A DNA stretch of 64,000 nucleotides from Gammaproteobacteria bacterium (GCA_018262975.1 JADFDG010000013.1:1-64000); one strand, 5' to 3'. Shown: positions 1-64,000, counted from the stretch's first letter. The notes: generated by a model from the letters alone, not told the origin. Numbers and translations: made by a program.

Positions 1-4
1 AAAC

Positions 5-22
5 TGCGTCATTTTTGACGCA
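5..22. promoter_or_regulatory. perfect inverted repeat, possible operator
   Basis: TGCGTCA and TGACGCA form a perfect 7-bp inverted repeat around TTTT. It lies about 275 bases before the acyl-CoA dehydrogenase start and has no clear terminator context, since its T-run is in the loop. A regulator binding site is plausible, but the gene to its left is outside the window. The remaining bases up to 296 hold only the first REP pair. Confidence 0.35.
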
Positions 23-212
23 TCGAAGCGTTCACGCGCGCGTGTCGGCGTGTCAGAAGAGGTTGTTCAGAGGTTCCCTAGGGTAATAACCCTTGGCACT
101 AAGGCCCGGCCCAGGCAGGGGCCCGGCGATTCACCGCACTGACGCCCCCGCGGCGAATCCGGCCAATCCGGGCCTGCGCACCTACGGCCAGAATGCACCC
201 CCCGCCATTCCT

Positions 213-269
213 GTAGCGAGGGGCCACACCCCCGATTGGCGACGGTCGGGGGCATGGCCCCCTCGCTAC
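213..269. repeat. GTAG REP inverted pair (REPIN 1)
   Basis: A degenerate copy at 213-235 (one G lost from the stem, loop CAC) faces a full copy at 245-269. The pair sits just upstream of the acyl-CoA dehydrogenase and is followed by GAAGAGC, a flank shared with several other copies. Confidence 0.85.
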
Positions 270-296
270 GAAGAGCACAGCAGAGAGAGAACGACG

Positions 297-2117
297 ATGC
301 CGACCTACAAGGCCCCGCTGCGCGACATGCGCTTCCTGATGACCGAGATGTTCGACTACAAGACCCACTACGCGGGCCTGTCGAACGGCAAGGACGCGGA
401 CCCGGAAACCGTCGACGCCATCCTCGCCGAGTGCGCGAAGCTGTGCGAGAACGTGCTGGCGCCGCTCAACCTGCCGGGCGACCTCGAGGGTTGCCACTGG
501 GACAACGGCGAAGTGCGCACGCCCAAGGGCTTCAAGGAAGCCTACGAGCAGTACGTGGCCGGCGGCTGGCAGGGGCTGAGCCATCCGCAGGAATACGGCG
601 GCCAGGGCATGCCGATGTCGCTGGGCCTGATCAAGTCCGAGATGATGGGCACCGCCAACTGGTCGTTCACCATGTACCCGGGCCTGTCGCTGGGCGCGAT
701 GAACACCATCATGCAGCACGGCACCGAGCAGCAGCTGAAAACCTACATGCCGCCGCTGGTGGAAGGCCGCTGGACCGGCACCATGTGCCTCACCGAAGCG
801 CACTGCGGCACCGACCTCGGCCAGATGAAGTCGAAGGCCGAACCGCAGGCCGACGGCTCCTACAAGATCACCGGCACCAAGATCTTCATCTCCGCCGGGG
901 AACACGACCTGGCCGAGAACATCATCCACATCGTGCTGGCGCGCCTGCCGGACGCGCCGGCGGGCACCAAGGGCATCTCGCTGTTCATCGTGCCGAAGTT
1001 CATCGTGAACGCCGACGGCTCGCTGGGCGAGCGCAACAACATCCACTGCGGCTCCATCGAGCACAAGATGGGCATCAAGGCGTCCGCCACCTGCGTGATG
1101 AACATGGACGGCGCCACCGGCTACATGATCGCCAAGCCGAACGAAGGCCTGAACGCGATGTTCACCTTCATGAACAGCGCGCGCATCGGCACCGCGGTGC
1201 AGGGCGTGGCGCACGCCGAGGCGTCGTTCCAGGGCGCGCTCGCCTACGCGAAGGACCGCCGCTCGATGCGCGCGCTGCGCGGCAAGCAGGAGCCGGACCA
1301 GGTCGCCGACGCGATCATCCACCACGCCGACGTGCGCCGCATGCTGCTGACGCAGAAGGCCATCGCCGAGGGCGGTCGCGCGATGCTGTATTTCGCCGCG
1401 CAGTACGCCGACCACATGGTCAACGGCATCGTCGAGAAGGACCAGGCCAAGTACGAGAAGTGGGACGACAAGCTCGGCTTCCTCACGCCCATCCTCAAGG
1501 GCTTCCTCACCGAGATGGGCCTGGAAGCGGCGAACATCGGCATGCAGGTGTTCGGCGGCCACGGCTACATCAAGGAACACGGCATGGAGCAGATCGCCCG
1601 CGACGCGCGCATCTCCACGCTGTACGAAGGCACCACCGGCATCCAGGCGCTGGACCTGCTCGGCCGCAAGGTGCTGCTGATGACGAAGGGCAAGGCGGTG
1701 CGCGAGTTCAGCGCCAACCTGTTCGCCTTCGGCCGCGCCAACCTCGCCAATGGCGAGCTGCGCCCGTTCGCCTGGAAGATCCTCAAGCTGGCCACGCAGT
1801 GGAACTACCTGACCACGCGCGTGATGCTGGTGGCAGCCAAGGACCGCGAGATGGTCTCCAGCGCCTCGCACCACTTCCTGATGTATTCCGGCTACGTGAC
1901 CATGGCGTACTTCTGGGCGCTGATGGCTGCCCGCGCACAGGAGAAGCTGGCGAAGGGCGACGGCATCGAGACGAAGGAGTTCTACCAGGCGAAGATTGCC
2001 ACCGCGGAGTTCTACTTCGCGCACCTGCTGCCGCGCGCGCAGGCGCACGCCGAGTCCATGCTGTCGCCGACGAAAGCGACGCTGCAGCTGGACAAGGAGC
2101 ACTTCGCGTTCAACTGA
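297..2117 (+). CDS. acyl-CoA dehydrogenase (FadE-like, long form)
   Basis: FAD enzyme that introduces the alpha-beta double bond into acyl-CoA, the first step of fatty-acid beta-oxidation; soluble, cytoplasmic. The 606-residue product begins with the YKAPLRDMRF signature of the extended N-terminal domain, has the flavin-contact segment CLTEAHCGTDLG in the middle, and has YEGTTGIQALDLLGRK near E444, the usual catalytic glutamate position of this long-form family. A C-terminal helical extension follows, as in the roughly 600-residue members. The start at 297 was chosen because it follows an AGAGAGAG purine tract, and the open frame upstream only runs through a REP pair. The gene stands alone and converges on the MscS gene. 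Chain-length preference cannot be told from sequence. Confidence 0.93.
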   Translation: MPTYKAPLRDMRFLMTEMFDYKTHYAGLSNGKDADPETVDAILAECAKLCENVLAPLNLPGDLEGCHWDNGEVRTPKGFKEAYEQYVAGGWQGLSHPQEYGGQGMPMSLGLIKSEMMGTANWSFTMYPGLSLGAMNTIMQHGTEQQLKTYMPPLVEGRWTGTMCLTEAHCGTDLGQMKSKAEPQADGSYKITGTKIFISAGEHDLAENIIHIVLARLPDAPAGTKGISLFIVPKFIVNADGSLGERNNIHCGSIEHKMGIKASATCVMNMDGATGYMIAKPNEGLNAMFTFMNSARIGTAVQGVAHAEASFQGALAYAKDRRSMRALRGKQEPDQVADAIIHHADVRRMLLTQKAIAEGGRAMLYFAAQYADHMVNGIVEKDQAKYEKWDDKLGFLTPILKGFLTEMGLEAANIGMQVFGGHGYIKEHGMEQIARDARISTLYEGTTGIQALDLLGRKVLLMTKGKAVREFSANLFAFGRANLANGELRPFAWKILKLATQWNYLTTRVMLVAAKDREMVSSASHHFLMYSGYVTMAYFWALMAARAQEKLAKGDGIETKEFYQAKIATAEFYFAHLLPRAQAHAESMLSPTKATLQLDKEHFAFN

Positions 2118-2123
2118 CGTGGG

Positions 2124-2181
2124 GTCGGGGGCATGGCCCCCTCTCTACATGAAAACTGTAGCGAGGGGGCCATGCCCCCGA
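2124..2181. repeat. GTAG REP pair, divergent arrangement (REPIN 2)
   Basis: Minus-oriented copy (2124-2148, GTAGAGAG type) and plus-oriented copy (2158-2181, GTAGCGAG type) separated by 9 bases, filling the convergent junction between the acyl-CoA dehydrogenase and the MscS gene. It is the only pair here whose members point away from each other. Confidence 0.9.
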
Positions 2182-2207
2182 TCAACGAGAAGGTCCCGCT
2201 GAGCCAC

Positions 2208-3098
2208 TCAGGACGCCTCGGATCGCAGCAACGCCGGCAGCCGGATGCCTTCCGCACGGAAGGCCTCGGCCACCCGCAGGTGGACATCGGTCTCGAACGC
2301 CTTCTCGTAACGGCAGTCGAACACGTAAGGTCGCGCCTTGATGCGGAACACCACCAGGTTGTTGATGATGACCTGCTGCACCAGGATGGGCACCGGCCGC
2401 CCGAGGAACACATACGGGCTCGACAGGCAGGCCTCGCGAACGATCAGTTGTGCCCGCGCGAGGTCCTGGTCAATGCCGACATGGAAGTCCATCGGAACCT
2501 GCATCTCCAGCTCGCCGTAATTGCCGCTGGAGGTGATGTCTGTGAAGACCTTGTTGTTCGGGATCGTGATCAGGTTGTGATCGAGGGTCATCATGCGCAC
2601 GCTGCGCAGGCCGATCTTCACGATATCGCCGTATTCTCCGGCATAGGAAACACGGTCTCCGACCTGGAACGGCCGGTCGAAGATGATCGTGATGCCGGCA
2701 ATGAACGATGCCACGAGGTCGCGCATCGCAAAGCCGACGGCGAATGCCAATGCGCCGCCGATCACGGTCATTGCCGTGGCATCGAGACGGATGCTCAGGC
2801 CAACCACCACAGCCACCATGCCCGTGTACACCAGGAAGCGCAGCGCGGTCTGCACTTTCTGGATGGTCAGGCGCAGATGCGGGAAGCGGCCCGTGAGGCG
2901 ACCGGTCACGCTGTCGATCATGCGCAGCATGAACAACGCGATGATCACCACGGGCACCGACGCGATCACGCCGCCCCAGCGGATGAATTCAACGATCTTG
3001 CCGAGGTCGGCCTCGGTGGCCGCCACCACCGGCGCGGAAAGCACCAGCAGCAGCCCCAGCAAGCCACTGCGCAACAGCTTGCGTCCGGTCATCGTCAT
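2208..3098 (-). CDS. small MscS-family mechanosensitive channel
   Basis: Inner-membrane channel of the MscS family, 296 residues. The N-terminus is a Sec-type signal or first helix ending near APVVAATEA. Further hydrophobic segments follow, then the pore-helix region GGALAFAVGFAMRDLVASF and the beta domain with FQVGDRV and ITIPNNKVF, all typical of MscS. The start ATG at 3098 overlaps the stop of the upstream membrane ATPase gene (ATGA), so the two are translationally coupled; an ATG two codons later is the alternative. The family releases solutes on hypo-osmotic shock. Coupling to an ATPase suggests a different, energy-dependent control, which is inference. Confidence 0.9.
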   Translation of the reverse strand: MTMTGRKLLRSGLLGLLLVLSAPVVAATEADLGKIVEFIRWGGVIASVPVVIIALFMLRMIDSVTGRLTGRFPHLRLTIQKVQTALRFLVYTGMVAVVVGLSIRLDATAMTVIGGALAFAVGFAMRDLVASFIAGITIIFDRPFQVGDRVSYAGEYGDIVKIGLRSVRMMTLDHNLITIPNNKVFTDITSSGNYGELEMQVPMDFHVGIDQDLARAQLIVREACLSSPYVFLGRPVPILVQQVIINNLVVFRIKARPYVFDCRYEKAFETDVHLRVAEAFRAEGIRLPALLRSEAS

Positions 3099-5707
3099 TG
3101 TGGCTCCACCAGCAGATGTTGTCGTTCCAGCACGCCGCGAACGCTGCGCAGCCAGCACCAGCTCACCGCATAGCGCCCGTCGCGCTCGTCGATGAACCCC
3201 TCCAGGAGGCCCGCCGCCAGCTGGCTGGCCACTTCGGCCGCCGGCAGGCGTGTTACCTCCGCGAGCTCATCGCGCGTCACCGGCTCCATCTGCAGCAGGG
3301 TGCGCAAGAGGAAGTGGGCGGCAATCGGCAGGCGCTCCAGGTAACGGAGATCCTGGCTGGCCAATGTCCGCACGAACACTTTGCCCGCGTCATCGACCAC
3401 CAGCGAGCGACGCCAGGCCTCCAGTGCCAACCCGGGATTTCCGCGCGCATGGTCCCAGAGCAGGCGCGAGAACCAGTCCCGGCGATTTTCCAGTTCTTCG
3501 AGGCGCGTATCGGCGTCGATGGCGTCGCTGTCGGCACCGAGCAGGTCGTCGAAGGCCGGATCGATGCCGGCCTGCGCGGAACGAGCCGCGAGCAGCGCGG
3601 CGATGCCTTCCTCGCTCCATGGCTTCATGCGCATGACCCGGTCGAACAATGGCAACTGATCGCGAGCGCGACTGAGGAATGGCCAGCTGGTTTCCTCCAG
3701 TACGAACAGCCAGACGGCGTCCGGCAGGCGGACGCGCGACTGCGCATGGATGCGATCGAACAGGTGCAAGCCACCGATGGCGGGCTTGAAGAGGCGTTGT
3801 GCATCGTCGACCAGTACCAGGCGCGTGCCCGGTGGATGCACGAGGCAGCGATGCTCGAGGTCGGCCTCATCGCCGGTTAGCGCGCAATCCACGTACACGG
3901 CACCGTCGACGCGGTTCGCCAGCGCCCGCAGGACGCTCGACTTTCCCGTCCCGCGGTAGCCCACGAGGGCAAGTACCGCACCTTGCCCGCGCGTCGTGGC
4001 AGCAACAACCTCGTCGATGACCGCGTCGGCCGGGCAGGCAATCCACGCTGTCGATACCGTGGCCGGGGACAAGCCCTCGAGCGCGGGCCCGGTCATCGGC
4101 TTCTTCACCACCGGGTTGCCACGCGACAGGCGATCTATTTCCTGGCGGAACACCACCGCATGTGCGCGACGGACGATGTCGAACCCGTCGAGCGCCCGAC
4201 GCGCCATGCGCAGGCCACCGTTGAGCAGCAGCGAACCGCCACCGACCGCGACTGCCGCGGCGGCGGCAGCACCCTCACGGTTCTCCAGGGCCCAGCGCTC
4301 GACGGCATTGCGGCGATGCAGGCGGCCAAGGCGCGTGAACACCACCCCGCGCCACCATTGGACGAGCTGATAGCCAACCGGCCAGATCACCAGCCACGAG
4401 AGCGTGAGCACCCAGTGGTAGACGGTGCCGTTGCCCACCAGTTCCGCCGTCAGCGACAGCAATACGCCGATCGCGGCAACCGCGTGGCCCACCAGTTTCA
4501 GGGAGCGCAGGCGCAGGCCATCGGGAATGCCCTGCCACGCGCGTCCGTGGCGCGTGCCCGCGACCGCCAGCGAGGCGTTGATGATGTGCACCACCAGCGA
4601 TACGGCAAGCGCCCAGCCGATGATGACCATCGCCACGCGCACTTCCAGCCAGCCGGCGACCGTCGCCGGCAACAGCCAGGCCACGGCTTCGAACAGCAGT
4701 ATCCACTCGACGGGCCGGACGATGCCGATGATGAACTGTACGGCGCGCCGCGGCCGCCCGGCCACGCCGTAGCCACCCGCGCGTTCGCGGTCGGCCAGTT
4801 GCCGTTCCACCTGCAGCAGCCACGCCGTGCTGAAGCGGCGCAACCAGACGAACAGTGCCAGCACGAGCACCAGCGGTGCCGTTTCACTTAACAGCCACCA
4901 GAGCGTCGCTGGCTGCCAATGCGTCGATTGCGTCACCCAGTCGCGGATGACGAATGCGTGGTAACGGGCGATCAGCGCCAGGTGCCACGCCTCCGCCCCT
5001 GCCTGGTCGAGCGCAGCGCGGTTGAAGCCGGTGATGCGGTCGCGCTTCGTTGGCGACAGGTGCTCGAGCAACTCGAGCCGGTCGGCATTCAGCGCGCTGA
5101 TGGCCTCCAGCGCCGCCGCGGCCTCGTCCTTCTGCAGCGCCAGCTCTTCGCGGCGCAAGGTAGCGACTGAGCCGGCAAGGCGGGTTCGCTCCTCAAGCAC
5201 GCCCACCGCGGCCGGCAAGGAGAGCAGCCCGCCGGCGGGCTCTGCCGGCAGTCGCGGCACGATCGAATGGCCTTCGGCGAGGTGATCGAGATGGCGAGAC
5301 AACGCCTCGCGTCGCGTGCGCAACACGCTGCGCAGGTTGTCATAGGCGGCATCGGTATCCGCCGTGTCGGCAGACGCACGCCAGTCCACGGCCCGCTGTT
5401 GCCAGCCGGTCACTTCCGCCCGGCCGACCGCGAGCGCGGCCCGGCGATCTACCAGCGACTGACCAACGGCGGTGAGTTCCGCGGCGACGTCGGCCAGGCG
5501 CTGCCGCTCCAGGGCAAGCAGTCCGGCGGCCTCGTCTATCGGTTCCGGCGGCGGCGGGGTGGATGGCACCTCCCGTGGCGCCTCGACGGCGACCGGGGCT
5601 GGCATCGCGGCCCCCGGCGTCGCCGTTTCGGTTTCTGCCATGGCCGGCGCAGACACCCACATCCCGGCCAGCACCAGCAGCCATCCCAATCTGTCACGCA
5701 ACGCCAT
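3095..5707 (-). CDS. membrane protein with periplasmic coiled coil and cytoplasmic P-loop ATPase
   Basis: 870 residues, not matched to a named family. In order: signal peptide (cut near PAMA-ETE, residue 24), Pro-rich stretch, a charged helical region at about 60-250 likely to form coiled coils in the periplasm, about five membrane segments (near 267-290, 322-350, 357-385, 404-424, 427-450), then a cytoplasmic ATPase with Walker A GYRGTGKS (K589) and Walker B LVLVDDAQRL (D634, D635). The last 80 residues resemble a winged helix. The periplasmic coiled coil plus membrane bundle recalls the N-terminal half of MscK/MscM-type giant channels, whose pore domain here is encoded by the overlapping downstream gene. 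Function is unknown; an ATP-driven gate or sensor for the MscS pore is a hypothesis. Confidence 0.82.
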   Translation of the reverse strand: MALRDRLGWLLVLAGMWVSAPAMAETETATPGAAMPAPVAVEAPREVPSTPPPPEPIDEAAGLLALERQRLADVAAELTAVGQSLVDRRAALAVGRAEVTGWQQRAVDWRASADTADTDAAYDNLRSVLRTRREALSRHLDHLAEGHSIVPRLPAEPAGGLLSLPAAVGVLEERTRLAGSVATLRREELALQKDEAAAALEAISALNADRLELLEHLSPTKRDRITGFNRAALDQAGAEAWHLALIARYHAFVIRDWVTQSTHWQPATLWWLLSETAPLVLVLALFVWLRRFSTAWLLQVERQLADRERAGGYGVAGRPRRAVQFIIGIVRPVEWILLFEAVAWLLPATVAGWLEVRVAMVIIGWALAVSLVVHIINASLAVAGTRHGRAWQGIPDGLRLRSLKLVGHAVAAIGVLLSLTAELVGNGTVYHWVLTLSWLVIWPVGYQLVQWWRGVVFTRLGRLHRRNAVERWALENREGAAAAAAVAVGGGSLLLNGGLRMARRALDGFDIVRRAHAVVFRQEIDRLSRGNPVVKKPMTGPALEGLSPATVSTAWIACPADAVIDEVVAATTRGQGAVLALVGYRGTGKSSVLRALANRVDGAVYVDCALTGDEADLEHRCLVHPPGTRLVLVDDAQRLFKPAIGGLHLFDRIHAQSRVRLPDAVWLFVLEETSWPFLSRARDQLPLFDRVMRMKPWSEEGIAALLAARSAQAGIDPAFDDLLGADSDAIDADTRLEELENRRDWFSRLLWDHARGNPGLALEAWRRSLVVDDAGKVFVRTLASQDLRYLERLPIAAHFLLRTLLQMEPVTRDELAEVTRLPAAEVASQLAAGLLEGFIDERDGRYAVSWCWLRSVRGVLERQHLLVEPQ

Positions 5708-5824
5708 CAGCCCGACTCCCGCGGTCCCTCGAGCGTTCCACCTTGCCAGAGGCGGGTTGCCATCGCCATAGACCGGCGACGGGGCTGCGGCCCCGCAGCG
5801 GGCGTCTTCCGGCGCGACAACCGC

Positions 5825-7231
5825 TCAGGCCGGCGGCAGCCGCACCACCCGCACCTTCTTCTGCAACGCACTCACCAGCAACTTGTAGGTGTCGCGGTCG
5901 AACACCGGCTCGGCCGGGCTGGCGAGGATCTCCGGCACGTCGCTGTCGTCGCGCGCGGTGCCCAGCCAGCACCAGTGGTTCACCACGTGCAGCTCGCGCA
6001 GGCCGGCCTCTTCGTTTTCCTCGATGAAGCCCACCGGGCCGTCGAACGGCCAGGTGCGCAACGCCAGGGTTTCCAGCGCCTGCAGCATGCGCACGTTGTG
6101 CTGCTGCGCGGTTTCGGTACCCACGCACCAGCCGTCGCAGCGCTTCACCTGGCGTGCGCTGCAGGCGCGGCCGGCGGGCTGCTTTTCCAGGCCGGTGGCG
6201 ACCAGGCAGAGGCGGTGCGCGGCGGCGAGGTCGCGCAGCGCGGTTTTCGCCGCGGTGGGCGAGGGGAACAATCCGTACAGTCGCGGCGCGCGGCCCTTGA
6301 GGTCGCGGGCGAACACCACGCGCGGGCGCAGCAGGCCGTCGCGGTCTTCCTCCAGCAGCAGGCTGCACAGTTGGCCTTGCCGGCGCAGCTGGCGGTTCAT
6401 CAGCGGCTGGCGCTCCTTGACCAGCCGCGCCTCGCGCAGCAACGCGCCAAGTTCGCCGGCGGTTTCCTGCCAGTCGATGCGCCGCACCTGCTGGCACAGG
6501 CGCATTTCGCGGCTGCTGGTGTGATCACTGGCGAAATGCGACAACACGCGCGTGCGGATGTTCTTGCTCTTGCCCACGTACAGCAGCGTGTCGTTGTCGC
6601 CGTAGAAGAGATAGACGCCCGGCGTTTCCGGCAGCGCATCGATCACGGCCGGATCCAGCGCCGGCGGCAGCGTGGCGCGCTTGCCCTGGCGCAGGATGGC
6701 AGCCGCCACGGTGTCCGCGCCCAGCTCGGTTTCCGCCGCCTGCAGGAACTGCCACACCGCGCGCGCGTCGGCCAGGGCGCGGTGGCGCTCCTCCATTTCC
6801 AGCCGGTGGCGGGCAATCAACGCATCGAGGCCGTGGCGCTCTTCGTGCGGGTACAGCGCGCGCGACAGGCGCACGGTGCACAGCAGTTGCGGGTTGAAGC
6901 GCAGCCCGGCGCGCTGGAACTCGTTGCGCAGGAAGCCGTGGTCGAAGCGCACGTTGTGGGCGATGAACAGGCGGCCCTGCAGGCGCGCGTGCAGTTCGGC
7001 GGCGATTTCCTCGAAGGTCGGCGCGCCGGCGACCATGTCGTTGGTGATGCCGGTGAGACGCTCGATTATCGGCGGGATGCGTACGCCGGGGTTCACCAGC
7101 GACGACCACTCGCGCACGCCGGCCTCATCGATCTCGACAATGCCGATCTCGGTGATGCGGTCGAAGGTGGCGCGGCCGCCGGTGGTCTCGAGGTCGACGA
7201 TGGCCGCCGGCAACGGCAGGGCGCGGGTCAT
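5825..7231 (-). CDS. DEDDh exonuclease / GIY-YIG (UvrC-like) nuclease fusion
   Basis: 468 residues. The N-terminal half is a DnaQ-like 3'-5' exonuclease: VDLETTGG carries D13 and E15, followed by IAHNVRFDHGFL and HRALADARAVWQFL with the remaining acidic and His positions. The second half starts with a GIY-YIG nuclease domain (PGVYLFYGDNDTLLYVGKSKN) as in UvrC and Cho. The UvrC C-terminal RNase H and HhH domains are absent, so this is not the excision-repair subunit itself. Related fusions are annotated as polymerase III epsilon-like proteins or Cho homologues and are presumed to act in DNA repair. The start at 7231 gives the conserved beginning of the exonuclease fold; no clear ribosome site precedes it. 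A longer frame upstream lacks plausible coding content. Confidence 0.88.
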   Translation of the reverse strand: MTRALPLPAAIVDLETTGGRATFDRITEIGIVEIDEAGVREWSSLVNPGVRIPPIIERLTGITNDMVAGAPTFEEIAAELHARLQGRLFIAHNVRFDHGFLRNEFQRAGLRFNPQLLCTVRLSRALYPHEERHGLDALIARHRLEMEERHRALADARAVWQFLQAAETELGADTVAAAILRQGKRATLPPALDPAVIDALPETPGVYLFYGDNDTLLYVGKSKNIRTRVLSHFASDHTSSREMRLCQQVRRIDWQETAGELGALLREARLVKERQPLMNRQLRRQGQLCSLLLEEDRDGLLRPRVVFARDLKGRAPRLYGLFPSPTAAKTALRDLAAAHRLCLVATGLEKQPAGRACSARQVKRCDGWCVGTETAQQHNVRMLQALETLALRTWPFDGPVGFIEENEEAGLRELHVVNHWCWLGTARDDSDVPEILASPAEPVFDRDTYKLLVSALQKKVRVVRLPPA

Positions 7232-7314
7232 GGGGGTGGTGTGCTGCGCAGGATCGGGCTGCGGGAAGCATGCCCGATCCGGGAGCGCGTGTGCAGCGGG
7301 GAAAAGCGAAGAGC

Positions 7315-7338
7315 TCGGGGGCGTGGCCCCCTCTCTAC
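7315..7338 (-). repeat. GTAG REP, single copy
   Basis: GTAGAGAG-type copy with CAC in place of the CAT loop (read on the minus strand), between the MpaB stop and the exonuclease fusion start. It is flanked by GAAGAGC. Confidence 0.85.
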
Positions 7339-7356
7339 GAAGAGCGTGGCGCGATG

Positions 7357-8313
7357 TCAGGCGACGGTGATGACCGGCGGGACGACGCCCTGCAGGTGGC
7401 CATCGGGCTTGCGCGGCAGGGTGCGCGCCGGCGGCGCCACCTTGCGCGAGCGGCGCTCGATGCCCTCGAGTTCGCGCGCATAGGCCCGCGCATGGTAGGC
7501 CAGCGGCACGTAGCGCACCGATTCCGGCAGGCGGTGGTAGACCGGGCGGATGGTGGCCATCATGCCGCGCAGCGCCGCCTCGTGGGCGCCGGTCCAGCGC
7601 ACGCCGAGTTTTTCGCGCGCCGAATCGGTCATGCCACCGAGCAGGAACAGCAGCGCCACCTGGCCACCCGCGCGGCGCACGGGCGCGGTCAGCTGCGCGA
7701 TCACCGGTGGCAGCGGCGCGTCGAGGCGAGTTGCCTGGTTCAGGATCAGGTCGGCCATCTTCGTGCGCGACAGGCGCTCGGAGACCATGGTCTCGTAGTA
7801 ATCCCAGTAGTCCTTCACCGTGGCCGGCAGTTGCGAGGGATGGATGCGCAGGATGTCGCCGAGCTGCAGCATCTCGTCGTAATACGACTCTTCTTCCTTC
7901 GCGGTGAGGTGGCGGCCGTGGATGTACGGGTAGATCCGGGTGGCGGTGACGAACGCGGTGGCGTGCACCCAGCCGTAGGCTTCCTGTTCCACCGCGTGGT
8001 AACGCTCGCCGTCGTCGGCCACGCCCTTCATCGCCGCGTGCAGCTTGATCAGCCGGCGGCCTTCCTCGATGGCCGCCTGGCCACCGTAGATCCACTTCAC
8101 GATCGATTCCATGTTGCGCACGGCGCGACCCACCGGCTCCTCGAACACGTCGGAATGCATGTCCACCACGCGGGCGATGGTGGGGTGCATGACCTGCAGG
8201 ATGAAGGCGCCGCCGCTGAAGGCATGGGTCATCACGTCGCCGAATTCATCCCACAGGCGGGCGCCGGGGCCGAAGGGAACGGGTTCGCGGGCGGGGCGGT
8301 CGACGGTGGTCAT
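7357..8313 (-). CDS. MpaB-family oxygenase (DUF2236)
   Basis: 318 residues resembling the DUF2236/MpaB heme-oxygenase family, which includes latex-clearing proteins and oxygenases acting on hydrophobic substrates. Visible family features are the N-terminal GGAFILQVMHPTIARVV segment, HSDVFEEPVGRAVRNMES, and WVHATAFVTATRIY with its histidine. The substrate is not deducible. The start at 8313 is supported by AGGAG about 11 bases upstream on the minus strand; the longer frame would begin in a REP. The gene is divergent from a TetR gene, with two REPs and a palindromic operator between them, so that TetR protein probably controls it. A lipid or hydrocarbon role would fit the window but is inference. 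Confidence 0.85.
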   Translation of the reverse strand: MTTVDRPAREPVPFGPGARLWDEFGDVMTHAFSGGAFILQVMHPTIARVVDMHSDVFEEPVGRAVRNMESIVKWIYGGQAAIEEGRRLIKLHAAMKGVADDGERYHAVEQEAYGWVHATAFVTATRIYPYIHGRHLTAKEEESYYDEMLQLGDILRIHPSQLPATVKDYWDYYETMVSERLSRTKMADLILNQATRLDAPLPPVIAQLTAPVRRAGGQVALLFLLGGMTDSAREKLGVRWTGAHEAALRGMMATIRPVYHRLPESVRYVPLAYHARAYARELEGIERRSRKVAPPARTLPRKPDGHLQGVVPPVITVA

Positions 8314-8341
8314 GGGGACTGCTGCTCCTGGGGGGTTGGGG

Positions 8342-8402
8342 GTCGGGGGCATGGCCCCCTCTCTACGAAGGGCGAGAGTCGGGGGCGTGGCCCCCTCGCT
8401 AC
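8342..8402 (-). repeat. two direct GTAG REP copies
   Basis: Copies at 8342-8366 (GTAGAGAG type) and 8378-8402 (GTAGCGAG type, loop changed), both minus-oriented and 11 bases apart, between the divergent MpaB and TetR genes. This is the only tandem direct arrangement of full copies in the window. Confidence 0.85.
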
Positions 8403-8443
8403 GAAAAGCGGGGCCGCGCGGGCGCGTGCTTGACCCGGACCCT

Positions 8444-8465
8444 AATCCGAGGCTTTACTCGGATT
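8444..8465. promoter_or_regulatory. palindromic operator of the TetR/MpaB divergent promoter region
   Basis: AATCCGAG and CTCGGATT form a perfect 8-bp inverted repeat with a 6-base spacer, and a third half-site ACTCGGAT follows at 8468-8475. A TTGACC hexamer at 8430-8435 could be the -35 box of the TetR gene. The size and symmetry fit a TetR-dimer site, most simply bound by the product of the adjacent gene. Confidence 0.6.
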
Positions 8466-8516
8466 CAACTCGGATCCGGGCGCCGCCCGGCACATCCCGC
8501 CAGGAGCAGCAGCCCC

Positions 8517-9146
8517 ATGTCCCGCGGCCCGCGCCAGCCCCGCCAGCAACGTTCCCGGGCCACCGTCGAGGCCATCGTCCAGGCCGGCTACGCGGTGGTG
8601 GCCGAGCGCGGCCTGGACGCCACCACCACCCAGCACATCGCCGACCGCGCCGGCATCGGCATCGGCTCGCTTTACGAGTACTTCCCCAACAAGGAGGCGG
8701 TGTTCACAGAGATGTTCCGCCGGCTCACCGACGACACGGCGCAGATCGTGCGCGACCTGACGCCGGAGATGGTGGGGATGGAAATGCGCGAGGCGATCCG
8801 CCTGATGATGTTGCGCATCGGCGCCATGCTGCGCCGCGACGACGGGATCTACCTGCGGTGCGCGCAACAGGCGCTGCGCGCCGACGCGGTGGCCGACCGC
8901 GAGCCGATCCAGCGCGCGCTGGGCGACCTCGCCACCCAGTACCTGATGCACCACCCGCAATACCTGCGCGTGCGCAACCTGCCGGTGGCCGTGTACATCT
9001 TCATCCACGGCGGCATGCACGCGTTCATCCATCACCTGAATGAACGCGCGCCCGCGATCAGCTACGAGCAACTGGTGGACGGCATGGCGAACATGATCGC
9101 CCACTACGTGGAACGCGAACTGCAGATCGTGGAGTCGGGGACGTAG
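8517..9146 (+). CDS. TetR-family transcriptional regulator
   Basis: 209 residues. The N-terminal helix-turn-helix region includes IADRAGIGIGSLYEYFPNKE, typical of TetR; the rest is an alpha-helical ligand-binding domain. The start at 8517 follows a CAGGAGCAG ribosome site; an upstream in-frame ATG would place the operator inside the coding region. Divergent from the MpaB gene with the operator between them, so autoregulation plus control of MpaB is likely. The ligand is unknown. The stop is followed by a REP in the convergent junction with the DUF3332 gene. Confidence 0.9.
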   Translation: MSRGPRQPRQQRSRATVEAIVQAGYAVVAERGLDATTTQHIADRAGIGIGSLYEYFPNKEAVFTEMFRRLTDDTAQIVRDLTPEMVGMEMREAIRLMMLRIGAMLRRDDGIYLRCAQQALRADAVADREPIQRALGDLATQYLMHHPQYLRVRNLPVAVYIFIHGGMHAFIHHLNERAPAISYEQLVDGMANMIAHYVERELQIVESGT

Positions 9147-9164
9147 CACCCCCGCCCGCTTTCT

Positions 9165-9189
9165 GTAGCGAGGGGGCCATGCCCCCGAC
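9165..9189 (+). repeat. GTAG REP, single copy
   Basis: Consensus GTAGCGAG copy in the 48-base convergent junction between the TetR gene and the DUF3332 gene. Confidence 0.88.
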
Positions 9190-9194
9190 CCGCC

Positions 9195-9644
9195 TTACAG
9201 CAACGTCACGCCCAGCGGCAGGCCGTCCTTGCCCAGCACCGCCACGGTTTCACCGCTGCGCACCAGGGTGAACGCGGTGCGCTCGCCGCTGGCGGCAGTC
9301 GCCTGCACGTCGATGGAGCCGTCGGCCTGCAGGGTGAGCAGCGCCTCGCTGCCGTCCTCGCCGATCACGCGCTGCTGGTCGCCGGCTTTCGCGACCGGGT
9401 TGTCGCCGGTCCACCACTGGATGGAGTTGAACACGATGCCGTCCGCCAGCAGCGACAGGCCGTAGACCGGCAGGATCACCGCCAGGCCGACGAAGATGAT
9501 CTCGTTCACCCAGCGGTCCTGGCCAACCGTGGAGTTCCACTTGTAGAGCTTCTTGGTGAGGGCGAACTTGCCCATGCAACCGCTGAGCAGCACGCTGCTG
9601 GCGATCACGGCGATGGCGAGGGTCTTGACGGTACGGGCGGCCAT
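9195..9644 (-). CDS. DUF3332 family lipoprotein
   Basis: 149 residues. A lipoprotein signal ends in VLLSGC with the lipidated cysteine at C23. Conserved DUF3332 features follow: FALTKKLYKWN, WVNEIIFVGLAVILPVYG (one hydrophobic segment), VFNSIQWWTGDNPV. The family is common in gammaproteobacteria and has no established role. The start at 9644 is preceded by GGAGATCCCC. Divergent from an outer-membrane barrel gene, which may hint at an envelope function. Confidence 0.87.
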   Translation of the reverse strand: MAARTVKTLAIAVIASSVLLSGCMGKFALTKKLYKWNSTVGQDRWVNEIIFVGLAVILPVYGLSLLADGIVFNSIQWWTGDNPVAKAGDQQRVIGEDGSEALLTLQADGSIDVQATAASGERTAFTLVRSGETVAVLGKDGLPLGVTLL

Positions 9645-9804
9645 GGGGATCTCCTGTGTCGGTGGCGGCAGCAACCGGCCGCCTCTCGGCCATGATCAAC
9701 CCGACTGGCGGGCGCTGTACAGGCGAGGCCCGCCCGGGACGGTTGCATTTGTGACGTTTTTGGCGGAAAAGGAGGGCGTTATCCATCCACTGAAGGGGTT
9801 TCCC

Positions 9805-10305
9805 ATGAAAGCGGTCATCAGGACGATTGGCGCGGTTGCGCTGCTGGGCATCGGCGGTCTCGCGCAGGCCGACATCTACATCGGTGGCGGCGGCTACGTC
9901 ACGTCCATCGACGCGGCCGGTGCCGCGCTGGAAGACGACGGCGACTTCGCGCCGGCCATCTTCCTGGGCTGGCGCCCGCTGGAGATGGTCGGCGTCGAGT
10001 TGGGTTACTACGACCTGGGCAGCTACGACACCGGCGGTGGCAGCGTTGATGCAAGCGCGCTGGGTCTTGCCGGCCTGCTGTCGATGGAAGTCGGCCCGGT
10101 GGGCGTGTACCTCAAGGGCGGCCTGGCCAGCACGGAAATTTCCGCGCCGGGCGGATACAACGAGACCAACAGCGACCCGTTCGGCGGCCTCGGCCTGACC
10201 TTCGACCTGATGGACAAGCTGTACGTCTATGGTGAAGCGCTGCGCTTCACCCACGAAGACGCCGACATCGACGTCATCGGCGCCGGCGTCCGCTACACCT
10301 TCTGA
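9805..10305 (+). CDS. small outer-membrane beta-barrel protein
   Basis: 166 residues: a signal peptide of about 22 residues ending GLAQA, then alternating strands rich in Gly and aromatic residues (YIGGGGYVTS, VELGYYDLGSY, VGVYLKGGLAS, YVYGEALRFTH), ending in VRYTF. The terminal phenylalanine is the usual outer-membrane insertion signal. Size and pattern suit an eight-stranded OmpX/OmpW-like barrel; ligand and function are unknown. The start at 9805 has GAAGGGG upstream. No strong promoter was recognised in the 160-base divergent gap before it. Confidence 0.85.
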   Translation: MKAVIRTIGAVALLGIGGLAQADIYIGGGGYVTSIDAAGAALEDDGDFAPAIFLGWRPLEMVGVELGYYDLGSYDTGGGSVDASALGLAGLLSMEVGPVGVYLKGGLASTEISAPGGYNETNSDPFGGLGLTFDLMDKLYVYGEALRFTHEDADIDVIGAGVRYTF

Positions 10306-10317
10306 CCCCGCTTGTCG

Positions 10318-10381
10318 TAGAGAGGGGGCCATGCCCCCGATGCCTTTCGAACGAGCGTCGGGGGCATGGCCCCCTCTCTAC
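10318..10381. repeat. GTAG REP inverted pair (REPIN)
   Basis: Both copies are GTAGAGAG type, converging (10318-10340 and 10357-10381), in the gap between the barrel gene and pirin. Confidence 0.9.
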
Positions 10382-10404
10382 AGAAGAGCACCGACGGAGC
10401 AACC

Positions 10405-11286
10405 ATGTCACTCAAGCAAGTCACCGGCGCCTATACCCGTGAGCGCGGCCACTGGGTGGGCGATGGTTTTCCGGTGCGCACGCTGTTCGACTACAACACC
10501 TTCGGCGCGAAGCTCAGCCCGTTCCTGATGCTGGACCGTGCCGGCCCGCTGGAATTCACGCCCACTGCGCAGCAGCGTGGCGTGGGCGTGCACCCGCACC
10601 GCGGCTTCGAAACCGTGACCATCATTTACTCCGGCAGCGTCGCGCATCGCGACTCCGGCGGTGGCGGCGGCACCATCGGTCCCGGTGACGTGCAGTGGAT
10701 GACCGCCGGCAGCGGCGTGGTGCACGAGGAATTCCACGCCCCGGCGTTCGCCGCCAGCGGCGGGCTGCTGGACATGGTGCAGTTGTGGGTGAACCTGCCG
10801 GCGAAGGACAAGATGACCACGCCGCGCTACCAGAGCATCGTTGACGCGCAGATCCCGGCCGTGGACTTGCCCGGCGGCGCCGGGCGCGTGCGGGTGATCG
10901 CCGGCGAGTTCAGCGGCGCGCGCGGTCCGGCGCACACCTTCTCACCGATGCACGTGTGGGACGTGCAGCTCACCGCGGAAGATCCGGTGACGCTGCAGAC
11001 GCCGGATGGCTGGTCGCTGGCGGTGGTCGGCCTGCACGGCGCCGCCATCGTCAATGAATCGCATCGCCTGCATGACGGGCAGTTCGCGGTGTTCGACCAT
11101 GCCGGCAGCGACTTCACGCTGCGCGCGCAGGGCGCCGGTGCCACCGTGCTGGTGCTGGCTGGCCAGCCGCTCAACGAACCGATTGCCGGCTACGGTCCGT
11201 TCGTGATGAGCACCATGCAGGAAATCGACAAGGCCATCGAAGACTACAACAGCGGGCACTTCGGCAGCCTGCCGCAAGCAGGTTGA
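10405..11286 (+). CDS. pirin family protein
   Basis: 293-residue bicupin. The pirin metal ligands are visible: H63 and H65 in GVHPHRGFET, and H107 and E109 in GSGVVHEEFH. Pirins bind Fe(II); some bacterial members act as quercetin dioxygenases and others as redox-linked regulators, so the function here is open. The start at 10405 has CGGAG upstream; an ATG 13 codons earlier lies in a REP. First of a run of five plus-strand genes, followed after 4 bases by the methyltransferase-like gene. Confidence 0.92.
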   Translation: MSLKQVTGAYTRERGHWVGDGFPVRTLFDYNTFGAKLSPFLMLDRAGPLEFTPTAQQRGVGVHPHRGFETVTIIYSGSVAHRDSGGGGGTIGPGDVQWMTAGSGVVHEEFHAPAFAASGGLLDMVQLWVNLPAKDKMTTPRYQSIVDAQIPAVDLPGGAGRVRVIAGEFSGARGPAHTFSPMHVWDVQLTAEDPVTLQTPDGWSLAVVGLHGAAIVNESHRLHDGQFAVFDHAGSDFTLRAQGAGATVLVLAGQPLNEPIAGYGPFVMSTMQEIDKAIEDYNSGHFGSLPQAG

Positions 11287-11290
11287 ATGC

Positions 11291-11983
11291 ATGAACCGCA
11301 TGGAGTTGCTCGACAGCACGCCCATCCCCAACAACGGCGGCGAACTGAAGCTGTTCCGCCACGGCGATGACTTTTCCATCCGCGTGGTGGGGACGCGTGC
11401 CGGCGGCGGCGGCGAGCTGATGAATTCGCGCATGCACGGCTCCGAGGACAAGCTCGCCGAGTTCGCCTGCGACAAGGTGCGCGAGCGCGCGAGCCCGCGC
11501 GTGCTGGTGGGCGGCCTGGGCATGGGCTTCACGCTGGCGGCGGCGCTGCGCCACATCGGCCCGCGCGGCGAGGTGGTGGTGGCCGAGCTGGTGCCGGGCG
11601 TGGTGGAGTGGAACCGCGGACCGCTGGGCGAGTGCGCCGGCCGGCCGCTCGACGACGCGCGCACCCGCGTGCACGTGGGCGACGTGGCGGAACTGATCCG
11701 CGGCGAGCGTGGCGGCTTCGACGCCATCCTGCTCGACGTCGACAACGGTCCGGAAGGCCTCACGCACAAGGCCAACGACTGGCTCTATTCGCCCGAAGGA
11801 CTGAAGGCTGCACAAGGCGCGCTGCGTCCGCGCGGCGTGCTGGCGATCTGGTCCGCCGGACCCGACCCGCGCTTTACCATCCGCCTGAAGAAATGCGGCT
11901 ACGCCGTGCAGGAAGTGAACGTACGCGCACACGGCAACAAGGGCGCGCGCCACCTGATCTGGCTCGCCACCAAACCACAATAA
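11291..11983 (+). CDS. spermidine synthase-like / SAM methyltransferase-fold protein
   Basis: 230 residues with a Rossmann methyltransferase core: RVLVGGLGMGFTLAAAL as the nucleotide-binding loop, VVVAELVPGVVEW as the second strand with its acidic residue, and FDAILLDVDNGPEG as the post-III motif. The layout resembles polyamine-synthase-like proteins, but key polyamine-site residues cannot be judged by eye. It starts 4 bases after the pirin stop, so the two are probably co-transcribed. A conserved but uncharacterised enzyme. Confidence 0.82.
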   Translation: MNRMELLDSTPIPNNGGELKLFRHGDDFSIRVVGTRAGGGGELMNSRMHGSEDKLAEFACDKVRERASPRVLVGGLGMGFTLAAALRHIGPRGEVVVAELVPGVVEWNRGPLGECAGRPLDDARTRVHVGDVAELIRGERGGFDAILLDVDNGPEGLTHKANDWLYSPEGLKAAQGALRPRGVLAIWSAGPDPRFTIRLKKCGYAVQEVNVRAHGNKGARHLIWLATKPQ

Positions 11984-12005
11984 CGAACGCGAAGACGGAA
12001 GCACC

Positions 12006-12983
12006 ATGACGGCCATCAACCGACCCATCAAGCGACCCGGCCTGCGCGCGGCACTGCTCAACGCCGCACTGCGCAAGTACGTGAAGGAACCGGCGAAGCG
12101 CGCCGAGGCGCGTGGCCTCGAGGTCAGCGACGAACTGCTGGCGCGCGGCGCGCGGCGGACCGCCAAGGCCATGCGCCGCAACGAGCGCGTGCCGGCGTTC
12201 GTTTCCGTCGACCCGCTGGTGATTCCCACGCCGGCCGGCGACATGGACGCCGAGTGGGTGTACACGGCACGCGCTGGCGAGCAGGGCAACGACAAGCACG
12301 TGATTCTCTACCTGCACGGTGGCGGCTACTTCATGTGCTCGGCGGCCACCCACCGCCCGCTCACCAGCCGGCTGGCGCACGGCGCGCGCCGCCGCGTGCT
12401 GGCCATCAACTACCGCCAGGCCCCGGAGCACAAGTTCCCGGCCTGGCTGGACGACGCGGTGAGCGCCTACCGCTTCCTGCTGGCACAGGGCTACGACCCG
12501 AAGAAGATTTCCATCGGTGGCGATTCCGCCGGTGGCAACCTCACGCTCATTACCCTGCAACAACTGCGCACCGAGCAGCTGCCGATGCCGGGCGCGGCCT
12601 TCTGCATTTCGCCGTGGGCGTGCATGGCCGGCGAGAGCGAATCGCTGGCGCGCAACGCAAACCGCGACGTGATGTTCAACCCCGAGGGCGTACGTGCGCT
12701 GGGCCGCTTCCACGCGCAGGAATCCGACCTCAAGCACCCGCTGATCTCGCCGGTGAACGCCGATTACACCGGCTTCCCGCCGATGCTGATCCAGGCCAGC
12801 AGCACCGAGGTGCTGCGCGATGACAGTCGCCGCGTGGCGATGAAGGCGCGCGCCGACGGCGTGCCCGTGGTGCTGGAGGAGTGGCACGGGCTGCCGCACG
12901 TGTTCCACCTGTTCGCCGATTTCATCCCCGAGGCCGGCAAGGCCATCCGCACCATCAGCGCGTTCGTGCAGTCGCACGCGTAG
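12006..12983 (+). CDS. alpha/beta hydrolase, hormone-sensitive-lipase type
   Basis: 325 residues. The HSL-type oxyanion motif HGGG (104-107) and the nucleophile elbow GDSAG (S174) are clear. The acid and histidine of the triad probably lie near TEVLRDDSR and WHGLPHVFHLF. Such enzymes hydrolyse short-chain esters, lactones or lipid esters. There is no signal peptide, so it is cytoplasmic. It sits 22 bases after the methyltransferase-like gene and 9 before the YbaN-like gene. Confidence 0.92.
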   Translation: MTAINRPIKRPGLRAALLNAALRKYVKEPAKRAEARGLEVSDELLARGARRTAKAMRRNERVPAFVSVDPLVIPTPAGDMDAEWVYTARAGEQGNDKHVILYLHGGGYFMCSAATHRPLTSRLAHGARRRVLAINYRQAPEHKFPAWLDDAVSAYRFLLAQGYDPKKISIGGDSAGGNLTLITLQQLRTEQLPMPGAAFCISPWACMAGESESLARNANRDVMFNPEGVRALGRFHAQESDLKHPLISPVNADYTGFPPMLIQASSTEVLRDDSRRVAMKARADGVPVVLEEWHGLPHVFHLFADFIPEAGKAIRTISAFVQSHA

Positions 12984-12992
12984 GGCGCTGCC

Positions 12993-13364
12993 GTGGTGCA
13001 ACAGGCGCGGCTGCTGCTGTGGCGCGCGCTGGCGGTGTGTGCGCTGGCGCTGGGCATGGTCGGGGTGGTGGTGCCCGGCTTGCCCACCGTGCCGTTCCTG
13101 CTGCTGGCGGCCTGGGCCGGCGCGAAGAGCTGGCCGGCACTGGAGCGCTGGCTGGTGGAGCACCCGCGCTGGGGTGACGCCATCCGCCAGTGGCGCGAGA
13201 AGCGCGCCATTCCGCGGCGCGCCAAGTGGGCGGCCAACGCGATGATGCTGGCCAGCGCGATCATCCTGCAATTCACCGCCGAATCGGCCTGGCTGCGCTT
13301 CGGCGTGCCGGCGCTGCTGCTGGTGGTCGCCACCTGGCACTGGACGCGACCGGAACCGGACTGA
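12993..13364 (+). CDS. YbaN-like inner-membrane protein (DUF454)
   Basis: 123 residues with a GTG start 9 bases after the esterase stop. DUF454 hallmarks: VVVPGLPTVPFLLLAAWA in the first membrane region, then SWPALERWLVEHPRWG and two further hydrophobic segments near the C-terminus. The family's function is not established. The close spacing suggests co-transcription with the esterase. Confidence 0.85.
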   Translation: MVQQARLLLWRALAVCALALGMVGVVVPGLPTVPFLLLAAWAGAKSWPALERWLVEHPRWGDAIRQWREKRAIPRRAKWAANAMMLASAIILQFTAESAWLRFGVPALLLVVATWHWTRPEPD

Positions 13365-13445
13365 CCGGCACCGTTCGTGCGCGACCGCTGTTTATCGGCG
13401 CGGCGGTTTGTGGGAAGGTTCGGCAAACGCTGCCAAGGAGGCGCC

Positions 13446-14576
13446 ATGTCCCGCCTGTATCCCGCCGTCGATGCCGACGGCCTGCTCGAGTACTCGGTGG
13501 TCTTCACCGATCGCGCGCTGAACCACATGTCGCAACAGTTCCAGGGCGTGATGCGCGACATCTCCGCGACGCTGCGCGAGGTGTACCAGGCGGACGCCGT
13601 GGCAGTGGTGCCCGGCGGCGGCAGCTTCGGGATGGAGGCGGTGGCGCGCCAGCTGGCCAGCGGCCAGCACTGCCTGGTGCTGCGCAACGGCTGGTTCAGT
13701 TACCGCTGGACGCAGATCTTCGAGGCGGGCGGCATTGCCGCATCGCACACGGTGCTCAAGGCCCGGCCGGTGTCGTCCGCCACGCAGGCGCCCTGGGTGC
13801 CGGCGCCGCTCGAGGACGTGCAGGCAACCATCCATGCGCAGAAGCCCGCGGTGGTGTTCGCGCCCCACGTCGAAACCGCGTCGGGCATCATCCTGCCCGA
13901 TGCGTACCTGCGCGGCATCGCCGACGCGGTACACGCCCATGGCGGCCTGTTCGTACTGGACTGCGTGGCGTCCGGCGCCATATGGGTGGACATGAAAGCC
14001 TGCGGCGTGGACGTGCTGATCAGCGCGCCGCAGAAGGGCTGGAGTTCAACGCCCTGCGCGGCGCTGGTGATGCTCAGTGAGGCGGGCCGCGCGCGTGTCG
14101 AGGCCACCACCAGCAGCAGCTTCGCCATCGACCTGAAGAAATGGCTGCAGATCATGCAGGCCTACGAGGGCGGCGGGCACATGTACCACGCGACGCTGCC
14201 CACCGATGCGCTGCTGGCGCTGCGCGACAGCATGAATGCCACGCGTGCGTTCGGCTTCGAGCGCGCACGCCAGGCGCAGTGGGACATTGGCCTGCGCGTG
14301 CGGGCGCTGCTCGCGCAGCACGGCTACCCGTCGGTGGCTGCCGAGGGTTACGGCGCCCCGGGCGTGGTGGTGGCGCATACCGGCGACCCGGACCTGCACA
14401 ACGCCCGCAAGTTCATTGCGCGGGGGCTGCAGACCGCCACCGGCGTACCGCTGATGTGCGACGAGCCGGCCGACTTCCGCACTTTCCGCATCGGCCTGTT
14501 CGGCCTGGACAAGCTGGCGCACCCCGACCGCACCGTGGAGACCCTCGCGCAGGCCATGGCCGCCATGGACCGCTGA
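13446..14576 (+). CDS. class V aminotransferase-fold PLP enzyme
   Basis: 376 residues with fold-type I, class V features: VVPGGGSFGMEAVARQL for cofactor phosphate binding, D172 in LFVLDCVASG contacting the pyridine nitrogen, and K197 in SAPQKGWSSTP as the Schiff-base lysine. It resembles alanine-glyoxylate and serine-pyruvate aminotransferases; the substrate cannot be assigned. The start at 13446 has a strong AAGGAGG site. The longer open frame upstream is unlikely. Confidence 0.9.
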   Translation: MSRLYPAVDADGLLEYSVVFTDRALNHMSQQFQGVMRDISATLREVYQADAVAVVPGGGSFGMEAVARQLASGQHCLVLRNGWFSYRWTQIFEAGGIAASHTVLKARPVSSATQAPWVPAPLEDVQATIHAQKPAVVFAPHVETASGIILPDAYLRGIADAVHAHGGLFVLDCVASGAIWVDMKACGVDVLISAPQKGWSSTPCAALVMLSEAGRARVEATTSSSFAIDLKKWLQIMQAYEGGGHMYHATLPTDALLALRDSMNATRAFGFERARQAQWDIGLRVRALLAQHGYPSVAAEGYGAPGVVVAHTGDPDLHNARKFIARGLQTATGVPLMCDEPADFRTFRIGLFGLDKLAHPDRTVETLAQAMAAMDR

Positions 14577-14593
14577 GCCCGGCCGCAAGCAAA

Positions 14594-14611
14594 TGTAAAT
14601 TCCGGTTTACA
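14594..14611. promoter_or_regulatory. operator overlapping the -10 box of the sulfonation operon
   Basis: TGTAAA and TTTACA are perfect inverted half-sites with a 6-base spacer. The right half overlaps a TACAAT -10 box at 14608-14613. Binding by a TetR dimer would block the polymerase, and the first gene of the operon encodes a TetR protein, so autorepression of the whole operon is the simplest reading. Confidence 0.65.
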
Positions 14612-14661
14612 ATATGCCGGCGGGGCGCTTGAATAGGGTACCTCCCCGCCGGAGCCGCACC

Positions 14662-15339
14662 GTGCCCAGCCCTTCCGCTCCCCGCCCCGCCCCCAAGCAG
14701 GCCCGCAGCCGCCGCACCGAGCAGGCGCTGCTGGACGCCGCCCTGGCGCTGTTCAGCGCGCAGGGCGTGGAGGCGGTGACCGTCGGCGAGATTGCCGCCG
14801 CCGCCGGCGTGGCACCGGCCACCATCTACCGCCGTTTCGGCGACAAGGAAGGCCTGGTCAAGGAAGCCTTCGCCCGCTTCATTGACCAGGCCCTGGCCAT
14901 GCTCGACGCCGCGCCCGCGGTGCCGGAGCGGCAGGCGTTCGTGCCGCTGGTCGCGGATGTCGCCGCGCTGGTGGTGCGCTTTTCGCAAGCCAACCAGCGG
15001 ATGCTGCAATCGGCCTATGCCAAGGCGCTGGCCGATGATTTCTACGCCTCCCGCCTGGTGATGTTGCGCGCGCGCGTCTTCGCGCTGCTCAAGGAGCGTT
15101 TCCTGCACCGCGCCGGCGACATCCAGCATCCGCAACCGGCGGTGGCCATCGATTTCGCCCTGCGCCAGGCGGTGGCGATGCTGTCGGCGCGCATGGAGGC
15201 CAGCCGGCTCGAGGTGGGTGACGGCGCCAACGACGACCGCACCTTCGTGCGCGAGCTGTTGCGCTCCATTCTTTCCTACCTGCAGGCGCCCTATACGGCG
15301 CAGGACATCGACCGCGCGCTCACCGCGCGTGGCCTCTGA
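14662..15339 (+). CDS. TetR-family regulator of the sulfonation operon
   Basis: 225 residues from a GTG at 14662 that follows CCGGAG. An ATG at 14614 would overlap the -10 box and is rejected. Helix-turn-helix: VGEIAAAAGVAPATIYRRFG. First gene of a run with gaps of 25, 17 and 22 bases and then an 8-base overlap, so it is probably co-transcribed with the alcohol dehydrogenase, the decarboxylase-like protein, CysC and the sulfotransferase. The ligand is unknown, perhaps a substrate or product of the operon. Confidence 0.88.
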   Translation: MPSPSAPRPAPKQARSRRTEQALLDAALALFSAQGVEAVTVGEIAAAAGVAPATIYRRFGDKEGLVKEAFARFIDQALAMLDAAPAVPERQAFVPLVADVAALVVRFSQANQRMLQSAYAKALADDFYASRLVMLRARVFALLKERFLHRAGDIQHPQPAVAIDFALRQAVAMLSARMEASRLEVGDGANDDRTFVRELLRSILSYLQAPYTAQDIDRALTARGL

Positions 15340-15364
15340 GACGAATTTCCACGAGGACCTGACG

Positions 15365-16417
15365 ATGAAAGCCATGGTGTTCCACGGCGCCCGCGACTTC
15401 CGCTACGACGATTACGCCGAGCCGAAGCTGACCGGCGAGCGCGACATGATCATCCGCGTCGAGAAGTGCTCGATCTGCGGCTCCGACCTGCACATGTACA
15501 ACGGCAAGAAGCTCGGGCCGCTGGACTACAGCCTGGTGAAGATGAACTTCTGCGTCGGCCACGAGGGCATCGGCGAGGTGGTGGAAGTCGGCGCCGCGGT
15601 GAAGAAGCACAAGGTCGGCGACCGCGTGCTGCTGGCCGGCGGCGTGGGCTGCGGCAAGTGCCGGCGCTGCCTGAAGGGCGAGTTCAGCCTGTGCGAATCG
15701 AAGACCGTGCTGCCCTACGGCTTCAGCCCGATGCTGCAGGGCCTGCAGGCCGAGTACGCGCTGGTGAAGGAGGCCGACCTGTCGGCGCTCACCATCCCCG
15801 AGGGCGTCAACGACGAGCAGGCCCTGCTGCTCACCGATTCGCTGGCCACCGGCTTCCTCGGCGCGGTCAAGGCCGACGTGCAGCCGGGCAAGAGCGTGGC
15901 GGTAATCGGCCAGGGACCGATCGGCAAGACCGCGATGGAATCGGCGTTCGCGCTGGGCGCCGAGCGCGTCTACGCGATCGACCCGTCGGCGTTCCGCCGC
16001 GGCAAGGCCGCCGAGCTGGGCGCGATTCCCCTCGCGCCGGAAGAAGCGGTGGACCGCATCATGCAGGACACCCATGGCCTGGGCGTGGATTGCGTGATCG
16101 AGGCGGTGGGCAAGGAAGAAACGGTGAAGCAGGCGATCCGCATCGCCGCGGCCGGCGGCAACGTGGCGATCCTCGGCGTGGTCGAGCGCGGCATGCAGAC
16201 CTCGCTGATGCAGGCGCAACTCAAGTCGCTGACGATCTTCGCCGGCGTGGCCGGGGTGGCCGATTCCTGGCCGAAGCTGGTACCGCTGGTGCAGGAAGGC
16301 AAGATCCGCGGCGAGGGCATGTTCACCCACGAGTTCGCGCTGGCCGACGGCGCGCAGGCATACGAATTGTTCAACACCGGGCAGGACACGGTGCTGAAGG
16401 TTCTCATCAAGGTTTGA
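15365..16417 (+). CDS. zinc-dependent alcohol dehydrogenase (MDR family)
   Basis: 350 residues. Catalytic zinc ligands C38 (KCSICGSD) and H66-E67 (VGHEG); structural zinc cysteines C96, C99, C102 and C110; Rossmann loop VAVIGQGPIGKTA near 178-190. It oxidises or reduces a secondary or primary alcohol with NAD(P). It follows the TetR stop by 25 bases with a GAGGACCTGACG leader. In this operon it may process a hydroxylated or keto intermediate next to the acetoacetate-decarboxylase-like protein; the substrate is unknown. Confidence 0.92.
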   Translation: MKAMVFHGARDFRYDDYAEPKLTGERDMIIRVEKCSICGSDLHMYNGKKLGPLDYSLVKMNFCVGHEGIGEVVEVGAAVKKHKVGDRVLLAGGVGCGKCRRCLKGEFSLCESKTVLPYGFSPMLQGLQAEYALVKEADLSALTIPEGVNDEQALLLTDSLATGFLGAVKADVQPGKSVAVIGQGPIGKTAMESAFALGAERVYAIDPSAFRRGKAAELGAIPLAPEEAVDRIMQDTHGLGVDCVIEAVGKEETVKQAIRIAAAGGNVAILGVVERGMQTSLMQAQLKSLTIFAGVAGVADSWPKLVPLVQEGKIRGEGMFTHEFALADGAQAYELFNTGQDTVLKVLIKV

Positions 16418-16434
16418 AGCAGGATTACGCGACC

Positions 16435-17214
16435 ATGAAGAATTTCCCGATCAAGGTACCGGCCGACACGCTCAACGCGATCAACCACGGCCCCTACAAC
16501 TTCAGGAACGTGCACTCCTACCAGGTGATGTTCCAGTCCGACCCGGAACTGGTGGCGTCGCTGGTGCCGGAACCGCTGATTCCCAACAAGAACGGCAACA
16601 TGGGTCTTGTCGTGGCGCAGTACTTCGGCGGCGTGGAAACGCCCGAGGAGACCTTCGCCGGCTACAACGAGATCGTGCTGGGCGTGAACGCCAAGTACAA
16701 GAAGGCCGACGGCACCGAGGTGAAGGGCCTGTACATGGTGTCGCTGTGGCTGTCCGACCGCACGCCGCAAAGCGGCGCCGAGCCGACCATCCTCGGCCTG
16801 ATGGTGCCGGGCTATCCCAAGCGCGTGTGCAACTGGCAGGAATTCGAGCGCGGCAACGAGCGCCACATCCGCATCGGCCGCCGCGGCCAGGACGTGATGG
16901 GCCTGCGCATCACCGACGCGCCGCTGATGCCGCTGCAGATGCCGCCGCTGTCCGGTTCGTCGTTCGTGCTCAAGTACATCCCCAGCCCGGTGGAAGGCGA
17001 GTGCGCCGACCTGCTCAAGCTCTACCAGCTGGACGGCAGCACGCAGATGTCGTCGATGGCGCAGGTGCAGGTGAAGTTCGACAACAACGAGATCCGCCTG
17101 GACTCCGGCATCGTCCTGCCGATCAGGCAGATCAACATGACCACCCGTTGCATGATGGACATGCAGCCGCTGGGCAACACCGAACTCGTCGATTACCTGC
17201 ACCCCGGGGTGTAA
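16435..17214 (+). CDS. acetoacetate decarboxylase-like protein
   Basis: 259 residues of the acetoacetate decarboxylase superfamily. K129 in VPGYPKR aligns with the Schiff-base lysine motif of the family, and QYFGGVETP with [11 protein letters not shown] fits the beta-cone fold. Family members decarboxylate beta-keto acids or act as aldolase-like Schiff-base enzymes, so the reaction should not be assumed. It starts 17 bases after the alcohol dehydrogenase. Pairing of a Schiff-base enzyme with a dehydrogenase suggests handling of a beta-keto or beta-hydroxy acyl compound; this is inference. Confidence 0.87.
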
Positions 17215-17236
17215 GGCAGAGCAGGGCAGGGACAGC

Positions 17237-17866
17237 ATGAGCAGCGCAACCGCCAACACCGTCTGGCATCCGCACACCGTCACCCGCGACATGCGCGCGG
17301 CGCAGAAGCACCAGCGCCCCGCGCTGATCTGGTTCACCGGGTTGTCCGGTGCCGGCAAGTCCACGGTCGCCAACGCGCTGGAATCCTGGCTGTACGACCA
17401 CGGCCACCATTCCTACCTGCTCGATGGCGACAACGTGCGCCACGGCCTCAACAAGGACCTCGGCTTCTCCGACCGCGACCGCCAGGAGAACATCCGCCGC
17501 ATCGGCGAGGCCGGCAAGCTGTTCGCCGACGCCGGGCTGATCGCGCTGTCGGCGTTCATTTCGCCGTTCCGCGCCGACCGCCAGCTGGTGCGCGACCTGT
17601 TCGCGCCGGGCGAGTTCGTGGAGGTGTACGTGGCCACGCCGCTCGCGGTGTGCGAATCGCGTGACCCGAAGGGCCTGTACCGCAAGGCGCGCAAGGGCGA
17701 GATCCGCCAGTTCACCGGCATCGATTCGCCCTACGAGGCACCCGACGCGCCGGAGATCGTCGTCGACACCTCGGCGGCCAGCGTCGAGCAGTGCGTGCTG
17801 CAGATCGTGGCCTTCCTGCAACAGCGCGGCATCCTCGCGCAAACCGGAGCAACCCGCGGTGAGTGA
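17237..17866 (+). CDS. cysC: adenylyl-sulfate kinase (APS kinase)
   Basis: 209 residues. Converts APS and ATP to PAPS, the universal sulfonate donor. P-loop GLSGAGKS (35-42); [18 protein letters not shown] and [27 protein letters not shown] are classic CysC motifs, followed by [14 protein letters not shown]. Length matches monofunctional CysC. No cysD, cysN or PAPS reductase gene is nearby, and the last 8 bases overlap the start of a sulfotransferase gene. Here PAPS is therefore most likely made for sulfonation rather than for cysteine synthesis. Confidence 0.95.
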
Positions 17867-20252
17867 CCAGGACATCCTGCGCAAGAACTGGCAACGGCTG
17901 CTGGACGGCCTCAAGCAGGCCGGCGACGCCATCGAGACGCAATGCGCCGGGCGCAGCGAAGCCGAGCGTGCCGACGCCTACCGCGCAGTGATGCGCGCGC
18001 TCACCGCCAATCTCGGCAAGGTGGAAGCCGACGGCCGCTACCCGCTGCCGGTGCACGTGAATCCGCCCAACCAGAAGTGGTTCATCGACAATCCCGATGG
18101 TGTGACGTTGCACTGCCCGGTCGACGACACCCAGCGCTACCGGCTGTGGGGCAACGTCGGCGGCGCCTGCTACACGTCGTTCACCCTGTACGAGGGCAAG
18201 GGCGACGGGCTGGCGACGAAAGCCACGCTGGTTCGCACCGACCGCGAGATTCCCGTGCGTGCCGACGGCTCGTTCGAACTGACCGTGTCGGCGCAAGCCA
18301 GCGACGATCCGGCGCACCTCACGCTGGCGCCGGGCACCGGCCAGCTGTGGATCCGCCAGCTGTTCAACGACATCGACCACGAGACGCCCGGCTGGTTCAT
18401 GATCGAGAACCTTGCGCCCGACGCGCCGCCGGCGGCGGTGAGCGTGGACGCGGTGGTCGGTGGCATGAAGCGCATTGCCCGCGGCATGCCGCTGCTCACC
18501 CAGCTGATGTTCGGCGCCTGGCGCATGCAGACCGGGCCGCACCCGGCCAACAGCGTGCGCGTGTGGAGTGAGATGCAGGGCGGCGCGGTGTTCACCAGCG
18601 GTGACTGCGACTACTACATCGGCAGCTGGCAACTCGATGGCGACGACCGCCTGGTGATCCGCGGCGTGAAACCGCCGTGCCGGCACTGGAACATCGTGCT
18701 GTACAGCCCGGTGCTCAATTCGCTGGAGCACCGCTACCGCCGCACCTCGCTGACCGGCGCGCAGCTGGCCTGCGACGGCGACGGCCGCTACGAGATCGTC
18801 ATTGCACATGCGCAGCCCGACGGCACCGCCAACTGGCTGGACACCGAGGGCCGCCGCGAAGGGTTGTTCGTGATCCGCGTCACCGGTCCGCAGGTGCCGT
18901 CGCAGTTGCCCGCCGCCGAACTCGTCTCCCGTCGCGCGGCGGCCACGCCTGCTCTTCGTAGTGAGGGGGCCATGCCCCCGACCGCAGAAGCCGGCGGGCC
19001 ATGGCGACCCGCCGAGCGCAGCGAACTGGCGAAATCGCTCTACGCGCAGGCCGCCGCCACCCAGCGCCACCGCTCGGTGAGCGTGCAGCACATCCTCGAC
19101 AGCGCGCGCAGGAAGACCGGCCTCGACGACTTCGGCGACATGGACTTCCTGCCGCGCCTGGAAGCGCTGGTCGACAGCATCAACAACGAGGCGAAGCTGA
19201 ATCCGCTGGGACTGGCCTCCACCGGCACCGGCATGCCGGTGGACATGCTGCGCGGCCGCCTGGAACTGCAGGACGCGCGCAAGTCCCGCCCGGACATCTT
19301 CAACACGCCGATCGAGCGGCCGATCTTCATCGTCGGTGGCTCGCGTACCGGCACTACGCTGCTGCAGCGCCTGCTGGGCAGCGATCCGCGACTGGCCACG
19401 CCGATCCTCTGGCAGATGGCGTCCACGCGCACCTTCGCGCTGGGCAGCGACGAGGAGCGCGCGATGCAGCGCAACCGTGCCGACACCGGCCAGAAGATGC
19501 TGCACATGCTCAACCCGTCGATGAAGGCGGTGCACTTCTCCGAGGCCGACGGTCCGGAGGAGTGCGTATTGATGATGGGCACCGACCTGCGCAACCTGGC
19601 GCTGATGTCATGCATGAACACGCCGTCGTACAGCGCACTGCTGGCGAAGGAGGATTTCCGCGAGTCGTACGTGCGCCACCGGCAGCAACTGCAGCTGCTC
19701 GACCACGGCGTGCGCCGCGACCGTGCCGCGCGCGGACTGGCTCCGGCGCGCTGGCTGCTGAAGGCACCGTACCACCTGCCATGCCTGGAAGCGCTGGCGG
19801 CGGCCTACCCGGACGCCATCATCGTGCACACGCACCGCGACGTGGTGGACACGGTGACCTCCACCTGCAGCCTGTACAGCGTGTTCCGCAGCACGTTCAG
19901 CGACGAGGTTGATCCGCTGGAGACCGGGCGCCAGCAGGTGGCGATGCTCACCGACTGGTTCAACGGCACGGTGGACGCGCGTGCGCGGCTGGCCGGCAGC
20001 GGCGTGACGTTCTTCGACGTGCATTATCGCGAGCTGGTGGCGGACCCGCTGGCGATGGCCGAGCGCATCCTCGCGTTCGCCGGGCTGGAAACCAGCGAAG
20101 ACAGCCGCGCCGCCATGCGCCGCTGGCTGGACGACAACCGCGCCGACAAGCACGGCGGGCACCGTTACACGCCGGAGCAGTTCGGCATTGATGCGAAGGC
20201 GCTGCGTGCCGGCATGCAGCCGTACCGCGACGCCTTCGGAAAGGACCTGTAG
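17859..20252 (+). CDS. DUF1214-like / sulfotransferase fusion protein
   Basis: 797 residues from a GTG at 17859 overlapping cysC by 8 bases, with CGGAG upstream. Residues 1 to about 365 resemble DUF1214-type proteins ([36 protein letters not shown]). Residues about 385-797 are a sulfotransferase: GGSRTGTT at 493-500 is the PAPS 5'-phosphosulfate loop, and [13 protein letters not shown] suits the 3'-phosphate region. The linker ([10 protein letters not shown]) is encoded by an in-frame REP at 18958-18982, whose GAGG-N5-ATG could restart translation at 18972 and yield a separate 426-residue sulfotransferase. The TAG stop comes from another REP. Acceptor unknown; a hydroxylated lipid or alcohol is a reasonable guess. 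Confidence 0.88.
18958..18982 (+). repeat. GTAG REP inside a coding region
   Basis: GTAGTGAG-type copy read in frame between the two domains of the sulfotransferase fusion. It contributes the peptide RSEGAMPPT and an internal ATG at 18972 preceded by GAGG at five bases. At 25 bases it is not a multiple of three, so its arrival needed a compensating indel or a junction rearrangement. Confidence 0.88.
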
Positions 20253-20308
20253 AGAGGGGGCCATGCCCCCGATGCTTCAGGAAATCGGGGGCATGGCCCC
20301 CCTCTCTA
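20249..20308. repeat. GTAG REP inverted pair (REPIN)
   Basis: Copies at 20249-20272 and 20284-20308, both GTAGAGAG type and converging, with an extra C in the second. The first supplies the TAG stop of the sulfotransferase gene. Fills the convergent junction with alkB. Confidence 0.9.
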
Positions 20309-20316
20309 CATGGGTG

Positions 20317-21702
20317 TCAGGCGACCGGCTTGAAATCGACCTTGTCGCGCACCGCGCAATCCGGGCAGCTCCACGTATCGGGGATCTGTTCCCAGCGCGT
20401 GCCCGGCACGAAGCCTTCCTGCGCGCAGCCCTGGCGCTCGTCGTAGACGAAGCCGCAACCCGGGCACTGGTAGCGCGTGTACTTGCCGGTGGTCACCGGT
20501 GCTGCCGCAGAGCCGCCCGCGGCCTGCGCCGTCGCCGCGGTGGCCGGCTTGAAGTTCCACTCGCGGTAAATGCGCTCGCGCGCCTGCGGCAGGATGTTCG
20601 CCTTCGACAGGTCACCGTTGAAGTGGGCCACCACGCGCTTGTCCATCAGGCGGTACCACAGGAACGGAATGTACGCCGGCAACAGCATCGACGCGTAGCC
20701 GCTGGGCAGCTGCGGGCTGTTCTCGAAGTGGCGCAGCGCCTGGAACGCGCGCACCGGGTTGGCGTGGTGGTCGCTGTGGCGCTGCAGCTGGTAGAGGAAC
20801 AGGTTGGTCACCACGTGGTTGCTGTTCCAGCTGTGGTGCGGCTGGCAGCGCTCGTAGCGGCCGGAGGCGTCTTTCTGGCGCAGCAGGCCGTAGTGCTCGA
20901 TGTAGTTGATCACTTCCAGCAGCGAGATGCCGTAGGCGGCCTGCGCGGCGAGGATTGCCAGCGCCGGCCAGCCCAGCCACGCGGTGAGCGCGCCGTAGAA
21001 CACCACCGTCATTGCCCAGGCCTGCAGGTTCTCGTTGTCGAAGGTCCACACGCCCTTGCCCTGGCGCTGCAGGCGCTCGGCCTCGATGTGCCACGCCGAT
21101 TTCGCGCTGCCGAACACGGTGCGGGGCAGGAAGCGCCAGAACGACTCGCCCATCTTCGAACTGGCCGGGTCGTCCGGCGTGGCGACGTTCTTGTGGTGGC
21201 CGCGGTTGTGCTCGACGAAGAAGTGGCCGTAGGCGACCGGCGCCAGCGTGAGCTTGGCGAGGAAGCGGTCGAGACCCTCGCGCTTGTGGCCGAGCTCGTG
21301 CGAGGTGTTGATGGCGATGCCGTTGATGGTGCCGAGGCTGAAGATCAGGCCCACCAGCTCCCAGGTCTGCAGGTTGCCGGTGATGGCGAACCAGGTGCCT
21401 ACCGCGGTCACCGCGAACTGCAGCGGGATGTAGCTGTAGACGATGTAGCGGTAGTAGCTGTCGTTCTCGAGTTGCGCGACGGCGGACTCCGGCGGGTTGC
21501 TGCTGTCCTCGCCGATCAGCCAGTCGAGCGTCGGGATGATCACGTAGACCAGCAGCGGGCCGGTCCACAGCAGAATGCCCCAGCCGAACGCCAGGTAGAG
21601 GGCGAAGGCGATGACGGCGATGCCGGGCACCATCGGCGAGAGCAGCCACAGGTAGCGCTTGCTGTCGTGCCAGGCCTGGGGGGAGACGGTCCGGGTGGTC
21701 AT
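20317..21702 (-). CDS. alkB: alkane 1-monooxygenase with fused rubredoxin
   Basis: 461 residues. Membrane di-iron hydroxylase that converts terminal methyl groups of alkanes to primary alcohols. Histidine motifs are complete: HELGH (135-139), HNRGHH (165-170) and HSDHH (309-313), with NYIEHYG between. A flexible Ala-Pro linker (about 385-407) leads to a C-terminal rubredoxin with C413, C416, C446 and C449, so the electron carrier is fused. The start at 21702 gives the normal cytoplasmic N-terminus; the longer frame is implausible. It converges on the sulfotransferase gene and follows a 132-residue protein of unknown function. No rubredoxin reductase gene is in the window. Confidence 0.95.
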   Translation of the reverse strand: MTTRTVSPQAWHDSKRYLWLLSPMVPGIAVIAFALYLAFGWGILLWTGPLLVYVIIPTLDWLIGEDSSNPPESAVAQLENDSYYRYIVYSYIPLQFAVTAVGTWFAITGNLQTWELVGLIFSLGTINGIAINTSHELGHKREGLDRFLAKLTLAPVAYGHFFVEHNRGHHKNVATPDDPASSKMGESFWRFLPRTVFGSAKSAWHIEAERLQRQGKGVWTFDNENLQAWAMTVVFYGALTAWLGWPALAILAAQAAYGISLLEVINYIEHYGLLRQKDASGRYERCQPHHSWNSNHVVTNLFLYQLQRHSDHHANPVRAFQALRHFENSPQLPSGYASMLLPAYIPFLWYRLMDKRVVAHFNGDLSKANILPQARERIYREWNFKPATAATAQAAGGSAAAPVTTGKYTRYQCPGCGFVYDERQGCAQEGFVPGTRWEQIPDTWSCPDCAVRDKVDFKPVA

Positions 21703-21817
21703 GGCGGGGATACCGTACGGGTTGTTGTTATCGGCCACCCACAGTACGGCGAACCCCGGCGCGGCGCACCGCACGCGGCCGCCACCGGGTTATGGATTCA
21801 TGACGCCGGCCAGGCGG

Positions 21818-22216
21818 TCAGTCGCGGCTGACGGTGAACCAGAAGACGTTACGGGCCTTGCCGGCGATCTTCATCATGCCGCGGCCGAGGAAGGTGCCCG
21901 GCTGCGTTTCGCGCACTTCGTCGGTGAGCGGGCGCATGAAGAAGGGGTTTTCCGGGGTGTCGTAGATGATCTGCGTGACGTCGGCGCCGTCTTCGGACGC
22001 GCCGCGGGCCACGTGGAAGCGGCCGGTCTTCACCAGTCCGCCGAGGAAGCTGTTGTAACCGGTGATGCCCGCCGAGGTGTGCTGGAACACCTTGGTGTGG
22101 CCGAAGAAACGCACCGGCACCGGCAGGAAGCTGGCCACCAGGCGGACCGCGTACTCGCCTTCCAGGTCGTTGGGGTCGCGCGCGGCGCCCTGCTCGAAAT
22201 CGCTGCGGAAACTCAT
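21818..22216 (-). CDS. conserved-looking hypothetical protein, 132 residues
   Basis: Not recognised. A soluble protein with no signal peptide or membrane segment. It contains FLPVPVRFFGHTKVFQHTSAGITGYNSF and a C-terminal region GTFLGRGMMKIAGKARNVFWFTVSRD. A strong ribosome site (GGAGGTGACACC) precedes the start. It lies 33 bases after pbpC and 115 before alkB on the same strand; a role linked to either is untested. Confidence 0.75.
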   Translation of the reverse strand: MSFRSDFEQGAARDPNDLEGEYAVRLVASFLPVPVRFFGHTKVFQHTSAGITGYNSFLGGLVKTGRFHVARGASEDGADVTQIIYDTPENPFFMRPLTDEVRETQPGTFLGRGMMKIAGKARNVFWFTVSRD

Positions 22217-22249
22217 GGTGTCACCTCCATTTCCATCATTGTAGCCGGA

Positions 22250-24445
22250 TCAACGGACGGTGAAGGGTACCGGGTCGGTGGTCACCGGGCCGTCCGCGCC
22301 GGCCAGCCAGACCTCGGCCACCACGCGGTGCTCGCCCTTCACCAGCGGCCACACGAAGCGTTCGCCCGCGCCCTCGCCAACCGGTACACCATCCACCCGC
22401 CACACCACGCGCGCCACGGCGCCCGGCGCCTGCACCAGGAATTCGAAGGCCTCGGCGGCGTCGGGGATGCGCGGGTCCAGGGCCAGGCGCAATCCCGGGC
22501 CGGGCTTGCGGATGCGCACGCGGCTGTCGCCGTCGGGGAAAGCACCGGGCGTCATCCACGGCGCGAACCACTCGTCGCGCGCCTCGCAACCGGCATCGGC
22601 CGCCAGGCCGCTGTCCACGCAGACGCGCACCTTGCGGAGGTTGGCGTGGCGCGCCGGCGCGCGGGTGTCGCGGTGGCGGTTCAGTTCGGCGACGATGCCG
22701 CGCACCACCGGCGCCGGGCCGCGCGCACCGGTGATCTCGCGCATGGGCCGGTAGTCGAGGTTGCCGAACCAGGCGCCGACCACGCAGCAGTCGTTGAACG
22801 CCAGCGTCCACGCATCGCGGTAGTCGCTGGAGGTGCCGGTCTTCACCGCCGTCGGCAGCGGGAAGTCGAGGATGCCGTGGCTGCCGAATTCGCGGTTGCG
22901 CGCGGCATCGTCAGCGAGGATGTCGGCCACCAGGCTGGCGGTCTCGGCACGGAACACGCGACGCGGCGGCGCGCGCGGCGTGTCATCGCCGGCAAACGGC
23001 GTCAGCGGGCGGTATTCGCCGCCACGCGCCAGTGTCGCGTACGCCGACACCAGTTCGAACAGCGTGACCTCGCCGTTGCCCAGCGCCAGGCCGTCACCGT
23101 AGACGTTCGGGTGCCCCTTCAGCGAGTCGATGCCGGCGGCGCGCAAGGTCGCCAGGAACGCCGGCACCCCGGCGAACTGCACGGCCTTCACCGCCGGCAC
23201 GTTCAGCGAGTTGCCGAGCGCTTCGCGCGCGCTGATCCAGCCGTAATGCAGGCGCGAGTAGTTGTGGTACTCGTGCAGACCGGCGCCGACCAGTTGTTCC
23301 AGCGGCGCATCGAGGATCATCGTCGACGGCGTCCAGCCCTTCTCGAACGCGCTGGCGTACACCAGCGGCTTGAGCGTGGAGCCGGGCTGGCGGCGTACGC
23401 GCACCGCGTCGATGCGCGTGGGTTCGTCGCCGGCGCGCGTGACCACCGACCAGGCGAGGATCTCGTTGCGGCGCCAGTCCACCACCAGCGCGGCGGCGTG
23501 CCGCACGTCGAGGTCGGCGTCCTGTGCCAGTTGCGCGGCCAGCAATTTCTGCGCGTGGGCCTGCAGCGTCGCGTCGAGGGTGGTGCGCACCTCGGCGCCG
23601 GCCTGCGGCGGACGCGGCCAGGCGCGCACGGCGGCGAGGAACGCCGAGGCATCGACGGTCTCCAGCGGGTCGGCCAGCGGGCGCGACAGTGGTTGCGCGG
23701 CGAGCGTGGCGGCGTCGACGTCCAGCAGGCCCTGTGCACGCAGGCGCGCCGCGAGCCGCTCGATGGCCCGCTGCAGGCGTGCCTCGTTGCCAGCCATGCC
23801 CGCCGGCGAGCGTATCAACACCGCCAGCGCCAGCAGTTCGCGCTCGTTCATGGTGTCCGGGTCACGACCGAAATAGTGGCGACCGGCCTGCACCACGCCG
23901 CGGCGCTGCGCGGCATAGGGCACCTGGTTGAGGTAGAACTCGAGGATGGCCGGCTTGCTGTGACGCGCTTCCAGCCACAGCGCTTCCCAGCCTTCGATCC
24001 AGCGCGACCACACGCTGCGCGGTCGCGGATGCAGCATGCGCACCACCTGTTCGCTGATGGTGCTGGCACCGCGCACCACGCCGCCGGCACGCAGGTTCTG
24101 CCAGGCGGCGTGCGCGCGCGCCGTCCAGTCGGCGCCGTGGTGATCGTAGAAGCGCTGGTCCTCGGCCGCGAGCACCGCCTGCTGCAGCAACGGCGGAACC
24201 GCGTGCAGCGGCAAGCGGTCGTGCAGGTTCCAGGCGTTGGCGCGCGTTTCGTTGAGGGCCACGCCGTCGCGGTCGAGATAGCGGGCGCGCACCACGTCGG
24301 CGCTGTCCGCGTCGGGCAGGCGTGCGGGAGGCGCGTGCAGGGAGAACAGCGTGGCGAGCACCAGCAGCAGCGGCGCAGCAATCATGTAGCGAGGGCGCCA
24401 TGCGCCCGATACCCGCCGTAACCACGCAGGGCGGGTCGGGGGCAT
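22250..24445 (-). CDS. pbpC: penicillin-binding protein 1C
   Basis: Bifunctional peptidoglycan synthase, 731 residues from the chosen start. Membrane anchor (IAAPLLLVLATLF), GT51 transglycosylase with AAEDQRFYDHHGADW, transpeptidase with GSTLK (S356, K359) and KTGTS, and the C-terminal beta domain typical of PBP1C. The start is uncertain. ATG 24385 has no ribosome site and leaves no basic residues before the membrane helix. ATG 24445, inside a REP with GAGG five bases upstream, adds RPAWLRRVSGAWRPRY, an Arg-rich tail suited to a cytoplasmic N-terminus, and begins 16 bases after the macroglobulin stop. PbpC and alpha-2-macroglobulin genes are a classic pair. Confidence 0.92.
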   Translation of the reverse strand: MPPTRPAWLRRVSGAWRPRYMIAAPLLLVLATLFSLHAPPARLPDADSADVVRARYLDRDGVALNETRANAWNLHDRLPLHAVPPLLQQAVLAAEDQRFYDHHGADWTARAHAAWQNLRAGGVVRGASTISEQVVRMLHPRPRSVWSRWIEGWEALWLEARHSKPAILEFYLNQVPYAAQRRGVVQAGRHYFGRDPDTMNERELLALAVLIRSPAGMAGNEARLQRAIERLAARLRAQGLLDVDAATLAAQPLSRPLADPLETVDASAFLAAVRAWPRPPQAGAEVRTTLDATLQAHAQKLLAAQLAQDADLDVRHAAALVVDWRRNEILAWSVVTRAGDEPTRIDAVRVRRQPGSTLKPLVYASAFEKGWTPSTMILDAPLEQLVGAGLHEYHNYSRLHYGWISAREALGNSLNVPAVKAVQFAGVPAFLATLRAAGIDSLKGHPNVYGDGLALGNGEVTLFELVSAYATLARGGEYRPLTPFAGDDTPRAPPRRVFRAETASLVADILADDAARNREFGSHGILDFPLPTAVKTGTSSDYRDAWTLAFNDCCVVGAWFGNLDYRPMREITGARGPAPVVRGIVAELNRHRDTRAPARHANLRKVRVCVDSGLAADAGCEARDEWFAPWMTPGAFPDGDSRVRIRKPGPGLRLALDPRIPDAAEAFEFLVQAPGAVARVVWRVDGVPVGEGAGERFVWPLVKGEHRVVAEVWLAGADGPVTTDPVPFTVR

Positions 24446-24459
24446 GGCCCCCTCGCTAC
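24386..24459. repeat. GTAG REP inverted pair with compensated stem
   Basis: The copy at 24386-24410 has a stem reading GGGCGC and GCGCCC: both strands of one base pair changed together, keeping the hairpin. It directly abuts ATG 24385. The copy at 24435-24459 is consensus and contains the likely pbpC start. The pair lies between the macroglobulin stop and the pbpC membrane helix. Confidence 0.9.
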
Positions 24460-24461
24460 GG

Positions 24462-27400
24462 TCAGGGTGAGGACGCATTGACCGCCTTGAAGCGCACGGG
24501 CAGGCCGCGGCCGAACACGTCGATGTCGTACATCTCGCCGGCGAAGGTCGGCTGCGCGGTGAATTCACCGGTCGCGATCACCTGCGCGGCATAGGACAGG
24601 TGGTAATTGCCGGCCGGCAACTGGTCGGCGAAGAAACGCACGGCGTCGTGCTTCATCTCGCGGTGGTAGAAGCTGTAGCCGTAGCGACCAAAGGTCCTCC
24701 AGCCATCGCGGTTGCTGAACCAGAACGAGCGCGCATCGCGCGGTGACGCGGCGTCCTGGTCATCGAAGGTCGAGGCATTGGCCAGGTCGGTGTTCACCGG
24801 CTCGAGCAGGCCCGGCACCGGATCATCCACCACCACGTAGTGGCGAGCACCCGGTGTGCTGACGAACAGGTCCACCCGCACCAGGTCACCGCGCGCCAGC
24901 GTCTCGCCGCCCTTGAGCAACACCCACTTGCCGTTGCGCTTCACGCTGTATTCGCGCGTTACCGCGATGCCGTTGTTGGCGCTCTTCGCGGCCTCGTCCT
25001 TCGGCGCGAACTCCAGGCGCGTGCTGTAGTACAGGCGGCCGGCGCCAGCCTTGTCGATCACCACACGGCCGGTCTTACCGGGGTCGGTGGCGGTGAGCGC
25101 GCGGCGCAGCACCTTCTGCGGATCCTGCACGCTGGCGAACGTCGCCGTGCCCAGCGGCGCCGCGGCGCCACCCACCGGCACCTCGAAGCGCGCCTTGACG
25201 GTCATGGCCGGCTTGTCGCGCTCGTAGAGGCGCGCGTATTCCACCAGCGCGTTCATGCAGAACACGTTTTCCTGGGTGTTCTCGAAGTGGTCGCGGCTGC
25301 CGCGCGCCTGGGTGATGGTGCGCACCAGGCGGAACGGGATGTCGCCCACGCGCGTGCCCACGCCCGGCGTGGTGGCCATGCGCAACAGCCCCGACAGCGC
25401 CGCGCAGTTCTCGCGCAGCGGCGTGGCGAGCAGTTCGCTGTAGTCGTCGCTGAGCGTCTCGGTGAACTGGTACTTGCCGCCGCTCTGGTTGCCCATGGCG
25501 AGGATGGCGTCGCCGGCGCGCTGGATTTCCGTGGCCGGCGCGCCGCTGGCCGCCAGCGCCTGCAGGTAGTGCGCCTGGCCCAGCAGGGACATCTTCGGCA
25601 GGTGGCTGGCGTAACGCAGCACTTCGTCCTTGTTGATGGCGCCGGCATCGGCCAGCGCGGCAAGCGCGACTGCGCGCACCGTCGACGTCATGCCCGGGTC
25701 ATAGAAGGTCGGCAGCACGTTGGTGCGCAGCATGCGGCGCAGGTAGTCGTGCAGGCGCGCTTCCACCGGCTTCGGCACCGCGTGGCCGCTCTTCGCCAGC
25801 CAGCGGAAGCCCAGCGCGGTGTACGCCGACAGGTAGGGGCTCACGTAGGCGTCCTGCGCCACCCAGTAGGTCATGCCGCCGTTGGGCGCCTGGAAGCCGG
25901 CTGCGGAGGCCAGCGTGTCGCGCACCAGCGCATCCGGGTTGGCCGGCAGGTCGGCGGGCTTCAGCCACGGCTTTAGCGTTTTCGTCGACGCGTACATCAA
26001 CGCCTTGGCCAGGCGCTGCTCCCAGCACAGGTACGGGTACTGGGTGACGTAGCGATAGGCGCCATCGAGGTTGCCCAGCGCGGTGGGCGCCAGCGTCACC
26101 GACAGCGCACTGGCGTCCGGGTAGATCGCCGCCGGGATGGCCACCGCGTCGATCGCCTGCGCGTCCACGGTGGTGCCGTAGTTGGCCGCCACTTCCTTGA
26201 TGCGGCGCGGTTTCACCGGGACCGTGTGGGCGAGGGCGTCCTTGTCGGTGGCGTCGGCGGCGCTGGCCTTGAAGGCGATGTTGCCAACGGCGCGCGTGGC
26301 CACCGGCACTTCCACCACTTTCTGTTCCCAGGCATCCAGCTTCATCGCCACTGCCAGCGGCTTCACCTCGGCACCGGTGGCCTCGATGCGCACCGCCAGC
26401 GTGCGCGCCTGCGCGGTGCGGTTCATCACCGTGAAGCGCGCGGTGAACGCGTCGCCTTCCAGCACCTGGTTGGGCATCGCCGGGCGGATCTCGGTGGGGC
26501 GGTTCACCTTCACGGTGGCCTGGCCCAGGCCGAACTCGTCCTGCGGCGTTGCAGCAATGGCCAGCAAGCGCCAGCCGGTTAGGTTGTCCGGTGCCTTGAA
26601 GCGCAGCTCGGCTTCGCCGTTGGCATCGAGCTTCACGTCGCCGCTCCACAGCGCCACGAAGCGGAACTGGTCGCGCAGCGAGGAAAACGCATCGCCACGA
26701 CCGCCGTCACCGCCGGGGTTGGCGCCCTTCTTCTCGATCTTCTGCCGGCCGATCAGGCGGGTGACCAGGTTCCAGTTGCCCACGTCGAGCGCATCGAGGC
26801 GATGGAAGCCGGCGCCGGCGTCGTAGTAGCCCGCGCCCGCGGCGTTGAGCGCCAGCACCGCCTCGTCGATGGCCACCACCGCCACGTTGAGCGGCTGGCC
26901 CTTCGCGGCAACCGGCAGCGTGGCCTTGAGTTTCGCCACCACCTCCTCGCGCGGGCGGTACTCGGCGCGCGCCGGCGTGATGGCCACCTGCACCTGCTTG
27001 TCCGGCGCCGTTACCTGCGTTTTCACGTAGCCCATGCGGAACGCCGGCTTGCCGAGGTCCACTTCGCCTTCCAGCGGCTTGGCCACGCGCGGCGACGCCA
27101 CCACCACCGACAAATAGAAGCCCGGCGCCATGTCGCGCGTCACCGGGATCTCCACCACCGCGGCCGCATCGTTGAACACCTGCACGCGTCGCTCGAGCAC
27201 GCCGTAGCGCTCCACGGTGATCAGCGCGCGCGCGCCGGGGTAGGGGTTCTTCACCAGGTAGCGCGCGGTGTCGCCGGTCTTCACCTGGTCGTTTTCGGGC
27301 ACGATTTCCAGCGTGCCGTCGTTGTCGCTGGCCCAGTTCACCCAGCCGGCGCCCACCACCCACAGCGATTCCTCGCTCTCGTAGGCGCGGCCTTTCGTAT

Positions 27401-30400
27401 CGGTGATCTTCGCCACCACGCGATAACTGCCCGGCTCCGGCGGGAGGATGGTGCAGGACACGCTGCCGTCGGCACGACTGGTGACGGTGCACGACTGCAC
27501 GGCTTCCCAGTCGCCGGTGTTGCGCAGAAGGTAGGCGTCGCCCGGTCCCTGCACGCGCGCGGAGCGGATCACGCGCTTTTCCAGCGAGACGTTGATGGCG
27601 GTGCCATCGGCCAGCTTGCCGCGCGGATCGGCGACGATGAAATCGACCACGCCGTCCTCGTCGGCGTTGTACAGCCAGCTGCGCGGCTTGATGCCCACGA
27701 AGCGGTCGCGCGACACGTACAGCGCGGTGCCCAGTGCCGACACGTTCTTGCCGCGGTCGTCCATCACCGACGATTCCACCAGCAGGCGGCCGTAGTAGAT
27801 GCCGTCCTCGCCGGTATTGAAAGTGGATTGCAGCACGCCCTCGCGGTCCACCTTGCCCTGCTGTTCGCCGAGGCTGCGCGTGCCGTCCTCGCTGCGCTCC
27901 CAGCTGCCGAAGGTGTAGCCGCGCGTGACGGTGGTGCCGGGCGAGTAGGGCATGCCCACGATGCGCGCACTCACGCGCGCGGCGGCGTTGGCAAACGCGC
28001 CGCCGGAGAACAGCGTGGCACGCGTGGTGACCTTGACGGTCTCGCCGGCCCCGAACAGATCACCCTCCAGTTGCGTGTCGGTGCGGAATGGCGCCGGCGT
28101 GAAATCGCTGACCAGGAAGCGCAGCGGCGTGAACTGCTGGCCGGCGCGGCTGCGCAATTGCACCTCGTACCAGCCGCCCACCGCCTGCGCCGGCAGCGCG
28201 AATTTCAGCGTGCGCGCACCGAAGGCGTCGAGCTCGAGATCGTCGATGGCATGCACCACCGTGCCCACCGGGTCCATCACGCGCAGCGCGTAGCCGTGGC
28301 GCAAGGGCGGCGTGCTCCAGCGGCGGTTGGACTGGTCACGCACGTACAGTTTTGCGTCCACCGTGTCGCCGGCGCGGTACACGCCCTGCGCGGTGAAGCC
28401 CCAGGCGTGCGCGTGGTCGCCTTTCTTCTGCAGTTCAGGCCAGATGCCGTTGCCCGGTTGCGCCTCGAAGGCACCGTCCAGCGGCAGCAACGCGATGTCG
28501 TCGCCCAGCGTGACGCGCACGAACAGGTTGCGGGCGTTTTCTTCCCAGTGCCAGCCGAGATACTGCAACGCCGGGTCCAGCGTCTCCACGCCGGGCAGCT
28601 CGGCGACGCCCTGCGCATCGGTGGTGAACGGCCTGCTCATCACCACCGGCCCGAGCGGCGGCTGCGCGCCGAGCGTGTCGCGGCGACCGAGCACCACGTC
28701 CACCCGCGCGCCGGGCACCGGTTCCCCGGTGGCCAGGCTGGTGACCCACACCAGCGACGAGAAATGGCCGAGCTTGGCGTGCACCTGGTACGGCGTGACC
28801 TGGGCGAACAGGCAGTCCGGGCGGTCCCAATTGCGCACGGCAGCCGGCGAACTTTCCACGCAGAACCAGCTCACGCCGGACTGCCCCTGCAGGATCTCGC
28901 GGACCAGCAGCGCGAACTTGTAGGAAATGTCCTGGATGTTGGCCATCGGCTGGGTGACGTTCACCGCCGACGGCACGAACTTCGCGTCGCGCCGCACGCC
29001 CTGGTAGTGCAGGCGGTCGATGTTGGTGACGTAGCCGGCCGCCTGGCTGTCCACACCCTTCTCGAGCACCACGTCGCGGTAGTCGATCACCAGGCGCGGG
29101 TCGCGGTGCGAGGTGGCAAAGCCCAGCGACAGCGGCGCCGGCAACGCGCGGCCGAACTCGTCGCGCAGCCCGGCACCCAGCGTGAACCGGTAGGCCTGCG
29201 CGGCCTTCAGCAGTTCCGGCAGCCAGATCGAGTACTCGCGGCCGCGTTCATGCGCGTTGTCGCGCTGCGAGTAGTCCTCGGTGTTGGCCCAGGGGTCGTA
29301 GTCGGTGCGACCGCCGTCCAGGCGCGGGGCGAACGCCACGTGCGCCTTCACCTGCGACGGCAACACCGGGCTGGAGAAACGCAGCATCACCGGCGCCATG
29401 GGGTCACAGGCAGCCGTGCGCGACGGGCCGGCCAGGTCGGCAGCGTCGATGTCCACCCATTGGTCGTTGGTCGGGTCCGGCTCGTTCGGTATGCAGCGGA
29501 TGCCGAGGAAGGCGAACGCCGGGAAGGTGTCGAACGCCACCACCGTGCCATCCTCGACACCGCGCTCCGGGCCCAGCGGCGTGGCCAGGCCCGGCGACAC
29601 CTGCAATTCCACCGATGCATCCGCCGGCAGGTCGCGCCGCGGAATCACCAGCCACACCGAGCGCGCCTCGTCATCGGCGGTACGGACCAGGCCATCGTTG
29701 ATCGTTTCCGGCTGGCCTTCGTCGAGCCCGAGGTACGCCATCCACTCGGGGAACTGGCGCTTCATGTCGTCGGCGTACAGGTCGAAGGCGGGCGCCCGCA
29801 CGATGCCCTGCCCGGCGAACGACAGCGCCGCGGTGGCCGAACGCTTGGTCACCGGCTCGCTGAACGACACGCGGATGACCGGCTGTTGCGGGGTGAGCCA
29901 GAACACCAGGCTGGCGTAACGCACGGCGGGCCGGCGGGTGATGAAGCTGCCTTCCCAGGCCGCCGTCATGGTCGCGCCCGACAGCGCCTTCAGCCCCGGC
30001 GCCACCCGCACGCGGTAACGGGTGGCCGGCTTGAGCGCGCCCGCCTCGTCGAGCTGGCAGGCCAGCGCACTGCTGTTCAGCCAGCGCCATTCGCAGGGCA
30101 ACGCCGGGGTCACCGTCACCGGCAACGCCGCGCCCTCGCGGCGCATGTCGCCCACCGGTACCACGTCCTGGTTGAACTGCAGGACCAGCTGGCGACCGGG
30201 GGGCACGTCGTCGCCCTCCGGGGTCAGGCGCAGCACCTCCAGGGCAGCGGGCCGGGCAGCACGCTGGCCGCTGTCATGGACGGCCAGCGCCGCCAACTGC
30301 TCGAGCCGCTCGCGGTAGTGGCTGGCCAGGCACTGGTCGGCGCCGGCGTCACCGCCGGCGCCGGTACCGCACCAGTCGCGGCGGTTGGCCAGCCACTGGC

Positions 30401-30626
30401 GCTGCGAAGCCAGCAAGGCCTTCTGCGCATCGCCGTAACTCGCCGCCAGGGCCGCCCGGTAGGCGCGGCCGAGTTCCTCGTCCAGCCGCGACAGTTCCGG
30501 GTTGGCGCAGACGCGCTTCTCGTCGGCGTTCCAGGCGCGGGCGCAATCGAAGCTGGCGGCCGGCGCCAGCGACGCACCCAGCAGCAGGACGGCAACGGCG
30601 AACAGGCGGGCAGGGAACAGGGGCAT
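24462..30626 (-). CDS. alpha-2-macroglobulin family protein with N-terminal LprI-like domain
   Basis: 2054 residues. Signal peptide (PLFPARLFAVAVLLL, cut near APA-ASF) without a lipobox, so probably soluble in the periplasm. Residues 25-112 resemble an LprI/DUF1311 domain: C28, C40, C86 and C99 with VCANPELSRLDEELGRAY and RQWLANRRDWC. Then come repeated macroglobulin domains and the thioester motif CWEQ (C1534, Q1537) with flanking alpha-alpha toroid sequence. The family traps proteases; with PbpC it is thought to guard breaches in the envelope. LprI-like domains are linked to lysozyme inhibition, so the fusion may combine protease and lysozyme defence (inference). pbpC follows 16 bases downstream. 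Confidence 0.92.
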   Translation of the reverse strand: MPLFPARLFAVAVLLLGASLAPAASFDCARAWNADEKRVCANPELSRLDEELGRAYRAALAASYGDAQKALLASQRQWLANRRDWCGTGAGGDAGADQCLASHYRERLEQLAALAVHDSGQRAARPAALEVLRLTPEGDDVPPGRQLVLQFNQDVVPVGDMRREGAALPVTVTPALPCEWRWLNSSALACQLDEAGALKPATRYRVRVAPGLKALSGATMTAAWEGSFITRRPAVRYASLVFWLTPQQPVIRVSFSEPVTKRSATAALSFAGQGIVRAPAFDLYADDMKRQFPEWMAYLGLDEGQPETINDGLVRTADDEARSVWLVIPRRDLPADASVELQVSPGLATPLGPERGVEDGTVVAFDTFPAFAFLGIRCIPNEPDPTNDQWVDIDAADLAGPSRTAACDPMAPVMLRFSSPVLPSQVKAHVAFAPRLDGGRTDYDPWANTEDYSQRDNAHERGREYSIWLPELLKAAQAYRFTLGAGLRDEFGRALPAPLSLGFATSHRDPRLVIDYRDVVLEKGVDSQAAGYVTNIDRLHYQGVRRDAKFVPSAVNVTQPMANIQDISYKFALLVREILQGQSGVSWFCVESSPAAVRNWDRPDCLFAQVTPYQVHAKLGHFSSLVWVTSLATGEPVPGARVDVVLGRRDTLGAQPPLGPVVMSRPFTTDAQGVAELPGVETLDPALQYLGWHWEENARNLFVRVTLGDDIALLPLDGAFEAQPGNGIWPELQKKGDHAHAWGFTAQGVYRAGDTVDAKLYVRDQSNRRWSTPPLRHGYALRVMDPVGTVVHAIDDLELDAFGARTLKFALPAQAVGGWYEVQLRSRAGQQFTPLRFLVSDFTPAPFRTDTQLEGDLFGAGETVKVTTRATLFSGGAFANAAARVSARIVGMPYSPGTTVTRGYTFGSWERSEDGTRSLGEQQGKVDREGVLQSTFNTGEDGIYYGRLLVESSVMDDRGKNVSALGTALYVSRDRFVGIKPRSWLYNADEDGVVDFIVADPRGKLADGTAINVSLEKRVIRSARVQGPGDAYLLRNTGDWEAVQSCTVTSRADGSVSCTILPPEPGSYRVVAKITDTKGRAYESEESLWVVGAGWVNWASDNDGTLEIVPENDQVKTGDTARYLVKNPYPGARALITVERYGVLERRVQVFNDAAAVVEIPVTRDMAPGFYLSVVVASPRVAKPLEGEVDLGKPAFRMGYVKTQVTAPDKQVQVAITPARAEYRPREEVVAKLKATLPVAAKGQPLNVAVVAIDEAVLALNAAGAGYYDAGAGFHRLDALDVGNWNLVTRLIGRQKIEKKGANPGGDGGRGDAFSSLRDQFRFVALWSGDVKLDANGEAELRFKAPDNLTGWRLLAIAATPQDEFGLGQATVKVNRPTEIRPAMPNQVLEGDAFTARFTVMNRTAQARTLAVRIEATGAEVKPLAVAMKLDAWEQKVVEVPVATRAVGNIAFKASAADATDKDALAHTVPVKPRRIKEVAANYGTTVDAQAIDAVAIPAAIYPDASALSVTLAPTALGNLDGAYRYVTQYPYLCWEQRLAKALMYASTKTLKPWLKPADLPANPDALVRDTLASAAGFQAPNGGMTYWVAQDAYVSPYLSAYTALGFRWLAKSGHAVPKPVEARLHDYLRRMLRTNVLPTFYDPGMTSTVRAVALAALADAGAINKDEVLRYASHLPKMSLLGQAHYLQALAASGAPATEIQRAGDAILAMGNQSGGKYQFTETLSDDYSELLATPLRENCAALSGLLRMATTPGVGTRVGDIPFRLVRTITQARGSRDHFENTQENVFCMNALVEYARLYERDKPAMTVKARFEVPVGGAAAPLGTATFASVQDPQKVLRRALTATDPGKTGRVVIDKAGAGRLYYSTRLEFAPKDEAAKSANNGIAVTREYSVKRNGKWVLLKGGETLARGDLVRVDLFVSTPGARHYVVVDDPVPGLLEPVNTDLANASTFDDQDAASPRDARSFWFSNRDGWRTFGRYGYSFYHREMKHDAVRFFADQLPAGNYHLSYAAQVIATGEFTAQPTFAGEMYDIDVFGRGLPVRFKAVNASSP

Positions 30627-30753
30627 GGCTGCGGTCCTTCGGCACGGCGATCGGCGGGGCAATCCGCAAGGATAGTGCGCGGATGCGAACGGTTGGCGAA
30701 CGGGCCGCCCAAATGTTGACGCCGATGCCATGACGGCCGGGAAGGCCCCCCGC

Positions 30754-30759
30754 TATGAT
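30754..30759 (+). promoter_or_regulatory. candidate -10 box of the WS/DGAT gene
   Basis: TATGAT, with ATGACG at 30730-30735 as a possible -35 box (18-base spacer). It predicts a start near 30766. The divergent macroglobulin gene may use TATCCT on the minus strand (complement of 30669-30674). Confidence 0.45.
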
Positions 30760-30809
30760 GATTGCTTGCTTGCACGCATGGCCGGCCTGCCGGCCGGAAA
30801 GGAGTCGCC

Positions 30810-32195
30810 ATGAAAGCCCTCAGCCCCGTGGACCAGCTGTTCCTCGTCCTGGAGCGGCGCCAGCAGCCCATGCACGTGGGCGGCCTGCAGTTGTTCGAGT
30901 TCCCGGAGGACGCCGAGGAAAGCTACGTGCAGGAACTGGCCGAGTTGCTGCGCGCCTACGACCAGCCGACCGGTCCGTTCAGCCAGCGCCTGGTGAGCAA
31001 GTTCGGCCGCTCGTTCTGGGACCAGGACCAGCAGTTCGACCTCGACCACCATTTCCGCCACGAGGCGCTGCCGCACCCGGGGCGCATCCGCGAACTGCTG
31101 TCGCTGGTATCGGCGGAGCATTCCGCGCTGCTCGACCGCGAGCGCCCGATGTGGGAATGCCACCTCATCGAGGGCTTCTCCGACCGGCGCTTCGCGCTGT
31201 ACAGCAAGATCCACCACTCGATGGTGGACGGCATCGGCGCCATGCGCCTGATGCAGCGCTCGCTGACCACCGAGCCGAACGCCCGCGAGACGCCACCGGT
31301 GTGGGCACAGCCGCTGCGCAAGCGCGAGAAGGCCCCCATGACGCCGGCCGACGCCGTCACCCACATCGCCCAGGCCGGCGGTACCCTCGGCAAGCAGCTC
31401 GGCTCGCTGTCGCACGTGGCCCGCGAGGTCTACCGCAACGTGCAGAAATCGCGCCGCCACGAGGAACACACCTCGGTGTTCCAGGCGCCGCACTGCATCC
31501 TCAACGAGCGCATCACCGGCTCGCGCCGCTTCGCCGCGCAGTCCTACTCGATGACGCGCTTCAAGGCAGTGGCGAAGGCCTTCGGCGGCACCCTCAACGA
31601 CGTGGTGCTGGCGGTGTGCGGCTTCGCGCTGCGCGAATACCTGATCGGCCAGCGCGCGTTGCCGGACCAGCCGCTGATCTCCATGGTGCCGATGTCGGTG
31701 CGCGCCGCCGGCAGCGACGATGACGAGGAGGGCGGCAACCAGATCGCCATGATCCTCGCCAACCTCGGCACCCACGTGGCCGACCCGGCGCACCGCATGG
31801 AGATCATCATGAAGTCGGTGCGCGAGGCCAAGGAACGCTGCGCGCGCATGACGCCCGACGAGATCGTCGCCTATACCGCGCTGACGCTGGCGCCCGCGGG
31901 CATGAACCTGCTCACCGGCGTGAACCCGAAGTGGCAGAGCTTCAACGTGATCATCTCCAACGTGCCGGGCCCGAAGGAGCCGCTGTACTGGAACGGCGCG
32001 CGCCTGTCCGGCATCTACCCGGTATCCATCGTGCTCGACCGCATGGCGCTGAACATCACCGTGACGAGTTACATCGATTCGCTGGAATTCGGCTTCATCG
32101 CCTGCCGGCGCACGCTGCCGTCCATGCAGCGCCTGCTCGACTACGTGGAGCGCGGGCTCGACGAGCTGGAGATTGCCGCGGGAATCCGTGAATGA
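30810..32195 (+). CDS. wax ester synthase / diacylglycerol acyltransferase (WS/DGAT)
   Basis: 461 residues. Joins fatty acyl-CoA to a fatty alcohol or diacylglycerol, making storage wax esters or triacylglycerol. The active-site motif HHSMVDG is at 135-141; PLYWNGARLSGIYPVS and NVIISNVPGP are typical C-terminal motifs. The start at 30810 has AAAGGAG eight bases upstream. A preceding 11-codon reading frame (30778-30813) ends on its ATG. The stop overlaps the start of the PerM-type gene (ATGA). It fits the AlkB alcohol supply elsewhere in the window, though no direct link is shown. Confidence 0.94.
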   Translation: MKALSPVDQLFLVLERRQQPMHVGGLQLFEFPEDAEESYVQELAELLRAYDQPTGPFSQRLVSKFGRSFWDQDQQFDLDHHFRHEALPHPGRIRELLSLVSAEHSALLDRERPMWECHLIEGFSDRRFALYSKIHHSMVDGIGAMRLMQRSLTTEPNARETPPVWAQPLRKREKAPMTPADAVTHIAQAGGTLGKQLGSLSHVAREVYRNVQKSRRHEEHTSVFQAPHCILNERITGSRRFAAQSYSMTRFKAVAKAFGGTLNDVVLAVCGFALREYLIGQRALPDQPLISMVPMSVRAAGSDDDEEGGNQIAMILANLGTHVADPAHRMEIIMKSVREAKERCARMTPDEIVAYTALTLAPAGMNLLTGVNPKWQSFNVIISNVPGPKEPLYWNGARLSGIYPVSIVLDRMALNITVTSYIDSLEFGFIACRRTLPSMQRLLDYVERGLDELEIAAGIRE

Positions 32196-33295
32196 TCCGT
32201 CCCGACGAGTTGTCGACCCTGCCGCGGCGCGCCCTGATCGGGGTGTTGCTGCTGGGCCTCGTGGTGCTCGCGTTCCGCATCGTCCAGCCGTTCATTCCCT
32301 CCATCGTCTGGGCGCTGATCCTCTGCTACGTCACCTGGCCGCTGTACATGCGCCTGCGCACGGCGGTGGGCGGCCGCCACAACGTTGCCGCGGTGATCAT
32401 GACCGCGCTGCTGGCGATGGCGCTGGTGTTGCCACTGGCCTGGCTGGTGCTGCTGCTGGAAGGCGAACTGGTGAGCCTGTACCAGGCGCTGGCGCAAAAG
32501 CTTTCCACCGGCCGCATCGTGCTCCCCGAATACCTGCGCACGCTACCGGTGCTGGGCGATGAACTGCAGCGCACCATCGAGCGCCTCGGCGCCAGCCCCG
32601 ACGCGCTGAAGATGGAGGCTCGCGCCTTCGTCGGCGGCTGGCGCGACGAGATCAGCGGCGTAATCGGCGGCGTGGGCAAGAACCTCGCCAAGCTGGGCTT
32701 CGCGCTACTCACCGCGTTCTTCGTCTACCGCGATGGTGAAGCGCTGCTTGCGCAGGTCAGCGCCGGCATGCGCCTGCTGGTGGGCGAGCGCGAGCGCGAC
32801 TACATCGAAGCCGCCGGCGCCACCACCCGCGCGGTCGTCTACGGCATCGTGCTAACCGCCATCGCCCAGGGCGTGCTGGCCGGCATCGGCTACTGGATTT
32901 TCGGCGCGCCCGGGCCGTTGTTCCTCGCCGCGGTCACCGCGCTGGTGGCAATGATCCCGTTCGGCACGCCGTTCGCCTGGGGCGGCGTGGCACTGTGGAT
33001 GGTCATCAATGGCGACTTCTGGGGAGGCCTGGGGCTCGTGCTGTGGGGCACGTTCCTGGTCAGCTGGGTGGACAACATCATCCGCCCGCTGGTGATCAGC
33101 AGCGCCACGCGCATTCCCTTCATCCTGGTGATGTTCGGCGTGCTCGGCGGCCTCGCCGCCTTCGGCGCGGTCGGGCTGTTCATCGGCCCGGTGGTGCTGG
33201 CGGTCATGCTGGCGGTGTGGCGCGAGTGGCTGGAGGGCCCCGACCTGGTGGTTACCACCAGCGAGGCCGCCCACGAGCCGGCACCGAAACGCTGA
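32192..33295 (+). CDS. AI-2E/PerM family membrane protein
   Basis: 367 residues, with about seven or eight hydrophobic segments and a large helical insert at about 85-165, then AIAQGVLAGIGYWIFG, MIPFGTPFAWGG and FLVSWVDNIIRPLVIS, which are diagnostic of the AI-2E transporter (PerM/TqsA/YdiK) family. Family members include autoinducer exporters and Na+/H+ antiporters, so the substrate is open. Translationally coupled to WS/DGAT through ATGA. It converges on the UPF0149 gene with only 6 bases between. Confidence 0.9.
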   Translation: MIRPDELSTLPRRALIGVLLLGLVVLAFRIVQPFIPSIVWALILCYVTWPLYMRLRTAVGGRHNVAAVIMTALLAMALVLPLAWLVLLLEGELVSLYQALAQKLSTGRIVLPEYLRTLPVLGDELQRTIERLGASPDALKMEARAFVGGWRDEISGVIGGVGKNLAKLGFALLTAFFVYRDGEALLAQVSAGMRLLVGERERDYIEAAGATTRAVVYGIVLTAIAQGVLAGIGYWIFGAPGPLFLAAVTALVAMIPFGTPFAWGGVALWMVINGDFWGGLGLVLWGTFLVSWVDNIIRPLVISSATRIPFILVMFGVLGGLAAFGAVGLFIGPVVLAVMLAVWREWLEGPDLVVTTSEAAHEPAPKR

Positions 33296-33301
33296 CCCGC
33301 G

Positions 33302-34012
33302 CTACTTGCCGCAGCACTGCTTGTACTTCTTGCCGGAACCGCACGGGCAGGGGTCGTTGCGACCGACCTTCTGCTCACGCACCACGGTCTTCGCGCGCGC
33401 CGCCTCGCGGCGCGCATCGGCGAACACCGCGCCGGCCTTGCGCAACGCCTGCGGCAGTTCGCCGAACACGTCCAGGCGCTCGTCCAGCGTCAGCGGTTGC
33501 TGGCCGGCTTCCTCGCTCATCATCAGCGAGGTGATCAGCATCTCCAGGCGCTCCAGCGCCGGCGCGTCCACGGCGGTGGCATCCCAGGCGTCCTCGTAGA
33601 AGCGCATGCCCTCGACGAATCCCAGCGCCCATTTCAGGCCGAGGAATTTTTCCGCGTCTTCCGGCGTGGCGTACACGTCGTCCGGGAACACCACCGGCAC
33701 GTAGTTCACCGTCTTGCCCTTGGCCACCACCAGGTCGTACGCCACCGCGTTGGCGTGGCGGGCCAGCAGCACCAGGAAATCCTGCATCTGCTCGGCGCTG
33801 TCGAAGGCCGGCGCAGCCTCGTCGGCCACCTCGCCACGGATCACCGGCAGGTACTGCGAGGGCGGCACCGGCACCGGACCGATGGCCAGCGCGGCGCAGA
33901 AGCCGTCGAGTTGCTCGACGTCGTAACCTTCCTCGCGTGCGCTGTATTTCTCCAGCAGTTCGTCGAGGTGGTCCAGCTCGTCGTCGTCCAGGGCCAGGTT
34001 GCGCTCGTTCAT
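33302..34012 (-). CDS. UPF0149/YecA-like protein with SEC-C zinc motif
   Basis: 236 residues. The N-terminal region ([45 protein letters not shown]) is UPF0149/YecA type. The last 20 residues hold the SEC-C zinc-binding motif, [21 protein letters not shown] proteins often associate with ribosomes or SecB/SecA, but this family's role is not settled. The ribosome site CCGGAG precedes the start. It follows the EamA transporter by 17 bases on the same strand. Confidence 0.88.
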
Positions 34013-34029
34013 GTCGTTCTCCGGAAAGT

Positions 34030-34914
34030 TCAGGTGGCGGCGCGCTGGCGCACGCCCACCCAGGCGCCGACACTGGTCAGCAACAGGCCGACCACCAGCC
34101 AGGGAGTCAGCGGTTCATCGAGCCACAGCGAGGCGCCGATGCCGGCGATGGCCGGCACGGTGGCCATCATCGCACCGAGGCGGGCCGGTCCCAGCCGCAC
34201 CATCGCCTGCATGTACAGCACCATGGCGACGATCAGCACCAGCACGCCCTGGTACAGCGACTGCAGGACGACTTCGCCCATGTCCGCCTGGACGATCGCC
34301 TGTGGGCGCAGCAGCGCATACACCGGCAGGTACAGCATGGCCGACAGCAGCGCCACGCCGATGGTGGTCTCCCACGGGCCGTACTGCCAGCGGCGCACCA
34401 GCGCCGTGTACAGCGCCCACAGCAGCGACGCCGACACCAGCAGCGCGTCGCCGGCGGCGATGTGCAGGCTGTAGTCGCCGTGCAGGAACATCTCCAGGCC
34501 CAGGCAGGCCACGCCGGCGGCGATCAGCGCCAGGCCGCGCTTCATCTGCCGGGTGGGCGCCTCGCCGAGCACCCACCACACGCACAGCGCCATGGTGAAC
34601 GGCAGCATGCCCGACACCAGCAGCGCGCCGTGCGACACCGGTGCCAGGCGGAAGCCGCTGTACACGGTGAGCGAATAGGCAATGCCACCCACCAGCGCAA
34701 GCACCAGCATGCGCCGGTTGAACAGCGGCACCCGCAGCCACAGCAACCAGAACGGCGCCAGCACCAGGGTGGCGGTGCCCAGGCGCAGGGCGGCAATGTC
34801 GGCCGGCTGCAGGGTCCCGGTGCCACCCAGGCGGGAAACCAGCACGAAACCGGCCCACAGGGCGATCACCACCAGTGCGATGGCACATCCCGTACGAATT
34901 GTGTTGGTTTGCAT
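34030..34914 (-). CDS. EamA/DMT-family transporter
   Basis: 294 residues, about ten membrane segments arranged as two EamA repeats, with [27 protein letters not shown] early and [31 protein letters not shown] at the end of the second repeat, a typical EamA signature. Substrates of the family include amino acids and metabolites and cannot be told here. The start at 34914 avoids a longer frame that runs through a REP. Confidence 0.9.
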
Positions 34915-34941
34915 CCGCGACCGCCCGACCCACCGCTCTTC

Positions 34942-34964
34942 GTAGCGAGGGGGCCATGCCCCCG
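34942..34964 (+). repeat. GTAG REP, single copy
   Basis: GTAGCGAG type preceded by the GCTCTTC flank, in the 225-base divergent gap between the EamA gene and the OmpA gene. The rest of that gap should hold the strong promoter expected for an OmpA gene, but no convincing boxes were found. Confidence 0.87.
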
Positions 34965-35139
34965 AAACCCCGCCCGACCTGCCCCCCGATGAATGGGCGC
35001 CAGACACACTGACCTGCCTCAAACAAGGGCTGCGCAGGATACGCCATCGTGGGATGCTTCATGGCAGGGCCGGACATGCTGTGTTAGCTTCTGCCCGCTT
35101 TTTGCCATTCGATGGCTTTCACCGTCAGGAGAGACACTC

Positions 35140-35934
35140 ATGCGCATCGCATTCACCGCGGCCCTGCTGGCCGTCTCCGTTTCCGCCGCCGCCCACGACA
35201 CCAACATGGGCTACTGGGGCGACAGCACCACCCAGTCCATCTGGAAGAACAGCTACGGCGAGTGCTGGCAGTCCGGCATTGCCACCAAGGAACAACTGAA
35301 CCTGGGCTGCGGCGCCGCGCCGGTCGCCAAGGTAGAAGCTGCCCCGGTCGCCAAGGCCGACACCAGCGCCGCTGACGCCGCCGCTGCTGCTGCCGCCGCT
35401 GCCGCCAAGGCGAAAGCCGACGCCGAAGCCGCCGCTGCTGCTGCCGCTGCCGCCCTGGCCGCTGCGAAGGACACCGATGGCGACGGCGTGTCCGACGCCA
35501 AGGACCAGTGCCCGGATACCAAGGCCGGCGCCAAGGTCGACGAGAAGGGCTGCTACATCGTCCTGAAGGAAACCGTGACGATGAAGATCAACGTCACCTT
35601 CCCGACCGGCTCCTCGCGCCTGGACGCCGCAGACGAGGCCGAAGTGAAGAAGCTGGCCGACTTCATGAAGGAATACCCGCAGACCACCGTGGAAGTGGGT
35701 GGCCACACCGACAACACCGGCGCGGCGTCCACCAACTACAAGCTGTCGCAGGCCCGTGCCGACGCCGTGCGCAAGATGATGATCGACAAGTTCGGCGTTG
35801 ACGCCGGCCGCGTCACCGCCAAGGGCTACGGTCCGGACAAGCCGATCGCCGACAACGGCACCAAGGAAGGCCGTGACGCCAACCGCCGCGTCGAAGGCGT
35901 GGTGCAGCAGGTCGTCGAGAAAGTGCAGCAGTAA
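35140..35934 (+). CDS. OmpA family outer-membrane protein
   Basis: 264 residues. Signal peptide of about 18 residues (cut near SAAA-HD), a short N-terminal domain, then an Ala/Lys helix of about 40 residues. A thrombospondin-3-like calcium motif follows (DTDGDGVSDAKDQCPDT), then the OmpA C-terminal peptidoglycan-binding domain with FPTGSSRLDAADEAEV and VEVGGHTDNTGA. There is no transmembrane barrel, so it likely tethers peptidoglycan as a periplasmic or surface-linked protein. The start is preceded by CAGGAG. A strong hairpin terminator follows at 35955, indicating a single-gene transcript. Confidence 0.93.
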   Translation: MRIAFTAALLAVSVSAAAHDTNMGYWGDSTTQSIWKNSYGECWQSGIATKEQLNLGCGAAPVAKVEAAPVAKADTSAADAAAAAAAAAAKAKADAEAAAAAAAAALAAAKDTDGDGVSDAKDQCPDTKAGAKVDEKGCYIVLKETVTMKINVTFPTGSSRLDAADEAEVKKLADFMKEYPQTTVEVGGHTDNTGAASTNYKLSQARADAVRKMMIDKFGVDAGRVTAKGYGPDKPIADNGTKEGRDANRRVEGVVQQVVEKVQQ

Positions 35935-35954
35935 CTCCCCAGCGGGGTTACCAG

Positions 35955-35985
35955 GGGGCGTGCCGGCGACGGCACGCCCCTTTTT
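35955..35985 (+). terminator. rho-independent terminator after the OmpA gene
   Basis: An 11-bp perfect stem (GGGGCGTGCCG) closed by a GCGA tetraloop and followed by TTTTTCTTT, 20 bases after the stop. It is the strongest terminator in the window. Confidence 0.93.
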
Positions 35986-36009
35986 CTTTGCCCGCCCCCC
36001 GGTGCGCGC

Positions 36010-36015
36010 TATCCT
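36010..36015 (+). promoter_or_regulatory. candidate -10 box of the first hybrid kinase
   Basis: TATCCT, with TTTGCC at 35988-35993 as a weak -35 box in the terminator tail. Predicted initiation is at 36022-36023, exactly on the ATG of an 11-codon leader frame. Confidence 0.4.
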
Positions 36016-36022
36016 GCCCGCC

Positions 36023-36057
36023 ATGAGCCATGGACCGAGGCCTCACCCGGCAACGTA

Positions 36058-36058
<1 letters not shown>
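36023..36058 (+). CDS. possible 11-residue leader peptide
   Basis: Frame MSHGPRPHPAT ending in TAA, whose last A is the first base of the kinase ATG (TAATG overlap). No ribosome site; it would be leaderless if the TATCCT box is used. It may couple translation into the kinase gene. Could be chance. Confidence 0.25.
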
Positions 36059-37845
<1,787 letters not shown>

Positions 37846-37878
37846 CGCGCGGTCGGGCGCCGCCGGCCGGCGGCGCGG

Positions 37879-37884
37879 TATGCT
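37879..37884 (+). promoter_or_regulatory. candidate -10 box of the second hybrid kinase
   Basis: TATGCT in the same relation to a downstream ATG (37891) as in the first kinase gene. No clear -35 box. Confidence 0.3.
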
Positions 37885-37912
37885 GAAGGCATGTCGCGCC
37901 CAGGACCCGAGG

Positions 37913-39723
<1,811 letters not shown>

Positions 39724-39727
<4 letters not shown>

Positions 39728-39816
39728 CGAGGGGGCATGCGCCTCTTCGTAGCGAGGGGGCCATGCCCCCGATATGATTCAGGACAAGAGCGTCGGGGGC
39801 ATGGCCCCCTCTCTAC
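39724..39816. repeat. three GTAG REP copies, one truncated
   Basis: A 17-base truncated copy (39724-39740) forms the kinase stop codon. A full GTAGCGAG copy (39749-39773) and an opposing GTAGAGAG copy (39792-39816) then form an inverted pair ahead of the quinone oxidoreductase gene. Confidence 0.88.
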
Positions 39817-39828
39817 AAACGGAGTGAA

Positions 39829-40800
39829 ATGATGCGCGCATTGCAGGTGGAAGCGTTTGGCGATCCGAAGGCATTGAAGGTATCGGATCTGCCGGCGCGC
39901 GAGCCCGGCCGCGGCGAGGTGCAGTTGCGCATGGCCGGCGTCGGCATCGGCTATTTCGACGGCCTGCTGGTGAAGGGTGAATACCAGATCAAGCCGCCGC
40001 TGCCGTTCGTGCCGGGCAGCGCCATCGCCGGCGTGGTGGAAAAGGTGGGCGAAGGCGTCAGCCATGTGCAGGCCGGTGACCACGTCGCGGCATTTGCGCT
40101 GCTCGGCGGCATGGCGGAACTCGTCACGCTGAACGCCATGTCCTGCGTACCGCTACCGAAGCAGATCCCGCTGGTCGACGCCGCCAACTTCTTCGTCGCC
40201 TATGCCACCGGCCTGTACGGCCTGCGCGAGTGCGGCCACCTGCAGGCCGGCGAGACCGTGCTGGTGCTCGGCGCCTCCGGCACCACCGGTTCAACTGCCA
40301 TCGAGATCGCCAAGGCGATGGGCGCGAAGGTCATTGCCTGTGCGTCCACGGAAGAAAAGCGCGCGCGCTGCCTGGCCGCCGGCGCCGACCTCGCCGTCGA
40401 CTACACGAAGGACAACTGGCGCAACGAGGTGAAGGCGGCGAGCGGTCGCGGCGTGAACGTGGTTTACGACCCGGTGGGTGGCGACATGACGGAAGCCGCC
40501 TTCCGCCTGCTGGCGCCCGGCGGCCGCCACCTGGTGGTGGGCTTCGTGCAGGGCATCGCGAAGTTGCCGTCCAACCTGCCGCTGCTCAAGCGCGCCAGCC
40601 TGGTGGGCGTGAACTGGGGCGGCGAGACGATGGAAAACCCGTCGGTGGTGCCGCCGGTCATCCGCACGCTGGTGGAATGGACGCTGGCCGGCAAGCTGAA
40701 GACCGCGCCGGATCACGTCTACTCGCTGGAACAGGCCGGCGACGCATTCGCGTCGATTTTCGAGCGGCGCTCCAGCGGCAAGATCGTCATCACGCCGTAG
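39829..40800 (+). CDS. NADPH:quinone oxidoreductase-like MDR protein
   Basis: 323 residues of the zinc-free MDR branch: FVPGSAIAGVVEKVGEGV, then the nucleotide loop VLVLGASGTTGSTAIEIAKAMGA, VYDPVGGDMTEAAFRLL, and a C-terminal SSGKIVITP. Members reduce quinones or enoyl compounds with NADPH. Two ATGs in a row follow CGGAG. It converges on the acyltransferase gene. The exact substrate is unknown. Confidence 0.9.
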   Translation: MMRALQVEAFGDPKALKVSDLPAREPGRGEVQLRMAGVGIGYFDGLLVKGEYQIKPPLPFVPGSAIAGVVEKVGEGVSHVQAGDHVAAFALLGGMAELVTLNAMSCVPLPKQIPLVDAANFFVAYATGLYGLRECGHLQAGETVLVLGASGTTGSTAIEIAKAMGAKVIACASTEEKRARCLAAGADLAVDYTKDNWRNEVKAASGRGVNVVYDPVGGDMTEAAFRLLAPGGRHLVVGFVQGIAKLPSNLPLLKRASLVGVNWGGETMENPSVVPPVIRTLVEWTLAGKLKTAPDHVYSLEQAGDAFASIFERRSSGKIVITP

Positions 40801-40809
40801 CCTGTTCAT

Positions 40810-40834
40810 GTAGAGAGGGGGCCATGCCCCCGAC
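40810..40834 (+). repeat. GTAG REP, single copy
   Basis: GTAGAGAG type followed by the GCTCTT flank, filling the 38-base convergent junction between the quinone oxidoreductase and acyltransferase genes. Confidence 0.88.
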
Positions 40835-40838
40835 GCTC

Positions 40839-41447
40839 TTACTCCGCCGCGTTGAAATTCTGCGGCTTGCAGCCGGTCACGCCGGCGTAGAACTGCTTGA
40901 TTTCCACCATGTCCTTGTCGATGTCGCCGGTCGGCCAGAACATGCGGTCGAAGCCGCCTTCCTTCTTCGCGAAGTCCAGGTAGCCGAGCATGATCGGCAC
41001 GCCGGCGCCGTGCGCGATCCAGTAGAAGCCGGTCTTCCAGTACGTCACCTTCGCGCGCGTGCCTTCCGGCGGCACGATGAGGATCAGCGAATCGGCGTCC
41101 CTGAGTTGCTGGGCCGACGCCGCCACCAGGTCGTTCGATTTCGAGCGATCCACCGGGATGCCGCCCAGCCATTTCATCAGGCCGCCGAAGGGCGGGCTGA
41201 AGATGGTGTCCTTGCCCATCCAGTAGATGTTGATGCGTAGCGCCAGCGCCACCATCAGCGTGTAGGGCAGGTCCCAGTTGCTGGTGTGCGGCGCGGCGAT
41301 CATCACGCACTTCTTCACGCCCGGCGGCATGGTGCCGCGCGTTTTCCAGCCCTTGAGGCGCAGGAACAGCACCGCGATGCCGCGCAGCAGGGAACTGACG
41401 ACCGGGGTGGTGAACATGGTGCGGTGCAGGGGGCGGACGGACGGCAT
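40839..41447 (-). CDS. lysophospholipid acyltransferase family protein
   Basis: 202 residues. The PlsC-type catalytic motif is present as HTSNWD (H54, D59) and the acceptor motif as PPEGTR (126-131), with a hydrophobic segment near the N-terminus. This short form with HTSNWD resembles glycerol acyltransferases seen in lipid-accumulating bacteria. It transfers acyl groups from acyl-CoA or acyl-ACP to a lysolipid or related acceptor at the inner membrane. A GATAAT box on the minus strand (complement of 41504-41509) may be its -10 element. Confidence 0.88.
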   Translation of the reverse strand: MPSVRPLHRTMFTTPVVSSLLRGIAVLFLRLKGWKTRGTMPPGVKKCVMIAAPHTSNWDLPYTLMVALALRINIYWMGKDTIFSPPFGGLMKWLGGIPVDRSKSNDLVAASAQQLRDADSLILIVPPEGTRAKVTYWKTGFYWIAHGAGVPIMLGYLDFAKKEGGFDRMFWPTGDIDKDMVEIKQFYAGVTGCKPQNFNAAE

Positions 41448-41503
41448 CGGGGATTCCGGTGAGGGGAGGGGACGCCGGCCCTGGCGAGGTTTTTGATGTC
41501 GCC

Positions 41504-41509
41504 ATTATC
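41504..41509 (-). promoter_or_regulatory. candidate -10 box of the acyltransferase gene
   Basis: GATAAT on the minus strand, about 57 bases from the start codon. No good -35 box. The divergent TrhA-like gene may use TTGACC at 41532-41537 with TGCAAT at 41556-41561. Confidence 0.35.
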
Positions 41510-41597
41510 AACCGGTACGCCCGTCCGGTAATTGACCGCAGCTGCCCATCCCGTGTGCAATCGCTGTCATGCTGCGCGTCACGGGGGTACCAACCAC

Positions 41598-42248
41598 ATG
41601 AGCAACACGCAGCCGGTTGCCGGCTATTCACACGGTGAGGAGATCGCCAACGCGGTCACCCACGGACTGGGCGCCGCCGCCGCCATCGTCGCCCTGACCC
41701 TGCTGCTGACCAAGGGCATCCCGGTGCTGTCCGGCTGGCAACTGGCCGGGGTCGCGGTGTACGGGGCCAGCCTGGTGGCGCTGTTCCTGGCCTCGACGCT
41801 GTACCACGCCATTCCGCACCCGCGCGCCAAGGACATCCTCAAGCGCATCGACCACGCCGCCATCTACCTGCTGATCGCCGGCACCTACACGCCGTTCATG
41901 GCCATCGCCCTGCACACCACCGCGGCCTGGGTGCTGCTGGCGGTGGTGTGGTCGCTGGCGGCGGCGGGGGTGGTGTTCAAGATCTTCTTCGTGCACCGCT
42001 TCCGCTGGCTGTCACTCGGCACCTACCTGGTGATGGGCTGGCTGGCGATGTTCCTGGTGTACGAACTGTGGCAGGCGCTGCCGCGGCCGGGCTTCACGCT
42101 GTTGCTGGCCGGCGGGGTGTGCTTCACCGCCGGCGCGGTGTTCTACGCGATGAAGTCGGTGCGCTACACGCACGCCATCTGGCACCTGTGGGTGGTGGCC
42201 GGCGCCGCCTGCCACTGCGTGGCGATCGGCGCCTACGTCATTCCCTGA
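41598..42248 (+). CDS. hemolysin III / TrhA-like membrane protein
   Basis: 216 residues, seven membrane segments, PAQR/hemolysin III family: [14 protein letters not shown] at the start, [34 protein letters not shown] in the middle and [15 protein letters not shown] at the end carry the conserved metal-ligand histidines and acidic residues. The E. coli homologue TrhA affects membrane energetics and lipid fluidity. It converges on the YchJ-like gene across a REP. Confidence 0.92.
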
Positions 42249-42265
42249 GGCAACACCCGCGCCGT

Positions 42266-42290
42266 ATCGGGGGCATGGCCCCCTCGCTAC
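42266..42290 (-). repeat. GTAG REP, single copy
   Basis: GTAGCGAG type, minus orientation, in the 55-base convergent junction between the TrhA-like and YchJ-like genes. Confidence 0.88.
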
Positions 42291-42303
42291 GAAACGCGGA
42301 CGG

Positions 42304-42714
42304 TTACTGCGCCGACTTCACGTCGCCGTCGACGTAATACCAGCGGCCGTTCTCGCGCACGAAGTTCGAGCGCTCGTGGATGGTGGCCGTTTCGCCGCCG
42401 CCCTCGCAGGTGGCCTTGAACTCGACGATGCCGGTGGCATCGCTGGCGCCGCCAGCCTCGGTTTCCAGCACCTCGAGGCCCTTCCAGCTGATGCCGCGGA
42501 AGCTCTTGGTGATGGTCTTCAGCTCGTTCTTCTCGCGCCGGGCCGGCAGCGTGCTGGCGAACAGGTAGTTCGCGTTCTGGCGCGCGTAGGCGGTATAGCG
42601 CGAGCGCATCAGCTGCTCGGCGGTTTCGGGCTGCGCGCGGCCGGACAGGAAGGGGCCGCAGCAGGCGTCGTAGTCGCGGCCGGAGCCGCAGGGGCAGGGG
42701 ATGGGCTTGTTCAT
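42304..42714 (-). CDS. YchJ-like protein with N-terminal SEC-C motif
   Basis: 136 residues. SEC-C zinc motif at the very N-terminus ([14 protein letters not shown]), then an NTF2-like domain with [15 protein letters not shown] and [15 protein letters not shown], which is the YchJ/UPF0225 plan. Role unknown. Only 24 bases separate its start from the divergent GIY-YIG gene. Confidence 0.9.
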
Positions 42715-42738
42715 GGCGCGCAGGGTATCGTGTCGCGC

Positions 42739-43002
42739 ATGACTTGGCACGTGTACCTGCTGCGCTGCGCCGACGGCACCTTCTACGCCGGCATCACCAC
42801 CGACCTCGCGCGCCGGCTGGCCGAGCACAACGCCGGCAAGGCCGGGGCGAAATACACGCGCGCCCGCCGGCCGGTGGCGCTGGCCTGGAGCGAGCCGGCC
42901 AGCGACCGCGCCGCCGCCAGCCGCCGCGAGTACCAGGTGCGCAAACTGCCCCGCACGGCCAAGGAAGCCCTCGTCTCCGGCTCTTCGTCCGGCTCTTCGT
43001 AG
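42739..43002 (+). CDS. GIY-YIG nuclease family protein (YhbQ-like)
   Basis: 87 residues: a single GIY-YIG domain with [32 protein letters not shown] and the catalytic region [12 protein letters not shown]. Homologues such as YhbQ are small endonucleases of uncertain role. The start has no ribosome site; TATCGT at 42726-42731 would place the transcript start on the ATG, so the mRNA may be leaderless. The C-terminus SGSSSGSS comes from a 12-base tandem duplication of the REP flank, and the TAG stop comes from the REP itself. Confidence 0.87.
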
Positions 43003-43023
43003 CGAGGGGGCCATGCCCCCGAC
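42999..43023 (+). repeat. GTAG REP overlapping a stop codon
   Basis: GTAGCGAG copy; bases 43000-43002 are the TAG stop of the GIY-YIG gene. The preceding TCCGGCTCTTCG is present twice in tandem. Confidence 0.9.
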
Positions 43024-43087
43024 AGGCGACGCGGCCGGATACCGCATACGTAGTTCCCGCAATATCCTCCCCCCGCGACGGCCCTAC

Positions 43088-43107
43088 TATTGGGCGCATG
43101 CCCAATA
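43088..43107. promoter_or_regulatory. operator spanning a TetR start codon
   Basis: TATTGGGC and GCCCAATA are perfect 8-bp inverted arms around GCAT, and the start ATG of the TetR gene (43098) lies in the centre. A TACTAT -10 box at 43085-43090 overlaps the left arm. Autorepression of the pump operon is the likely purpose. Confidence 0.65.
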
Positions 43108-43835
43108 ATACCTCCCTCACCGCCCCCGAACCCGGCTGCCCGCTCAAGGCGCTGGTCCCCCGCCGCCGTGGCCGTCCCAGCCGCGACGCCGAGGCCATGC
43201 CGCGCGCCGAGATCATCCGCCACGCCTTCACCGCCTTCGCCCGTGACGGCTACGACGGCGTGTCGTTGCGCGGCCTGGCCGCGCAGTGCCGCGTCAGCGA
43301 CAGCCTGCTCACCCACCACTTCGGCACCAAGCAGCAGCTGTGGCGCGAAGCCGCGGACAGCGTGTTCGCGCCGATCCTCCAGCGCCTGCTGTCGCTGCTC
43401 GACACGCTGGCGCAGCAGGGCGACGAGGTCAGCACCTTGCAGGCCAACCTGCCGCGCGCGCTCAAGCTGATGGCCGCCGACCCGGTGGCCATCCAGTTCC
43501 TGTTCCGCGAGGGCGAGGGCGACACCGAGCGCGGCGAGTACATCCGCACGCAGTACGTCAAACCCTACCTCGCGCAACTGGACGTGTTGTTCGAGCGCGC
43601 GCAGGCGCAGGGCCACTACCGCAACGTATCGGCGGCCAGCCGCCACGTGCTGGTGTTCGGCCTGATGCGCTCGCTGGTGATGCCCGGCGTGATGCGCGAC
43701 GAGCTGGCGCCGCACCTGGCGTCACCGGAAGCGGTCAGCGCCTATATCGATGAAGTGGCGACGCTGTTCTACGACGGACTCGTCCTCACGCCCGAAAAGC
43801 AGTTCACACGCCCGTACCGCGGAGCACCGTCATGA
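43098..43835 (+). CDS. TetR-family regulator of an RND pump operon
   Basis: 245 residues. Basic N-terminus (RRRGRPSRDAEAM) then a helix-turn-helix with LRGLAAQCRVSDSLLTHHFG. The start codon lies inside a 20-base palindrome, and the TACTAT box would start transcription at the ATG, so the message may be leaderless. The stop overlaps the adaptor start (ATGA). Likely represses the whole TetR-adaptor-permease operon; the inducer is unknown. Confidence 0.9.
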   Translation: MPNNTSLTAPEPGCPLKALVPRRRGRPSRDAEAMPRAEIIRHAFTAFARDGYDGVSLRGLAAQCRVSDSLLTHHFGTKQQLWREAADSVFAPILQRLLSLLDTLAQQGDEVSTLQANLPRALKLMAADPVAIQFLFREGEGDTERGEYIRTQYVKPYLAQLDVLFERAQAQGHYRNVSAASRHVLVFGLMRSLVMPGVMRDELAPHLASPEAVSAYIDEVATLFYDGLVLTPEKQFTRPYRGAPS

Positions 43836-44971
43836 CGACCCTGTCCAAGCACCCTTCCGCGCACAAGCGTCGCTACGCGGTGGCCGGCCTCGGCGCAGTT
43901 GCCGTGGCCGCCACGCTGGCGCTGTATGCCTGCAGCGAAGCGCCGCAGGCCGAACCGCCGGCCCGTCCGGTCAAGCTGCTCACCGTCGGCACCGCCGCGG
44001 TGGCGCCGTCGTTCGAACTGGCCGGCGAGGTGCGCGCACGCGTGGAGTCGAAGCTGGGCTTCCGCGTCGCCGGGAAGATCGTGTCGCGCCGCGTCGAGGC
44101 CGGTCAGCGCGTGCGCCGCGGCGAGGAACTGGCGCGCATCGATCCGCGTGACTACCAGCTGGCACAGACCGCCGCCGACTCGGCGGTGACCGCGCGCCGC
44201 GCCGACCTGGAGATCGCGCAGTCCGAGTACCGCCGCTTCCAGGACCTGCGCAAGCAGGGCTACGTGTCCGAGCAGGAACTGGAGCGCAAGCGCGTCGCAC
44301 TGTCCGCCGCGGAGTCCGCGCTCAAGCAGGCCGAGAGCGGCGCCTCGCTGGAAGGCAACCGCGTGGATGACACCGTGCTGCGCGCCGATGCCGACGGCGT
44401 GGTGACGCAGACGCTGGCCGACGTGGGCGAAGTGGTGGAGCCCGGCGCGCCGGTGCTGCTGCTCGCCCAGGAGGGCGCACGCGAAGTGGTCGTCGAATTC
44501 CCCGAGGACCGCACGCCGCTGGCGCGCATCGCGAAGGCCGAGGTGTCGCTGTGGGCCGCGCCGGGCGTGAAATATCCCGCGCAGCTGCGTGAACTGGCCG
44601 GCGCCGCCGACCCGGTCACGCGCACCTTCCGCGCCCGCTACAGCGTGAAGGCACCGGCCGGCGCCCTGGCGCTCGGCCAGTCGGCCACGCTCACCCTGCG
44701 CCTGCCGGCGCAGAAGGCCGGCATGCGCCTGCCCACCACCGCGCTCACCGGCGACAACAACGGCACCCGCGTGTGGGTGTACGACGCCGCCACCTCCACC
44801 GTGAAGCGCGTGCCGGTGCAGGTCGCCGGCCTCGACGGCAACGACGTGCTGGTGGCGGGCCTCGCCGACGGCGCGCAGGTGGTGGTGGCCGGCGTGCACG
44901 TGCTCACCGAGGGGCAGAAGGTGCGACCCATGGACGCCCCGGTAGCCGCCGCCGCGGGTAGCCAGCCGTGA
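43832..44971 (+). CDS. RND efflux periplasmic adaptor (membrane fusion lipoprotein)
   Basis: 379 residues. Lipoprotein signal with C34 in LALYACSEA. Lipoyl-type half motifs flank a helical hairpin (LGFRVAGKIVSRRVEAGQRVRRGEELARID, then SVTARRADLEIAQ and VLRADADGVVTQTLADVGEVV), followed by barrel domains. It bridges the inner-membrane permease and an outer-membrane channel. Overlaps the TetR gene (ATGA) and the permease gene (GTGA). No TolC-like gene is nearby, so it must use one encoded elsewhere. Confidence 0.93.
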   Translation: MTTLSKHPSAHKRRYAVAGLGAVAVAATLALYACSEAPQAEPPARPVKLLTVGTAAVAPSFELAGEVRARVESKLGFRVAGKIVSRRVEAGQRVRRGEELARIDPRDYQLAQTAADSAVTARRADLEIAQSEYRRFQDLRKQGYVSEQELERKRVALSAAESALKQAESGASLEGNRVDDTVLRADADGVVTQTLADVGEVVEPGAPVLLLAQEGAREVVVEFPEDRTPLARIAKAEVSLWAAPGVKYPAQLRELAGAADPVTRTFRARYSVKAPAGALALGQSATLTLRLPAQKAGMRLPTTALTGDNNGTRVWVYDAATSTVKRVPVQVAGLDGNDVLVAGLADGAQVVVAGVHVLTEGQKVRPMDAPVAAAAGSQP

Positions 44972-47900
44972 ACCTGCCGGCGAAAGACCGCTTCAACCTG
45001 TCGCGGATCGCCATCGAGAACCCGGCGATCACCGTCTACCTGCTGGCCGCGCTGATGCTCGCCGGCGTGGCGGCATACTTCCAGCTCGGCCAGGACGAGG
45101 ACCCGCCGTTCACCTTCCGGGTGATGGTGGTGCGCGCGTTCTGGCCCGGCGCCACCGCCATGCAGATGACCGAGCAGGTCACCGACAAGCTCGAGCGTGC
45201 ACTGCAGGAAGTGCCCTACGTCGACAAGATCCGCAGTTACTCCAAGCCCGGCGAGACCACGATCTTCCTGGAGATCAAGGACTCGGCGCCGCCGCAGGAG
45301 ATATCCAACCTCTGGTACACGGTGCGCAAGAAGACCGGCGACATCCGCGGCACCTTGCCGCCGGGGGTGCGCGGGCCGTTCTACAACGACGACTTCGGTG
45401 ACGTGTACGGCGTGGTCTACGCGCTGTCCTCCGACGGTTACACGCTGGCCGAGCTGAAGGACCATGCCGACTTCGTGCGCAACGAACTGCTCGGCGTGCC
45501 CGACGTGGCCAAGGTCGAACTGTACGGCGTGCAGGACGAGAAGCTGTACGTCGAGATATCGCAGAAGAAGCTGGCGCGCATGGGCATGGACGTGCGCGAG
45601 GTATTTGCCGCCATCAACGCGCAGAACGCCATCTCCTATGCCGGCGTGCTGCGCACCCCCGGCGACGACATCCAGGTGCGCATCGCCGGCCAGTTCGACG
45701 CCGTGGAAGACCTGCGCGCGCTGCCCCTGCGCTTCGCCGGCCGCACCTTCCGGCTCGGCGACATCGCGAAGATCGAGCGCGGCTACATCGACCCGCCGGC
45801 ACCGCTGGTGCGCCACGACGGCAAGAAGGTGATTGCGCTGGGCGTGTCCATGGCCAAGGGCGGCGACATCATCCAGCTCGGCAAGCACCTCGACGTGGCG
45901 GCCGAACGCCTGCGCCACGCGCTGCCGGTCGGCATCGAGATGCAGCAGATCCAGAACCAGCCGGCGGTGGTGGCCGACTCGGTACGCGAGTTCCTGCGCA
46001 CGCTGGCCGAGGCACTGATCATCGTGCTGGCGGTGAGCTTCGTGGCGCTGGGCATCCAGCGCGACCCGGGCTCGCGCAGCGGCTGGCGCATCGACATGCG
46101 CCCGGGCCTGGTGGTGGCGCTGTCCATCCCCACCGTGCTGGCGGTGACCTTCCTGGTCATGGAGCGCTGGGACATCGACCTGCACAAGATCTCGCTGGGC
46201 TCGCTGATCATCGCGCTCGGCCTGCTGGTGGACGACGCCATCATCATCGTCGAGATGACGGTGCGGAAGCTGGAGGAGGGCTACGACCGCCTGCGCGCCA
46301 GCACCTACGCCTACACCGCCACCGCCATGCCCATGCTGACCGGCACGCTGATCACCGCCGCCGGCTTCCTGCCCATTGGCCTCGCCAAGTCAGCGGTGGG
46401 CGAGTACACCTTCTCGATCTTCGCGGTGACCACCAGCGCGCTGCTGATCAGCTGGTTCGTGTCGGTGTACTTCGTGCCCTACCTCGGCTACCGCCTGCTG
46501 CGTGACCACCCCGAGGCTGCCCGCCACGCCGGCGACGGCGACGGTGAACTGCGCGAGGTGTTCGATTCACCGTTCTACGTGCGCGTGCGCGCGCTGGTGG
46601 ACTGGTGCGTGGCGCACCGCTGGAAGACCCTCGGCGCCACCGCCGGCGCACTGGTACTGGGCATCGTCGGCATGCAGGTGGTGGACAAGCAGTTCTTCCC
46701 GGATTCCAACCGCCTGGAAATCATTGTCGACCTGTGGATGCCGGAAGGCACCTCCATCGCCAACACCGACCAGCTGTCGCGGCGCGTGGAAGAACGGCTG
46801 CTGAAGGTGGAAGGCGTGGACGCGGTGACCGCCTACGTCGGGACCGGCTCCATCCACTTCTACCTGCCGCTCGAACAGCTGATGCCGCAGAACAACCTGG
46901 CGCAGCTGGTGGTGATGCCGGCCAGCAAGGCCGACCGCGAGCGCGTGCGCGTGGCGCTGCCGCAACTGCTCGAGCAGGAATTCCCCGAGGCGCGCACCCG
47001 CGTGCGCCTGCTGCCCAACGGCCCGCCGATTCCCTACCCGGTGACCTTCCGCGTGATGGGCCCGGACCCGGTGGCGGTGCGTACGCTGGCCGAGCAGGTG
47101 AAGGCGCAACTGCGCGCCGACAAGGACGTGGTCGGCATCAACGACAACTGGAACGAGCAGATCAAGACGCTGCGCCTGGACGTGGACCAGTCGCGCGCCC
47201 GCGCGCTGGGCGTGACCACCGAGGCGCTGGCCACCGCCGGCGAGACCATCCTGTCGGGACTCACCATCGGCCAGTACCGCGAGGACGACAAGCTCATCGA
47301 CATCGTCATGCGCCAGCCGGCCAGCGAGCGCGACACCATGACCGCGCTGGCCAGCGCCTACATGCCTACCGCCAGCGGCGTGTCGATCCCCATCGCCCAG
47401 GTCGCACGCCTGGAGATGGTGTGGGAGCCGGGCGTGGTGTGGCGCCAGAACCGCGACTTCTCCATTGCCGTGCAGGCCGACGTGGTGGAGGGCGTGCAGG
47501 GCTCGACGGTCGCCACGCGCCTGAACCGCCAGCTGGATGCCATGCGCGATACGCTGGAGCCGGGCTACCGCATCGAGGTGGGCGGCGTGCTGGCGGAATC
47601 GTCCAAGGGCACCGATTCGATCGTTGCCAACGTGCCGCTGATGCTGTTCATCATCTTCACGCTGCTGATGCTGCAGCTGCGCAGTTTCTCGCGGGCGATG
47701 CTGGTGTTCCTCACCGGCCCGCTGGGCATCATCGGCGCGGCGATGACGCTGCTTATCCTCGGCCGGCCGATGGGCTTCGTGGCGACGCTGGGCATCATCG
47801 CGCTCAACGGCATGATCATCCGCAACTCGGTGATCCTCATCGACCAGATCGAGCAGGACATCGCGCGCGGCATCGACCCGTGGAACGCCATCGTCGAGTC

Positions 47901-48102
47901 GGCGGTGCGCCGCTTCCGGCCGATCATGCTCACCGCCGCGGCCGCGGTGCTGGCGATGATCCCGCTGATCGTCAGCTCCTTCTGGGGGCCGATGGCGGTG
48001 GCCATCATGGGCGGCCTGATCGTCGCCACCGCGCTGACCCTGCTGAGCCTGCCGGCGATGTACGCCGCCTGGTTCCGCATCGAGCGCCCACGCGCCCTGT
48101 AG
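44968..48102 (+). CDS. RND efflux permease
   Basis: 1044 residues from a GTG that overlaps the adaptor stop. Twelve membrane helices and two large periplasmic loops, with the helix-4 proton-relay aspartates D422 and D423 in GLLVDDAIIIVEM and the C-terminal FRPIMLTAAAAVLAMIPL. It belongs to the hydrophobe/amphiphile efflux branch, with TriC-like organisation. A proton-driven exporter of drugs, detergents or fatty compounds; the substrate is not deducible. The TAG stop comes from a REP, and two terminator hairpins follow. Confidence 0.93.
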   Translation: MNLPAKDRFNLSRIAIENPAITVYLLAALMLAGVAAYFQLGQDEDPPFTFRVMVVRAFWPGATAMQMTEQVTDKLERALQEVPYVDKIRSYSKPGETTIFLEIKDSAPPQEISNLWYTVRKKTGDIRGTLPPGVRGPFYNDDFGDVYGVVYALSSDGYTLAELKDHADFVRNELLGVPDVAKVELYGVQDEKLYVEISQKKLARMGMDVREVFAAINAQNAISYAGVLRTPGDDIQVRIAGQFDAVEDLRALPLRFAGRTFRLGDIAKIERGYIDPPAPLVRHDGKKVIALGVSMAKGGDIIQLGKHLDVAAERLRHALPVGIEMQQIQNQPAVVADSVREFLRTLAEALIIVLAVSFVALGIQRDPGSRSGWRIDMRPGLVVALSIPTVLAVTFLVMERWDIDLHKISLGSLIIALGLLVDDAIIIVEMTVRKLEEGYDRLRASTYAYTATAMPMLTGTLITAAGFLPIGLAKSAVGEYTFSIFAVTTSALLISWFVSVYFVPYLGYRLLRDHPEAARHAGDGDGELREVFDSPFYVRVRALVDWCVAHRWKTLGATAGALVLGIVGMQVVDKQFFPDSNRLEIIVDLWMPEGTSIANTDQLSRRVEERLLKVEGVDAVTAYVGTGSIHFYLPLEQLMPQNNLAQLVVMPASKADRERVRVALPQLLEQEFPEARTRVRLLPNGPPIPYPVTFRVMGPDPVAVRTLAEQVKAQLRADKDVVGINDNWNEQIKTLRLDVDQSRARALGVTTEALATAGETILSGLTIGQYREDDKLIDIVMRQPASERDTMTALASAYMPTASGVSIPIAQVARLEMVWEPGVVWRQNRDFSIAVQADVVEGVQGSTVATRLNRQLDAMRDTLEPGYRIEVGGVLAESSKGTDSIVANVPLMLFIIFTLLMLQLRSFSRAMLVFLTGPLGIIGAAMTLLILGRPMGFVATLGIIALNGMIIRNSVILIDQIEQDIARGIDPWNAIVESAVRRFRPIMLTAAAAVLAMIPLIVSSFWGPMAVAIMGGLIVATALTLLSLPAMYAAWFRIERPRAL

Positions 48103-48123
48103 AGAGGGGGCCACGCCCCCGAC
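48099..48123 (+). repeat. GTAG REP overlapping a stop codon
   Basis: GTAGAGAG type with loop CAC instead of CAT. Bases 48100-48102 are the TAG stop of the RND permease. Confidence 0.88.
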
Positions 48124-48136
48124 CGTCTTCTCCTTT

Positions 48137-48187
48137 GCCCGGCTCCGGCCGGGCCTTTCCGACCCGGCGCCTGCCGGGTCTTTTTTT
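48137..48187 (+). terminator. two tandem terminator hairpins after the RND operon
   Basis: First hairpin 48137-48154 (GCCCGGC around TCCG, then CTTTCC). Second hairpin 48161-48180 (GACCCGGC around GCCT) followed by seven T at 48181-48187. The second is a textbook rho-independent terminator. Confidence 0.9.
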
Positions 48188-48302
48188 GCGTGCGTCCGGC
48201 GGCCGGCTGGACGCCGGGGCACCCGCTTTGTCACTTGCGGTGATTGCCGGCCGGGCGGGCAGGGGACAACCATCAATGCGTCGTCCATCAACGGAGATCG
48301 CC

Positions 48303-48701
48303 ATGAAGCCCGCCGTCCTGCAACGCTGGCACGCCCTGCTCGACTCGAAGGACCTCAATGCCATCGACGACCTGCTCGCCGACAACGCCACCTTCCAGTC
48401 GCCGGTGGTGCACACCCCGCAGGTGGGCAAGCAGATCACCGGCATGTACCTGAAGGCGGCCGGCATGATGCTGGTGGCCGGCGGCAACTTCCGCTACCTG
48501 AACGAGTGGTGGAACGACTCCTCGGCAGTGCTGGAGTTCGAGGCCGAGGTGAACGGCATCACCATCAACGGCGTGGACATGATCTTCTGGAACGCCGAGG
48601 GCAAGATCGAGCGCTTCAAGGTGATGGTGCGCCCGCTGAAGGCGGTGAACCTGGTGCACGAGGCGATGGGCAAACTGCTGGCGATGTCCAAGCCTGCCTG
48701 A
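48303..48701 (+). CDS. SnoaL-like / NTF2-fold protein
   Basis: 132 residues with a nuclear-transport-factor-2-like fold: LQRWHALLDSKDLNAIDDLLADNATFQSP at the start, a middle helix VGKQITGMYLKAAG, and the strand WNAEGKIERFKVMVRPLKAV at the end. Such small proteins act as isomerases, cyclases or binding proteins. CGGAG precedes the start. It stands alone between the RND terminators and a REP pair. Confidence 0.85.
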   Translation: MKPAVLQRWHALLDSKDLNAIDDLLADNATFQSPVVHTPQVGKQITGMYLKAAGMMLVAGGNFRYLNEWWNDSSAVLEFEAEVNGITINGVDMIFWNAEGKIERFKVMVRPLKAVNLVHEAMGKLLAMSKPA

Positions 48702-48710
48702 GCGCTCTTC

Positions 48711-48789
48711 GTAGCGAGGGGGCCATGCCCCCGACGCTTTTGCTCCCGCTCTCTCGATGGCTGAATCGGGGGCATGGCCCCCTCGCTAC
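48711..48789. repeat. GTAG REP inverted pair (REPIN)
   Basis: Copies at 48711-48735 and 48765-48789, both GTAGCGAG type and converging, in the convergent junction between the SnoaL-like and MFS genes. On the minus strand the second copy supplies the TAG stop of the MFS gene (48788-48786). Confidence 0.9.
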
Positions 48790-50093
48790 AGGGTGCTGTC
48801 GCGCGTCTCGCGGATGGTCAGCAGGGCACCCAGGCTGACCAGTGCCACGCCACTGATGTAAGCGCCCACATACCCCAGACCGCCCGTGGTGACGAGCCAC
48901 TGCGACAGCGCCGGGGCAAACGACGCACCCAGGATGCCACCCAGGTTGTAGGCCACGGCGGCGCCCGTGTAGCGCACCCGGGTGGGGAACAGTTCCGGCA
49001 GCAGCGCCCCCATCGGCCCGAAGGTGATGCCCATCAGGAACAGCGCGAGCGCCAGGAAGGCCCCCAGCACGAACAGCGAGCCACTGGTGAACGCCGGCCC
49101 GAGCAGGAAGCCGGCGAGCACCGCCAGCACAGAGCCCGCCAGCAACACCGGTCGCCGGCCGACACGGTCGGCCAGCCACGCCGACAACACGATGCCCAGC
49201 GCCATGAACAGGATCACCGCGCACTGCAGCAGCAGGAAATCGGCGCGCGGTATGCCCAGCGTCTTCACGCCGTAACCCAGCGCGAACACCGTCGCCGTGT
49301 AGAACAACGCGTAGCACACCGCCATCGCCAGCGCGCCCTGCAGGGTCGGTCGCCAGTGGTCACGCAGCAGCGCCAGCAGTGGCACCTCCGCACGCTGCTG
49401 TTGCCGCATCGCCTGCAGGTACACCGGCGACTCCACCAGCGCCACGCGCACGTACAGGCCGATCACCAGCAGCACCACGCTGAGCAGGAACGGCACCCGC
49501 CAGCCCCAGTCGCGGAACGCCTCGTCGCCCAGCCACACCGCCATGCCGAGGAACACGCCGTTGGCCAGCAGGAAACCCAGCGGCGCGCCCAGTTGCGGGA
49601 ACATGCCGAACCAGGCGCGCCGGCCGGGCGGGGCATTCTCGGTGGCCACCAGCGCCGCGCCGCCCCATTCGCCGCCCAGGCCGATGCCCTGACCGAAACG
49701 CAGCAGGCACAGCAGCAACGGCGCCACCACGCCGATCGACGCGTAACCCGGCAGCAAGCCAATGGCTGCCGTCGACAGGCCCATCACCAGCAGCGACGCC
49801 ACCAGCATCGCCTTGCGGCCCACGCGGTCGCCCCAGTGGCCGAACAACGCGGCGCCCACCGGCCGGGCAATGAACGCGATCGCGAAGGTGGCGAACGCCG
49901 ACAGCTGCTGCGCGGCGGTGGACTCGCCGGGGAAGAACAGCGCGCCGAACACCAGCGCCGCGGCGATGCCGTACAGGTAGAAGTCGTAGAACTCGATGGT
50001 GGTGCCGACCAGGCTGGCCACCAGCACGCGGGCAGGGGGGTTGGCGGGCGTTACCGCGGGATTCGGTGTGTTCACGGGCAGCTCCACGGACAT
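48786..50093 (-). CDS. MFS transporter, metabolite:proton symporter type
   Basis: 435 residues, twelve membrane segments. The N-terminus TTIEFYDFYLYGIAAAL, the loop 2-3 motif GHWGDRVGRK (85-94) and RFGQGIGLGGEWGGAALVATENAPPGRRAWFGMFPQLGAPLGFLLANG are diagnostic of the MHS family (ProP, ShiA and KgtP relatives). It imports a small metabolite such as a dicarboxylate, betaine or shikimate with protons; which one is unclear. The TAG stop is REP-derived. Confidence 0.93.
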   Translation of the reverse strand: MSVELPVNTPNPAVTPANPPARVLVASLVGTTIEFYDFYLYGIAAALVFGALFFPGESTAAQQLSAFATFAIAFIARPVGAALFGHWGDRVGRKAMLVASLLVMGLSTAAIGLLPGYASIGVVAPLLLCLLRFGQGIGLGGEWGGAALVATENAPPGRRAWFGMFPQLGAPLGFLLANGVFLGMAVWLGDEAFRDWGWRVPFLLSVVLLVIGLYVRVALVESPVYLQAMRQQQRAEVPLLALLRDHWRPTLQGALAMAVCYALFYTATVFALGYGVKTLGIPRADFLLLQCAVILFMALGIVLSAWLADRVGRRPVLLAGSVLAVLAGFLLGPAFTSGSLFVLGAFLALALFLMGITFGPMGALLPELFPTRVRYTGAAVAYNLGGILGASFAPALSQWLVTTGGLGYVGAYISGVALVSLGALLTIRETRDSTL

Positions 50094-50097
50094 GGAA

Positions 50098-50127
50098 AGG
50101 CCGGGGCGGGTTACCCCGCGCCGGCCT
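50098..50127 (-). terminator. weak hairpin between the small secreted protein and MFS genes
   Basis: AGGCCGG pairs with CCGGCCT around a second four-pair stem, with only TTT following on the minus strand. It may end or attenuate the transcript of the small secreted protein gene just before the MFS start. Confidence 0.35.
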
Positions 50128-50154
50128 GTCGTTCAGCTGCCGAAGGTAGCAGGT

Positions 50155-50490
50155 TTACTGCGCGGGCTCGACCACGCCCTCGTCACGGCTCTGCGTGGCA
50201 GTTTCGTCGCGGGTCTGCGCCTGCTCGCCGCTGGCATCACCCTGCTCCACGCGCTCGCGTGCCTGCGCCTGCTTGCGCTTGCGCTCCTGCGCGCCGTCAC
50301 CGCTGCCATCGTGCAGGTGCTGGTGCTCCCGGGTCATGACGCGGTCCTGCGACATCTGCATGTCGCCGGCGCCCATGCCGCCACCTGCACCACCGCCACC
50401 GTTTCCACCGGCGGCGACCGCCATCGCGGAACCCAGCGACATCGTCAGCGCGAGCAGCGAGACATTGATCAGCTTGTTGGCGTGTTTCAT
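50155..50490 (-). CDS. small secreted Gly/Met- and charge-rich protein
   Basis: 111 residues, not recognised. Signal peptide (LINVSLLALTMSLGSAMAVA, cut near AVAA-GG), a flexible Gly-rich stretch with Met residues, DRVMTREHQHLHDGSGDG, then a Gln/Arg/Glu-rich tail without hydrophobic segments. It looks disordered and periplasmic or secreted. His and Met clusters could bind metal; this is a guess. A good ribosome site (GGGAGATC) supports the start. A TTGACA box lies on the minus strand at 50605-50600, with only a poor -10 box. Confidence 0.7.
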   Translation of the reverse strand: MKHANKLINVSLLALTMSLGSAMAVAAGGNGGGGAGGGMGAGDMQMSQDRVMTREHQHLHDGSGDGAQERKRKQAQARERVEQGDASGEQAQTRDETATQSRDEGVVEPAQ

Positions 50491-50652
50491 GGTGTTGATC
50501 TCCCTTGGAGGAATGAAAGGGCGAGACTCTTGCGCTGCAATACCACCTCACCCGACGGAGACCATGTTCTGCCCGTCGGTACCGCGCGGGTATGACGAAT
50601 GTCAACGCATTACCGAACGTAACGCGCACACCACAGTCGTTACCCAAAGCAT

Positions 50653-50734
50653 GTAGAGAGGGGGCCATGCCCCCGACGCTCTTTCTCCGTCGTCCTGCGT
50701 CTGAAAGGCATCGGGGGCATGGCCCCCTCTCTAC
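50653..50734. repeat. GTAG REP inverted pair (REPIN)
   Basis: Copies at 50653-50677 and 50710-50734, both GTAGAGAG type and converging, just downstream of the second RND permease stop. The remainder of the 50491-50743 gap holds only the putative promoter of the secreted-protein gene. Confidence 0.9.
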
Positions 50735-50743
50735 GAAGAGCCG

Positions 50744-53700
50744 TCAGTCGTGCGCGGCGCGGCGCTCGCGCCAGCCGAGTACTTTCAGCAGGATCACCGG
50801 CAACAGCAGCAGCGTGAGGATGGTTGCCGCCAGCGTGCCGAAGATCAGCGAGATCGCCAGACCCACGAACATCGGGTCGCTGAGCATCACCGCGCTGCCG
50901 AGCATCACCGCCAGCGCGGTGAGCATGATCGGCCGCATGCGGATGGCGCCGGCCTCGATCACCGCTTCGCGCAGGTCCTTGCCCTGCAGGCGGTACTCGA
51001 GCACGAAGTCGATGATCAGCAGGCCGTTGCGCACCACCACGCCGGCCAGCGCGATGATCCCCACGATCGACGTCGCCGAGAACTGCTGGCCCATGATCCA
51101 GTGCCCCGGGAACACGCCGACCAGTCCCAGCGGGATCGCCGCCAGCGCCACCATCGGCAGCGAGAACGACTGGTAGTACGCCACCAGGATCAGGTAGAGC
51201 AGGACAATGGCGATGCCCAGCGCGCGGAACATGTCGCGGTAGGTGTCGAGCATTTGCCGCTGCTGGCCGCCCCAGAACACCTGCACGCCGCGGGTGTCCG
51301 CCGACAGCGTGTCGGGAATGTCGCGCGCCAGGCCCATGTTGCCGGTGCTGAGGGTCGTGCCGTCGGCCAGCACCAGGCCATCGAGGCGCTTGTTTAGATC
51401 GAGCACCGCGTAGATCGGCGGCGCATCGCCAGGTTCGCCGGACACGAAGGTCACGCGCTCGCCGTTGCGGCGCTGGATGGGGCGGTCGGCGAGGTCACGC
51501 TCCACGCGCACCAGCGCCGACAGCGGCACGCGCGCACCCTGCGCGTTGGTCACCGAGGCGCGCGACAACAGCGACGGATCGAGCTGATAGCGACGCGGGA
51601 TCGCCAGCCGCACCGGCACCGGGTTCAGTTCACCGGCCACGTGCGCGCGGCCGAGCAGTTCGCCGTCGGCCAGCCGGCGCAGGGCCGTGGCCACCTCGGC
51701 GGCAGTCACCCCGGAGAGGGCCGCTTTCTCGCGGTCGACCACGAAGCGCCAGCGCGTCACGTCGGCCGGCTCGGTGTCCACCGCCTCGACCACGTTGCGG
51801 GTGGCGGCGAACTCGTCGCGCACCGCGGCCGACACCCGCCGCAACTGGTCGAGGTCGCGGCTGTAGATTTCCACGTAGATGTTGCCGCGCACCGGCGGGC
51901 CCGGCGGGTCCTCCACCAGTTGCACGGTGGCGCCCGGCTCGCGCGCGGCGATGCCCTGCAGCACCGGGCGCAGCGCGCGCACCACGTCGTGCGAGCGTGC
52001 CGCGCGCGTGTTCTTGTCCACCAGGTTCACGCGGATCTCCGCGTAGTGCTCGCCGCGCTGCTCGGCGGTGCCGCGCAGCATGCCGTTGAAATCGATGATG
52101 CCCGAGCGGCCCAGCCACACCTGGTAGTCGCGCACCTCCGGCACCGTGCGCAGGGCCGTGCCCATCTGGCGCACCAGCCGGTCGGTCTGCTCCACCGGCG
52201 CCGATTCCGGCAACGTCACCACCACGTTGAAGGTGTTCTTGTTGTCGCCGGGCATCATGCCCATTTCCACGCCGAACCACGCCATCGGCGCGTTGACGCC
52301 GGCCGGGCGCAGGAACTGCCAGGCAGGCATCAGCAGCGACAGGCACAACAGGCCCACCACCAGCAGCGCCATGCGCCGGCGCCGGCGGCGCTCGTCAACC
52401 AGCCGCGTCACCGCGCGACGGAACAGGTTCTCCATGCGCGTCGCGAGGTGGTGTTCGCCCTCGTGGTGGGCGTCGGCCGGCAGCCATTTCAGCGCCGCCC
52501 ACGGCACCACCGTGTAGGCCACCAGCAGTGACGCCGCCATCGCCACCGGTACCGTGTAGGCAATCGGGTAGAAGAACTGCCCGGACATGCCGGTCACCGA
52601 CATCAACGCCAGGAACACCACCATCACCGCCAGCGTGGCGAGGTTGGTGGGATTGCCGATCTCGCGGGTGGCCAGCACGGTGGCGGCGCGGCGATCGGTG
52701 ACACCGGGCTTGAGGTAGTGGCGGTGGATGTTCTCGATCACCACGATGGCGTCGTCCACCAGCAGGCCCAGCGCCAGGATCAGGCCGAACAGGGTCACCC
52801 GGTTGATGCTGTAGCCGGCCAGGTAAACCATGCCCAGCGTCAGCGCCAGCACCAGCGGGATGCCAATGCCCACCACCAGCGCCTGGCGCAGGCCGAGGAA
52901 CAGCGTCACCACCAGGAACACCGCGGCGATGGCCACCAGCAGGTGCTCGATAAGCCCGTTGATGGTGTCGTTGGCGAACTCGCCGTCGTTGCGCGTCACC
53001 ACCACGTCAATGCCGGCGGGAATGAGTTCGTGCTGCATACGCGCGACGCGCGCCAGCACGTCGTCGGCCACGAACACCGCGTTGGCCTCGGCGGTCTTGG
53101 CCACCGTGACCGTCACTGCCGGGCGTTCGGCGTCGGCGGTGCTGCCGAAACGCGCATCGCCGGGGCCGAACGCCAGCCGCGACAGTTGCACGCGGTCCGG
53201 CGTCGCGCCGTCGATCACCGTCGCGACGTCGCCCAGTTGCACCGGGCGGCCGCCATGGTTGCCCACCACCGTGCGCGCCACGTCGTCGGCCGCGTGGATG
53301 AAGCCGTCGACGAACAGTTCCTGGCGCTCGCCGTCGCGCACCACGCTGCCCAGCGGCGCGGCGACGTTGCCGGCCGCCAGCAACTGGCGCACCTGGTCGA
53401 GCGTTACCCCGAATGCCTGCATGCGGTCGGGATCGAGTTCCACGCGCACCTCGCGGTCGGTGCCACCGTGCACTTCCACGCCGCCGGCGCCGGGCACCGT
53501 GCGCAGCCCGTCGGCCACGCGCTTTAGGGCATGGTCGTCGTAGTCGCTGGCCACCAGCGTCAGCGTGACGATCGGTACATCGTCCACGTCCATGCCGCGT
53601 ATCACGATCGGCCCGGCTTCCGCCGGCAGCAGGTCGCGGCGCGTGGCGACGCGGTCGTTCAGCCGCACCAGCACGTCTTCCTGCGTCTCGGTGGTCTTGA

Positions 53701-54028
53701 AGCTCACGAAGAGCATGGCCTGCGAGTTCTGCGCCACCGCGTCGAATTCATCGACGCCGTCGAGGGTGCGCACCAGTGCTTCCAGCGGCCGCACCACCAG
53801 CGCTTCCACCTCGGCAGGCGTGGCGCCCGGCATTTCCACGCTGATGCGCGCGGCCGGCACCACGATGCGCGGGTTGTCCTGGCGCGGCGTTTCCAGCAAC
53901 GCCCAGGCGCCGACGAGTGCGCAGGCGAGGATGAACGCCGCCGTCAGCCGCGAGGTGACGAAGGTGTCGGCGAGCAGCGAGGCGAGGCTGGTTTTCTCGC
54001 CGAGCGATTTGGGCTTCTTCCTGCTCAC
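50744..54028 (-). CDS. RND efflux permease (second system)
   Basis: 1094 residues from a GTG overlapping the adaptor stop (GTGA). Twelve helices and two periplasmic loops; helix-4 aspartates D425 and D426 in LGLLVDDAIVVIENIHRHY; C-terminal AIRMRPIMLTALAVMLGSAV. A hydrophobe/amphiphile-type pump, about 50 residues longer than the first, with a basic central linker (DERRRRRRMALL). Substrate unknown. Last gene of a TetR-adaptor-permease operon. Confidence 0.93.
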   Translation of the reverse strand: MSRKKPKSLGEKTSLASLLADTFVTSRLTAAFILACALVGAWALLETPRQDNPRIVVPAARISVEMPGATPAEVEALVVRPLEALVRTLDGVDEFDAVAQNSQAMLFVSFKTTETQEDVLVRLNDRVATRRDLLPAEAGPIVIRGMDVDDVPIVTLTLVASDYDDHALKRVADGLRTVPGAGGVEVHGGTDREVRVELDPDRMQAFGVTLDQVRQLLAAGNVAAPLGSVVRDGERQELFVDGFIHAADDVARTVVGNHGGRPVQLGDVATVIDGATPDRVQLSRLAFGPGDARFGSTADAERPAVTVTVAKTAEANAVFVADDVLARVARMQHELIPAGIDVVVTRNDGEFANDTINGLIEHLLVAIAAVFLVVTLFLGLRQALVVGIGIPLVLALTLGMVYLAGYSINRVTLFGLILALGLLVDDAIVVIENIHRHYLKPGVTDRRAATVLATREIGNPTNLATLAVMVVFLALMSVTGMSGQFFYPIAYTVPVAMAASLLVAYTVVPWAALKWLPADAHHEGEHHLATRMENLFRRAVTRLVDERRRRRRMALLVVGLLCLSLLMPAWQFLRPAGVNAPMAWFGVEMGMMPGDNKNTFNVVVTLPESAPVEQTDRLVRQMGTALRTVPEVRDYQVWLGRSGIIDFNGMLRGTAEQRGEHYAEIRVNLVDKNTRAARSHDVVRALRPVLQGIAAREPGATVQLVEDPPGPPVRGNIYVEIYSRDLDQLRRVSAAVRDEFAATRNVVEAVDTEPADVTRWRFVVDREKAALSGVTAAEVATALRRLADGELLGRAHVAGELNPVPVRLAIPRRYQLDPSLLSRASVTNAQGARVPLSALVRVERDLADRPIQRRNGERVTFVSGEPGDAPPIYAVLDLNKRLDGLVLADGTTLSTGNMGLARDIPDTLSADTRGVQVFWGGQQRQMLDTYRDMFRALGIAIVLLYLILVAYYQSFSLPMVALAAIPLGLVGVFPGHWIMGQQFSATSIVGIIALAGVVVRNGLLIIDFVLEYRLQGKDLREAVIEAGAIRMRPIMLTALAVMLGSAVMLSDPMFVGLAISLIFGTLAATILTLLLLPVILLKVLGWRERRAAHD

Positions 54029-55086
54029 GGTGCGCGACCCGTCACGCGGTCACCTTCGCGCACCGTCGCACCCACCTGGCCAGCCACGCGTTCGCCGGGT
54101 GCGAGCCCCGCCAGCACCTCCACGCGATCGGGCCACTCGCGGCCGATGCGCAGCCAGCGGAAACGCAGGGTGTCCTGTGCATCCACCACGAACACACCGC
54201 GCAGGCCGGCACGCTCCACCAGCAGCGCGCGATCGATCACCACCGTGTCGCTGCTGCCCAGCGGGAAGTCGGCGCGCCCGAACATGCCGGGCAGCAGGCC
54301 GGCGGTGGCCGGCAGCGCGATCTTCACCGGGTAGGTGCGCGACACCGGGTCGGCGGACTGCACCACGCGCGCCACCCGCCCGTTCACCGGCTTGTCCAGG
54401 CCATCCACGCGCACGCTGACGCGCTGGCCCACCTGCACCGCGGCCACCTGCTTTTCGGTCACCGTGGTCTCGAACACCAGCTCGCGCGCCGATTCCACCA
54501 GCAGGATGGGCGCGCCGGGCACCACGAGGTCGCCGGGCTTGCGCAGCACTGCCACCACCGCGCCGTCCTGCGGACTGGTGATGCTGGCGTAGCCGCGCTG
54601 CGCCTCGGCGCTGGCCAGTGCCGCCTGCGCCTGGTTGAGGGTTTCGCGCGCAGCGTCCAGCTTCAGGCGCACCTTGCGCATCTCGCTCTCGGACACCATG
54701 CCTTTCGCGAACAGCTGTTCGAAGCGCTCGACATCGATCTGCGCGTCACGCGCGGCGGCATCGGCGGAAGCTTTCGCCGCGCGCGCCTGGCCGATGGCGC
54801 CGTCCACGTCGGGCGCGTCCACGCGCGCCAGTGCCTGCCCGCGACGCACGCGATCGCCTTCGCGCACGTGCAGTTCGCGCAGGTAACCCGACAGCCGCGA
54901 CGCCACCTCGATGCGCGCATCGGACGCCACCGAACCCACCGCCGTGTAGTCGCGCGGCGCACCGGCGGCCACGGTGGTCACCGGCAGCGACCAGGCCTGC
55001 ACCGCGGGCGCCGGTGGCGGCGTTTCCGCACCGCAGGCGGCCAGCAGCGCAAAGCCGCCCAGTACAGCAAGTCGCAACGTGTTCAT
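54025..55086 (-). CDS. RND efflux periplasmic adaptor lipoprotein (second system)
   Basis: 353 residues. Lipobox LLAACG with C18. Lipoyl half motifs (SRLSGYLRELHVREGDRVRRGQALARVD and ASITSPQDGAVVAVLRKPGDLV) flank a helical hairpin with many Ala residues, and barrel domains follow. Its start overlaps the TetR stop (ATGA) and its stop overlaps the permease start (GTGA), the same junctions as in the 43-48 kb operon. No outer-membrane partner is encoded nearby. Confidence 0.93.
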   Translation of the reverse strand: MNTLRLAVLGGFALLAACGAETPPPAPAVQAWSLPVTTVAAGAPRDYTAVGSVASDARIEVASRLSGYLRELHVREGDRVRRGQALARVDAPDVDGAIGQARAAKASADAAARDAQIDVERFEQLFAKGMVSESEMRKVRLKLDAARETLNQAQAALASAEAQRGYASITSPQDGAVVAVLRKPGDLVVPGAPILLVESARELVFETTVTEKQVAAVQVGQRVSVRVDGLDKPVNGRVARVVQSADPVSRTYPVKIALPATAGLLPGMFGRADFPLGSSDTVVIDRALLVERAGLRGVFVVDAQDTLRFRWLRIGREWPDRVEVLAGLAPGERVAGQVGATVREGDRVTGRAP

Positions 55087-55703
55087 GCGCGCATCTCCAC
55101 GGTGAGGCCATGGCGCAGCAACTGCACCACGTGGCGGGCAAAGGCGTCGGGGTCTTCCGCGGGCGCGCTGAAGCCGGGCAGGTGGGAAGTCACCACCGCC
55201 GCCTGGAACGGGAACATCACCAGGCCCAGCACCGACAGGCACAGCCGGTACGGGTCGTAGGCACCACCGAGGTCGGCGGCCAGTTGGGTGACGGCATCAA
55301 GGAAGGGACGGAACACGTTTTCCACCAGCTGGCGCTGGCGCGCCGGATCGGTGTCCAGCATCACCCACTGCGCCAGCCGCAACAGGCGCGGCTCGGTGGC
55401 GTTCATCAGCGCGATGCCGCCCACCAGGTGTTCCAGCCGCTGCCAGGGATCGGCGCTGGCAGTCATCTGCGCGATGACCTGCGGGATGCGGTCGTTGTAA
55501 AGGTGGGCGATCACCGCCAGGTACAACTGCTCCTTGTCCGGGAAGTGGTAGTACAGCGCGGCCGGCGTCATGCCGGCGGCGGTCGCCACCTCACGCATGG
55601 ACACGCCGCTGAAACCGGCGGCCACGAACAGCGGCAAGGCCGCCTCGAGGATGCGCTCCCGGCCGGCGGCCGGGGGCAGGGCAGGGGGGGACTGGCGGGG
55701 CAT
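55083..55703 (-). CDS. TetR-family regulator of the second RND operon
   Basis: 206 residues. Helix-turn-helix MREVATAAGMTPAALYYHFPDKE. The start at 55703 was chosen over an upstream ATG that would place the likely operator inside the gene. Its operon partners follow by overlapping start and stop codons. Likely a repressor responding to a pump substrate. Confidence 0.9.
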   Translation of the reverse strand: MPRQSPPALPPAAGRERILEAALPLFVAAGFSGVSMREVATAAGMTPAALYYHFPDKEQLYLAVIAHLYNDRIPQVIAQMTASADPWQRLEHLVGGIALMNATEPRLLRLAQWVMLDTDPARQRQLVENVFRPFLDAVTQLAADLGGAYDPYRLCLSVLGLVMFPFQAAVVTSHLPGFSAPAEDPDAFARHVVQLLRHGLTVEMRA

Positions 55704-55745
55704 GGTCCGGGGCTCGTCATGGGAAGACTGACCCCGGACACTAAA

Positions 55746-55755
55746 CGAACGTTCA
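55746..55755. promoter_or_regulatory. possible TetR operator
   Basis: An 8-base palindrome GAACGTTC at 55747-55754 within CGAACGTTCA, 44 bases upstream of the TetR start. The core resembles many TetR pump operators, but the flanks are not symmetric. Confidence 0.4.
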
Positions 55756-55780
55756 GTAGGTGGCAACCGGCAGGTTCGAC

Positions 55781-57829
55781 CTACTGCAGGGTGTTCGCCG
55801 TGCCACCCACCGCACTGTGCAGCAACTTGCGCAGCCAGACCCGGTACGCCTCGTCATCCCGGGCCGGCTGGCCGGCGCAGGCCTGTTCAAGGGCCGCGTC
55901 GTCGGCGTTGACGAAGTGGACCAGCGGCTCCAACGCCGCCCGGATTTCCGGTGTCAGGCCCTTGTTCATCATCACCTCGACACGCCGGGTGAACTCCGGC
56001 ATCAGGTCGGAGCCATTGCGGCGCGTCTTGGCCAGGGCTGACAGCGCCAGCATGCGTGTCTGGCCGGCGTCCGGAAACTCCGCGGCCAGCATGAATGGCC
56101 GCTCGAGAATGTCCCGTTCCCCGTGCAGGCTGCCGCGCTCGGCCACACCGTTCGAGACCAGGCTGAGCATCAGCGACTGGTTGAGACACAACAGGTACGT
56201 CGGCAGCCACGCGTCAGGCACGCGGGCATACCAGGGATCGAGCGTGGTGCCGCCGGCGAGCGCATGGCCGAGCACGCCAAGCAGCCAGTCTTCAAGTGCG
56301 CGCACCGCGGCGCCAAACGATGCCGGATCCTGCACGCTGAACGTCGCTTCCCGCGTGGCGATGCAGGTCCGCTGCGCAACATCCCATGCGCCCAGCACCA
56401 GCGTGAACATCTCTGCGTTTTCGTCGATGCGGCCGGTCACCAGCCATGCGCCATGTTCGGCCAGGGCGTCCAGCAGCGTATCCATGTCGTGCCCGGCACC
56501 GAAAACGGCCGGGCCTGTGCCCTTGACCACCGGCAACAGCGTTGTCCCGATCAGCGTCGTCCGCTCATGCACACACTCGGCCAGATACAGCGGCACCGCC
56601 CGTGACAACCGGCCGGCGGTGTCCTCACGCTGCGTACCGGCAGGATCGTGCGCGCGACCCGATACCGACGGCACATAAAACAACACGCGTGGCGCATCCT
56701 CGGGCTTGTCGGCAAACAGCCAGCGCGGATCGTCCATGCCGTATTGCCAGATCGGCGACGCAAGCATCATGTTTTCGACGCGCGGCTCCCCGATATCGGC
56801 CTGGGCAAGCGGACGCTTCGCCAGGATCTCGTCGAAGCCCGCCGCGAAGCGGTCGAGGTGCTGCTTGATCGCCGGGTTCTGCAGCGCGTACATGCGCTTG
56901 AGCCATGCCAGCCCGTCATCGACCAGTTCCGCCTGCAGGCAGGCCTGCAGCAGGTTCAGCCCGATGCGCACATCGTGATGCGCCGGGTCGTAACGCCCGG
57001 CGACGAGGGAAAACACGAGGTCAATGCGGCCGGCATTGCCGAGGTCACCGGAGATCGAGAACAGCACGTCGCTGTGGACGACATCCCTGGCAAGCAGTTC
57101 CCGATAGATCGCTACCGCCTCATCGACGCGGTTCTGTTTTACCAGCGCCAGCGCCTGCCACAGTTGCGGGCGCCATGCGCCGGGAATCGCTGCCGCCCGC
57201 GCCAGGCCCGCATCCCACGCCGGCTCCCCGCCACGCTCGCGCGCCCGTGCAAGCCACCACAGCAGGCCGTTTTCCTGGTTCGGATCACGCGCGATGGCAC
57301 GCTCGAGGATGGCGTCGGCCGCCGCCTCGTTGCCGCTGCGGTCGCACACCTTGGCCAGGTTGGTGAGCAGGGTGCCCGTCTCGCCGGCGCGTCGCATGCC
57401 TTCGCGCAGGACGATTTCCGCCTCGGCCAGCCGCCCGAGTTGCATCAGCACGATGCCGCGGATGGTGTGACTGCGTTCCGCGACGGGGTCGATGGCCAGC
57501 AAGCGGGCGCTGGCCGCTTCCACATCCTCGAACAACCCGTCGTTCATCGCGCTCACGATCAGCCCGTAAAGGCCTTCCGGATCGTCGGCATTTTTCGCGA
57601 GGTTGGGCGCCAGTACTTGCTGCCGCCAGGTCTCGCGGGGAATTTCGAACTGCCGGCCAAACTCGTCAACGACGGAGACCATTGGCGACGGTTCGACTGC
57701 CGGCGGTTTCCCGTCCGGCTGGTGAGCATCCGCGGGTGGTGCCGCGGCAACGGGTGTCGCGCTCGCTTCGGGGTTCCCGGAATCACTTTTGCCGCCTGCA
57801 AGCAGCCGGCGCCACAGTCCCTTGAGCAT
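55781..57829 (-). CDS. tetratricopeptide-repeat protein of unknown function
   Basis: 682 residues, not recognised beyond its repeats. A short basic N-terminus (LKGLWRRLLAGG) is followed by a disordered Ala/Pro stretch to about 50. TPR-like helices follow at about 75-270 (IRGIVLMQLGRLAEAEIVLREGM, LLTNLAKVCDRSGNEAAADAILERAIARDP, LWQALALVKQNRVDEAVAIYRELL). The C-terminal 400 residues have no family I know; they include FYVPSVSGRAHDPAG and repeated enzyme-like beta/alpha stretches. No signal peptide. It lies between gyrB and the TetR gene on the same strand, 109 bases after gyrB. Confidence 0.82.
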   Translation of the reverse strand: MLKGLWRRLLAGGKSDSGNPEASATPVAAAPPADAHQPDGKPPAVEPSPMVSVVDEFGRQFEIPRETWRQQVLAPNLAKNADDPEGLYGLIVSAMNDGLFEDVEAASARLLAIDPVAERSHTIRGIVLMQLGRLAEAEIVLREGMRRAGETGTLLTNLAKVCDRSGNEAAADAILERAIARDPNQENGLLWWLARARERGGEPAWDAGLARAAAIPGAWRPQLWQALALVKQNRVDEAVAIYRELLARDVVHSDVLFSISGDLGNAGRIDLVFSLVAGRYDPAHHDVRIGLNLLQACLQAELVDDGLAWLKRMYALQNPAIKQHLDRFAAGFDEILAKRPLAQADIGEPRVENMMLASPIWQYGMDDPRWLFADKPEDAPRVLFYVPSVSGRAHDPAGTQREDTAGRLSRAVPLYLAECVHERTTLIGTTLLPVVKGTGPAVFGAGHDMDTLLDALAEHGAWLVTGRIDENAEMFTLVLGAWDVAQRTCIATREATFSVQDPASFGAAVRALEDWLLGVLGHALAGGTTLDPWYARVPDAWLPTYLLCLNQSLMLSLVSNGVAERGSLHGERDILERPFMLAAEFPDAGQTRMLALSALAKTRRNGSDLMPEFTRRVEVMMNKGLTPEIRAALEPLVHFVNADDAALEQACAGQPARDDEAYRVWLRKLLHSAVGGTANTLQ

Positions 57830-57851
57830 GTACGAAGTCCATGGGTGTTGC

Positions 57852-57882
57852 GGAAAAGAGCAGGGCCCCGATGGGGCCCTGC
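57852..57882 (-). terminator. terminator hairpin after gyrB
   Basis: GCAGGGCCCC pairs perfectly with GGGGCCCTGC around a 3-base loop, followed on the minus strand by TCTTTTCC. It lies beyond the REP, about 60 bases after the gyrB stop and just before the TPR gene. Confidence 0.7.
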
Positions 57883-57909
57883 AGGTGTCACGTGCAAGCG
57901 GGTAGAGCG

Positions 57910-57934
57910 GTCGGGGGCATGGCCCCCTCACTAC
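57910..57934 (-). repeat. GTAG REP, single copy
   Basis: GTAGTGAG type, minus orientation, four bases after the gyrB stop. No further copies occur between here and the window end. Confidence 0.87.
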
Positions 57935-57938
57935 AGGA

Positions 57939-60392
<2,454 letters not shown>

Positions 60393-61469
60393 TCAAGCCA
60401 ATGGCCGGACAACACCATGTTCCACGTGGAACATGTTCCGCTCGGCCGAGGCCGGCAGGAGGTCGTCGAGGTCACCGGGGTTGAGCACGGATATGAAAGC
60501 CTGCATGCCGGTATCGAGGACCAGCGTCAGGACCTGCGCGGCGTTGTTCTTGTCGAGTTCCGAGCACAGGTCGTCCAGCAACAGAACGCTGATTTTACCT
60601 GTTTTCCGGCGCACGAGGGCAGCCTCCGCCAGTAGCAGGGCGTAGACCAGCACCTTTCTTTGCCCCCGGGAGAGGATGTCGCGGGCCATGCCGCCCGGGA
60701 CGCGGATACGCAGGTCGTCGCGCTGGAAGCCGAACAGCGAATAGCCCAGCTCGCGCTCGCGGGTCTCCAGCTCCAGCCAGCCGGTGTCGCTGTCCGGCAG
60801 GGTGGTGCCTGCGTACTGCAGGTCGATGGCGTCCATGAACGCGAAGCGGGCCAGCAGGGGAGCCAGTTCCTCCTGCAGGTCGGCCAGTGCCTGCTGGCGC
60901 AGCTCGCCGATGCGGGCCGACGCCTCGGCCAGTTCCCGGGTCCAGGGCTTGAGGGCCGCCGGGGCCGCCCGCTGCTTGAGCAGGGCATTGCGCTGGGCCA
61001 AGGCCCGGTTGGCCCGCCGCCACAGTCCCAGGTAGCTGTGTTCCACGTGGAACAAAATCCAGTCGAGGAAGCCACGGCGGATAGCCGGCTCCCCCTCCAG
61101 CAACTCCTCGGAGCCGGGGCCGATGAAGCGGACGGGCAGGGCGGCGGCGATCTCGCCGAGGCTGGCCGCCTCGCCGTCGATACGGATCTCGGGATCGCCG
61201 CCCTTGGATTTGCGGTAGCCGTAGCGGTGCTCGCGGCCTTCCGGCTCGCGGCCCACGGCAAACAGGGTCAGTTCGGCCAGCCCGTGCTGGATGGCGCCGT
61301 CCGCCCGGTTACTGCGGAACGACCGCCCGGTGGCCAGCAGGTGCAGGGCTTCCAGCGTGCTGCTCTTGCCGGAGCCGTTGTCACCGGCCAGCACGTTGAG
61401 CAGGGCAGGGCGCAAAGAAAAAGGCTGGAGGTTCCGGAGCCCGGCACCGTCCAGCCTTGCGATGTACAT
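60393..61469 (-). CDS. recF: DNA replication and repair protein RecF
   Basis: 358 residues, SMC-like ATPase that loads RecA at gaps with RecO and RecR. Walker A GDNGSGKS (29-36); the signature region is near LSRGQRKVLVYALLLAEAAL, and Walker B is LLLDDLCSELD. Two ParB-site palindromes lie inside the gene and force the peptide FHVEH twice, once mid-protein and once near the C-terminus (NMFHVEHGVV). It starts 28 bases after dnaN. Confidence 0.97.
   Translation of the reverse strand: MYIARLDGAGLRNLQPFSLRPALLNVLAGDNGSGKSSTLEALHLLATGRSFRSNRADGAIQHGLAELTLFAVGREPEGREHRYGYRKSKGGDPEIRIDGEAASLGEIAAALPVRFIGPGSEELLEGEPAIRRGFLDWILFHVEHSYLGLWRRANRALAQRNALLKQRAAPAALKPWTRELAEASARIGELRQQALADLQEELAPLLARFAFMDAIDLQYAGTTLPDSDTGWLELETRERELGYSLFGFQRDDLRIRVPGGMARDILSRGQRKVLVYALLLAEAALVRRKTGKISVLLLDDLCSELDKNNAAQVLTLVLDTGMQAFISVLNPGDLDDLLPASAERNMFHVEHGVVRPLA
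60418..60433. other. parS (ParB-binding) site 1
   Basis: TGTTCCACGTGGAACA, a perfect 16-base palindrome identical to the Pseudomonas-type parS core, in the last codons of recF. Confidence 0.9.
61039..61054. other. parS (ParB-binding) site 2
   Basis: The same 16-base palindrome, TGTTCCACGTGGAACA, within the middle of recF, 606 bases from site 1. Confidence 0.9.
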
Positions 61470-61497
61470 CAGGAGGGGACTGCGTAATGCCGTGGCC

Positions 61498-62604
61498 TCA
61501 GAGGCGCATCGGCATGACCACGTACCAGGAGGCCGCGTTCTCGGCGTCGGAGATCAGCGCCGAGGAGTTGGAATCACCCAGCGCCAGCTTCACCTGCCCA
61601 CCCTTGAGGGTGTTCAGCACGTCCAGCAGGTAACTGACGTTGAAGCCGATCTCGAGGTCCGCGCCCTTGTAGTCCACGCCGATCTCCTCGTGCGCTTCTT
61701 CCTGCTCGGGGTTGTTGGCGGCAATACCCAGGGTGCCGGACGACAGCGCCAGGCGGATGCCACGGTACTTCTCGTTGGAGAGGATGGCCGCGCGCGACAG
61801 GGCCGAGCGCAGTTCCTCGCGCTGGGCCAGCACCGCCTTGTCGGAGTTCTTCGGCAGCACGCGCTCGTAGTCCGGGAACTTGCCGTCGATGAGCTTGGAG
61901 GTGAAGGTCAGGTTGCCGTACTCCACGCGCACGTGGTTGCCACCCAGCGACAGCTTCGCCTTGCTGTCACCGTCCTCGGTGAGCAGGCGCGACAGTTCGA
62001 GGATGCCCTTGCGCGGCACGATCACCTGCAGCTTGCTGGCCACGCCGGTCGTCACGGTGGCATCGGCCATGGCCAGGCGGTGGCCGTCGGTGGCCACGGT
62101 GCGCAGGCGGTCGGCGGTCACTTCCAGCAGCATGCCGTTCAGGTAGTAGCGCACGTCCTGCTGGGCCATGGAGAACGCCGTGCTGTCGATCAGCTTCTTC
62201 AGCGTGTCCACTTCCAGCTCGATGGCCTGGTTGCCCACGCCCTGCTCGATGTTGGGGAACTCGCTGGCCGGCAGGGTCGCCAGGCTGTAGCGGCTGCGGC
62301 CGCTCTTCAGCGTGATCTTCTGGCCGTCGCGCTCGAACTTCAGCTCACCACCGGCCGGCAGAGACTTCACGATGTCCAGCAGCTTGCGCGCCGGCACCGT
62401 CACCTCGCCGTCCTGCGCGGCTTCCGCCAGCGGCAGCGATGCCACCATCTCCACTTCCAGGTCCGTGCCCGTCAGGCGCAGCGTGTTGCCGCGCACCTCG
62501 AACAGCGCGTTCGACAGCACCGGCAGGGTCTGGCGGCGTTCAACCACGCCGGCGACCAGTTGCAGCGGCTTGAGCAGGGCGTCACGACCGACCGAAAACT
62601 TCAT
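61498..62604 (-). CDS. dnaN: DNA polymerase III beta subunit (sliding clamp)
   Basis: 368 residues. The three-domain clamp tethers polymerase III to DNA. Characteristic starts and ends: KFSVGRDALLKPLQLVAGVVERRQTLPVLSN and a C-terminal ASWYVVMPMRL. It lies 27 bases after dnaA and 28 before recF, so the cluster is probably co-transcribed. Confidence 0.98.
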   Translation of the reverse strand: MKFSVGRDALLKPLQLVAGVVERRQTLPVLSNALFEVRGNTLRLTGTDLEVEMVASLPLAEAAQDGEVTVPARKLLDIVKSLPAGGELKFERDGQKITLKSGRSRYSLATLPASEFPNIEQGVGNQAIELEVDTLKKLIDSTAFSMAQQDVRYYLNGMLLEVTADRLRTVATDGHRLAMADATVTTGVASKLQVIVPRKGILELSRLLTEDGDSKAKLSLGGNHVRVEYGNLTFTSKLIDGKFPDYERVLPKNSDKAVLAQREELRSALSRAAILSNEKYRGIRLALSSGTLGIAANNPEQEEAHEEIGVDYKGADLEIGFNVSYLLDVLNTLKGGQVKLALGDSNSSALISDAENAASWYVVMPMRL

Positions 62605-62631
62605 GTGTATGTGCCTTCTTTCTGGGATTCG

Positions 62632-64000
62632 TCAGCTGGTGAGCAGACGCGTGAGGTTGCGCCAGTCTTCCTCAACGTCCGTATTCGAGTTGCGCAGTTC
62701 AACGATTTTCCGGCAACCATGCAAGACCGTCGTGTGGTCACGACCACCAAAAGCCTCGCCGATTTCCGGCAGGCTGTGGCTGGTCAGTTCCTTCGCGAGG
62801 GCCATGGCCACCTGGCGGGGACGAGCCACCGAGCGATTGCGCTTGGGCGACAGCAAATCCGCCATCTTGATCTTGTAGTACTCCGCCACCGTGCGCTGGA
62901 TGTTATCAATACTGATCAGCCTTGCCTGCATCGCCAGCAAATCGCGCAGCGCATCGCGCGCCAGATCGGCGGTGATCGGCTGGCCCTTGAAGTTGGCATG
63001 GGCGATCACCCGGCGCAGCGCGCCCTCGAGTTCACGCACGTTGCCGCGGATCTTCTGGGCGATGAAGAAGGCGATGTCCTGCGGCAACTGGATGCCCACG
63101 TCGTCGGCCTTGCGCACCAGGATCGCCACCCGCGTCTCCAGTTCCGGCGGTTCCACCTGCACGGTCAGGCCCCAGCCGAAGCGCGACTTCAGGCGTTCCT
63201 CCAGCCCCTCGATCTCCTTGGGGAAACGGTCGGAAGTGAGGATGATCTGCTGGCCGCCATCGACCAGCGCATTGAAGGTGTGGAAGAACTCTTCCTGCGA
63301 GCGGTCCTTGCCGACGAAGAACTGGATGTCGTCGATCAGGAGCGCGTCCACCGAGCGGTAGTAGCGCTTGAACTCGTTGATGGTGTTGGTCTGCAGCGCG
63401 CGCACCAGCTCGTTCACGAAACGCTCGGACTGCAAGTACACGATCTTCGCACCCGGGTTGCGCGCCAGCATGGCGTTGCCCACCGCGTGCATCAGGTGCG
63501 TCTTGCCCAGGCCCACGCCGCCATAGATGAACAGCGGGTTGTAGCCCTTGCCGGGGTTGTCCGCCACCTGCTGGGCAGCGGCGCGCGCCATCTCGTTGGA
63601 TTTACCGGCAATGAAATTGTCGAAAGTCGAACGCGGATCCAGGCCATGGCGATAGGCCGCCGGGATGCTGTCGGACTTGCGCTCCTCGGCGATGACCACC
63701 GGGGCGACTTCCACCGGCGCCGCCGCGGTACGCGCGGCCACCGCCGGGGTGGTCACCGGGGCCAGGATAGGCGAGGGCGCAGCGGCACGCGGCTTGCTGC
63801 CGACCTCGACGCTCACCTGGGCCGGCGCGCCATCGATCTCGTTGACCAGTTCACGGATGCGGGTCAGGTACTTCTCGTTGACCCAGTCGAGCACGAAGCG
63901 GTTGGGGGCAAACAGGCGCAGCTTGTGCGCGCCACCGTCCCAGTCGGGCTGCAGGGGTCGCAGCCACATGTTGAACTGCTGCGACGGCAACTCATCCTGG
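62632..64000 (-). CDS. dnaA: chromosomal replication initiator DnaA (5' end outside window)
   Basis: 456 residues are visible, and the frame runs off the window edge. The first visible codons read [16 protein letters not shown], normally residues about 10-25 of DnaA, so only a dozen or so codons are missing. Domain I, a Pro/Ala-rich linker, the AAA+ domain with [10 protein letters not shown] and [11 protein letters not shown], and domain IV with the DnaA-box signature [14 protein letters not shown] are all present. It initiates replication at oriC. The 27-base dnaA-dnaN gap is too short for an origin, so oriC is probably upstream of dnaA outside the window. Confidence 0.97.

Follow-up and report, generated by a model that had tools for sequence, protein, structure and literature searches.

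An MscS-type channel gene and an AAA/winged-helix partner gene paired across bacterial phyla

The MscS-type channel gene and the overlapping ATPase gene found in the window (the whole 64,000-nucleotide stretch of DNA analysed here) constitute a conserved two-gene system, and this single gene pair belongs to a widespread family. The invariant unit of the family is an AAA/winged-helix fold together with an MscS channel; the MscK-like half of the ATPase and ATP hydrolysis itself are optional. MscS is the standard model of a force-gated channel and is usually regarded as a self-contained tension sensor. The conserved pair suggests a dedicated, possibly nucleotide-sensing, regulatory subunit for these channels, and with slightly better than even confidence we read the two genes as one channel system composed of an MscS-type pore and such a subunit. 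If this is true, bacteria regulate MscS pores via a second protein, possibly via its nucleotide state. No description of the ATPase/MscS pair was found in searches of 5.4 million open-access papers, and one may exist elsewhere.

Layout and domains of the gene pair

Both genes lie on the minus strand, the ATPase (partner) gene being upstream, and the start codon of the MscS gene is the ATG within the ATGA overlap. The features are as follows, with residue numbers referring to the encoded protein.

3095..5707, minus strand: MscS partner, type I, an 870-residue membrane protein with an AAA/winged-helix domain predicted to be cytosolic (ORF; AlphaFold pLDDT 90)
5636..5707, minus strand: signal peptide, residues 1-24 (...SAPAMA/E; sequence read by eye)
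4913..5539, minus strand: periplasmic long-helix region, residues 57-265 (AlphaFold helices 57-111, 115-145, 165-214 and 230-261)
4322..4912, minus strand: membrane region, residues 266-462, about five spans, probably MscK-like (family-averaged hydropathy; Foldseek; hhalign)
3563..4087, minus strand: Orc1/Cdc6/STAND-like NTPase domain, residues ~541-715 (Foldseek; AAA_22 in relatives)
3938..3961, minus strand: Walker A motif GYRGTGKS, residues 583-590, containing K589 (sequence; K in 84/122 aligned relatives)
3803..3820, minus strand: Walker B motif LVLVDD, residues 630-635, containing D634/D635 (sequence; D634 in 112/124 rows)
3434..3442, minus strand: GNP motif, residues 756-758, at the STAND-like GxP position (no variation at G756, N757 or P758 among 55 sequences)
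3122..3349, minus strand: winged-helix tail, residues ~787-862 (AlphaFold secondary structure; weak DprA_WH match)
3095..3098, minus strand: ATGA stop/start overlap of the ATPase and MscS genes (sequence)
2208..3098, minus strand: MscS-type channel of the ATPase-paired clade, 296 residues (PF00924, 64 bits; tree)
2679..2774, minus strand: presumably the MscS pore helix TM3, residues ~109-140 (aligned to the E. coli MscS sequence)

The structure of the 870-residue protein was predicted with AlphaFold from an alignment of 55 relatives (mean pLDDT 90, pTM 0.75). The N-terminus, MALRDRLGWLLVLAGMWVSAPAMA/ETET, has the form of a typical signal peptide, the membrane region comprises helical segments at residues 266-311, 318-345, 354-391, 396-423 and 428-462, and an alpha/beta NTPase domain starting at about residue 541 is followed by a winged helix that extends to the C-terminal end. 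Hydropathy averaged over the ATPase family also supports about five membrane spans; together with the cleaved signal peptide, these five spans would place the NTPase domain in the cytosol. The preliminary description had read from the sequence a signal peptide, a helical (coiled-coil) region in the periplasm, about five membrane segments, intact Walker A (K589) and Walker B (D634/D635) motifs, a winged-helix-like tail and an ATGA overlap with a small MscS gene, all of which are borne out, as is its view that the accessory half is separate from the pore, the two being encoded by overlapping genes.

A winged helix placed after a P-loop NTPase core characterizes AAA and Orc1/Cdc6-like NTPases, and STAND NTPases (AP-ATPase, NACHT, MalT-like) share this arrangement. 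A search against Pfam gave AAA_22 at 24.7 bits for the window protein, which is under the cut-off of 27; the same family is matched by 53 of the 55 relatives (best E 1.5e-12), among which there are also weaker matches to AAA_16, nSTAND5, NACHT and ATPase_2. Comparison of the NTPase domain with the PDB using Foldseek returned Orc1/Cdc6 and RuvB at E values of about 1e-6. The catalytic Walker A lysine and the Walker B motif are intact in the window protein but not family-wide. Among the features of STAND proteins, the GxP motif ahead of the winged helix is present as GNP (756-758), the hhGRExE pattern ahead of Walker A was not found in the window protein, and the C-terminal repeat sensor is absent, the protein ending after the winged helix. 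Since the hhGRExE motif and the repeats are missing, the domain is named here an Orc1/Cdc6/STAND-like NTPase domain and the protein is not classed as a STAND protein. In contrast to Orc1/Cdc6 and STAND NTPases, the partner is membrane-anchored in its type I form, is without a DNA-binding or repeat-sensor context and has often lost its catalytic residues.

The pair might be an immune or signalling switch of the STAND type, with the NTPase sensing a trigger and the MscS protein serving as a membrane-permeabilizing effector; this is suggested by the GNP motif, by the weak STAND/NACHT-type Pfam matches and by the occurrence of Apaf-1 and a plant resistosome among the Foldseek matches. We give this explanation hardly any credence, however, given that a search of the window protein against the PADLOC models found no family at E 0.01, that the chain stops at the winged helix with no repeat sensor, that the P-loop is lost across whole lineages and that the window genes adjoining the pair are of metabolic and DNA-repair type. 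A defence-island location of the pair was considered separately and rejected, with no PADLOC match for the window protein and with flanks that are conserved within genera alone.

The membrane and periplasmic half was examined for likeness to MscK. None of the 55 ATPase members matches MscS_TM (PF12794) or MscS_porin (PF12795) at E 0.01. When the N-terminal half was folded alone with AlphaFold (pLDDT 89.5) and compared using Foldseek, two E. coli MscK structures ranked first (probabilities 0.96 and 0.94, E 2.6e-3 and 1.3e-2, with a low TM-score) and MscK was the sole clear match, the one after it having a probability of 0.33. Profile comparison with 26 MscK/MscM-type proteins using a local run of hhalign produced a probability of 91%, or 93% when the full-length profile was used. 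The match covers 236 collinear columns, which start where the periplasmic helices end and continue into the membrane domain. With reversed profiles the probability was 15-24% and with shuffled profiles less than 1%. The match needs the combined region, the membrane part alone giving 17% and the periplasmic part alone 5%. The likeness to MscK proposed in the preliminary description is thus upheld as probable: this half is probably a distant homolog of MscK, with a resemblance at the edge of significance.

The product of the downstream gene contains both a beta domain and a pore helix and is assigned on its sequence to the MscS channel superfamily. It matches PF00924 in Pfam (E 1.4e-17, 64 bits) and MscS profiles derived from the PDB at E values of 1e-22 to 1e-16.

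Conservation of the pairing across genomes

Pairing was assessed from both sides. Selection by the ATPase alone gave 41 genomes in the order, five more in the class and a further nine in the phylum (55 including the window), and an MscS gene of the paired type lies directly downstream of the ATPase in 55/55. A single-sequence scan of genome contigs with the window ATPase produced no match, and the loci selected by MscS alone were obtained by scanning about 85,000 species genomes with an MscS alignment. Among the best 80 of these loci, the ATPase is directly upstream in 78 of the 79 that are assessable, the contig ending at the remaining one (L078); it is also upstream in 17/17 genomes of a weaker, more distant MscS tier within the order. 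The single exception, L091, is a true orphan, with an MscS of the paired clade that is 65% identical to the window MscS and has no ATPase upstream, and it provides a natural comparison case. Conserved adjacency to MscS genes, the absence of which had been set beforehand as grounds for abandoning the idea of a split channel, is therefore almost universal in both directions. Since the pair is kept in more than 140 loci, the pairing is not due to chance.

The interval between the ATPase stop and the MscS start is about -10 to +17 nt in almost every locus, and the exceptions are mostly frameshifted or split loci. In four loci (L060 in genome G174, L106, L131 and L134) the ATPase is apparently split or frameshifted and the MscS gene is intact, reflecting either sequencing error or real decay. 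As a control, none of the 23 other MscS genes of the same loci has an ATPase neighbour, nor do the three further MscS homologs of the window genome. No third gene conserved across lineages was found among the flanks of the loci, the other common neighbours of the pair representing genus-level synteny, housekeeping types or additional MscS copies. In L087, L089, L097, L121 and L200, which are from Myxococcota and from a Caulobacter plasmid, a second, different MscS gene directly follows the paired one; the extra MscS of these three-gene clusters could be an additional subunit or could have been acquired in tandem.

The pair occurs in Gammaproteobacteria, Alphaproteobacteria, Myxococcota and Lentisphaerota. 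Hosts include Vibrio, Aliivibrio fischeri, Photobacterium, Shewanella, Psychromonas, Thalassotalea, Novosphingobium, Croceicoccus, Hyphomonas, Lentisphaera marina and many Myxococcota (Enhygromyxa, Polyangiaceae), such that the clade with this near-obligate AAA-fold partner includes culturable Vibrio, Aliivibrio and Shewanella. One Caulobacter plasmid and one Novosphingobium plasmid also carry it, with annotation limited to 'ATP-binding protein' or 'AAA family ATPase' and 'mechanosensitive ion channel'. Myxococcota proteins are up to 67% identical to the window MscS, which would fit transfer of the pair from one phylum to another.

On a tree the paired MscS proteins are split from 21 other MscS proteins with a support of 0.90 and no misplaced members. 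Residues that are rare elsewhere in MscS and mark the paired clade are D127, Y156, D174, N193, G195, F205, S227, P235, F268, D271 and R275. Distances on the ATPase and MscS trees correlate with r = 0.94 over 117 pairs, a value calculated without a control gene pair and hence indicative of co-inheritance of the two genes, not of contact between their products.

Adjacency can also stem from co-expression without contact, and L091 and the borderline resemblance to MscK (Foldseek E 2.6e-3) likewise count against a regulatory subunit. The operon-like spacing would indeed give co-expression, so that the two proteins might act separately in one osmotic or envelope stress response. This explanation appears distinctly improbable, as near-absolute two-way pairing across phyla, a fixed gene order and the lack of any other conserved neighbour exceed what is usual for loose co-regulation.

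Loss of catalytic residues and a soluble form

The position of K589 is occupied by lysine in 84 of the 122 aligned relatives. The 31 Vibrio/Shewanella-type proteins sampled, a single clade on the tree, all have Thr, Val, Ala, Ser or Leu there instead, and four smaller groups have Arg or Leu; parsimony requires five changes from an ancestral lysine. The lysine is likewise lost in seven additional Vibrio-type genomes. At the second Walker B position, 56 of the 124 rows have Asn, 48 have Asp and 15 have Glu. Given the repeated loss of the catalytic lysine, members of this one conserved gene pair can be arranged in a natural series running from NTPases to pseudo-NTPases.

A second form of the partner, type II (L062, L073, L075, L076 and L157-L173), consists of about 385-450 residues with no signal peptide and no membrane span (L062 being doubtful) and is also encoded directly upstream of MscS. 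Its members are mostly without either Walker motif, and the P-loop is kept in only one of the 17 loci L157-L173, namely L159; an apparent Walker A in L169 was rejected, as it falls within a low-complexity insert and off the P-loop position. Profile comparison links the P-loop-less form to the family (98.6%, E 7e-16) over a stretch that starts at Walker B and extends to the winged helix. The losses of the Walker A lysine and the mostly P-loop-less soluble form indicate that the constant partner of the channel is the AAA/winged-helix fold and not ATP hydrolysis, and the continued pairing of type II indicates that the cytosolic domain alone is enough to keep it. The preliminary description held that the accessory half had gained an ATPase and that the pore may therefore be gated or assembled by nucleotide, a conclusion weakened by these losses. 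The constant component is the AAA/winged-helix domain and not the MscK-like half, the membrane half being absent from type II.

The strictest version of nucleotide gating, in which cycles of ATP hydrolysis open or close the pore, is very improbable on this evidence: Walker A and B are intact in the window protein and lysine is retained in 84/122 relatives, but the lysine is missing from 31/31 sampled Vibrio/Shewanella-type proteins and others, the second Walker B residue is most often Asn and type II members mostly lack both motifs. The same losses bear on the possibility that the partner is an assembly or quality-control factor that aids the insertion, oligomerization or turnover of MscS and leaves gating of the finished channel unchanged. 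Such a factor would fit an AAA-type fold, the conserved 1:1 pairing and a tight translational coupling in which the partner is made first. We nevertheless consider it unlikely, since other MscS channels in the same genomes manage without one, loss of the Walker A lysine and of the type II P-loop is ill-suited to an ATP-driven remodeller and an MscK-like sensory half would be superfluous.

Proposed role and relation to known systems

In the favoured reading, that of a channel with a dedicated regulatory subunit, the pore would be a heptamer of the MscS type and the partner its regulatory subunit. The NTPase-like and winged-helix domain would contact the channel, most likely by docking at the cytosolic face of the MscS assembly, and the docked partner would either shift the ease of pore opening or stabilize the pore. 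In type I the domain is attached to the MscK-like half in membrane and periplasm, through which membrane tension or the state of the envelope could be signalled. The best reading for lineages with an intact P-loop, such as that of the window, is a nucleotide-responsive subunit, with nucleotide as the putative ligand and its binding (perhaps with slow hydrolysis) setting the regulatory state; in lineages with a decayed P-loop the same fold would act as a constitutive structural regulator. A further-reaching proposal, which is possible but which we advance only tentatively, is that the whole MscS clade consists of obligate two-component channels, with opening set by a nucleotide-sensing AAA/winged-helix subunit mounted on an MscK-like tension or envelope sensor and with the nucleotide site having become secondarily a fixed structural element in Vibrio-type lineages, in parallel with KATP channels.

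KATP channels (Kir6 and SUR) combine a pore with a separate nucleotide-binding regulatory membrane protein in which the ATPase sites are partly degenerate. The parallel is one of analogy alone; the folds are unrelated, and the present pair is known from sequence and predicted structure. Bacterial cyclic-nucleotide-gated (bCNG) channels have an MscS-type pore fused to a cytosolic ligand-binding module that binds cAMP, whereas here the cytosolic module is a separate P-loop protein and regulation of the pore is proposed. MscK (KefA) and MscM (PF12795 and PF12794 followed by an MscS pore) likewise have long periplasmic helices, a multi-span membrane domain and then the pore; in the present system, by contrast, the pore is on a separate protein and the membrane half bears an AAA/winged-helix domain instead. 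The small channels E. coli MscS and YnaI share the pore and beta domain with the paired MscS proteins, which differ in standing apart as a clade that is marked by conserved residues of its own and by a partner gene that is almost always present. Four mechanosensitive channels have been described in Halomonas elongata, namely mscK, an MscS 43% identical to that of E. coli and two long YbiO-type proteins (PMC7174268); no link to an ATPase/MscS pair was found in the passages of that study consulted.

The product of the window gene lying upstream of the pair (5825-7519, minus strand) combines an exonuclease (RNase_T, PF00929) with a GIY-YIG nuclease domain, an architecture resembling DNA polymerase III epsilon/Cho-type fusions. 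The 64 kb contain 25 copies of a REP-like palindromic repeat, GGCATGGCCCCCTCTCTAC, compared with 0.06 expected. The copies are often arranged in facing pairs and lie at sites that include 251, 2130-2176, 7320, 8348, 9165, 10317-10381, 39749-39816, 48711-48789 and 50653-50734. One such pair (2130-2176) is located just downstream of the MscS gene.
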